A stretch of DNA of 40,669 nucleotides, taken from NCBI GenBank assembly GCA_021807265.1, contig JAKAPH010000004.1:1-40669 (forward strand). The letters run 5' to 3'. The translations under genes were made by a program, and so were the position numbers. Origin of the DNA: Actinomycetes bacterium. GTDB taxonomy: Bacteria; Actinomycetota; Acidimicrobiia; Acidimicrobiales; RAAP-2. Below the pieces are notes generated by a model that ran no database searches, had not been told where the DNA came from, and saw only the letters and a program-made list of their open reading frames with translations. Below, in pieces: positions 1 through 40,669 of this stretch (the first letter of the stretch is position 1; each line of letters begins with the position of its first letter).

Positions 1-27
1 AAAACCAACCCAGGAGGAAAGATTAAA

Positions 28-294
28 ATGGCAAATACAGACTCGGTTGCGTCTGCGGTACGCATCGCCGGTGCGCTCGTCGGTGGCGGTCTCGCCCTCG
101 GCGGTGGCGCCATCGGTGCGGCGATCGGTGACGGTCTCGCCGGTAGCCAGACCATCGCGGCCATTGCCCGCCAGCCCGAGATCGAGAACAAGGCTCGTCA
201 GTACTTCTTCTTGACGGTCGGACTGGTGGAGGCCATGTACTTCATCAACCTGCTGTTCATGGTGGTCTTCGTCTACGTCTTCAAAGCGCAGTAG
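28..294 (+). CDS. atpE: ATP synthase F0 subunit c
   Basis: This 88-residue protein has two hydrophobic helices and forms the membrane rotor ring of F1Fo ATP synthase. Helix 1 carries the glycine-rich run [18 protein letters not shown] used for close helix packing. The polar loop has RQPE. Helix 2 has GLVEAMYF, whose Glu is the ion-binding carboxylate. The polar residues typical of Na+-type c subunits are not evident, so proton coupling is likely (inference). A strong ribosome binding site, AGGAGG, sits at 12-17 before ATG. It is the first complete gene of the atp operon; atpB would be expected just upstream, outside the window. A hairpin follows the stop codon. Confidence 0.97.
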
Positions 295-299
295 TTCCT

Positions 300-335
300 A
301 CGTTGGTCAGCCCACGTGGGTGGGCTGACCAACGT
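300..335 (+). promoter_or_regulatory. Intercistronic hairpin between atpE and atpF
   Basis: A perfect 15-bp stem (300-314 with 321-335) with a 6-base loop fills much of the 73-base atpE-atpF gap. No T-tract follows, so a classical terminator is unlikely. It may protect or process the 3' end of the atpE message, which is needed in excess because the c-ring contains many copies (inference). Confidence 0.75.
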
Positions 336-367
336 GTTCACCCACAAGTCAAAGTAGGACTCTCGAG

Positions 368-889
368 ATGATTGGCTCATCAATCTTCCTTCTCCCGAAC
401 GGCACGTTCTTCGTCGAACTGCTGGTGTTCGCCGTGATCGTGCTGATCATGGCCAAGTACGTGCTGCCCCCGCTCAACAAGGCGATGGAGGGACGTCAGG
501 AGAAGATCCGCGCGTCACTGGAGGCCGCCGACCAGGCGCGCGCCGAGGCCGCCGCCGCCGGCGACGAGCGGGCCCAAGTGCTCGCCCAGGCGCGGGACCA
601 GGCGCGCGAGATCGTCGCCGCCGCCCAGGCCCTGGCCGACCAGGTCAAGGCTGAGGCCGGCGGACGAGGCCAGGCCGAGTTCGACCGGATCGTGGGCTCG
701 GCCAACGACGAAGTCGCCACGGCGCGCCAGCGCGCCATCGAGGAGGCCTCGGCGCGCATCGGCGAGATCGTCTTTGACTTGGTGAACAAGATCGTCGGCC
801 GCGAGGTCGACCAGCAGACCCACCAGGACCTCATCCGCGAGGCGGTCGCCGCCCTCACGGCCGAGGCGCAGCGCGGAACGAGTCGCTGA
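368..889 (+). CDS. atpF: ATP synthase F0 subunit b
   Basis: This 173-residue peripheral-stalk subunit has one N-terminal membrane helix (about residues 10-33, FFVELLVFAVIVLIMAKYVL). A long charged, Ala/Glu/Arg-rich coiled coil follows and reaches toward F1. The C-terminal part (FDLVNKIVGREVDQQTHQDLI) is typical of subunit b. Length is normal for a stand-alone b subunit, so it is not the b-delta fusion seen in mycobacteria. It sits between atpE and atpH, and the gap to atpH is only two bases, as expected for translational coupling. The start is the ATG at 368, which leaves the preceding hairpin in the untranslated gap. Confidence 0.96.
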   Translation: MIGSSIFLLPNGTFFVELLVFAVIVLIMAKYVLPPLNKAMEGRQEKIRASLEAADQARAEAAAAGDERAQVLAQARDQAREIVAAAQALADQVKAEAGGRGQAEFDRIVGSANDEVATARQRAIEEASARIGEIVFDLVNKIVGREVDQQTHQDLIREAVAALTAEAQRGTSR

Positions 890-891
890 CC

Positions 892-1803
892 ATGCTGCCC
901 AAGCTCGAAGGTTACGCCGCCGCCCTCCTGGGAACGTTGGAAGCGGCTGACCTCACGACGGTCGCCAGCGACCTGGTCGCGCTCGAAGAGACCGTACTGA
1001 CCCGCGCCGACCTGCGCGGCGTGCTCGCGGACACCTCGATCGCCGGACCGGTGCGCGGCGCCATCGTGCGCGAGCTGCTGGCGAACAAGGTGGCGACCAC
1101 CACGATGCGCCTGGCGGTCTTCGCCGCGACGACCGCGCCCGCCCAAGAGGTGCCGCGCGCGATCGGCGAGCTGAGCCAGAACGCGCACCACCTGCTCGCT
1201 CACGGGTTCATCGAGCAGAGCAACCTCGGACTGCTCGGGGCGCGCAAGCGCGTCGCCGGGTTCGCCGACGCGATCCTCGAGGACCTGGCGACCGACGACT
1301 TCGCCGCGATCGAGCGCGAGCTGTTCACCTGGGCGCGCACCATCGAGGAGAACCAGGAGCTGCGCCGCCTGCTCGTGGACCGCGACGCTCCGCTCGACGC
1401 GCGCGTCGCGGTGACCGACCAGTTGCTGCGCGGACGCGTCAGTGCCGCCTCGCTCGCCCTCGCGCGCTACGTCATCACCGGCGGGCGCCCCCGCGACGTC
1501 GTGGGCACGCTCGACTACCTCGTGGACCACGTCGCCGAGGCGCGCAACTGGCGCGTCGCGCGCGTGCACAGCGCCCGCGCGCTCGACGAGCGCGACCAGG
1601 CCGACCTCGCGCGTTCGCTCAGCTCGCTCACCGGCAGCTCGGTGGAGCTGCAGGTCGCCGAAGAGCCCGACCTGCTCGGTGGGGTCCTCGTCGAGGTGGG
1701 CGACTTGCGCCTGGACGCCACGACCCGCGGCCGCCTCGCCACGCTGCGCGACGCCGTCGCGAGCGGCCACTTGTACGAATCAGCTTTGAAGCAAAACGAT
1801 TAA
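892..1803 (+). CDS. atpH: ATP synthase F1 subunit delta, extended
   Basis: This is the stator subunit that joins the b stalk to the top of the F1 hexamer. It has 303 residues, against about 180 in most bacteria. The first 110 residues look like a second copy of the N-terminal OSCP helical domain: YAAALLGTLEAADL near residue 8 aligns with FADAILEDLATDDF near residue 124. In both copies this is followed by an LxxxLxD..R.A....LL...V......A pattern. The usual C-terminal domain ends the protein (SSLTGSSVELQVAEEPDLLGGVLVEVGD spans roughly 246-273). Actinobacterial delta subunits are known to be longer than usual. It is tightly packed between atpF and atpA. Confidence 0.93.
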   Translation: MLPKLEGYAAALLGTLEAADLTTVASDLVALEETVLTRADLRGVLADTSIAGPVRGAIVRELLANKVATTTMRLAVFAATTAPAQEVPRAIGELSQNAHHLLAHGFIEQSNLGLLGARKRVAGFADAILEDLATDDFAAIERELFTWARTIEENQELRRLLVDRDAPLDARVAVTDQLLRGRVSAASLALARYVITGGRPRDVVGTLDYLVDHVAEARNWRVARVHSARALDERDQADLARSLSSLTGSSVELQVAEEPDLLGGVLVEVGDLRLDATTRGRLATLRDAVASGHLYESALKQND

Positions 1804-1815
1804 GAAAAGGAAACT

Positions 1816-3336
1816 GTGATGACTGAGCTCACCATTAGTGCCACGGAGATCACCGAGGCGCTGCGCAAGCACGTCGCTGACTTCAATCCGGCGGTCGGCG
1901 CCGAGCAGGTCGGGCGCGTCGTCGAAGTCGGCGACGGCATCGCGCGCGTGTCGGGACTGCCCTCGGCCAAGGTGAACGAACTGCTCGAGTTCGAGGACGG
2001 CACCGTCGGCCTGGCGATGAACCTCGACGAGGAGACCATCGGTGCGGTCGTGCTCGGCTCGGTCGACAAGATCGAGGAAGACCAGATCGTTCGCTCGACG
2101 GGCCGGATCCTTTCGATGCCGGTCGGTGACGCGATGCTCGGACGCGTGGTCAACGCGCTCGGCGAGCCCATCGACGGCCGCGGGCCGCTGGTGAACCCCC
2201 AGTCGCGCCGCATGGAGGTCCAGGCACCTGGCATCATCGGCCGTCAGCCGGTGGGCGAGCCCCTCCAGACGGGCATCAAGGCCATCGACGCGATGACCCC
2301 GATCGGCCGCGGCCAGCGCGAGCTGATTATCGGCGACCGCAAGACGGGCAAGACCACGGTCGCCATCGACACGATCCTGAACCAGAAGGGCCAGGGCGTG
2401 AAGTGCATCTACGTGGCCATCGGTCAGAAGAACTCGTCGGTCGCCCAGACCGTCAAGACCCTCGAGGACCACGGCGCCATGGAGTACACCGTGGTCGTCG
2501 TCGCCTCGGCCGGCGACCCCGCACCGTTCAAGTTCCTCGCGCCCTACGCGGGCTGCGCGATCGGCCAGCAGTGGATGGACGGCGGCGAGCACGCGCTCGT
2601 GGTCTACGACGACCTGTCCAAGCAGGCCGAGGCCTACCGCCAGATCTCGCTGCTGCTGCGGCGCCCACCGGGCCGCGAGGCGTACCCCGGCGACGTCTTC
2701 TACCTGCACAGCCGCCTGCTCGAGCGCGCGGCGAAGCTCTCCGACGAGCTCGGCGGCGGGTCGATGACGGCCCTGCCGATCATCGAGACCAAGGCCGGCG
2801 ACATCTCGGCCTACATCCCGACCAACGTGATCTCGATCACCGACGGCCAGGTCTTCCTCGAGTCCGACCTCTTCTACTCGGGCGTTCGCCCGGCGATCAA
2901 CGTCGGTAACTCGGTGTCGCGCGTCGGTGGCGCGGCCCAGATCAAGGCCATGAAGTCGGTGGCGGGCACGCTCAAGATCGACCTGGCCCAGTTCCGCGAC
3001 CTCGAGTCCTTCGCGACCTTCGGCTCGGAGCTCGACAAGTCGTCCCAGGCCCAGCTCGACCGCGGCTACCGCCTGACCGAGCTGCTCAAGCAGGGTCTGA
3101 ACGCGCCGGTGCCGGTCGAGGAGCAAGTCATCGTGATCTACGCGGGTACCCGCGGCTGGCTGGACACCGTGCCGGTCACCGACGTGCGCCGGTTCGAGAC
3201 CGAGCTGCTGGCGACGTTCCGTGCCAAGCACCCCGAGCTGCTCGAGCAGATCCGCACCAAGGGCGTCCTGCCCGACACCGACGCGGTCGACGCGGCGATG
3301 CGCAGCTTCGTCGACAACTTCGCCGTCAGCAACTAG
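1816..3336 (+). CDS. atpA: ATP synthase F1 subunit alpha
   Basis: This 506-residue subunit binds nucleotide at the non-catalytic sites of the F1 hexamer. An N-terminal beta-barrel (about 25-95) is followed by the P-loop GDRKTGKTT (173-181), the [12 protein letters not shown] stretch and the [20 protein letters not shown] signature. The C-terminal helical domain holds the conserved [16 protein letters not shown] region. Length is normal. ATG at 1816 follows the atpH stop by 12 bases, with AAGGAAA as the likely ribosome site. It belongs to the atpEFHAGDC operon. Confidence 0.98.
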
Positions 3337-3362
3337 GACCAGCGAGCTAGGAAGGAGGAGAC

Positions 3363-5694
<2,332 letters not shown>

Positions 5695-5696
5695 TC

Positions 5697-6128
5697 GTGG
5701 CCACGTTGATGGTTGAGATCGTGACGCCCGAGACGGCGTTGTGGCGCGGGGAGGCGAACGCGCTCATCGCGCGCTCGTCCGACGGCGACTTCACGATCCT
5801 GCCCCAGCACACCGAGACCGTCGGCGACATCGTCGCGGGCGTGGTGCGGGTCCAGACCAACGAGGGCGAACTCGCCTTCGCGGTGCACGGCGGCTACTTC
5901 CAGGTCGGCCCCGGCGACGTCGACGGCGAGACGCGCGCGACGGTGCTGGCCGGGGTCGCTGAGCGCACGACCGACATCGACGTGGCTCGAGCCCAGGCCG
6001 CCAAGGAGCGCGCCGAGGCCGAGCTCGCGGCGATGACCAAGGGCGACGCCGAAGACCACGCCAACTTCTACCTCGCGCAGTCCTCGCTCGAGCGCGCCGA
6101 GCTGCGCCTACGCGCGGCTGCGCACTAG
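5697..6128 (+). CDS. atpC: ATP synthase F1 subunit epsilon
   Basis: This 143-residue subunit sits at the foot of the rotor shaft and can restrain ATP hydrolysis. The N-terminal beta-sandwich (about 1-88) contains EIVTPETALWRGEAN, FTILPQHTETVGDIVAG and FAVHGGYFQVG. A C-terminal two-helix Ala/Glu/Arg-rich hairpin follows. The start is GTG two bases after the atpD stop. It ends the operon; its TAG stop overlaps the stop of a convergent membrane-protein gene (6125-6128). Confidence 0.95.
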   Translation: MATLMVEIVTPETALWRGEANALIARSSDGDFTILPQHTETVGDIVAGVVRVQTNEGELAFAVHGGYFQVGPGDVDGETRATVLAGVAERTTDIDVARAQAAKERAEAELAAMTKGDAEDHANFYLAQSSLERAELRLRAAAH

Positions 6129-6472
6129 CGAGTCGCTGACCGGCGCAGCGACGGCGCCGGGTCGCGGCGCATCGCGTCGTTGAGTCGCGGGCGGACGCGG
6201 GCGAGGTAGTAGAGGGCGACGACCACGATCGTCGTGTCGGTCGCGAGGAACAGCAGCGTCATGGCGAGCACCCAGTGCCACTTGGCTCGCCCGACATCGG
6301 CAAAGGCCCAGGCGGGCGTTCCCACAAGGTGCCCGAACGCCCACGCGAGCACGACGACGACGACCACCACCAGCACCGAGCCGGCGGTCGCGACGGCCCC
6401 GCCTCCGGTGATGAGCGCGAGGTGCACGCCGAGTAACTGGATAACTATCGACGTCGTCGCGAGCAGCGCCAC
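6125..6472 (-). CDS. Small membrane protein of unknown function
   Basis: This 115-residue protein has three hydrophobic segments: about 4-24, a long valine-rich one at 28-50 (VLVVVVVVVLAWAFGHL), and 67-90. The tail is basic and Arg-rich. No family was recognised. It starts at GTG (6472) with GGAGG a few bases upstream. It converges on atpC with a four-base overlap of the stop codons, so the two 3' ends share sequence. The gene to its right on the same strand is the CBS protein, 30 bases away, so the pair may be co-transcribed. Confidence 0.7.
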   Translation of the reverse strand: MALLATTSIVIQLLGVHLALITGGGAVATAGSVLVVVVVVVLAWAFGHLVGTPAWAFADVGRAKWHWVLAMTLLFLATDTTIVVVALYYLARVRPRLNDAMRRDPAPSLRRSATR

Positions 6473-6502
6473 GGGACCTCCGAGGTCACCCTATCGTTCT
6501 AG

Positions 6503-6934
6503 CTAGCGAGCGTTCACGTACTCCAACAGGTCGCGCCGCTCGACTTCGAGCTCGCCGACGCGGGCCTTCACGACGTCGCCGATCGACACGAGCCCGACCA
6601 ACTGGCCGTTCTCCACGACCGGGACGTGGCGGATGCGCTTGTCGGTCATCGTGGTCATGAGCTCGTTAAGCGACGTGGCCTCGTGGCACGTGATGACCGC
6701 GGTGGTCATGAGCGCAGCGACCCGCAGGTCGAGGGCGTCGGCGCCCTCGCGCGCGAAGGCTCGCACCACGTCGCGCTCGCTCAGCATCCCGGCGAGCGGT
6801 CCCGTGCCGCCGGTTACGACGAGGGCACCGATCCCGCGCTCCTTGAGCATCGCAATCGCGTCGTGTACCGAACGCTCCTGATTAATGGTGGCGACGTCGC
6901 GCCCCTTGGTCGCCAACAAGTTGGCTACGTTCAC
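6503..6934 (-). CDS. Two-CBS-domain protein
   Basis: This 143-residue protein consists of a tandem pair of CBS domains (a Bateman module). The first (about 10-65) has QERSVHDAIAMLKERGIGALVV and SERDVVRAFAREG. The second (about 72-130) has THE-like CHEATSLNELMTTMTDKRIRHVPVV followed by VGLVSIGDVVKA. Such modules usually bind adenosyl nucleotides; the partner here is unknown. I chose GTG at 6934 over an upstream ATG at 7003 because AGGAGG sits five bases before it and the upstream residues are an Arg-rich run unlike the family. Confidence 0.88.
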   Translation of the reverse strand: MNVANLLATKGRDVATINQERSVHDAIAMLKERGIGALVVTGGTGPLAGMLSERDVVRAFAREGADALDLRVAALMTTAVITCHEATSLNELMTTMTDKRIRHVPVVENGQLVGLVSIGDVVKARVGELEVERRDLLEYVNAR

Positions 6935-7031
6935 TCCGGCCTCCTCAACTCGCACGAGTAGTCCTCGTAGCCGGACCCTAACGCGAGACGCCGCGAGTCG
7001 CAACGCGAACGCTCGTGCACTCCTTCACGAA

Positions 7032-8021
7032 TCAGAAGGCGGGGGTCGTGAACTCCTGGAGCTTGTTGTGCCGGTGGAAGGTCTCGATCGTGCGCACGGT
7101 GCCCGACTGCGAGCGAACGACGAGCGACTGGGTGGTCGCGCCGAACTCGGTGAAACGCACGCCCTTCAAGAAGTCGCCGTCGGTCACCGCGGTCGCCGAG
7201 AAGTAGCAGTTGTCGCCGGTCACCAGGTCGTCGGTGGTGAGCACGCGGTCGAGGTCGTAGCCCATCGCCTCGGCGGTCTCGCGCTCGACTTCGTCGCGCG
7301 GGTGCAGCACGCCCTGGATCTCGCCGCCGAGTCCCTTCAGGGCCGCGGCCGCGATGACGCCCTCGGGCGTGCCGCCGATGCCGAGCAGTAGGTCGGCGCC
7401 CGAGTTCGGCCAGCCGGTCGCGATGGCGCCGGTGACGTCGCCGTCAGAGATCAGCAGGACGCGCGCCCCGGCTTCGCGGACTTCGCCGATCAGTTCGTGG
7501 TGGCGGGGTCGGTCGAGCACGACGACGCCGAGCTCCTGGACCGGCTTGCCGAGCCGCTTGGCGAGCTCGCGCAGGTTCTCGGTGGGCGTGGCGTTGATGT
7601 CGACGGCGCCGCGTCCGCGCGGGCCGACGGCAATCTTGCGCATGTAGACGCACGGGCCCGGGTTGAACATGGTGCCGCGCTCGGAGAGCGCGATGACCGA
7701 GACGGCGCCCTTGCGGCCCATGGCGGTCATCGTCGTGCCGTCAATCGGGTCGACGGCGACGTCGACCATCGGGGGCTCGCCGTTACCGATGTGCTCGCCG
7801 TTGAAGAGCATCGGGGCTTCGTCCTTCTCGCCCTCGCCGATCACGACGATCCCGTCCATCGCGACGGCGCCGAGTACGAAGCGCATGGCGTCCACGGCGG
7901 CGCCGTCGGCGGCCATCTTGTCGCCGCGACCGGCCCAGCGGGCCGCCGCGATGGCCGCCGCCTCCGTCACGCGAATCATTTCCAGGGCGATATTGCGATC
8001 TGGTACCGAGGGTGGTTGCAC
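7032..8021 (-). CDS. glpX: Fructose-1,6-bisphosphatase class II
   Basis: This 329-residue enzyme hydrolyses fructose-1,6-bisphosphate to fructose-6-phosphate in gluconeogenesis. It begins MQPPSVPDRNIALEMIRVTE, as GlpX proteins do. It contains GEGEKDEAPMLFNGE and the metal-binding DPIDGTT motif of the lithium-sensitive phosphatase fold, then SDGDVTGAI and GIGGTPEGVIAAAALK. The frame stays open far upstream, but the GTG at 8021 matches the family start. It is preceded by TACGCT seven bases away, which suggests a leaderless message. It is divergent from murA. Confidence 0.95.
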   Translation of the reverse strand: MQPPSVPDRNIALEMIRVTEAAAIAAARWAGRGDKMAADGAAVDAMRFVLGAVAMDGIVVIGEGEKDEAPMLFNGEHIGNGEPPMVDVAVDPIDGTTMTAMGRKGAVSVIALSERGTMFNPGPCVYMRKIAVGPRGRGAVDINATPTENLRELAKRLGKPVQELGVVVLDRPRHHELIGEVREAGARVLLISDGDVTGAIATGWPNSGADLLLGIGGTPEGVIAAAALKGLGGEIQGVLHPRDEVERETAEAMGYDLDRVLTTDDLVTGDNCYFSATAVTDGDFLKGVRFTEFGATTQSLVVRSQSGTVRTIETFHRHNKLQEFTTPAF

Positions 8022-8094
8022 GGTAGAAAGCGTAGTCCGCTGGGCACGAGGGGGTCCGGCTGAGGCACCCCGGCGAAGCGGCAATACTGGATGG
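8022..8094. promoter_or_regulatory. Divergent glpX / murA promoter region, both probably leaderless
   Basis: On the minus strand TACGCT lies seven bases before the glpX GTG. On the plus strand AATACT (8083-8088) lies six bases before the murA GTG. Neither start has a Shine-Dalgarno sequence. The spacing matches a -10 element with transcription starting at the first codon. Confidence 0.6.
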
Positions 8095-9357
8095 GTGAGT
8101 TCGTTGTTGGTCAAGCCCGCGGGTCCGTTGTCGGGCGACGTCCAGGCCTTCGGCGCGAAGAACGCGGTCTTGAAGGAGATGGCGGCGTGCCTGCTCGCGA
8201 GCGGCGTGCACCACCTGACCAACGTGCCCGCGATCAGCGACGTCGCCGTCATGACCGAGCTGCTGGAGGCGGTGGGCTGCACCGTCGTGACCGGCGAGCA
8301 CCAGCTGACCATCACCGTTCCCGACGCGCGCGACCTGCACCCCATCGCGCCGGCCCATCTCTTTGAGGCCATGCGGGCCTCCATCGTCGTGCTGGGCCCG
8401 CTGCTCGCGCGCTGCGGCGAGGCCCACATGGCCCTGCCGGGGGGCGACGACTTCGGACTGCGCCCGATCAACTTCCACACCGACGGCCTCTCGGCGATGG
8501 GCGCCGACTTCCACAACGACCGCACCTCGATCCACGCCACGACGACCCGGCCCCGGCTGCGCGCGACGCGCATCACGCTCGAGTACCCGAGCCACACGGC
8601 GACCGACAACCTACTGATGGCCTGTGTGCTGGCCGAGGGCCGGTCGGTCATCGACAACGCCGCGCGCGAGCCCGAGGTCGAGGACCTCGGCCACCAGCTC
8701 ATCGCGATGGGCGCGCGCATCGAGGGACTGGGCACGTCGCGGCTCACCATCGACGGCGTCGAGTCACTGCGCGCCGCCGACCACGAGGTCATCCCCGACC
8801 GTGTCGTCGCGGCGACCTACCTCGCGGCCGGGTTGATCACCGGCGGCGCGGTGCGCGTCATCGACGCGCGCGCCGATCACATGGAGATGCTCCTGCACAA
8901 GATCGAGGCGATGGGCGGCGTCGTGGACGTGACCGGGCCGGGCGTCGTCGTTCGTGGTCCGAGCCGGCTGCGGGGCTGTGACGTCTCGACCTTGCCCTAC
9001 CCCGGGGTGGCGACCGACTACAAGCCACTCATCACCACGATGCTCGCCGTCGCCGACGGGGTCTCGGTGGTGACCGAGAACCTCTTCGCGGGGCGCTTTC
9101 GCTACGTCGACGAACTGGTACGGCTGGGCTCGAACATCACCACCGACGGCCACCACGCGATGATCCGCGGCGTCGACCACCTGGTCGGCACGACGGTGCG
9201 CGGCGCCGACATCCGCGCCGCCGCGGCCCTCGTGCTCGCGGGACTGGTCGCCGACGGCGCCACGACCGTCGAGGGGTTCGAGCACATCGAGCGCGGCTAC
9301 GACGACTTCGTGGGGCGACTCACCAGCCTCGGCGCGCGGATCGACCGAATCCGATGA
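8095..9357 (+). CDS. murA: UDP-N-acetylglucosamine 1-carboxyvinyltransferase
   Basis: This 420-residue protein transfers enolpyruvate from PEP to UDP-GlcNAc, the first committed step of peptidoglycan synthesis. It opens with LLVKPAGPLSGDVQAFGAKNAVLKEMAA, including the conserved KN pair at the substrate site. The inside-out alpha/beta barrel repeats are visible. The loop that usually carries the fosfomycin-target Cys (residues about 95-115) reads RCGEAHMALPGGDDFGLRPI, an atypical form; GlcNAc-transferase paralogues with similar changes exist. GTG at 8095 was chosen by family alignment and a leaderless -10. It overlaps meaB by ATGA. Confidence 0.9.
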   Translation: MSSLLVKPAGPLSGDVQAFGAKNAVLKEMAACLLASGVHHLTNVPAISDVAVMTELLEAVGCTVVTGEHQLTITVPDARDLHPIAPAHLFEAMRASIVVLGPLLARCGEAHMALPGGDDFGLRPINFHTDGLSAMGADFHNDRTSIHATTTRPRLRATRITLEYPSHTATDNLLMACVLAEGRSVIDNAAREPEVEDLGHQLIAMGARIEGLGTSRLTIDGVESLRAADHEVIPDRVVAATYLAAGLITGGAVRVIDARADHMEMLLHKIEAMGGVVDVTGPGVVVRGPSRLRGCDVSTLPYPGVATDYKPLITTMLAVADGVSVVTENLFAGRFRYVDELVRLGSNITTDGHHAMIRGVDHLVGTTVRGADIRAAAALVLAGLVADGATTVEGFEHIERGYDDFVGRLTSLGARIDRIR

Positions 9358-10316
9358 TCGCGCGCGACCCCGACGAGCTGATCGCCGAGGCGGCCCGCGG
9401 GTCGCGCACGGCCCTGGCGCGACTCATCACCTACGTGGAGTCCGGCGGTTCGAGACAGCGCGCCACCGTCTCGCGCGCCTACGCGACGCCCGCCCCCTAC
9501 GTGGTCGGGCTCACGGGTCCGCCCGGCGCCGGCAAGTCCACGCTCACCGACCAGCTGATCAAGACCGCGCTCGAGAGCGGCTCCTTTGACGGGGCGCAGC
9601 CCTTCGACCAGGTTGGCGTGCTCTGCGTGGACCCGAGCTCGCCCTTCACGGGCGGCGCCATCCTCGGCGACCGGATCCGCATGCAGGACCACGCGACCAA
9701 CGAGCACGTCTTCATCCGCTCGATGGCCACGCGCGGCCACCTCGGCGGTCTCTCGCTCGCGGTGCCCGACGCCATCCGGGTCCTCGGCGCGGCGGGCTTC
9801 TCGGTCGTCTTCGTTGAGACCGTCGGCGTCGGGCAGATGGAGGTCGATATCGCCTCGGCGGCCGACACCACCATCGTGGTGACCAACCCGGGCTGGGGTG
9901 ACTCGATGCAGGCCAATAAGGCCGGGCTCCTCGAGGTCGCCGACATCTTCGTCATCAACAAGGCCGACCGCGCGGGACTGCGCGAGACCCGCCGGGACCT
10001 CGAGCAGATGCTCGAGCTCGGCACCGCCAAAGAGCCCCGACCGCCCATCCTCGAGACGGTGGCGAGCAGCGGTGCGGGCGCCGGCGAACTCTGGCGGGCG
10101 ATCATCGAGCACCGCCGGCTCGTGACGGGCACCCAGCAGGACCACCACCGCGCGGCCCAGGCTCGCGCCGAGCTCGACCGTGTGCTCTCGGTGATGCTGC
10201 GCGCGCGAATCGGCGAGCTCGCCGAGGGCGCGGCCTACACCGAGCAGGTCGCCGCGCTCATCGACGGGCGGACCGATCCCTACCGCGCGGCCGAAGCGTT
10301 ACTCTCAGAGACGTGA
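9354..10316 (+). CDS. meaB: MeaB/ArgK-type G-protein chaperone
   Basis: This 320-residue P-loop GTPase belongs to the family that loads and protects the B12 cofactor of methylmalonyl-CoA mutase and related mutases. It has GPPGAGKST at 55-63 (Walker A), VDPSSPFTGGAILGDRIRM, FVETVGVGQMEVDI (switch region) and the guanine-specificity motif NKAD. The C-terminal helical arm used for dimerisation is present. It starts in the ATGA overlap with murA and is itself overlapped by the next gene, so the three appear to be one operon. No mutase subunit lies in the window. Confidence 0.9.
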   Translation: MIARDPDELIAEAARGSRTALARLITYVESGGSRQRATVSRAYATPAPYVVGLTGPPGAGKSTLTDQLIKTALESGSFDGAQPFDQVGVLCVDPSSPFTGGAILGDRIRMQDHATNEHVFIRSMATRGHLGGLSLAVPDAIRVLGAAGFSVVFVETVGVGQMEVDIASAADTTIVVTNPGWGDSMQANKAGLLEVADIFVINKADRAGLRETRRDLEQMLELGTAKEPRPPILETVASSGAGAGELWRAIIEHRRLVTGTQQDHHRAAQARAELDRVLSVMLRARIGELAEGAAYTEQVAALIDGRTDPYRAAEALLSET

Positions 10317-10765
10317 TCGCCGAGTCAGTCGTCTTTGACCTCTTGTTCCTCGTCCACATCCTCGCCGCCGTCGCGACCATCACGGTCGTGGTGGTGATGC
10401 GAGCCGGGGCGTCGGCCGTCGCCGGCGGCGCTGACTCGGTGGTCCAACGGCGCCGGTTCCCCGCCCACAGCAACTGGGCCGCGAGGGTTGTCCACCTCGT
10501 GGTACTGAGTGGCCTGGCCACGGCGGCAACGGGCGACAGTGCCGACTCGTTCGGCCGGCCCTTCGTGATCGTGGGCTTGCTCTGCTACCTGGCCATTGCC
10601 GGTCACCTCGAAGTACGCACACTGCCCCTGGAGCGCAAGGTGGCCGACGAGATCGCCCGCAGCGGCGTGGCCGAGGCCGCGATGGGCCGCCAACTCACCC
10701 GTTCGATCGACGTCATCGGGACCCTGCTCGCGGTGGCCCTGGTGGCGATGATCGTCCAGTTCTAG
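10313..10765 (+). CDS. Four-helix membrane protein of unknown function
   Basis: This 150-residue protein has about four hydrophobic segments: residues 5-27 (FDLLFLVHILAAVATITVVVV), 58-74, 84-98 and 132-149. His in the first segment and HSNW/RVVHLVVL in the second region could bind heme or metal, but that is not shown. It resembles small DUF-type actinobacterial integral membrane proteins and I cannot name it. It starts at GTG overlapping the meaB stop (GTGA), so it is translationally coupled to meaB. It converges on cysN with a gap of six bases. Confidence 0.72.
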   Translation: MIAESVVFDLLFLVHILAAVATITVVVVMRAGASAVAGGADSVVQRRRFPAHSNWAARVVHLVVLSGLATAATGDSADSFGRPFVIVGLLCYLAIAGHLEVRTLPLERKVADEIARSGVAEAAMGRQLTRSIDVIGTLLAVALVAMIVQF

Positions 10766-10771
10766 CGGCGC

Positions 10772-12028
10772 CTACAGGAAGGTCGCGCGCCCCACCATGC
10801 CGGCCGCGACCGTGGCGTTGGTGACCTCGTCGATCAGCACGAAGCTCCCGGTGACCCGGTTGTCGCGGTAGTCGTCGACCACGAGCGGGTCGGCGGTCGC
10901 GAGCTGGACGAGCCCGATGTCGTTCGTGCGCAACTCGTCGCCGGGGTCGACCGACAGCGTCGCGACGTCCACGACGCCGTCGAGGCTCACGATGCGCGCG
11001 GGCGTGACCCGGGTCGTGTGCTTCAGGCGCAGCCGCGAGCCCGTGGTGAGCGGCCGCTCGCCGAACCAGCAGACGGTCGCGGCGATCTCGCGCGTGACGT
11101 GGGGCAGTGGCGCGCCGGCGAGCAGGTCGCCGCGCCCGGCGTCGGTCTCGTCGGCGAGTGCCACGTCGATCGAGAGCCCGACCGCCCCGTCAACGTCGGC
11201 CCCGCTGTGCAGGGTGTTGAGCGCGGTGATCGTCGTCTCGATGCCCGCGGGCAGCAGGGTCACGACGTCACCCTCGTGCAGGGCCTCGCCGTTCACCATG
11301 CCGGCGTAGGTGCGCCCGCCGCCGGGCTGGCGCAGGACCCACTGGATCGGTAGGCGCGCGCCGTTGGTCGCATTGGACCAGGCGCCGGCGTCGCTCGTCT
11401 CGAGGGCCTCGAGCACGGTGGGTCCGGCGTACCACGGGGTGTGGTCCGAGGCGTCCACGACGTTGTCGCCGAGCAGGGCCGAGGTGGGCACGCAGGTGAT
11501 CGCGTCAAAGCCCAGCTCGCCGGCCACGGTCTCGACCTCGTCGACGACGCTCTGGAAGGCGGTCGGTGACCAGTGCACCGCGTCCATCTTGTTGACCGCG
11601 ACCACCAGCCCGCGCACGCCGAGCAGCGCGGCGATGCACAGGTGGCGCCGGGTCTGCTCCTTGAGCCCGTGCGCGACGTCGACCACCACGAGCGCTAGGT
11701 CGGCCGTTGAGGCGCCGGTGGCCATGTTGCGGGTGTACTGCACGTGGCCCGGGCAGTCGGCGATGATGAACTTTCGCTGGGGGGTCGACGCGTAGCGGTA
11801 GGCGACGTCGATGGTGATGCCCTGCTCGCGCTCGGCGCGCAGGCCGTCGGTCACGAAGCTCAGGTCGAGGTCGCCGACGCCGCGGCGCTCGGAGGCGTTG
11901 ACCACGGCGTCGAGTTGGTCGTCGAAGAGCTGGCGGGTGTCCACGAGCAGCCGGCCGATGAGCGTCGACTTGCCGTCGTCGACGGACCCGACGGTCGCGA
12001 GTCGCAAGATGTCTGTCGTGAGCTCCAC
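10772..12028 (-). CDS. cysN: Sulfate adenylyltransferase subunit 1 (GTPase)
   Basis: This 418-residue EF-Tu-like GTPase drives ATP sulfurylase: together with CysD it makes adenosine 5'-phosphosulfate from ATP and sulfate. The G motifs are clear: GSVDDGKSTLIGRLL near the N-terminus, EREQGITIDVAYRY, DCPGH and NKMD. Two beta-barrel domains follow. It ends without the APS-kinase (CysC) domain found in many CysNC fusions, which fits direct reduction of APS by the neighbouring cysH. GTG at 12028 follows the cysD stop immediately, so the two form one operon. Confidence 0.95.
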   Translation of the reverse strand: MELTTDILRLATVGSVDDGKSTLIGRLLVDTRQLFDDQLDAVVNASERRGVGDLDLSFVTDGLRAEREQGITIDVAYRYASTPQRKFIIADCPGHVQYTRNMATGASTADLALVVVDVAHGLKEQTRRHLCIAALLGVRGLVVAVNKMDAVHWSPTAFQSVVDEVETVAGELGFDAITCVPTSALLGDNVVDASDHTPWYAGPTVLEALETSDAGAWSNATNGARLPIQWVLRQPGGGRTYAGMVNGEALHEGDVVTLLPAGIETTITALNTLHSGADVDGAVGLSIDVALADETDAGRGDLLAGAPLPHVTREIAATVCWFGERPLTTGSRLRLKHTTRVTPARIVSLDGVVDVATLSVDPGDELRTNDIGLVQLATADPLVVDDYRDNRVTGSFVLIDEVTNATVAAGMVGRATFL

Positions 12029-12952
12029 TTAGAAGTAACCCTCACGCTTGCGGTCTTCCATGGCGGTCTCGGAGAAGCGGTCGTCGGCGCGCGTCGCGCC
12101 GCGCTCGGAGACGTTCGCGGTCGCCACCTCGCGCACGATCGCCTCGACGGTCACCGCGTCGGACTCGACCGCGCCGGTGCAGGTCGCATCGCCGACGGTG
12201 CGGTAGCGCACGAGGCGCCGCTCGACGCGCTCGCCGGGCCGGGGCTCGATGAACTCGTTCACGGCGAGCCACATGGCGTCGCGGCGCACCACGTCGCGCT
12301 CGTGGGCGAAGTAGATCGGCGGCAGGGCGACGTTCTCTCGTTCGATGTACTGCCAGATGTCCAGCTCGGTCCAGTCCGAGAGCGGGAAGGCCCGCAGGTG
12401 CTCGCCGGCGTTCACCCGGCCCTGGTAGAGCTGCCACAGTTCGGGGCGCTGCTGGCGGGGGTCCCACTGGCCGAACGCGTCGCGAAAGGAAAGGATCCGT
12501 TCCTTGGCGCGGGCCTTGTCCTCGTCGCGTCGGGCGCCACCGAAGGCGGCGTCAAAGCCGTGCTCGACGATTGCGTCGAGCAGCGCCACCGTCTGGAGCC
12601 GGTTGCGGGCGCCGTGGGGGCCGGGGTCGGCCACCCGGCCGCGGTCGATCGCCTCCTGCACGCTCGCAATGACGAGGCGCGCGTTGAGGTTGGCGACGGT
12701 CTGGTCCCGGAACGCGAGGACTTCGGGGAAGTTCTGGCCGGTGTCGACGTGCATCACCGGAAAGGGGAGGCGGCCCGGCGCGAAGGCCTTGACCGCTAGG
12801 TGCAACAGCACCGCCGAGTCCTTGCCGCCCGAGAAGAGCAGTACGGGTCGCTCGCATTCGGCGGCCACCTCGCGCAGAATGTAGACGGCGTGGGACTCGA
12901 GGAGCGAGAGATGGTCAGTGGTCGTCTGGGGGCGCAAAGATGTCAAGGTCAT
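12029..12952 (-). CDS. cysD: Sulfate adenylyltransferase subunit 2
   Basis: This 307-residue catalytic subunit of ATP sulfurylase has the PP-loop SGGKDSAVLLHLA near residue 42, FPVMHVDTGQNFPEV and the conserved C-terminal tail FSETAMEDRKREGYF. Other family landmarks are GARRDEDKARAKERILSFR and LSDWTELDIWQYI. The frame is open further upstream through the divergent cysH gene, but the ATG at 12952 is the natural start: it is preceded by CGAGGAA and matches the family N-terminus. It is first in the cysDN operon, divergent from cysH. Confidence 0.96.
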   Translation of the reverse strand: MTLTSLRPQTTTDHLSLLESHAVYILREVAAECERPVLLFSGGKDSAVLLHLAVKAFAPGRLPFPVMHVDTGQNFPEVLAFRDQTVANLNARLVIASVQEAIDRGRVADPGPHGARNRLQTVALLDAIVEHGFDAAFGGARRDEDKARAKERILSFRDAFGQWDPRQQRPELWQLYQGRVNAGEHLRAFPLSDWTELDIWQYIERENVALPPIYFAHERDVVRRDAMWLAVNEFIEPRPGERVERRLVRYRTVGDATCTGAVESDAVTVEAIVREVATANVSERGATRADDRFSETAMEDRKREGYF

Positions 12953-13015
12953 GGTTCCGTTCCTCGAATAGTCTACAATATCACTAGGAAATATTAAACT
13001 TTTCGAGGTCTTTTC
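12953..13015. promoter_or_regulatory. AT-rich divergent control region of cysDN and cysH
   Basis: The 63 bases between the two starts are much richer in A/T than the surroundings. They hold AATAT (12977-12981) and ATATT (12991-12995) as an inverted repeat with a 9-base spacer. Outside it lie CCTCGAA (12962-12968) and TTCGAGG (13002-13008), which provide the ribosome sites of both genes. The two dyads share almost the same centre. A shared sulfur-responsive repressor is plausible but its identity is unknown. Confidence 0.55.
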
Positions 13016-13684
13016 ATGATGATACCCAGTCAGCCCACGATTCAGGACCTGGCGGCGCTCAATGCGCGCTTCGAGACGGCCGATCCGAGCGAGGTGTTGG
13101 GGTGGGCGTTTGACGAGTTGGGCGACGTCGTGGTGGCGTGCTCCTTCGAGGACCTGGTGCTCGTGCACCTCGTGCACGAGCGTTGGCCCGAGGCCGAATT
13201 CGTCTTCCTGGACACCGGCGGCCACTTCCCCGAGACCCTCGAGTTCGTCGAGCGGATCGAGCGCGACTGGTCGCTGCGCATCACGCGCCCCGAGCTGAGC
13301 GCCGAGGCGGCCAGCTGGCCCTGTGGCACCGCGCAGTGCTGCGCGCAGCGAAAGGTCGAGCCCCTGACGCGTGTGCTCGCCGGGCGCGCCGGCTGGGTGA
13401 CGGCCTTGAAGCGCGTGGACGCGCCGACGCGCGCCGCGACGCCCATCGTCTCGATGGACGAGAAGTTCGGCCTCGTCAAGGTCAACCCGCTCGTCACCTG
13501 GACCGACGACGACATCGCGTACTACCTCGACCGGCACGGGCTCGCGTCGCATCCGCTGTGGGCTCAGGGCTACGCCTCGATCGGCTGCGCCGCGGTGACG
13601 AGCAAGCCCCTCGACCCGAGCGACCGTCGCAGCGGGCGCTGGGCCGGCGGCGACAAAGTCGAATGTGGACTACACGAGGTATAA
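13016..13684 (+). CDS. cysH: Assimilatory APS-reductase-type CysH, altered cluster motif
   Basis: This 222-residue PP-loop reductase should reduce adenylylsulfate to sulfite with thioredoxin. It shows FVFLDTGGHFPETLEF, WVTALKRVDAPTRAAT and the catalytic tail KVECGLH. The CC pair of the [4Fe-4S] site is present (TAQCCAQRKVEPL). The second pair, normally CxxC in GCAPCT, reads IGCAAVTS, so the fourth cysteine is replaced by valine. Lack of a CysC kinase domain nearby also favours APS over PAPS as substrate. ATG at 13016 is followed by a second in-frame ATG. Confidence 0.9.
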   Translation: MMIPSQPTIQDLAALNARFETADPSEVLGWAFDELGDVVVACSFEDLVLVHLVHERWPEAEFVFLDTGGHFPETLEFVERIERDWSLRITRPELSAEAASWPCGTAQCCAQRKVEPLTRVLAGRAGWVTALKRVDAPTRAATPIVSMDEKFGLVKVNPLVTWTDDDIAYYLDRHGLASHPLWAQGYASIGCAAVTSKPLDPSDRRSGRWAGGDKVECGLHEV

Positions 13685-13758
13685 CATCCACCAATTTCAC
13701 GTGATGGCCTTGTACATTTAACGGCAATGTCGAGTGAGATCCAGCACATGCGAGCCGG

Positions 13759-14610
13759 ATGCTACTGATCATCCTGCTGCTGCTTTGGGGGGCGTTCCTC
13801 GTTCCCATGCTGGTGCGGCGACTGCGCGACTACCGAAACGATCGGTCGATCGAGCACTTCCACGAGGAGCACGACGTCATCGGGCGTCGCGCGGTGGTCG
13901 AGCCGGTGCACCGCCTCGACGAGTACGACGGCATGGGCTCCTACGAGCCCGAGTACCACGAGCAGCCGCGGCGCCCGCACCTCACGGTCGTTCACGATGG
14001 CGACACGTACCAGTCACTCGAGTCGCGCAGCTCGTGGGACGAGTGGAGCAGCGACTACGAATTCGACGAGCCACTCGCGCGACGCCGCCCGGCCTACGAG
14101 GCGCCGAGTGCGTCGCGTCCAACGACCAACCACTACGCCGCGGCCTACGCGGCGACCCCGCGCCAGTCGACGCGACCGGCGCCGTCCGTGAGTCGCGCGC
14201 GCTCGATGCGCGCGCGTCGACGGGTCATGTTCCTGCGCCTCGTCCTGACGGCGCTGACCCTCAGTGTCATCGGCTTCTTCACCGGCTTCGCGCTGGCCTG
14301 GGACCTCGCGATCGTCGCGTGGATCGGCGTAGTGGGATTCATCGCTCTGGCGTTCTACGCTGTGGGCCAGGGCTACCTGCACGAGTCGTCGCTCGGACTG
14401 AGCTCGCTGAGTCGTCGGCCCGCGGCGCCGGTCGAGCCACTCGCCGCGCGTCGGGCGCGCTCCCCGCGTCGCACCGAGCCCGTCTATGACGAGTACGAGT
14501 ACGAGGAGTACGACGAGTTTGCCGAGTTCACCCAGTTCGACCCGCGCACGGGTGCGCGGGTGAGCGGCCAGTGGCGCGACGAGCAATCCGACCGTTACGC
14601 GTTGGGCTAA
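13759..14610 (+). CDS. SepX/GlpR-like actinobacterial membrane protein
   Basis: This 283-residue protein starts with a short membrane helix and a basic stop (LLLLWGAFLVPMLVRRLRDYR, residues 6-26). A long polar, probably disordered stretch follows (about 27-150, rich in Glu, Arg, Tyr). Two more membrane helices lie at about 157-180 and 183-205. The tail is acidic and tyrosine-rich (VYDEYEYEEYDEFAEF). The layout and the FLVPMLVRR motif resemble SepX/GlpR, a divisome component of actinobacteria; this is resemblance only. The start at ATG 13759 gives the helix directly after Met. It lies just upstream of tRNA-Ala. Confidence 0.6.
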   Translation: MLLIILLLLWGAFLVPMLVRRLRDYRNDRSIEHFHEEHDVIGRRAVVEPVHRLDEYDGMGSYEPEYHEQPRRPHLTVVHDGDTYQSLESRSSWDEWSSDYEFDEPLARRRPAYEAPSASRPTTNHYAAAYAATPRQSTRPAPSVSRARSMRARRRVMFLRLVLTALTLSVIGFFTGFALAWDLAIVAWIGVVGFIALAFYAVGQGYLHESSLGLSSLSRRPAAPVEPLAARRARSPRRTEPVYDEYEYEEYDEFAEFTQFDPRTGARVSGQWRDEQSDRYALG

Positions 14611-14625
14611 ACTGAAGTTTCCTTC

Positions 14626-14698
14626 GGGGGTGTAGCTCAATTGGTAGAGCGCTACGTTCGCAATGTAGAGGCAGTGGGTTCGAATCCCATCACCTCCA
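14626..14698 (+). tRNA. tRNA-Ala (anticodon CGC)
   Basis: The 73-base cloverleaf folds fully: acceptor GGGGGTG/CACCTCC, D stem GCTC/GAGC, anticodon stem CTACG/TGTAG with loop TTCGCAA, and T stem GTGGG/CCCAT with loop TTCGAAT. The anticodon CGC reads GCG (Ala). The acceptor contains the G3:U70 pair that identifies alanine tRNAs, and the discriminator is A. The 3' CCA is not encoded. Confidence 0.97.
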
Positions 14699-14939
14699 CT
14701 CTGAAGTTGGCGAAGTCTTGTGGAGGAACCTGGCCTGCGGTGACGGTTCGTTCACGGACTCACTCGCCGTGTGTCGGCAACGTTGCCTACAAATCACCGT
14801 CGCTCTTTGCGAAGTGACACGGCGTCATCGTGGTCATGCACGGCGCTCAATCGATCGCGCCGCCCAAGCTCTGCGAATCGCGTGATCTGAACGTGCCGGC
14901 AAGTTTCGATGGCCAGCGCACGGCATCCAAGGACTCGCC
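14699..14939. other. Non-coding gap after tRNA-Ala, with a dyad
   Basis: No gene was seen in these 241 bases between the tRNA and the convergent doc gene. At 14772-14791 lies TGTCGGCAACGTTGCCTACA, a 20-base dyad with one mismatched pair and the perfect core GGCAACGTTGCC. It may be a regulator site or the remnant of one. No attachment-site duplication of the tRNA end was found. Confidence 0.5.
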
Positions 14940-15305
14940 TCATTCGAGACGAAGCCGATGGGCAATTACGGCAACGTCCAGTTGTGAAGTCGCGACGTCG
15001 TAAACGAGTTGGAATGCTTCGTCATCGGTGAGTGGTGGTGATATCCCGTTGAGATCGCAGAATACGACCGTGCTCAGCCACGCCAGTCGCTTGTTGCCGT
15101 CCACGAGGGCGTGGTTCTTGGCCATGGATTGCAAAAGCGCAGCCGCCTTGAGACTGATCGTTGCGTAGGCGTCCTCGCCGAAAGCACTGGATCGGGGCCT
15201 GTTTACCGCCGAATCCAACAGACCAATATCACGAACTGGACCGATCCCAAGGGTTCGAACCATCATGATGATGTCCTCGAGTTCGAGGTATTCGACTTCG
15301 CTCAT
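14940..15305 (-). CDS. Doc/Fic-family toxin (death-on-curing type)
   Basis: This 121-residue protein has the Fic/Doc fold. The active-site motif is HALVDGNKR at residues 65-73, close to HxFx(D/E)GNKR of the family, with Leu in place of Phe. In the best-known Doc (phage P1) this motif phosphorylates EF-Tu; the target here is not shown. The length matches Doc toxins (about 125). It overlaps the antitoxin gene by ATGA, the antitoxin coming first, as usual for toxin-antitoxin operons. Confidence 0.88.
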   Translation of the reverse strand: MSEVEYLELEDIIMMVRTLGIGPVRDIGLLDSAVNRPRSSAFGEDAYATISLKAAALLQSMAKNHALVDGNKRLAWLSTVVFCDLNGISPPLTDDEAFQLVYDVATSQLDVAVIAHRLRLE

Positions 15306-15508
15306 GCAGAGCCAAGTCGCTCCAGAACATCGTTCCAGCGTGTCACCATGCGATGCGTTGATTCTTCAACCCGTGCCACGTGGCCGGTACGTTCGACTCG
15401 ATCGAGCACCGCGCGGCGGATGACTTCTTGACGGGAGACACCCTCAAGTTCAGAGAGGGAGGCGAGCGCCTTCTCGAGAGTGGCGTCGGTTCGAAGGGTG
15501 AATGCCAT
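15302..15508 (-). CDS. Ribbon-helix-helix antitoxin paired with Doc
   Basis: This 68-residue protein starts with a short beta strand (AFTLRTDATLEKALASLSELEG) and continues with SRQEVIRRAVLDRVERTG, the two helices of a CopG/Arc-type DNA-binding fold. The C-terminal 25 residues would be the toxin-binding tail. It is not a Phd-type antitoxin, so the pair is RHH-Doc. A perfect palindrome lies in its promoter, as expected for autoregulation. No Shine-Dalgarno sequence precedes its ATG; the -10 element ends six bases before it, so the message is probably leaderless. Confidence 0.85.
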   Translation of the reverse strand: MAFTLRTDATLEKALASLSELEGVSRQEVIRRAVLDRVERTGHVARVEESTHRMVTRWNDVLERLGSA

Positions 15509-15514
15509 TGATTA

Positions 15515-15542
15515 ATGATACCACTGTGGTATCAGTTGTCAA
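15515..15542 (-). promoter_or_regulatory. Antitoxin promoter with embedded palindromic operator
   Basis: Read on the minus strand, TTGACA (15537-15542) is followed 16 bases later by TATCAT (15515-15520), close to consensus. The palindrome TGATACCACTGTGGTATCA (15516-15534, 9-base arms, 1-base centre) covers the spacer and most of the -10, ideal for repression by the RHH antitoxin. The -10 ends six bases before the ATG. Confidence 0.82.
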
Positions 15543-15739
15543 TCCTCGATATGTGGTGTTTTGACGTCGCTCATACAGCGAAACAAACAGCGAGTCTGGC
15601 TGGCAAAACCCATCACGATCCGTGTGGCCGGTTCTTATTGTGCCCAAGGTCCACCCAGAGACTGAGACAATCGTTGTGGGATGGCCCTTCGTAGTATGTG
15701 GTGACGTCGCGCGAGTCCCTCCGCGACCGGGAGGCCCCG

Positions 15740-16384
15740 ATGACACAACTGGTGCGCGTACACAACTTCATGGTGACCAGCGACGGGTACGGGTCGGGGG
15801 AGGGGCAAAGCCTTGAGCACCCCTTTGGCCACGCCAATCCGGCCGAACTGTTCGCTTGGGCGGGAGCGACCGCCCACTGGGTCAATCGGACCGAGCCGGG
15901 CGGGACGTACGGGCTCGACGACTACTGCACCCGTGACTTCACCCGCAACATCGGTGCCGAGATCATGGGACGGAACAAATTCGGTCCCCAGCGCGGACCG
16001 TGGGAGGACTTCGAGTGGAGAGGGTGGTGGGGGGAGGACACGCCGTTCCACACGCCGGTGTTCGTACTCACGCATCACGTTCGACCATCATTTGCCGCGG
16101 GTGACACCACGTTCCATTTTCTTGATGCGTCGCCGCAGGACGCACTCGCGCGGGCGCTTGAGGCTGCCGATGGCAAAGACGTGCGCATTGGCGGCGGTAT
16201 CGCCACGGTGCGCGAATTTCTCGACGCCGATCTCATTGACCAGTTGCACGTCGCGGTGGTGCCCGTCGAGTTGGGTCGTGGGGAACGACTGTGGGCGAGC
16301 CCCGACGAACTGGCCGACCGCTTTGTGATCGAGGCGATTCCTAGCCCGAGTGGCGTGACCCACCTGTTCTTCTGGCGGCGTTAA
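15740..16384 (+). CDS. RibD_C / dihydrofolate-reductase-like family protein
   Basis: This 214-residue protein belongs to the RibD C-terminal reductase family. Visible motifs are VRVHNFMVTSDGYGSG at the N-terminus, GAEIMGRNKF, PVFVLTHHVRPS and, at the C-terminus, KDVRIGGGIATVREFLDADLIDQLHVAVVPVELGRG (about 165-200). The last is the nucleotide-binding and product-site region. Members are usually NADPH-dependent reductases of unknown physiological substrate. ATG at 15740 was chosen over an upstream ATG at 15698 because GGGAGG lies five bases before it. Confidence 0.87.
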   Translation: MTQLVRVHNFMVTSDGYGSGEGQSLEHPFGHANPAELFAWAGATAHWVNRTEPGGTYGLDDYCTRDFTRNIGAEIMGRNKFGPQRGPWEDFEWRGWWGEDTPFHTPVFVLTHHVRPSFAAGDTTFHFLDASPQDALARALEAADGKDVRIGGGIATVREFLDADLIDQLHVAVVPVELGRGERLWASPDELADRFVIEAIPSPSGVTHLFFWRR

Positions 16385-16645
16385 CCGTCAGACCGATGCG
16401 GCGGTGGTGATGGTCGCCGGATCGACCGCCATCACGGTGGGGTGCTGTCATGCATCACTGACCCGGCGCCGCGGCGTCGACCGAGCCGCTCGCGCGGTCC
16501 GGTTCTGTCACCTTGACGACACGGCGATCGTGTGCCCCTGCGTCGCGCTCTTGTTGTTCGCTCGCGAGGGTTGTCTCGTGGGTCAGGGTGTTGTCGCCCA
16601 TTCGCACGCGAACCCGTCGGTGACCTCGACGCGATATGCCGAGGT
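16385..16645. other. Intergenic region with a hairpin
   Basis: No supported gene was found in these 261 bases. GTGATGG (16407-16413) pairs with CCATCAC (16429-16435), just downstream of the RibD_C stop, and could help end that transcript. There is no T-tract. An open frame at 16404-16649 has a composition unlike a real protein and was not called. Confidence 0.4.
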
Positions 16646-16939
16646 CTAGAGCGACACGTCGAGGCGCATGGTTACGCGTACGACGTCACCCAAGGTCACG
16701 TCCTGGGCCGATCGGACCGACGCGCGCAGGGGCAGGGCGTAGCCATCATCCCTTGGGAAGAGCGAGGTCGTCCACGTCGTCTCCCCGATCTGGGCCGTGA
16801 CGGGGATGACCCCCCAGCCGTAGGTGAGCAGCGACGAGAGCTCGTGGATCTGTTCGCTGGCATCGGGGGGAACGGTGACGAAGTGAAAGGGCGACGGCCC
16901 CCGCCAGTACCAGACCTCACCGGCGAATTCGAATTCCAT
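16646..16939 (-). CDS. DUF1905 family protein
   Basis: This 97-residue protein matches the small DUF1905 beta-barrel family: EFAGEVWYWRGPSPFHFVTVP at the start, GWGVIPVTAQIG in the middle, WTTSLFPRDDGYALPLRASVR and a final GDVVRVTMRL. Function is unknown; in other bacteria the domain is often joined to a YdeI-like domain, which is absent here. TAGGGT lies six bases before the ATG on its strand (16946-16951) and no Shine-Dalgarno is present, so it is probably leaderless. Confidence 0.85.
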   Translation of the reverse strand: MEFEFAGEVWYWRGPSPFHFVTVPPDASEQIHELSSLLTYGWGVIPVTAQIGETTWTTSLFPRDDGYALPLRASVRSAQDVTLGDVVRVTMRLDVSL

Positions 16940-17227
16940 GAGTGCACCCTACGAGCCGCGTCCGGCGCAGCCACACCACCACCGCGGTGAGCGACTGATT
17001 GCGTTGGCTAGGTGAACGCGCCGTGAGCCGGCGATGTCACGGTCCCAGTAAACACGTCGTGATCAGGTAGGAATCGTGACGCGCCGGGTGCGGGCCACGT
17101 GTCGCGCGGAGTTCATCTGCCGTTATCTGAGAGTTCACGGCGTGCCCCAGAAATCTCACGTTCCATCAGGTAAGGTTCGCCGCGGACCTCCAAACGGGAG
17201 GATTCGCAAAGGGCGGAAGGTGAAGGA
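16940..17227. other. Intergenic leader region before the ABC importer
   Basis: These 288 bases hold the minus-strand start region of the DUF1905 gene and the leader of the importer operon. Near the importer, CCTCC and GGAGG form a small 5-bp hairpin within cggacctccaaacgggagg. GGAAGG follows as ribosome site before ATG 17228. I recognised no known riboswitch. Confidence 0.4.
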
Positions 17228-18388
17228 ATGTCCCTAAAACGAGTGAAGGTGGTGCTCGCCGCTGGAGCGACGATGGCCAGTCTGGCCGTCGTATCGGTCA
17301 CCGGTTCGGTGGGCGCCAGTGGGGCGACGTCGGTCAATTGGTCGACCGTTCAGAGCCTCGCCGCGAGCGGACCGACGTCGATGGCGGCGCTGGTTGCGGC
17401 GGCCAAAAAGGAAGGGACGCTCAACGTCATCGCGTTGCCGCCGAACTGGGCGAACTACGGCGCGATGATTTCGACGTTCTCGAAGAAGTACGGCATCAAG
17501 GTGAACTCGGAGAACCCGAACGGATCGAGCCAGGACGAGATCAACGCGATCATCGCCGACAAGGGCCGCTCGACGAACCCCGACGTCATCGACGTGGGGA
17601 CCAACTTCGCCATCACGGCGCAGCAGAAGGGTTTGCTGGCTCCGTACCGCGTGTCGACCTGGGCCCACATTCCCGCGGCGCTGAAGCAGCCCAAGGGATA
17701 CTGGTTCGATGACTACGGCGGGTTCGTCGCGATCGGCTGCAACGCCGCGGTCGTGAAGGTCTGCCCGACGTCCTTCGCCCAGATGCTCCAGAAGGGCAAG
17801 GGGTACAAGATCGGGATCAACAACAACCCGACGGCATCGAGCTCAGCGCTCGCGGCGGTCATGGCCGCGGCAATCGCGAACCACGGCTCGCTCAACAACG
17901 TCAAGCCGGGCGTCGACTACTTCAAGACGATGAACGCGAACGGTAACTTCGTGGCCACCGTGGCCGGGCCCTCGACGGTCCAGAGCGGGGCGACGAACAT
18001 CGTGATCTGGTGGGACTACCTCCAGGCTTCGGGCATCAACACCCTGCCCGGCTACGCCAAGAAGTGGAAGGTCGTGATCCCGAGCGACGCGTCGATGGCT
18101 GAGTACTACACCCAGGCCATTAACAAGTCGGCACCGGACCCGGCGGCCGCGCGCCTGTGGGAGGAGTTCCTCTACTCGGCCCAGGGCCAGAACATCTGGC
18201 TCCAGGGGATGGCCCGTCCGGTCGAGCTGGCGTACATGACGCTGCACCACCTGGCCAACGCGAAGGCGCTCGCCGCCTTGCCGCCGCTGCCCAAGGGCGC
18301 CATCCAGTACCCGACCCAGGCCCAGATCACCAAGGCCGAGGCCGTCGTGGTTGCCAACTGGCCGACCGAGGTCACCTCAGGTCCGTAG
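17228..18388 (+). CDS. ABC transporter periplasmic-type substrate-binding protein
   Basis: This 386-residue secreted protein has a Sec signal peptide (MSLKRVKVVLAAGATMASLA, cleavage probably near residue 33). There is no lipobox Cys, so it may not be lipid-anchored. The mature part is a family-1-type binding protein of the iron/polyamine/thiamine group: EGTLNVIALPPNWANYG, PDVIDVGTNFAI, WFDDYGGFVAIGCN and NNNPTASSSALA. The substrate cannot be told from the sequence. Two permeases and an ATPase follow. Three TAG codons in tandem (18386-18394) end the gene. Confidence 0.9.
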   Translation: MSLKRVKVVLAAGATMASLAVVSVTGSVGASGATSVNWSTVQSLAASGPTSMAALVAAAKKEGTLNVIALPPNWANYGAMISTFSKKYGIKVNSENPNGSSQDEINAIIADKGRSTNPDVIDVGTNFAITAQQKGLLAPYRVSTWAHIPAALKQPKGYWFDDYGGFVAIGCNAAVVKVCPTSFAQMLQKGKGYKIGINNNPTASSSALAAVMAAAIANHGSLNNVKPGVDYFKTMNANGNFVATVAGPSTVQSGATNIVIWWDYLQASGINTLPGYAKKWKVVIPSDASMAEYYTQAINKSAPDPAAARLWEEFLYSAQGQNIWLQGMARPVELAYMTLHHLANAKALAALPPLPKGAIQYPTQAQITKAEAVVVANWPTEVTSGP

Positions 18389-18401
18389 TAGTAGTACAGG
18401 C

Positions 18402-19352
18402 ATGACTTCAGCGACGTCAGACGATCCATCGAGCGTCTCCGGCCCGGGTGCCACGGCACCCGCGGCCGGGGGCGCCGACGTCGCCGTACGGCGTCGGCGC
18501 CGGTCGCTCGGCCGAGCGCTCGCGCCGGTCGCGGCGATGGCGCCGTTCTCCATCTATTCGTTCCTCGGCCTCGGCGTGCCGATCCTCGCCGTGATCTATT
18601 ACGCCTTCCAGAGCGAGCAGGGCAAGCCGACCCTGTCCAACCTCGCCCTGGTGACCCACGGGTCCTACCTGCTCGGGTTCGAGAACAGCATCGTGCTGGC
18701 CCTGATCACATCCATCGTGCCCGGCATCCTGGGTCTGATCCTCGCCTACGCCATCGCGACCTCGCGCTCGACGCTGCTCAAGCGACTCGTCGCGACCGCC
18801 TCGGGCGTGCTCGCGAACTTCGGCGGCATCAACCTGACCTTCATGTTCATCGCGACGCTGGGCTCGACGGGAATCCTGACGGCGTGGTTGAGCGCGATCC
18901 ATCTCAACCCGTGGAACTTCGGCTTCAACCTCTACTCGTTCTACGGCGTCGTGCTCGTCTACCTGTACTTCCAGGTGCCGCTCATGGTCCTCGTGATCAC
19001 GCCGGCGCTCGGCGGGCTTCGCCCGTCGTGGCGTGAGGCGGCCGAGAACATGGGCGCCTCGAGCTGGCGCTACTGGCGCTACGTCGGCATCCCGGTCCTG
19101 ATGCCCTCGGTGCTCGGCGGGATGCTGCTGCTCTTTGGCAGCGGGTTCGCCGCCTACGCCACGGCCGAGACCCTGACCGCCGGCACCGTGACCCTCGCGC
19201 CGATCCAGATCGGCTCGCTGCTCGCGGGCAACCAGCTCGCCGGCCAGGAGAATGTCGGCTACGCCGTCGGCCTGGGCATGTTCGTGGTGCTCGCGCTGAC
19301 GATGATCCTCTACGGGCTGGTTCGACGAAGGGCGTCCAAGTGGCTGCGCTGA
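18402..19352 (+). CDS. ABC transporter permease, PotB/FbpB type
   Basis: This 316-residue integral membrane protein carries a polar N-terminal stretch of about 40 residues, then six hydrophobic segments starting at SIYSFLGLGVPILAVIYYAF. The EAA loop that docks with the ATPase reads WREAAENMGASSWRYWRYVGIPVLMPS. ATG at 18402 was chosen over an upstream ATG inside the preceding gene because it follows the binding-protein stop by 13 bases. It overlaps the next permease by 13 bases. Confidence 0.88.
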   Translation: MTSATSDDPSSVSGPGATAPAAGGADVAVRRRRRSLGRALAPVAAMAPFSIYSFLGLGVPILAVIYYAFQSEQGKPTLSNLALVTHGSYLLGFENSIVLALITSIVPGILGLILAYAIATSRSTLLKRLVATASGVLANFGGINLTFMFIATLGSTGILTAWLSAIHLNPWNFGFNLYSFYGVVLVYLYFQVPLMVLVITPALGGLRPSWREAAENMGASSWRYWRYVGIPVLMPSVLGGMLLLFGSGFAAYATAETLTAGTVTLAPIQIGSLLAGNQLAGQENVGYAVGLGMFVVLALTMILYGLVRRRASKWLR

Positions 19353-20185
19353 TCCCCGACGTCGTCGAAGACGCGCTCGTCATCGTCGAACCGCCCTCGC
19401 GCCGGCGCTGGCCGCGCCTGCGCGTGTGGCGGGCCGTCGTGCTCTTCATTGCGGGCGCGTACTTCCTGATCCCGATCTACGCCGGTCTCCGGTTCTCCTT
19501 CGAGAACGACGCCGGGCACCTGTCGCTCTACGCCGTGAAGGCGATCCCGTCCGAGCCGGGCTTCTCCGCGGCCTTCTGGCTGTCGATGCGCCTCGCGGTC
19601 GTGACCCTCGCGTTGACTCTCGTGCTGATGGTGCCGACCTCGGTCTACGTGCACCTGAAGTTCCCCCGGCTGCGCCGGCTGCTCGACTTCGTGACGATCC
19701 TGCCGATCGTGATCCCGCCGATCGTGCTCATCCTGGGCGTGCTGCGCGCCGCGCCGCTGTGGCTGCGCGCGTCGCCCTATCTGCTGAGCCTCGTCTACGT
19801 GATCCTGTCGATGCCCTTCGTCTACCGATCACTCGACGCGGGGCTGAGCGCCATCGATCTCAAGACCCTCGTCGAGGCGTCGCGCTCGCTCGGGGGCAAC
19901 TGGCTCAACACGCTCTGGCGCGTGGTCGTGCCGAACCTGCGCTCGGCGCTGCTCTCGGCGACGGTGCTCACGCTCGCGCTGGTGCTGGGCGAGTTCACCA
20001 TGGCGAGCCTCGACCTGTGGACGACGCTGCCCGTGTGGATCTATCAGTTCCAGCAGGTCGACGCCCACGTCTCCACGGCGGTCTCGATGGTCTCGCTGGT
20101 GGGGACGTGGCTGCTGATTACGCTCATTGTCTCCCTCGATCGCTCGCAATCGCGTCGTGCACGCAGAAGGACGAAGAACTCGTGA
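19340..20185 (+). CDS. ABC transporter permease, PotC type
   Basis: This 281-residue second permease of the importer has about six membrane segments, the first being VLFIAGAYFLIPIYAGL. The ATPase-coupling loop reads LVEASRSLGGNWLNTLWRVVVPNLRSAL. The C-terminus is strongly basic (SRRARRRTKNS). It starts at GTG, overlapping the first permease, and ends overlapping the ATPase start by four bases (GTGA). The four genes from 17228 therefore form one translationally coupled operon. Confidence 0.9.
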   Translation: MAALIPDVVEDALVIVEPPSRRRWPRLRVWRAVVLFIAGAYFLIPIYAGLRFSFENDAGHLSLYAVKAIPSEPGFSAAFWLSMRLAVVTLALTLVLMVPTSVYVHLKFPRLRRLLDFVTILPIVIPPIVLILGVLRAAPLWLRASPYLLSLVYVILSMPFVYRSLDAGLSAIDLKTLVEASRSLGGNWLNTLWRVVVPNLRSALLSATVLTLALVLGEFTMASLDLWTTLPVWIYQFQQVDAHVSTAVSMVSLVGTWLLITLIVSLDRSQSRRARRRTKNS

Positions 20186-21291
20186 CCGAACTCGCCGACG
20201 CCACCCGAACGACCGAACCGGCACCGGCCGGTGCGCGAGTGGGCCTCGAGGGGCTCGTTCGCACCTACGGCGCGACCCGGGCGCTCGACGGGTTCTCGCT
20301 CGCCATCGAGCCGGGGGAGTTCGTGGCACTCCTCGGCCCGTCGGGCTGTGGCAAGACGACCGCGCTGCGCGTGCTCGCGGGCTTCGAGCAGCTCGACAGC
20401 GGGCGGGTGACCGTCGACGGCCGTGACGTCGGCAAGATCAGCGCCCAGCACCGCGACATGGGGATGGTCTTTCAGAGCTACTCGCTCTTTCCCAACATGA
20501 ACGCGCTCAACAACGTGGCCTTCGGCCTGCGGATGCGCCACCAGCACGCCGCCCAGCGCCGCCAGAAGGCCGGCGAGCTCTTGGAACTGGTCGGGCTGAG
20601 CGACCAGGCCCAGAAGTACCCCCACCAGATGTCGGGCGGCCAACAGCAGCGCGTCGCCCTGGCCCGGGCCCTCGCGATCGAACCGCGGGTGCTCCTGCTC
20701 GACGAGCCGCTCTCGGCGCTGGACGCGAAGGTGCGCGCCGAACTGCGCGACCAGATTCGCCAGCTCCAGCAGCGCCTCGCGATCACGACCGTCTTTGTCA
20801 CCCACGACCAGGAAGAGGCGCTCTCCATGGCCGACCGGGTCTGCGTGATGTCCGCGGGCCGTGCCGAGCAGACGGCGACCCCGGCGACGCTCTACTCGCG
20901 CCCGACGACGCCCTTCGTCGCCGAGTTCGTCGGGGTCTCGAGCCGGGTGCCGGTCGAGCCGGTGAACGACACGGTGACCCTCTTCGGCGAGTCGTGCCGC
21001 GTGCGCCCGAGCGACGCGGGCGTGCCCACCGGCGAGGTGGACGCGTTGCTGCGGCCCGAGGACGTCACGGTGACCCTGGACGCCACGGCCAAGCCCTTCG
21101 TCACTCATAAGAGTTTCCTCGGCGCGATCACCCGCGTGATCGTGCAGGTCGATGGCGTCGCGGTGCGCGCGGACGTGCGCAGCGACGTCGCCGCCGACAT
21201 CGAGCTGGGCGCCCGGGTGCGCCTCGCGGTGGTCTCGCGCGACGTGCTCGTGGCCCGGCGCGCCCCGGCGCGCCCCGCGCCGACCGACTAG
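20182..21291 (+). CDS. ABC transporter ATP-binding protein, PotA/FbpC type
   Basis: This 369-residue ATPase powers the importer. It shows Walker A GPSGCGKTT, the Q-loop MVFQSYSLFPNMNALNNVAFG, the signature MSGGQQQRVALARALA, Walker B LLLDEPLSALDAK and the H-loop VTHDQEEALSMADR. After about residue 240 comes the TOBE-like regulatory domain (DALLRPEDVTVTLDA and a beta-rich tail), typical of the polyamine/iron/sugar group. GTG at 20182 overlaps the upstream stop. The open frame runs far upstream through the permease but is not coding there. Confidence 0.93.
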   Translation: MTELADATRTTEPAPAGARVGLEGLVRTYGATRALDGFSLAIEPGEFVALLGPSGCGKTTALRVLAGFEQLDSGRVTVDGRDVGKISAQHRDMGMVFQSYSLFPNMNALNNVAFGLRMRHQHAAQRRQKAGELLELVGLSDQAQKYPHQMSGGQQQRVALARALAIEPRVLLLDEPLSALDAKVRAELRDQIRQLQQRLAITTVFVTHDQEEALSMADRVCVMSAGRAEQTATPATLYSRPTTPFVAEFVGVSSRVPVEPVNDTVTLFGESCRVRPSDAGVPTGEVDALLRPEDVTVTLDATAKPFVTHKSFLGAITRVIVQVDGVAVRADVRSDVAADIELGARVRLAVVSRDVLVARRAPARPAPTD

Positions 21292-21370
21292 CCCAACCGC
21301 CCGGTCGCCGTCGCCACTCGCGCGACCATGCCATCGGAGTGGGTTCGCCAGTGTGTAACTTAGGGCCACA

Positions 21371-22147
21371 ATGGAATCAGCTAGCGGCTCCTCGCTCCTC
21401 GAGCTCGATCGTGTCTCGGTGCACTTCGGCGGGCTGCACGCGCTGCGCGACGTGTCCTTCTCGGTGGCCTCGGGTGAGATCGTCGGACTGATCGGACCCA
21501 ACGGGGCGGGCAAGACGACCGCCTTTAACGTGGCGTGCGGCTTCGTGCGCCCGTCGTCGGGCCACGTGCACTACCCCGCGGCCGGCCGGTCCAACGTGCG
21601 CCCGAGCGAGCTCGCGCGCATCGGCGTCGCGCGCACGCTCCAGGGCGTCGGTCTGTTCCCGCACTGCACGGTGCTCGAGAACGTGATGGCCGGCGGACAC
21701 ATCCGCGCCGGCGGCGACTTCGTCACGAGTCTCTTCGCGCTGCCGCGCGGCGTGCGCAGCGAGCGCGGTCTACGGACGTCGGCGATGGCCATGCTCGAGC
21801 GCTTGGGCGTCGCCAACGTCGCGACCCAGATGCCCAGCGCCATCCCCTACGGCGTGGCGAAGAAGGTCTCGGTGGCGCGCGCCTTGATGAGCGAGCCCAG
21901 CCTGTTGCTGCTCGACGAGCCGGCCTCGGGGCTCGACGAGGCCGAGCTCGAGGAGTTCGCCGCGTTGATCAGCGAGCTCCGCTCGTCGATGGGGGTGCTG
22001 CTCGTCGAGCACGACATGGAGTTCGTGATGCCACTCGTTGACCGACTGGTCGTGCTGAGCTTCGGCGAGGTGATCGCGACCGGCTCGCCCAGCGAGATCC
22101 GCGCCCACGAGGCCGTGATCGCGGCCTACCTCGGGGTCGACGAATGA
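21371..22147 (+). CDS. livG: Branched-chain amino acid type ABC ATPase
   Basis: This 258-residue ATPase is of the LivG type. It has Walker A GPNGAGKTT, the early Q-loop ARTLQGVGLFPHCTVLENVMAGGH, a degenerate signature SAIPYGVAKKVSVARALM in place of LSGGQ, Walker B LLLLDEPASGLDEAE and the H-loop VEHDMEFVMPLVDRLVVLSFG. Its C-terminus has the LivG-like IAAYLG. TAACTT lies nine bases before ATG with no Shine-Dalgarno, so its message may be nearly leaderless. It overlaps livF by ATGA. Confidence 0.9.
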   Translation: MESASGSSLLELDRVSVHFGGLHALRDVSFSVASGEIVGLIGPNGAGKTTAFNVACGFVRPSSGHVHYPAAGRSNVRPSELARIGVARTLQGVGLFPHCTVLENVMAGGHIRAGGDFVTSLFALPRGVRSERGLRTSAMAMLERLGVANVATQMPSAIPYGVAKKVSVARALMSEPSLLLLDEPASGLDEAELEEFAALISELRSSMGVLLVEHDMEFVMPLVDRLVVLSFGEVIATGSPSEIRAHEAVIAAYLGVDE

Positions 22148-22851
22148 TCCGCGTCGACGGCCTCAGCGTTTCCTACGGCGCCGTTCAGGCGCTGCGCGAC
22201 GTCTCCTTCGAGGCCCAGACCGGCACCATCACCGCGGTGCTCGGCGCCAACGGCGCCGGCAAGACGACGCTGCTGCGCACCATCAGCGGACTGGTCGCGC
22301 CGCGCTCGGGGTCCATCGCGCTCGACGAGGCGACCCTCACGGGCATGCGCACCGAGGACATCGTGCGCCGCGGCGTGGGCCACGTGCCCGAGGGTCGCGG
22401 GGTGATCGCCGAGTTCACAGTCGAAGAGAACCTCCGGCTCGGCGCCATGATCTCGTCGGTGCCGCTGCGCGACGGCCTCGCCCAGCAGTACGAGTGGTTC
22501 CCGGTGCTCGGCGAGCGGCGCAAGCAGGCCGCGGCCACCCTCTCGGGCGGCGAGCGCCAGATGCTCGCGATGGCGCGCGCACTGATCGCCCAGCCGACGG
22601 TCCTGCTGCTCGACGAGCCGTCCCTCGGCCTCGCACCGTTGGTGACGGCCCAGCTGATGCACACGGTCGCCGAACTCTGCACCACGACGGGACTGACGGT
22701 GATCCTGGTCGAGCAGAACGCGAAGTCGGCCTTGCGCATCGCGAGCCGCGCCGTCGTGCTCTACCTCGGGCGGGTGGTGGCCGACGACGTCGCGGCCGTC
22801 GTCGCCCAGGACGACCAGCTGCGCCAGTACTACCTCGGGATGGTGAAGTGA
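22144..22851 (+). CDS. livF: Branched-chain amino acid type ABC ATPase
   Basis: This 235-residue LivF-type ATPase has Walker A GANGAGKTT, VGHVPEGRGVIAEFTVEENLRLGA (the family-specific segment after the Q-loop), the signature LSGGERQMLAMARALI, Walker B LLLDEPSLGLAP and LVEQNAKSALRIASRAVVLYLGRVV. It would pair with LivG under the LivHM permeases. It starts in the ATGA overlap with livG and its TGA shares one base with the livH ATG. Confidence 0.94.
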   Translation: MIRVDGLSVSYGAVQALRDVSFEAQTGTITAVLGANGAGKTTLLRTISGLVAPRSGSIALDEATLTGMRTEDIVRRGVGHVPEGRGVIAEFTVEENLRLGAMISSVPLRDGLAQQYEWFPVLGERRKQAAATLSGGERQMLAMARALIAQPTVLLLDEPSLGLAPLVTAQLMHTVAELCTTTGLTVILVEQNAKSALRIASRAVVLYLGRVVADDVAAVVAQDDQLRQYYLGMVK

Positions 22852-23750
22852 TGAGCTCGTTTCTCACGTCGCGCAACGTCGCCGACGTCCTCGGCGGGAT
22901 CACCAACGGTGTGATCTACAGCCTCGTCGCGCTGAGCCTGGTGCTCGTGTGGCGCTCGACGAGAATCCTCAACTTCGCCCAGGGCGCCATGGCCATGATC
23001 GCGACCTACGTCGGCTTCGCGGTGCTCGCGCCCACGACGAGCTACTGGGTCTCGATGGCGGTCGCGATCGTGGCGGGACTGCTCATCGGCGGGCTCACCG
23101 AGCGCGTGATCGTCCGCGGCCTCTACGGCAAGCCCGAGATCAACCCGGTCGTGGCCATGGTCGGCTTCCTGCTCGTGCTCGAGTCCGTCGCCGCGGCCAT
23201 CTGGTCGACCGGTTCGCGCGGCCTGCCGACCCCCTTCTCGATGGTGGACTGGCAGCTCAACCACAAGCCCGTCGCGCTGTCGCCGTTCGCGCTCTACGAG
23301 ATCGTCACGGCGGTCGTGGTGATGACCGTGATCGCCGGATTGTTCCAGTTCACCAAGCTCGGCCTGCGCCTGCGCGCCGCTGCACTCGCGCCCGAGGTCT
23401 CACGGTTGCTCGGGGTTCGGGTGGGCCGGATGCTGACCTTGGGCTGGATGCTCTCGAGCGCCGTGGGCGCGGTCACCGCGGTCCTGGTGGCGTCGAACTA
23501 CTTCACGGGCCTCACGCCAACGGCCATGGACGGGGTCTTCGCCTTCGGCTTCATCGCCGCGGCGATCGGCGGACTGGATAGCCCGGTCGGCGCGCTGCTG
23601 TCGGGTATCGCCCTCGGGGTCATCCTCCAGTTCGTCGGCGACTACCTGAACTCCAACGCCATCATCCTCGTGGCCCTGGGGATGCTCGTCGTGTCGCTCA
23701 TGGTTCGCCCCAACGGCGTGTTCACCCGCTCGGCCCAGAGGCGCGTCTGA
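22851..23750 (+). CDS. livH: Branched-chain amino acid type permease
   Basis: This 299-residue membrane protein is a LivH-type permease with about eight hydrophobic segments. Family landmarks are LGGITNGVIYSLVALSLVLVWRSTRILNFAQGAMAMI near the start and the FGFIAAAIGGLDSPVGALLSGIALGV region near the end. ATG at 22851 overlaps the livF stop by one base (TGATG). A GTG three bases earlier is an alternative. The same TGATG link joins it to livM. Confidence 0.93.
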   Translation: MSSFLTSRNVADVLGGITNGVIYSLVALSLVLVWRSTRILNFAQGAMAMIATYVGFAVLAPTTSYWVSMAVAIVAGLLIGGLTERVIVRGLYGKPEINPVVAMVGFLLVLESVAAAIWSTGSRGLPTPFSMVDWQLNHKPVALSPFALYEIVTAVVVMTVIAGLFQFTKLGLRLRAAALAPEVSRLLGVRVGRMLTLGWMLSSAVGAVTAVLVASNYFTGLTPTAMDGVFAFGFIAAAIGGLDSPVGALLSGIALGVILQFVGDYLNSNAIILVALGMLVVSLMVRPNGVFTRSAQRRV

Positions 23751-24943
23751 TGCGCGGCGTGCGGTCGAACCAGCGAATCGTCGCCGGCACTGCGCTCGGC
23801 GTCGCGGCGGTGCTCGCCTCGATCCTCGGGGTTGGCACGGCCCGGGCGGCGACGGCCTTTTCCATCGCGTCGGTGGCCTTCGTCGCGGGCGCGACGCTGC
23901 TCGCTTCGCGGGAGTTCCGCCACAACCACCCGGTCGCGGCGCGCGCGGCGATCAGCGTGCTCGCCGTGGACGTCTCGCTCGTGTTGACGGCCTTCTTCTC
24001 GGCGACGGTCGACGACAACCTGGCCATCGGCGCTGCGATGTCGATCGTGCTGCTCGGCCTGTCGTTTCTCACCGGGTCGTCGGGCCAGATCTCGCTCGGC
24101 AACGGCGCCTTCATGGGGGTGGGCGCCTTCACGGTCGCGGTGTGGGCGAACCACCACCCAACGACCCCGATCGCCGTCGTGCTGGTGCTCGCCGTGGTGG
24201 CGGGGGCCCTCGTGGGGCTGTTGCTGGGGCTGCCCGCGACGCGCCTGCGCGGGCCGTACCTCGCGGGCATGACCCTCGCCTTCGCGGTCGCCTTCGGTGC
24301 GGTCTTGAACCTGTTCGGCACCTGGACGGGCGGGGACTCGGGACTGCAGTTGCCCGCCGCGGTGAACGCGCCGGCCTGGGTCCTGCACTTCTTCAAGCCC
24401 GGCACGTCGTCGCTCACCACCAACTCGGTCTGGCTCGTGGACATCACGATCGTCACGGCGGGCATCGCGTTGTTCTTCATGGCGAACCTCTTCGCGAGCC
24501 GCACCGGGCGGGCCATGCGCCTCGTGCGCGACAACGACGTCGCGGCCGAGCTGGTCGGCATCTCGCTGCCGCGCGCGCGCGTGATCGCCTTCATCGTCTC
24601 GGCGGCCTACGCGGCCCTGGGCGGCGGCCTGTGGACGCTCATCAACAACGCGGTGACGCCCTCGACCTACGGATTCGCCCTGTCGGTCACGATCCTCTCG
24701 TTGGTCGTGATCGGCGGCATCGGGACGATCCCGGGGGCGCTCATCGGCGGGCTCATCTACGCCTTCGCCGCGAACGTGATTGCGTGGTTCACCGCCCACA
24801 CCGGGCTCAACCCACAGGGCAACGTCGCGAGCCAGCTCAACGGGATCATCTTCGGCGGCCTGCTCGTGCTCACGATCCTCTTCGCGCCCACCGGTATCGC
24901 GGGCTTCGTACGTCGGCGGTGGGCGGCATGGCGCGCGAGGTGA
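23750..24943 (+). CDS. livM: Branched-chain amino acid type permease
   Basis: This 397-residue LivM-type permease has about ten hydrophobic segments. The extra N-terminal pair is common in LivM. Landmarks are LTGSSGQISLGNGAFMGVGAF, GLPATRLRGPYLAGMTLAFAVAF, GRAMRLVRDNDVAAELVGI and the closing VVIGGIGTIPGALIGGLI. ATG overlaps the livH stop. The next gene, livK, is 107 bases downstream and may have its own promoter. Confidence 0.93.
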   Translation: MRGVRSNQRIVAGTALGVAAVLASILGVGTARAATAFSIASVAFVAGATLLASREFRHNHPVAARAAISVLAVDVSLVLTAFFSATVDDNLAIGAAMSIVLLGLSFLTGSSGQISLGNGAFMGVGAFTVAVWANHHPTTPIAVVLVLAVVAGALVGLLLGLPATRLRGPYLAGMTLAFAVAFGAVLNLFGTWTGGDSGLQLPAAVNAPAWVLHFFKPGTSSLTTNSVWLVDITIVTAGIALFFMANLFASRTGRAMRLVRDNDVAAELVGISLPRARVIAFIVSAAYAALGGGLWTLINNAVTPSTYGFALSVTILSLVVIGGIGTIPGALIGGLIYAFAANVIAWFTAHTGLNPQGNVASQLNGIIFGGLLVLTILFAPTGIAGFVRRRWAAWRAR

Positions 24944-25050
24944 ATTGCCTGGGGCCATTCGACCGTCTAAGTTCAGCATCGGGACTTACGGACCAGTAAG
25001 CAACACGCAACAATGAGCCATCCGAAGGGATGGATGGGGGGAGACAAACC
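24944..25050 (+). promoter_or_regulatory. livK leader with two small hairpins
   Basis: A candidate -10 (TAAGTT, 24968-24973) is followed by CTTAC/GTAAG (24985-24989 with 24996-25000). Next comes CCATCC-GAAG-GGATGG (25018-25033), directly before the G-rich ribosome site. The second hairpin could tune access to the ribosome site of this abundant binding protein. No known riboswitch was recognised. Confidence 0.4.
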
Positions 25051-26403
25051 ATGGAGGTACGACGCACACGTCGTCTCACGATTACCGGCTCGGCGCTCGC
25101 ACTGAGCCTCAGTCTGGTCACGATGGGGGCATCGATGGGATCGGCGAGCGCTGCAACGAGGGCGCCCAAAGTCCCAGGTGTGACCGCGAAACAGGTGACC
25201 ATCGGCGCGACGGTGCCGCTCACCGGCATCGCGTCCCAGGGCTATAGCGAGGTCGCCAAGGCTGCGAACGCAGTCTTCACGTGGGTGAACCAGCATGGTG
25301 GCATCAACGGTCGCAAGATCAAGTACGTCATGAAGGACGACTGCTACGGCACCCCAGGATTCGGCTGCACGGGCAACCCGAACACTGTCGCCCAGACCAA
25401 GGCGCTGCTCGCGTTGCCGGTCTTCGCGACCGTCGGCTCGCTCGGCACGCCGACCCAGGACTCGGTGCGCGCACTGCTGAAGGCCAACCACGTGCCCCAG
25501 CTGTTCGTCAACTCGGGCTCGAAGGACTGGAACAACCCCAAGACCTACCCGGGTCTGTTCGGGTGGCAGACCAGTTACACGGTCGAGAGCAAGATCCTCG
25601 GCCAGTACCTGAACCAGCACTTCGCGAACCAGAAGACCTGCTTCTTGGGCCAGCACGATGACTTCGGTGCTGACGGCCTGCTCGGGCTCAACTACGTCGG
25701 GATCAACCCGACCGACTCGATCATGTACGACGTGGCCGGACTGGTCACGGGCGGGGCGGGCTACTTCACGCCGTTCATCCAGAAGTTCCAGTCTGACGGG
25801 TGCAAGGTCGTCGTGCTCGACACGATCCCCGGTGCGACCGACGCCGCGCTCGGCAACGCGCTCGCGCTCGGCTACTCGCCGCAGTGGGTCATCTCCAGTG
25901 TCGGTGCGGACCCGGTGACGGTCGACGCGCCCTTCGCGGGCAAGCCCTTCCCGGACCCCGAGATCGGCGCCATCTCGTTTGACTACCTGCCCGCGTCCTC
26001 GGACACGTCGGTGTGGAACGGCTGGATGCGCACGGTCATCGCGAACGACAACACCGACTTCCCGAACTTCACGTCGAGCACGCCGATGGACGGCAACATG
26101 GAGTACGGCATCGGCTGGGGCGTCGCCTTCGTCGAGGCGCTGCGGGCCGCCGGGCGCAACTTCACCCGGGCGAGCTTCCTGCACACCCTGACCACGACGA
26201 CATTCCAGACGCCGGCGCTCGTGCCGCTGCACTACACGGCGAGCAACCACCAGGGCTTGAACGGTGGCTACATCATCAAGATCACGAGTGCCACGACGTC
26301 GGGCGTGCTTGACCGCACCGTCTACACGACGGGTTCGAACAAGTCGAGCGCGATCGTGGCGACGTCGAAGCTGAGCACGGCGATCCCGGCCTGGCTGCAG
26401 TAA
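25051..26403 (+). CDS. livK: Branched-chain amino acid type substrate-binding protein
   Basis: This 450-residue secreted binding protein is of the type I periplasmic fold. A signal peptide (TITGSALALSLSLVTMGASM, cleavage probably near residue 35 after SASA) precedes VTAKQVTIGATVPLTGIAS, the usual opening strand. VNQHGGINGRKIKYVMKDD and DDFGADGLLGLNY follow. No lipobox Cys is seen. I chose the ATG at 25051 over one at 25030 because a G-rich ribosome site (GGGGGGAGA) lies seven bases upstream of it. The natural ligand may not be an amino acid; the sequence does not decide. Confidence 0.92.
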   Translation: MEVRRTRRLTITGSALALSLSLVTMGASMGSASAATRAPKVPGVTAKQVTIGATVPLTGIASQGYSEVAKAANAVFTWVNQHGGINGRKIKYVMKDDCYGTPGFGCTGNPNTVAQTKALLALPVFATVGSLGTPTQDSVRALLKANHVPQLFVNSGSKDWNNPKTYPGLFGWQTSYTVESKILGQYLNQHFANQKTCFLGQHDDFGADGLLGLNYVGINPTDSIMYDVAGLVTGGAGYFTPFIQKFQSDGCKVVVLDTIPGATDAALGNALALGYSPQWVISSVGADPVTVDAPFAGKPFPDPEIGAISFDYLPASSDTSVWNGWMRTVIANDNTDFPNFTSSTPMDGNMEYGIGWGVAFVEALRAAGRNFTRASFLHTLTTTTFQTPALVPLHYTASNHQGLNGGYIIKITSATTSGVLDRTVYTTGSNKSSAIVATSKLSTAIPAWLQ

Positions 26404-26426
26404 CCAGCACGAACCAACGATTCATC

Positions 26427-26468
26427 ATCAACAACGCGCCCCGGCTTCGGCCGGGGCGCGTTGTTGAT
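26427..26468 (+). terminator. Intrinsic-type terminator after livK
   Basis: A 19-bp perfect stem (26427-26445 with 26450-26468) is closed by the very stable UUCG tetraloop in C(UUCG)G. The centre is GC-rich and the base is A/T-rich (TTGTTGAT on the 3' side), with no long T-run. It follows the livK stop by 23 bases. Confidence 0.88.
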
Positions 26469-26485
26469 TCCAGCCCCGAAAGCGC

Positions 26486-26889
26486 TGTGCGAAACGTGGG
26501 GATTGCTGGCACCAGCCGGTGCACAACGCCCGCTTCATCGGTGGATAACGGGAGAAATCCGGGGTAAAAGTTCTCGATTTCCCCGTTTGGGTGCGGTTGC
26601 CCCTTTCGCGATCCGCGCCGCTTTGGCACAGTGATCCTTGTAGTTCACGGAGTACCGGTCGACGATCGGCGAAACCGCGAGGGGACGTCGACGGAGGGGC
26701 GAGGGACCTCGAAAGAGGGACGGAGCCACTTACCGGGCGGTGGGGTTCGGCCCACCGTTCGCACGACGAATACCGTGAACACCGCCGTCACACGGTGGCC
26801 CGTCCGACACGGGTCAGCGCGAGACGTGCCTTCGGAGACCCCGAGAGGCTGGAGGGCTTGCCCACTGGTCACTCGGGGTCTTCGGCTTT
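26486..26889 (+). repeat. 404-bp perfect direct repeat, copy 1 (candidate structured RNA)
   Basis: Every base matches copy 2 at a fixed offset of 544. The plus strand folds into long stems: 26547-26559 with 26576-26587 (12 bp, one bulged A); 26655-26663 with 26687-26694 (8 bp, one bulge); 26718-26729 with 26795-26805 (11 bp, one bulge) enclosing 26738-26744 with 26751-26757 (7 bp); and 26833-26845 with 26872-26884 (13 bp, one G-U pair). The last stem is followed by GCTTT, resembling an intrinsic terminator at the repeat's end. Open frames on both strands look non-coding. No terminal inverted repeats or target duplications were found. Confidence 0.9.
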
Positions 26890-27029
26890 CCCGGGTGAAT
26901 CCCGACTCGACGAAAGCGATCGGCCTCGGCTCCGTGGCGCTACGCACCGGCCGGCGCGGGGCCGACGACGACGCGGCGGCGTCAACGACACGCTGGCAGC
27001 TCGCCAGGCAGCCGTGGCCCCGCTGACAT
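26890..27029. other. 140-bp unique spacer between the repeat copies
   Basis: This GC-rich stretch separates the two repeat copies and has no counterpart after copy 2. It holds a small hairpin CGGG-tgaat-CCCG near its start. No gene, promoter of clear quality or known motif was seen. It could be the remnant of a sequence caught between two insertions or part of a larger element. Confidence 0.4.
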
Positions 27030-27433
27030 TGTGCGAAACGTGGGGATTGCTGGCACCAGCCGGTGCACAACGCCCGCTTCATCGGTGGATAACGGGAGAA
27101 ATCCGGGGTAAAAGTTCTCGATTTCCCCGTTTGGGTGCGGTTGCCCCTTTCGCGATCCGCGCCGCTTTGGCACAGTGATCCTTGTAGTTCACGGAGTACC
27201 GGTCGACGATCGGCGAAACCGCGAGGGGACGTCGACGGAGGGGCGAGGGACCTCGAAAGAGGGACGGAGCCACTTACCGGGCGGTGGGGTTCGGCCCACC
27301 GTTCGCACGACGAATACCGTGAACACCGCCGTCACACGGTGGCCCGTCCGACACGGGTCAGCGCGAGACGTGCCTTCGGAGACCCCGAGAGGCTGGAGGG
27401 CTTGCCCACTGGTCACTCGGGGTCTTCGGCTTT
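27030..27433 (+). repeat. 404-bp perfect direct repeat, copy 2 (candidate structured RNA)
   Basis: Identical to copy 1 over its full length. Its last base is directly next to the stop codon (TCA on the plus strand) of the convergent yedK gene. The terminator-like stem (27377-27389 with 27416-27428) may therefore also end yedK-opposing transcription. The left junction is GACAT before the shared T, different from copy 1 (AGCGC), so the flanks give no sign of a common target site. Confidence 0.9.
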
Positions 27434-28126
27434 TCAAAAGAGCGGTGGCGCCTCGAGTGGCTCGATGAGCGAGGGCCCGTCGTTGCGGATCGAGCCGACG
27501 GCCGCGCCGACGCCGTAGTGGACGAGGGTGCCCGGGCGCGCGGGCCGTAACAGCAGCGCCCGCTCGTCGGGTCCGTAGTCCGTGACGTCGAGCCACTGCT
27601 CGACGTCCTCGAGCTCGAGCACGACGGGCATCCGGTCGTGCACGCCGTCCATGTCGGCGTTCGGGGTCGTCGTGATCACGGTGCAGGTCGCGATGACCTC
27701 GTCGCCCGACGACCAGTGCTCGTAGAGGCCGGCGAGGACGATGGGCTCATCGTCACGGCGGGTGAAGTAGTGGGGCTGGCGGTGCTTGCCCGGCCGGTGG
27801 TCCCACTCGTAGAAGCCGTCGACGGGGATGGCGCAGGGGCGCCGCGCGAAGGCCGCGCGAAACGACGGCTTCTCGGCGACCGTCCCGCCCCGGGCGTTAA
27901 AGAGCCGATCGGCCATGCCCGGGTCCTTCGCCCAGCTGGGCAGGAGCCCCCACCGGTAGCGGTCGAGCACCCGGGTGCCCTCGCGCTCGCTCACCGCGAC
28001 GAGGTACTGGCGCGGTCCGACGTTCCAGCTCGGTCGCTCCTCGGGGTCGAGCCCGGCCGCGAGGGTCGCCTCGAGGAGCCGCGCGAGGCGGCTCGGGGGG
28101 CTGAACAGGGCGATTCGCCCGCACAT
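27434..28126 (-). CDS. yedK: SRAP-domain abasic-site processing protein
   Basis: This 230-residue protein belongs to the SRAP (HMCES/YedK) family, which crosslinks to abasic sites in single-stranded DNA. After Met removal the N-terminus would be Cys2 (MCGRIALF), the catalytic nucleophile. WGLLPSWAKD, FNARGGTVAEKPSFRAAF, RRPCAIPVDGFYEW and the HDRMPVVL motif with the second active-site His are all present. The end EPLEAPPLF is normal for the family, so the gene is complete. AGAGGAG precedes ATG 28126. It is divergent from the mutasome operon. Confidence 0.95.
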   Translation of the reverse strand: MCGRIALFSPPSRLARLLEATLAAGLDPEERPSWNVGPRQYLVAVSEREGTRVLDRYRWGLLPSWAKDPGMADRLFNARGGTVAEKPSFRAAFARRPCAIPVDGFYEWDHRPGKHRQPHYFTRRDDEPIVLAGLYEHWSSGDEVIATCTVITTTPNADMDGVHDRMPVVLELEDVEQWLDVTDYGPDERALLLRPARPGTLVHYGVGAAVGSIRNDGPSLIEPLEAPPLF

Positions 28127-28188
28127 AGGACTCCTCTCTGCTCTGACGATAGGCCGTTGGCGCGCGTCACCGGGACTGGGTACTCTTA

Positions 28189-28202
28189 CGAACATATGTT
28201 CG
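28189..28202. promoter_or_regulatory. LexA (SOS) box overlapping the imuA' start
   Basis: CGAACATATGTTCG is a perfect 14-base palindrome and fits the actinobacterial LexA site CGAAC(N4)GTTCG. The ATG of imuA' (28196) lies within it. TACTCT at 28181-28186 is a candidate -10, so LexA would sit on the start point of a leaderless message. The box is 63 bases from the yedK start and may control both directions. Confidence 0.88.
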
Positions 28203-28852
28203 CTTCTTCATCGGTTCGACCCCCCATTCCCCCCGAACTGGCCGCCACGCTGCGCCCGGTGAGCTTCGCCACGCATCGGCGAATCGCCCTCGACGAGCCG
28301 TGGCGCAGCCTCGTTCCCGGCGAGGGACTGCGCCGCGGCTCGACGATCTCGGTCCAGGCGCCGTCGGGGGCCGGTGGGCTGAGCCTCGCCCTGAGCCTGC
28401 TCGCCGGGGCGAGCGCGCGCGGCCACTGGGCGGCGGTGGTGGGGGTCGACGACCCCGGCGTACTCGCCATGGCCGACCTCGGGGTCGACCTGCGCCGGGT
28501 GCTCTTCGTGCCGCGCCCCCGCGGCGCGTGGGCTGAATCGGTCGCGGACGTCCTCGACGGCGTGGACCTGGTGATCGTGCGGCCCCCGTCGCGCGCCGCG
28601 CGGGGCAGCGCGCGGGTACTGACGGACCGGGTTCGCGAGCGCGGCGCGGTGCTGCTCGTGGTGAGCGAGTCCGCCTCGACGTGGCCCCTGCCGGTCGACC
28701 TCTCCTTCAGCGTCACCCACGCGCAGTGGTCGGCGTCGTCTCGCCTCGAGAACCGCACGCTGCGCGTGCGCATCGAGGGCCGCGCCGGCGTGCGCGGCGC
28801 CGAGCACGTCGTGGTGCTGCCCGATCGTCGGGGACGGGCGGCGGGTGGCTGA
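28196..28852 (+). CDS. Mutasome accessory protein ImuA'-like
   Basis: This 218-residue protein is a RecA-like accessory factor of the DnaE2 mutasome by sequence character and position. It has PGEGLRRGSTISVQAPSGAGGLSLALSLLAG, WAAVVGVDDPGVLAMADLGVDLRRVLFVP and DLVIVRPP. The Walker A position (APSGAGGLS) lacks the Lys, so ATP hydrolysis is unlikely, as in actinobacterial ImuA'. The start is the ATG inside the LexA box; a longer open frame runs upstream but opposes yedK. Its TGA is directly followed by the imuB ATG. Confidence 0.85.
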   Translation: MFASSSVRPPIPPELAATLRPVSFATHRRIALDEPWRSLVPGEGLRRGSTISVQAPSGAGGLSLALSLLAGASARGHWAAVVGVDDPGVLAMADLGVDLRRVLFVPRPRGAWAESVADVLDGVDLVIVRPPSRAARGSARVLTDRVRERGAVLLVVSESASTWPLPVDLSFSVTHAQWSASSRLENRTLRVRIEGRAGVRGAEHVVVLPDRRGRAAGG

Positions 28853-29928
28853 ATGGAACGACTCATCGGTGTCTGGGTCGAGTCCCTGCGCGTCGAGGCC
28901 CTCGACGGCTCCACGCTGCGCGAGTCGCTCGTGCTCCTGGACGCGCTCGGGGTGGTCTGTCCCTTCACCGAGCTGATCCACCTCGGCTTCTACGCGCTGC
29001 CGTCGCGGGGCCCGAGCCGGTTCTTCGGGGGCGAGCAGCGGGTGCTCGAGGCGGTGGCGACGGTGGTGCGCGACGTGCTCGGACGCGAGGCGTCCCTCGG
29101 CGTGGCCGACGGGCTCGTCTGGTGCGAGTTCGCGGCGCGCGACGGCGTCGTGGTCGCACCGGGAGAGACCGACGACTACCGGCGCGCGAGGCCCCTGTCG
29201 GTGCTCGGGCGTCGCGACCTCGCCACGACCGGCCGCCGGCTCGGACTGACGACGGTGGGGGACTTCGCCGACCTGGCCCGCGCGCGGGTGAGCGAGCGCT
29301 TCAGCGCGTCGGTGCTGGTGCTGCACCAGGTCGCGCGCGGCGAGCTCGACGAACTGCCCGGTCAGCGCGACGTGCGACTCGGGGCGCGCCTGGGCCGCCT
29401 GCGCGAGGCCGACCGGCCCGACGAGCAGCGGGGGTTCTTCGGCCAGCGCGGCGCGGCCGACGACCGGGCGCACGCCGCGGCGCTGCGCCTGCGCCAGCGT
29501 CTCGGGGCCGACGGCGTGGTCGTGGCCGCGCTGCGCGGTGGCCGCCTGCCCCAGGACCGCGCGGCGCTCGTGCCCTGGGGGTCGCCGACGGCGGTCTCGC
29601 AGGACGACGCGCCGTGGCCGGGCCAGCTGCGCGCGCCGTCGCCCGCGACGGTGTTCGCCCACCGGGTGGCGGTCGAGCTGCACGGCGCGGCGAACGAGGC
29701 GGTCCGGGTGGACGCGCGCGGGACGCTCAACACGGCCCCGACCTCGTTCGCCTTCGCCTCGGGCGCCCTTCGCGCCGTGACCTGGTACGCGGGCCCCTGG
29801 CCGCTCGTCGAGCGGTGGTGGGCGGTGGGCCGGCGCCGGGCGCACCTGCAGGTGCTGCTCGAGACCGGGGAGGCCCTGCTGCTCGTGGCCGAGTCGGGCC
29901 GCTGGTCGCTCGCGGGGGTCTACGACTG

Positions 29929-29929
<1 letters not shown>
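28853..29929 (+). CDS. imuB: Y-family polymerase-like protein ImuB, shortened
   Basis: This 358-residue ImuB homologue is an adaptor that links DnaE2 to the sliding clamp; the family is not catalytically active. The recognisable core is LIHLGFYALPSRGPSRFFGGE, SLGVADGLVWCEFAARDG, LSVLGRRDLATTGRRLGLTTVGDFADL and a little-finger-like C-terminal part. The usual metal-binding acidic residues are missing. Only about 45 residues lie before the GFYALPSRGPSRFFGGE segment, so the region that forms the fingers in other ImuB proteins (about 500 residues) seems lost. It is joined to dnaE2 by TGATG. Confidence 0.85.
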
Positions 29930-33027
<3,098 letters not shown>

Positions 33028-33870
33028 TCAGAAGTCGAAGGCGAACTCGGGCCGTTCGCCGAGCTCGACCTGCAGGCGCACGTCCATCTGCACGAGCGGC
33101 AGGTCGTCGGCGTGGGTGACCCCCACGCAGCGCGACGAGGTCAACAAGACGTCAAAGCGCAGCGGGTAGTGGTGCAGGATCGAGCCGACGAAGACCGACA
33201 GCAGCGACTCGGGGCTCGTGGCGAAGTCGTGCTGGGCGTACGCGGCGCTGAGCAGCGGCCAGATCGCCGGCTGGAAGCCCCACAGGTTCATCGAGACCGT
33301 GGTCTCGGGGTCGAGGAAGACCGGCGACAGGCCGTCGTCGGCGACGAAGCCGTCGGGCGAGTCGTGCACGCGGCGGCGCTCGACGATGTCGGTGAGGTGC
33401 CCGTTGACCACGTTGCAGACCCCGCGCGAGACGGGCAGGTCGCCCACGAGGGCGCGGTCCAGGCGAAAGCCGACGAGGCAGCTGGTGGACTTGGTGCGCA
33501 GGTGCTCACCGAGCAGTGCGAAGGCGTCGCGGCCGTAGAGGTCGTCGGCGTTGGCGATGGCGAAGGGGACCGTCGGGTCGAGGTAGGGCAGGGCCGCGAT
33601 GGTCGCCGGGACGGTACCGCGGGGCTCGGACTGCAGCGCGAAGTCCACGGACCACGTTCTTGGCCACGAGGCGCGCACGTGGCGGCGGATCTCGGGCCCG
33701 GTCTCGGGGTTGATCACGAGCACCACGTGGGCAAAACCCGCGGCGAAGGCGTCCGACGCGATCAGGTCGATGACCCCCTCGCCGTGCACGCCGATGGGCG
33801 CGAGCTGCTTGAGACCCCCGTAGCGCCGTGCCCGCCCGGCGGCGAGGATGACGAGGGTCGGGCCCGTCAC
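33028..33870 (-). CDS. Sugar-nucleotidyltransferase-like protein
   Basis: This 280-residue protein has the NTP-transferase Rossmann fold: LVILAAGRARRYGGLKQLAPIG at the N-terminus (nucleotide-binding loop), VVLVINPETGPEIRRHV and FAIANADDLYGRDAF (metal-binding Asp pair). VSMNLWGFQPAIWPLLSAAY follows. It resembles sugar-1-phosphate nucleotidyltransferases but the substrate is not clear. The start is GTG at 33870, in a GTGA overlap with the fabH stop, so it is translationally coupled to fabH. A much longer open frame upstream in this frame is fabH in another reading. Confidence 0.82.
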   Translation of the reverse strand: MTGPTLVILAAGRARRYGGLKQLAPIGVHGEGVIDLIASDAFAAGFAHVVLVINPETGPEIRRHVRASWPRTWSVDFALQSEPRGTVPATIAALPYLDPTVPFAIANADDLYGRDAFALLGEHLRTKSTSCLVGFRLDRALVGDLPVSRGVCNVVNGHLTDIVERRRVHDSPDGFVADDGLSPVFLDPETTVSMNLWGFQPAIWPLLSAAYAQHDFATSPESLLSVFVGSILHHYPLRFDVLLTSSRCVGVTHADDLPLVQMDVRLQVELGERPEFAFDF

Positions 33871-34787
33871 GACCAACGGACCACCGCGCTCGCCCAGGTC
33901 ATGCCGGCGCCGAAGCCCGTCAGGAGGGCGTACTCGCCGGCCTTGACGCGCCCGTTGGCGATGGCGTCGTCCATCGCGAGGGGGATCGAGGCACTCGAGG
34001 TGTTGCCGTAGCGGTCGAGCACGACCACCGCGCGCTCCATGTCGATGCCCAGGCGCTGGGTGGCGGCCTGGATGATGCGGATGTTGGCCTGGTGGGGCAC
34101 GACCAGGGCGATGTCCTCGGCCTTCACGTCGGCGTCGGCCATGGCCTGCTCGGCCGAGTCGACCACGACGCGCACGGCCCGGCGGAAGACCTCCTTGCCG
34201 TCCATCTGGAAGAAGCCCTCGTGCTCGCAGGTGAGCAGGTCGGCCCAGTTCCCGTTCGCGCCCAGGCTGAACGAGAGCAGGTCGTTGCCGGTCTCGTCGT
34301 ACTCGAGCACCGTGGCGCCGGCGCCGTCGGCGAGCAGGACCGCCATGTTGCGGTCCGACCAGTCGACCCAGCGCGAGAGGTTCTCCGCGCCGATCACGAG
34401 GACCCGGCGCTGGCCCGTCTCGAGCAGGCCGTAGGCGGTGCGCACGGCGTACATGAAGCCGCTGCAGGCGGCGTTGACGTCCATGGCCGGGCAGGTGAGG
34501 CCCATCTCGGCGGCGATCAAGGTGGCGGTGGCGGGGGTGATCCGGTCCGGGGTGGTCGTCGCGACGACGAGGAAGTCGATGTCGTCCACGCCGTAGCCCG
34601 AGGCCGCGAGCGCGCGCTGGCCCGCGGTCACCCCGAGGGACTTCGCGGTGCCGCCGATGCGACGCTCGCGGATGCCGGTGCGCTCGCGGATCCACTCGTC
34701 TGAGGTGTCGAGCGTCTTTGACAGATCGTCGTTGGTGACGACCCGATCGGGAACAGCGGTACCCCACCCCTTGAATCGAACGCCCAT
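33867..34787 (-). CDS. fabH: 3-oxoacyl-ACP synthase III family
   Basis: This 306-residue KASIII enzyme condenses an acyl-CoA with malonyl-ACP to start fatty acid synthesis. The catalytic Cys108 sits in DVNAACSGFMYAV, the His in VVPHQANIRI and the Asn in YGNTSSASIP, so the triad is complete. DEWIRERTGIRERRI at the front is typical. The neighbours are a nucleotidyltransferase and a thioesterase rather than other fab genes, so a specialised role is possible. ATG at 34787 begins MGVRFKGWGTAVPDRVV, a typical start. Confidence 0.93.
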   Translation of the reverse strand: MGVRFKGWGTAVPDRVVTNDDLSKTLDTSDEWIRERTGIRERRIGGTAKSLGVTAGQRALAASGYGVDDIDFLVVATTTPDRITPATATLIAAEMGLTCPAMDVNAACSGFMYAVRTAYGLLETGQRRVLVIGAENLSRWVDWSDRNMAVLLADGAGATVLEYDETGNDLLSFSLGANGNWADLLTCEHEGFFQMDGKEVFRRAVRVVVDSAEQAMADADVKAEDIALVVPHQANIRIIQAATQRLGIDMERAVVVLDRYGNTSSASIPLAMDDAIANGRVKAGEYALLTGFGAGMTWASAVVRWS

Positions 34788-34833
34788 GGAATAGCCCTTT
34801 CGCCGACCGGTACACGACCAGTCTAGGGCGGGG

Positions 34834-35238
34834 CTACGAGTTTGGCGGTGCCTTGAGAACCTGCAGCGTGCAGCGTGCGACCGCGATCAGGCGATCGCGC
34901 TCGTCGGTGAGCTCGATGCCCCAGACCTGGACCGATCGGCCCTTGCGGATGGGCGTCGCGGTCGCGGTGAGCGTGCCCGAGGACAGCGAGCGCAGGTGCG
35001 AGCAGTTGATCTCGGTGCCGACCACGATGTGCGTGGGCCCGACACTCAGTGCCCCCCCGTAGGAGGCGGCGCCCTCGGCGAGCAGCGCCGAGACCCCGCC
35101 GTGCAGGATCCCGTAGGGCTGGTGGACCTTCGGGCCGACCGGCAGGCGTAGTACCACTCGGTCGGGTGAGGCCTCCACGATCTCGACGCCGAGCAGATTG
35201 TGGACGTTCTCGCCCTGGGTCATACCTTCGAGGTCCAT
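34834..35238 (-). CDS. PaaI/YdiI-type hotdog thioesterase
   Basis: This 134-residue hotdog-fold thioesterase has the core [20 protein letters not shown], in which the short HGG turn and following Glu carry the activity, then [16 protein letters not shown] and [25 protein letters not shown]. Such enzymes hydrolyse acyl- or aroyl-CoA. TAGAAT lies six bases before the first ATG with no Shine-Dalgarno, so the gene is probably leaderless. A second ATG five codons on (35223) is the alternative. It is on the same strand as fabH, 46 bases away. Confidence 0.9.
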
Positions 35239-35273
35239 TGGGCAATTCTAGGAGCGACGGTAGCCTCGCACCT
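35239..35273. promoter_or_regulatory. Compact divergent promoter, both starts leaderless
   Basis: Only 35 bases separate the thioesterase and threonine aldolase starts. On the minus strand TAGAAT (35245-35250) lies six bases from ATG. On the plus strand TAGCCT (35261-35266) lies seven bases from ATG. Neither gene has a Shine-Dalgarno sequence. Confidence 0.65.
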
Positions 35274-36293
35274 ATGAACCGACTCGTCGACCTGCGAAGC
35301 GATACCGTCACCCAGCCCACCGCGGCGATGCGCGAGGCCATGGCCGCGGCACTGGTGGGCGACGACGGCTACGGCGAGGACCCCACCGTCAACGCGCTCG
35401 AGGCCCGCGCCGCCGCGCTGCTCGCCAAGGAGGCGGCGGTCTTCGTGCCCTCGGGCGTGATGGCGAACCAGATGGCGATGCGCGTCCTCACGAGTCCCGG
35501 CGACGTCGTGGTCGCGGGCGCCAATCAGCACGTCGTGGACTTCGAGATGGGCGCCTCGGCGCGCAACGCCTCGATCCAGTTCGCCCTCGTCGACGACTCG
35601 ACCGGCCAGCTCGACCTCGAGCGGGTGCGCGAGATCATCGACGCCGAGGCCGACCACCGCGCCCACGTCGGGGCGGTCGCGGTCGAGAACACCCACATGC
35701 CCTCGGGCGGCACGCCGTGGGCGCTGGCGGACCTCGAGGCCCTGGCGCGCGGCGTCGAGCGCCCGGTCCACCTCGACGGCGCGCGGCTCTTCAACGCCTC
35801 GGTCGCCACGGGCACGCCCGTGAGTGCCTACGCCGCGCCGGCGACGACGGTGATGGTGTGTCTCTCCAAGGGGCTCGCCGCGCCCGTCGGCTCGCTGCTC
35901 GCCGGGCCGGCGGACCTGATGGCCCGCGCGCGCATCGAGCGCAAGCGCCTCGGCGGCGCGATGCGTCAGGCCGGCGTGCTCGCCGCGGCCGGTCTGGTGG
36001 CCCTGGACACGATGGTCGAGCGTCTCGCCGAGGACCACGCCCGGGCCCGGCGCCTGGCCGACCTGGTCGCTGACGCCTTCCCCGCGTCGGGCTACGACCC
36101 CTCGACCTGCACCACGAACATCGTGGTCTTCTCGCACCCCGACGCGCGCGCACTGGTGGCGACGCTCGCCGATCACGGCGTGCTCGCGGGCACGCTCGCG
36201 GCGACGCGCGTGCGTCTGGTGACCCACGTCGGGGTGGGTGACGACGACCTCGAGCATGTGGCCGGCGTGCTTGGGATCCTCGGGCGTCGCTGA
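35274..36293 (+). CDS. Threonine aldolase (low-specificity type)
   Basis: This 339-residue PLP enzyme splits threonine or allo-threonine into glycine and acetaldehyde. It begins [22 protein letters not shown], has [46 protein letters not shown] and the Schiff-base Lys in [28 protein letters not shown] follows. All features match the LtaE/GlyA-like aldolase family; its stereospecificity cannot be told. ATG at 35274 is supported by the family start and the -10 seven bases upstream. The open frame extends upstream on the plus strand, but opposes the thioesterase. Confidence 0.93.
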
Positions 36294-36364
36294 CACCGAG
36301 ATTTCACCCACGACCAGCGACGCCGGTGCAGCGCGGCGGTAGCCTGGGCACGGTAGTTGTGCCC

Positions 36365-37624
36365 ATGACCGATATCTTTCACCTCTCGACGTTCCTGCAC
36401 CGACCGATCTTCGATCGCGAAGGTGACCGGATTGGCCGCGTCCAGGACCTGGTCGCGCGTCTCGGCGACGACGCGCACCCGCCGGTCGTGGGCGCGGTGA
36501 TCCGCATCGAGGGGCGCGACCTCTTCGTGCCGATCCGCAAGATCGGCGGCCTCGAGCACGGCCGCGTGACCTTCGAGGGGCGCCGGGTCGACCTGCGCCG
36601 CTTCGAGCGCCGCCCCGGTGAGCTGCTGCTCGCCGAGGACCTGCTCGCGCGACACCTCATCAACCTGGTGCGCGGCCGACTGATCAGCGCCAACGAGATC
36701 GAGCTCGCCAAGATCGACGGCGTCTGGGAGGTCGTCGGCATCGACCCCGGACGCCGGCCCCTGCTGCGCCGAATCCTCGGTCCGTCGATGGGCCAGCGCG
36801 TCAAGGCCGAGACGATCGTCGACTTCGCCTCGATCGAGCCGTTCGTCGGCCACGTCCCCACGGCCCGACTGCGCATCCCGTACCGCAAGCTCGCCAAACT
36901 GCACCCGGCCCAGATCGCCGACCTCGTCGAACAGGCCAGCCACGAGGAGGGCGAGGAGATCATCGAGGCGGTGGGGCTCGACCGCGAGCTCGAGGCCGAC
37001 GTCTTCGAAGAGCTCGACACCACCCACCAGCTCGAATTCCTCGAGGACCGCAGCGACGCCGACGCGGCGCGGCTGCTCGCGCGCATGGAGCCCGACAACG
37101 CCGCCGACCTCATCAGCGAGATCGACCAGGAGCGGCGCCTGTCCATCCTCGAGAACCTGCCGGCCGGCCAGCAGGCCAAGGTGCGCAACCTGCTCGCCTA
37201 CAACGCCGACACCGCGGGGGGCATGATGAACCCCGACTTCGTCTCGGTGCCCGCGACCGCGACGGTCGCCGAGGCGCTCGCGGCCGTGCGCGATTCGCGG
37301 GTTCCCGCCGAAGCGCTGCAGAGCGTCTACGTCATCGACGAGCACGGCCAGCCCGTCGGGGCGGCCGCGATCGCGGACCTCGTGCGCGCGCGCGACAACG
37401 AGCTCGCCCTCGGGGTCGCGCGCACGCAGCTCACCTACGTGCACCCGCACTGGGACCTGCACCGCGTCGCGCGCAAGATGAGCGACTTCAACCTGACCGT
37501 GCTGCCCGTCGTGGACGAGACCCACGGGCACATGATCGGCGTCGTAACGGTCGATGACCTGCTCGAGGAGCTGTTGCCCCAGGGCTGGCGCCGTGAGTTC
37601 GGCATGACGGCGGGGGAGGAATAG
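36365..37624 (+). CDS. MgtE N-domain/CBS protein without membrane part
   Basis: This 419-residue soluble protein has a PRC-barrel-like N-terminal part (about 1-110), an MgtE_N-like helical superhelix (about 175-275, with LHPAQIADLVE, FEELDTTHQLEFLEDRSD and MEPDNAADLISEI) and two CBS domains (about 284-345 and 352-412). MgtE uses these domains to sense Mg2+; the transmembrane channel domain is missing here. It lies 167 bases before an Nramp-like transporter and may regulate it (inference). ATG at 36365 was chosen; a GTG two codons upstream is possible. TAGCCT is 19 bases before the ATG. Confidence 0.88.
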   Translation: MTDIFHLSTFLHRPIFDREGDRIGRVQDLVARLGDDAHPPVVGAVIRIEGRDLFVPIRKIGGLEHGRVTFEGRRVDLRRFERRPGELLLAEDLLARHLINLVRGRLISANEIELAKIDGVWEVVGIDPGRRPLLRRILGPSMGQRVKAETIVDFASIEPFVGHVPTARLRIPYRKLAKLHPAQIADLVEQASHEEGEEIIEAVGLDRELEADVFEELDTTHQLEFLEDRSDADAARLLARMEPDNAADLISEIDQERRLSILENLPAGQQAKVRNLLAYNADTAGGMMNPDFVSVPATATVAEALAAVRDSRVPAEALQSVYVIDEHGQPVGAAAIADLVRARDNELALGVARTQLTYVHPHWDLHRVARKMSDFNLTVLPVVDETHGHMIGVVTVDDLLEELLPQGWRREFGMTAGEE

Positions 37625-37791
37625 TGCCCCGTCGCGCGCCACGTTCAAAGGGGGTTGTCTGAAACCCCCTAGTACCGGTTCAACCGTGACAGCGAAGTAC
37701 GACCAAACCCGACTGCGGTCGGTCCGATTGGCAGGTCTCTAACCCGCCTCTGGGCCCGTCGTGGTCGCCCACGACGACGAGAGGAGGTGAC
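37625..37791 (+). promoter_or_regulatory. Structured leader before the Nramp-like gene
   Basis: Two hairpins are visible: AGGGGGTT/AACCCCCT (37649-37656 with 37663-37670) and CGTCGTGG/CCACGACG with a 4-base loop (37757-37776). The second ends 10 bases before a near-perfect ribosome site (AGGAGGTGA) and GTG. It is not a recognisable M-box or Mn2+ (yybP-ykoY) riboswitch. It could still be a metal-sensing leader. Confidence 0.45.
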
Positions 37792-39372
37792 GTGGAGAAC
37801 GAGAGCCGACACCAGCAGATCCGAGGAGCATTCGGGACGATCTCGTCCCACGACACCGGCGAGCGCCGCGGGGCACGCGCACGGCTCCTCACCCTGCTCG
37901 CCATCATCGGCCCCGGGCTGATCGTGATGGTGGGCGACAACGACGCCGGCGGCGTGTCGACCTACGCCCAGGCCGGCCAGAACTTCGGCTACTCCCTGCT
38001 CTGGACGCTGCCGCTCTTGATCCCGGTCCTGATCGTCAACCAGGAGATGGTGGCCCGCCTCGGCGCGGTCACCGGCGTCGGCCACGGGCGCCTGATCCGC
38101 GAGCGCATCGGCCGGCGCTGGGGCAACGTCTCGATCGGGTCGATCCTGCTGCTCAACTTCATGATCATCATCACCGAGTTCATCGGGATCTCGCTCTCGA
38201 TGGACTACTTCGGCGTCTCGCCCTACGTCTCGGTGCCCCTCGCGGCGCTCGCGCTCTTCGCGGTCACCGCGACGGGATCGTTCCGTCGCTGGGAACGGTT
38301 CATGATGCTCTTCGTCGCGACCAACGTCATCGTGATCCCCCTCGTGGTGCGCGCGCACGTCGCCACGGCAGCGCTCACCCAGCACCTCGTCGTCCCGGGC
38401 ATCCGCGGGGGCGCGAGCTCGGCGAGCGTGCTGCTCATCATCTCGATCATCGGCACGACCGTGGCACCGTGGCAGCTCTTCTTCCAGGAGAGCAACATCG
38501 TGGACAAGAAGATCTCGCCGCGCTGGCTCAACTACGAGCGGGCCGACACCGTGATCGGCTCGATCGTGGTCGTGGTGGTCGCCTCGCTGCTCGTGGGGGT
38601 CACCGCGGCGGGTCTCTCGCACCACGGCGGCACCAACGCCTACGTCAACGCCCTCGAGGTCGCGCGCGGCCTCGGGCGCTACGTCGGCCACGGCGCGGGC
38701 GCCTTCTTCGCGATCATCTTGCTCAACGCGTCGATCGTCGGCGCGGCGACGGTGACCCTGGCGAGCAGCTACGCCATCGGCGACCTGTCGCCGCGCTTCA
38801 ACCAGGGCCTCGACGTGCCGTTTCGCGAGGCGAAGGGCTTCTACGGCATCTTCGCCGCGCTGCTCGTGGTCGCGGGCGCGGTGACCCTGCTGCCGGGCGC
38901 GCCGCTCGGGATCATCACCCTGGCCGTGCAGGCGATGAGCGGGCTGATGCTGCCGAGCACCTCGATCATCGTGCTGCTGCTGGCCAACGACCGGGCCACG
39001 CTCGGTCCCTGGGTCAACCCGCGCTGGCTCAACGCGCTCGCCGTGGTGATCGTCGGCGTGCTCGTCGTGCTCTCGGTGGTGATGATGATCTCGACGATGT
39101 TCCCCTCGGCCCCCGTCGTCGGACTGCTCGAGGGTCTCGGCGCCGTGACGGTCGTCGGCATCGCCATCGGGCTGCCCATCGGGCTGCGCCGCATCGGGCC
39201 CGCCCCGCACTACGACGTCGACCGCCTCGACTGGCGCACCCCGCGCCTGGCCCTGCTCGAGCCCCCGGTGCAGTCGCGCGCCCGGCGTTGGCTGCTCGGG
39301 GCCAACGGCACCTACCTCGTCGTCGCGGGCACGCTGCTCGTCGTGCGCATCATCCAACTGACCACCTCGTAG
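37792..39372 (+). CDS. Nramp-like divalent metal transporter, altered site
   Basis: This 526-residue membrane protein of the Nramp/SLC11 family has about 11 hydrophobic segments. Helix 1 has GPGLIVMVGDNDAGG (residues 40-54): the usual DPGN metal motif reads DAGG (51-54), so Asn is replaced by Gly. Helix 6 has TTVAPWQLFFQ, where Ala225 replaces the selectivity Met and Trp227 the His of MPH. Nramp-related Mg2+ transporters show a comparable loss of the transition-metal site. Together with the MgtE-domain gene upstream this suggests Mg2+ transport (inference). GTG at 37792 follows AGGAGGTGA. Confidence 0.88.
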   Translation: MENESRHQQIRGAFGTISSHDTGERRGARARLLTLLAIIGPGLIVMVGDNDAGGVSTYAQAGQNFGYSLLWTLPLLIPVLIVNQEMVARLGAVTGVGHGRLIRERIGRRWGNVSIGSILLLNFMIIITEFIGISLSMDYFGVSPYVSVPLAALALFAVTATGSFRRWERFMMLFVATNVIVIPLVVRAHVATAALTQHLVVPGIRGGASSASVLLIISIIGTTVAPWQLFFQESNIVDKKISPRWLNYERADTVIGSIVVVVVASLLVGVTAAGLSHHGGTNAYVNALEVARGLGRYVGHGAGAFFAIILLNASIVGAATVTLASSYAIGDLSPRFNQGLDVPFREAKGFYGIFAALLVVAGAVTLLPGAPLGIITLAVQAMSGLMLPSTSIIVLLLANDRATLGPWVNPRWLNALAVVIVGVLVVLSVVMMISTMFPSAPVVGLLEGLGAVTVVGIAIGLPIGLRRIGPAPHYDVDRLDWRTPRLALLEPPVQSRARRWLLGANGTYLVVAGTLLVVRIIQLTTS

Positions 39373-39381
39373 TCTCGTGGC

Positions 39382-40197
39382 GTGAGCAATCGACCGACCC
39401 TCGTGTGCGTGCACGCGCACCCCGACGACGAGGCGCTCTTCACCGCGGGGATCTCGTCGCACTACGCCGAGCGCGGCTACCGGGTCGTGCTCGTCACCTG
39501 CACCGACGGGCGCTACGGCATCGACCCGGCGGGCCGCGAGGGCGACGACCCCGACCACGACGTCGCGGCCACCCTCGAGCGGCGCGCGAGCGAGCTCGCC
39601 GCCGCGGCGACCCTCGCCGGCTTCGAGCGCGTCGTCCAGTTGGGTTACCGCGACTCGGGGATGGCGGGCTGGGCCCAGAACGACGACGAGCACGCCTTCG
39701 TGCGCGCCGACCTCGAGCGGGCCGCCTCAACGCTCGCGGCGCTCTTTGACGAAGTGGGCGCGACCGTCGTGGTGACCTACGACGAGCACGGCTTCTACGG
39801 TCACCCCGACCACGTCACGGCCAACGCGCTGACCCGCGCGGCCGTCGCGCGCTCGGCCAGCGTCGAGCGCCTCTACTATCCCATCGTGCCCCAGAGCGTC
39901 CTGACCACCTTCGTGCCCGACGCGCGGGCCCTCGAGGTCTTCCTACCGGCCTGGGTGCTCGACGCGGGCATCGGTGCGCCCGACGAGCTCGTGGCGACGA
40001 CGATGGACGTGGCACGCTTCGCGCCGGTCAAGCAGCGCGCGATCGCGACCCACGCCTCCCAGATCGATAACGGCGACCTGGTGACGATGGACCCCGAGCT
40101 CTTCCTCGCGCTCTTTGGCACCGAGTACTACCAGCGCGCCTGGACGCGCCGCGAGGCCGCGGGCGACGAGACCGATCTCTTTGGGGGACTGTCGTGA
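39382..40197 (+). CDS. PIG-L/LmbE family deacetylase
   Basis: This 271-residue zinc-dependent deacetylase carries the AHPDDE motif at 12-17, YRDSGMAGW and the second metal site GHPDH (140-144), all as expected. The family includes mycothiol enzymes MshB and Mca; this protein resembles the general LmbE type and its substrate is unknown. GTG at 39382 has TAGTCT ending six bases before it, and the TAG of that element is the stop codon of the Nramp gene. No Shine-Dalgarno is seen. The gene overlaps the next by four bases (GTGA). Confidence 0.9.
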   Translation: MSNRPTLVCVHAHPDDEALFTAGISSHYAERGYRVVLVTCTDGRYGIDPAGREGDDPDHDVAATLERRASELAAAATLAGFERVVQLGYRDSGMAGWAQNDDEHAFVRADLERAASTLAALFDEVGATVVVTYDEHGFYGHPDHVTANALTRAAVARSASVERLYYPIVPQSVLTTFVPDARALEVFLPAWVLDAGIGAPDELVATTMDVARFAPVKQRAIATHASQIDNGDLVTMDPELFLALFGTEYYQRAWTRREAAGDETDLFGGLS

Positions 40198-40669
40198 GCC
40201 TCACCTTTCTTGCCGTGCACGCCCACCCCGACGACGAGGCGAGCTCCACGGGCGGGGTCTACCCGTTGCTCGCGTCCCAGGGCGTGCGCACGGTGCTCGT
40301 CACCTGCACCAACGGCGAGTTCGGCGACGCGCCGGGCGGCATCAAGCCCGGCGAGCCGGGCCACGACCCCGAGGTCGTCGCGACCCTGCGCGAGGCCGAG
40401 CTCGACCGCGCGGTCGAGCTGCTCGGCGTGGACCGGCTGGTGCGCCTCGGCTACCGCGACTCGGGCATGATGGGTTGGCCCCAGAACGAGGACCCCCGGT
40501 CCTTCTGGGCGACGCGCGTCGACGAGGCGGCCGACCGGCTCGCCGCGGTGCTGCTCGAGGAGCGGCCCGACGTCGTGGTGACCTACAACGAGATCGGCTT
40601 CTACGGCCACCCCGACCACATCCAGGCCCACCGGATCACGCTCGCGGCGATCAAGCGGCTCGACTACGA
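40194..40669 (+). CDS. PIG-L/LmbE family deacetylase, partial
   Basis: This is a second deacetylase of the same family, cut by the window end after 158 codons. It has HAHPDDEASSTGG (9-21), LVTCTNGEFGDAPGG, YRDSGMMGWPQNEDPRSFW and GFYGHPDH. The first two regions closely parallel the upstream gene, so the two look like an old tandem duplication. The GKPGEPGHDPEV-like segment is typical of actinobacterial Mca-like proteins. GTG at 40194 overlaps the upstream stop (GTGA). Confidence 0.9.
   Translation, partial: MSLTFLAVHAHPDDEASSTGGVYPLLASQGVRTVLVTCTNGEFGDAPGGIKPGEPGHDPEVVATLREAELDRAVELLGVDRLVRLGYRDSGMMGWPQNEDPRSFWATRVDEAADRLAAVLLEERPDVVVTYNEIGFYGHPDHIQAHRITLAAIKRLDY

Follow-up and report, generated by a model that had tools for sequence, protein, structure and literature searches.

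The four cluster ligands of APS reductases have been described as invariant, and in known bacterial enzymes APS reduction accompanies a [4Fe-4S] cluster (PMC2275785). Cluster-free APS reduction also exists, in the APR-B clade (Physcomitrella, 4BWV), which adjoins the PAPS reductases (E. coli CysH, 1SUR/2O8V; V. vulnificus, 6VPU) and is without the Cys pairs (PMC2275785). Within the same PP-loop superfamily, the tRNA thiolases NcsA and TtuA hold a [4Fe-4S] cluster with three cysteines (PMC10067955). The CysH encoded in the window (the whole 40,669-nucleotide stretch analysed here) shares with the [4Fe-4S] APS reductases of M. tuberculosis (7LHR/7LHS) and P. aeruginosa (2GOY) the fold, the CC pair, the first Cys of CxxC and the RKV, GRW and ECGLH motifs, and it is ∼40% identical to the M. 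tuberculosis enzyme in a structural alignment; unlike both, it has Val in place of the second Cys of CxxC and an extra Cys at −5, five residues before CC. With APR-B and the PAPS reductases it shares the fold and an ECGLH-type catalytic motif; however, those enzymes are without cluster cysteines, whereas the window CysH keeps three, with a fourth nearby. NcsA and TtuA are related to it in fold only distantly (TtuA E about 1e-4) and carry out non-redox sulfur transfer, and unlike them CysH has a fourth Cys available. As argued below, the protein is probably a thioredoxin-type assimilatory APS reductase in which a four-Cys [4Fe-4S] site would be kept, its fourth ligand having moved from the C-terminal CxxC to just before CC.

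Sequences with CC and CxxC and no Cys at −5 are here called canonical, those with Cys at −5 and a non-Cys residue at the fourth position swapped, and those with both the −5 Cys and the fourth Cys five-Cys. The gene and the residues under discussion are the following:

13016 to 13684, forward strand: cysH, predicted assimilatory APS (sulfonucleotide) reductase of the swapped-ligand type, 222 residues.
13322 to 13324, forward strand: Cys103 (TGT), the proposed relocated fourth cluster ligand, in CGTAQCC, 5 residues N-terminal of CC; Cys in 97/97 swapped and 0/110 canonical sequences.
13337 to 13342, forward strand: Cys108-Cys109 (CC), ligands 1 and 2 of the canonical cluster site, unchanged across both swapped and canonical sequences.
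13586 to 13588, forward strand: Cys191, canonical cluster ligand 3 and first Cys of CxxC, invariant.
13595 to 13597, forward strand: Val194 (GTG), at the site of canonical cluster ligand 4, as read from the sequence.
13664 to 13666, forward strand: Cys217 of ECGLH, the catalytic cysteine, in a conserved motif.

The cysH reading frame matched PF01507 (PAPS_reduct domain) at E 3e-35, with 122 bits against a curated cut-off of 22.5, and the NCBIfam phosphoadenylyl-sulfate reductase model at 204 bits, above its cut-off of 154. The chain reads, in order, ...WPCGTAQCCAQRKVEPL...GYASIGCAAVTSKP...SGRWAGGDKVECGLHEV, giving the pattern CC...CAAV...ECGLH, with the catalytic ECG(L/I)H motif at the C-terminus present as ECGLH (13661-13675). 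Its six cysteines are at 42, 103, 108, 109, 191, and 217; alignment to M. tuberculosis APS reductase 7LHR (..GCAPCTAKP..) equates CC with 108/109, the first Cys of CxxC with 191, and the catalytic Cys with 217, and places the fourth canonical cluster Cys opposite Val194. The protein thus has the first of the two Cys pairs CC and CxxC, the second being CAAV, which confirms the original prediction that the fourth cluster Cys was missing next to an intact CC. The GTG codon had been placed at 13598-13600, which is in fact ACG (Thr195). An AlphaFold model of CysH (mean pLDDT 83.6, pTM 0.82; moderate confidence in the CxxC region, pLDDT about 73) matched 7LHS/7LHR and 2GOY with E values between 1e-16 and 1e-19, the best structural match being the M. 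tuberculosis enzyme (E 1.7e-19).

Both ways in which the missing Cys might have been spurious were found not to hold. A base error at the GTG codon is excluded in practice, because GTG is present at the DNA level in 9/9 close-relative loci checked and is more than one base from TGT/TGC; across the lineage the residue is V, M or T. Nor do the relatives have Cys at this site: every sampled relative in the genus and family is without it. Among homologues, loss of the Cys is fixed in the lineage, and the residue itself varies between V, M and T in the genus, in the family and in 10 other families of the same order. A pseudogene was ruled out, as the cysH reading frame is intact, adjoins cysDN and is kept across the genus. 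No second, compensating CysH was found in the window’s genome (82% complete), where PF01507 recovered CysD and the window CysH only.

To place the exchange among relatives, CysH proteins were sampled at genus, order, class and phylum level together with eight named plasmid-borne genes, and 218 distinct sequences were scored. Canonical sequences made up 110/218 and swapped sequences 97/218, with V (40), Q (23), T (22) or M (12) as the fourth residue; eight of the 218 were five-Cys, all from Rubrobacteraceae (family f89). The remaining three were one sequence with neither Cys (L058), one disrupted sequence, probably by a frameshift (L150), and the cluster-free E. coli enzyme, which has YN and D at the cluster-Cys positions. 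The fourth position was V or M in the genus (T in one) and mostly T in order-level relatives with the trait, and the −5 motif was mostly CGTxxCC in genus and order relatives. V, Q, M, and T are poor Fe-S ligands, whereas the −5 position is always Cys in the swapped set. C108, C109, C191, K113, W209, R205/R208, and ECG were invariant in all 97 swapped sequences, and the seven cluster-type plasmid CysH from other organisms were all canonical. A search of 397 genomes of the phylum for the DNA pattern of −5 Cys, CC, and RK(V/I)xP gave matches in families f1, f33, and f89, and the few others look like chance. No CysH relative was found on viral contigs, and phages yielded no close CysH relative, the best being ∼32% identical.

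The single sequence with neither Cys, from one MAG of family f30 (G089:C79:30350-31200), has CC and CAPT and no −5 Cys, leaving three cluster cysteines only; on this one sequence, loss of the fourth Cys is possible without the swap. An APS kinase gene lies ∼6 kb from it on the same contig. Alone among the sequences scored, it is compatible with a [4Fe-4S] cluster bound by three cysteines and left with one open iron, as found in NcsA and TtuA of the PP-loop superfamily; applied to the window CysH, this reading would make C103 no ligand. Such a cluster is known in PP-loop enzymes (NcsA; PMC10067955), and TtuA-type folds are among the distant structural matches of the CysH model, but this reading leaves unexplained the −5 Cys in all other cluster-type sequences lacking Cys194, in two lineages, and is improbable. 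The original prediction had counted three of the four cluster cysteines, overlooking Cys103; this count is probably wrong, as that Cys is present in every cluster-type sequence lacking the fourth Cys except the one from the MAG. Of the three options it had offered, ligation by another residue is now favoured, and an absent or three-Cys-ligated cluster is, given C103, probably wrong. C103, C108, C109, and C191 are all present in the window CysH and co-vary as would be expected of four cluster-holding cysteines, judged from sequence alone.

A reductase with no cluster, resembling moss APR-B or the PAPS reductases, with the leftover cysteines as relics or structural residues, would have a precedent, in that cluster-free APS reduction exists (PMC2275785), and the presence of an APS kinase in the window’s genome was counted in its favour. 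However, the loss of all cluster cysteines that marks cluster-free PAPS reductases and APR-B is not seen here: CC and C191 are kept, and they are invariant in 97 diverse swapped CysH, whereas all four cysteines are lost in the cluster-free E. coli enzyme. Had the cluster gone, CC and C191 would be expected to have eroded, as happened in the E. coli enzyme, so that a cluster is probably retained. The Physcomitrella parallel drawn earlier thus refers to a real cluster-free enzyme (PMC2275785) and is a poor fit to this one. Additionally, the sequence and fold of CysH group with cluster-bearing APS reductases, and most relatives are without APS kinase, both of which argue against a cluster-free or PAPS-reducing enzyme; this explanation is very unlikely. 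Both the cluster-free and the three-Cys enzyme are less likely than a relocated fourth ligand.

The substrate was considered from the neighbourhood of cysH and from the distribution of APS kinase. The neighbouring genes, and two others in the window, are the following:

12029 to 12952, reverse strand: cysD, small subunit of sulfate adenylyltransferase (NCBIfam TIGR02039, 440 bits, cut-off 396.6), divergent from cysH with 63 bp between.
10772 to 12028, reverse strand: cysN, sulfate adenylyltransferase large subunit (TIGR02034, 473 bits, cut-off 336; PF00009).
9354 to 10316, forward strand: MeaB-type GTPase (PF03308, E 2.6e-77).
14940 to 15305, reverse strand: a short, stand-alone protein of the Fic/DOC family (PF02661, E 8.5e-13), perhaps the toxin in a toxin-antitoxin pair.

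CysD and CysN adjoin cysH in almost every genus locus whose length allows this to be seen, and the window CysN is without a fused APS-kinase domain, its match to the CysNC model ending at position 433 of 632. Of the 61 genus genomes, 14 gave a full-strength match to APS kinase and 47 gave none at E<1e-20; the three weak hits tested were all gluconokinases. Eleven genomes that are at least 95% complete and have a swapped CysH that could be read are among those free of APS kinase (G005, G013, G019, G025, G028, G037, G044, G045, G047, G051, and G054). Because most genus genomes are without APS kinase, the species concerned most likely reduce APS directly. The window’s own genome carries an APS kinase (G000:C94:5132-5581, reverse strand) on a separate contig, away from cysDNH; the window CysH most likely uses APS, which for this species follows by kinship only, PAPS also being possible given its own kinase. 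The patchy occurrence of the kinase in the genus suggests that it has a role other than sulfate assimilation.

The swapped CysH fell into two groups, one comprising 11 families of the window’s order (f1, f9, f21, f22, f31, f33, f39, and f44-f47) and the other f89. The tree was built from 130 representative CysH with the five trait columns left out, and was a quick tree with many weak forks. On it, evolution of the −5 Cys and the fourth Cys was dependent rather than independent (likelihood ratio 32.2, 4 df, p 1.7e-6), and the fitted rate of fourth-Cys loss was ∼18-fold higher with the −5 Cys (1.9 versus 0.1), these fitted rates being rough. Only 2 of the pairs on starred branches were independent (two or three contrasts at most), too few for a sign test. 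Forcing all swapped CysH into one clade cost 101.7 log-likelihood units (AU p 0.016), which disfavours a single origin of the swap and indicates at least two. The flanking motifs also differ by lineage, with CGTxxCC in the window’s order and C-x-P-D/N-x-CC in f89, which argues for convergence.

Family f89 is called Rubrobacteraceae because one of its genomes (G469) was identified as Rubrobacter radiotolerans by 100% plasmid identity. Its CysH comprised 23 swapped, eight five-Cys, and four canonical sequences, the five-Cys forms (−5 Cys with intact CxxC) being L179, L201, L207, L208, L221, L222, L224, and L226, of which L208 is that of Rubrobacter radiotolerans (G469). Canonical and swapped paralogues are co-resident in three f89 genomes (L178/L213/L214 in G733, L211/L212 in G656, and L215/L216 in G701). 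The C-terminal Cys is absent in Rubrobacteraceae only where the −5 Cys is present. This pattern, together with the dependence of −5 Cys gain and fourth-Cys loss on the tree, speaks against a redox role of C103’s own, as a resolving Cys for C217 or an oxidative-stress switch, with loss of Cys194 as a separate adaptation; an extra Cys near the active site can play such a role, but here we regard it as highly doubtful.

With a relocated ligand, the cluster would be held by C103, C108, C109, and C191, Cys103 in a CxxxxCC arrangement standing in place of the last canonical Cys. The exchange would have begun with the gain of a Cys at −5, followed by a redundant five-Cys stage, retained in Rubrobacter, and then by loss of the C-terminal Cys, by that stage no longer needed, leaving that site free to turn to V, M, T, or Q. 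Catalysis would otherwise be standard for the family, in which APS supplied by CysDN binds beside the cluster, the catalytic Cys (Cys217 here) attacks the sulfur, and thioredoxin releases sulfite. In an engineered ferredoxin, Azotobacter FdI C20A, an adjacent Cys reportedly takes over as cluster ligand; that protein is a laboratory mutant, whereas the exchange in CysH would be natural and lineage-wide. No description of the swap was found in the open literature searched, which takes in few subscription journals.

Taken as a whole, the locus is probably a case of natural [4Fe-4S] ligand relocation in a core metabolic enzyme, convergent in two actinobacterial lineages by way of five-Cys intermediates still present in cultured Rubrobacter. 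Relocation would free the C-terminal loop close to the active site and might alter the stability or potential of the cluster. What the cluster does in APS reductases has been asked for a long time, and for this question the swapped and five-Cys enzymes are ready test pieces, both of a dispensable ligand and of stepwise rebuilding of a cluster site without loss of function. Under a motif rule by which CC plus CxxC denotes an APS reductase, entire lineages would be wrongly annotated as cluster-free.
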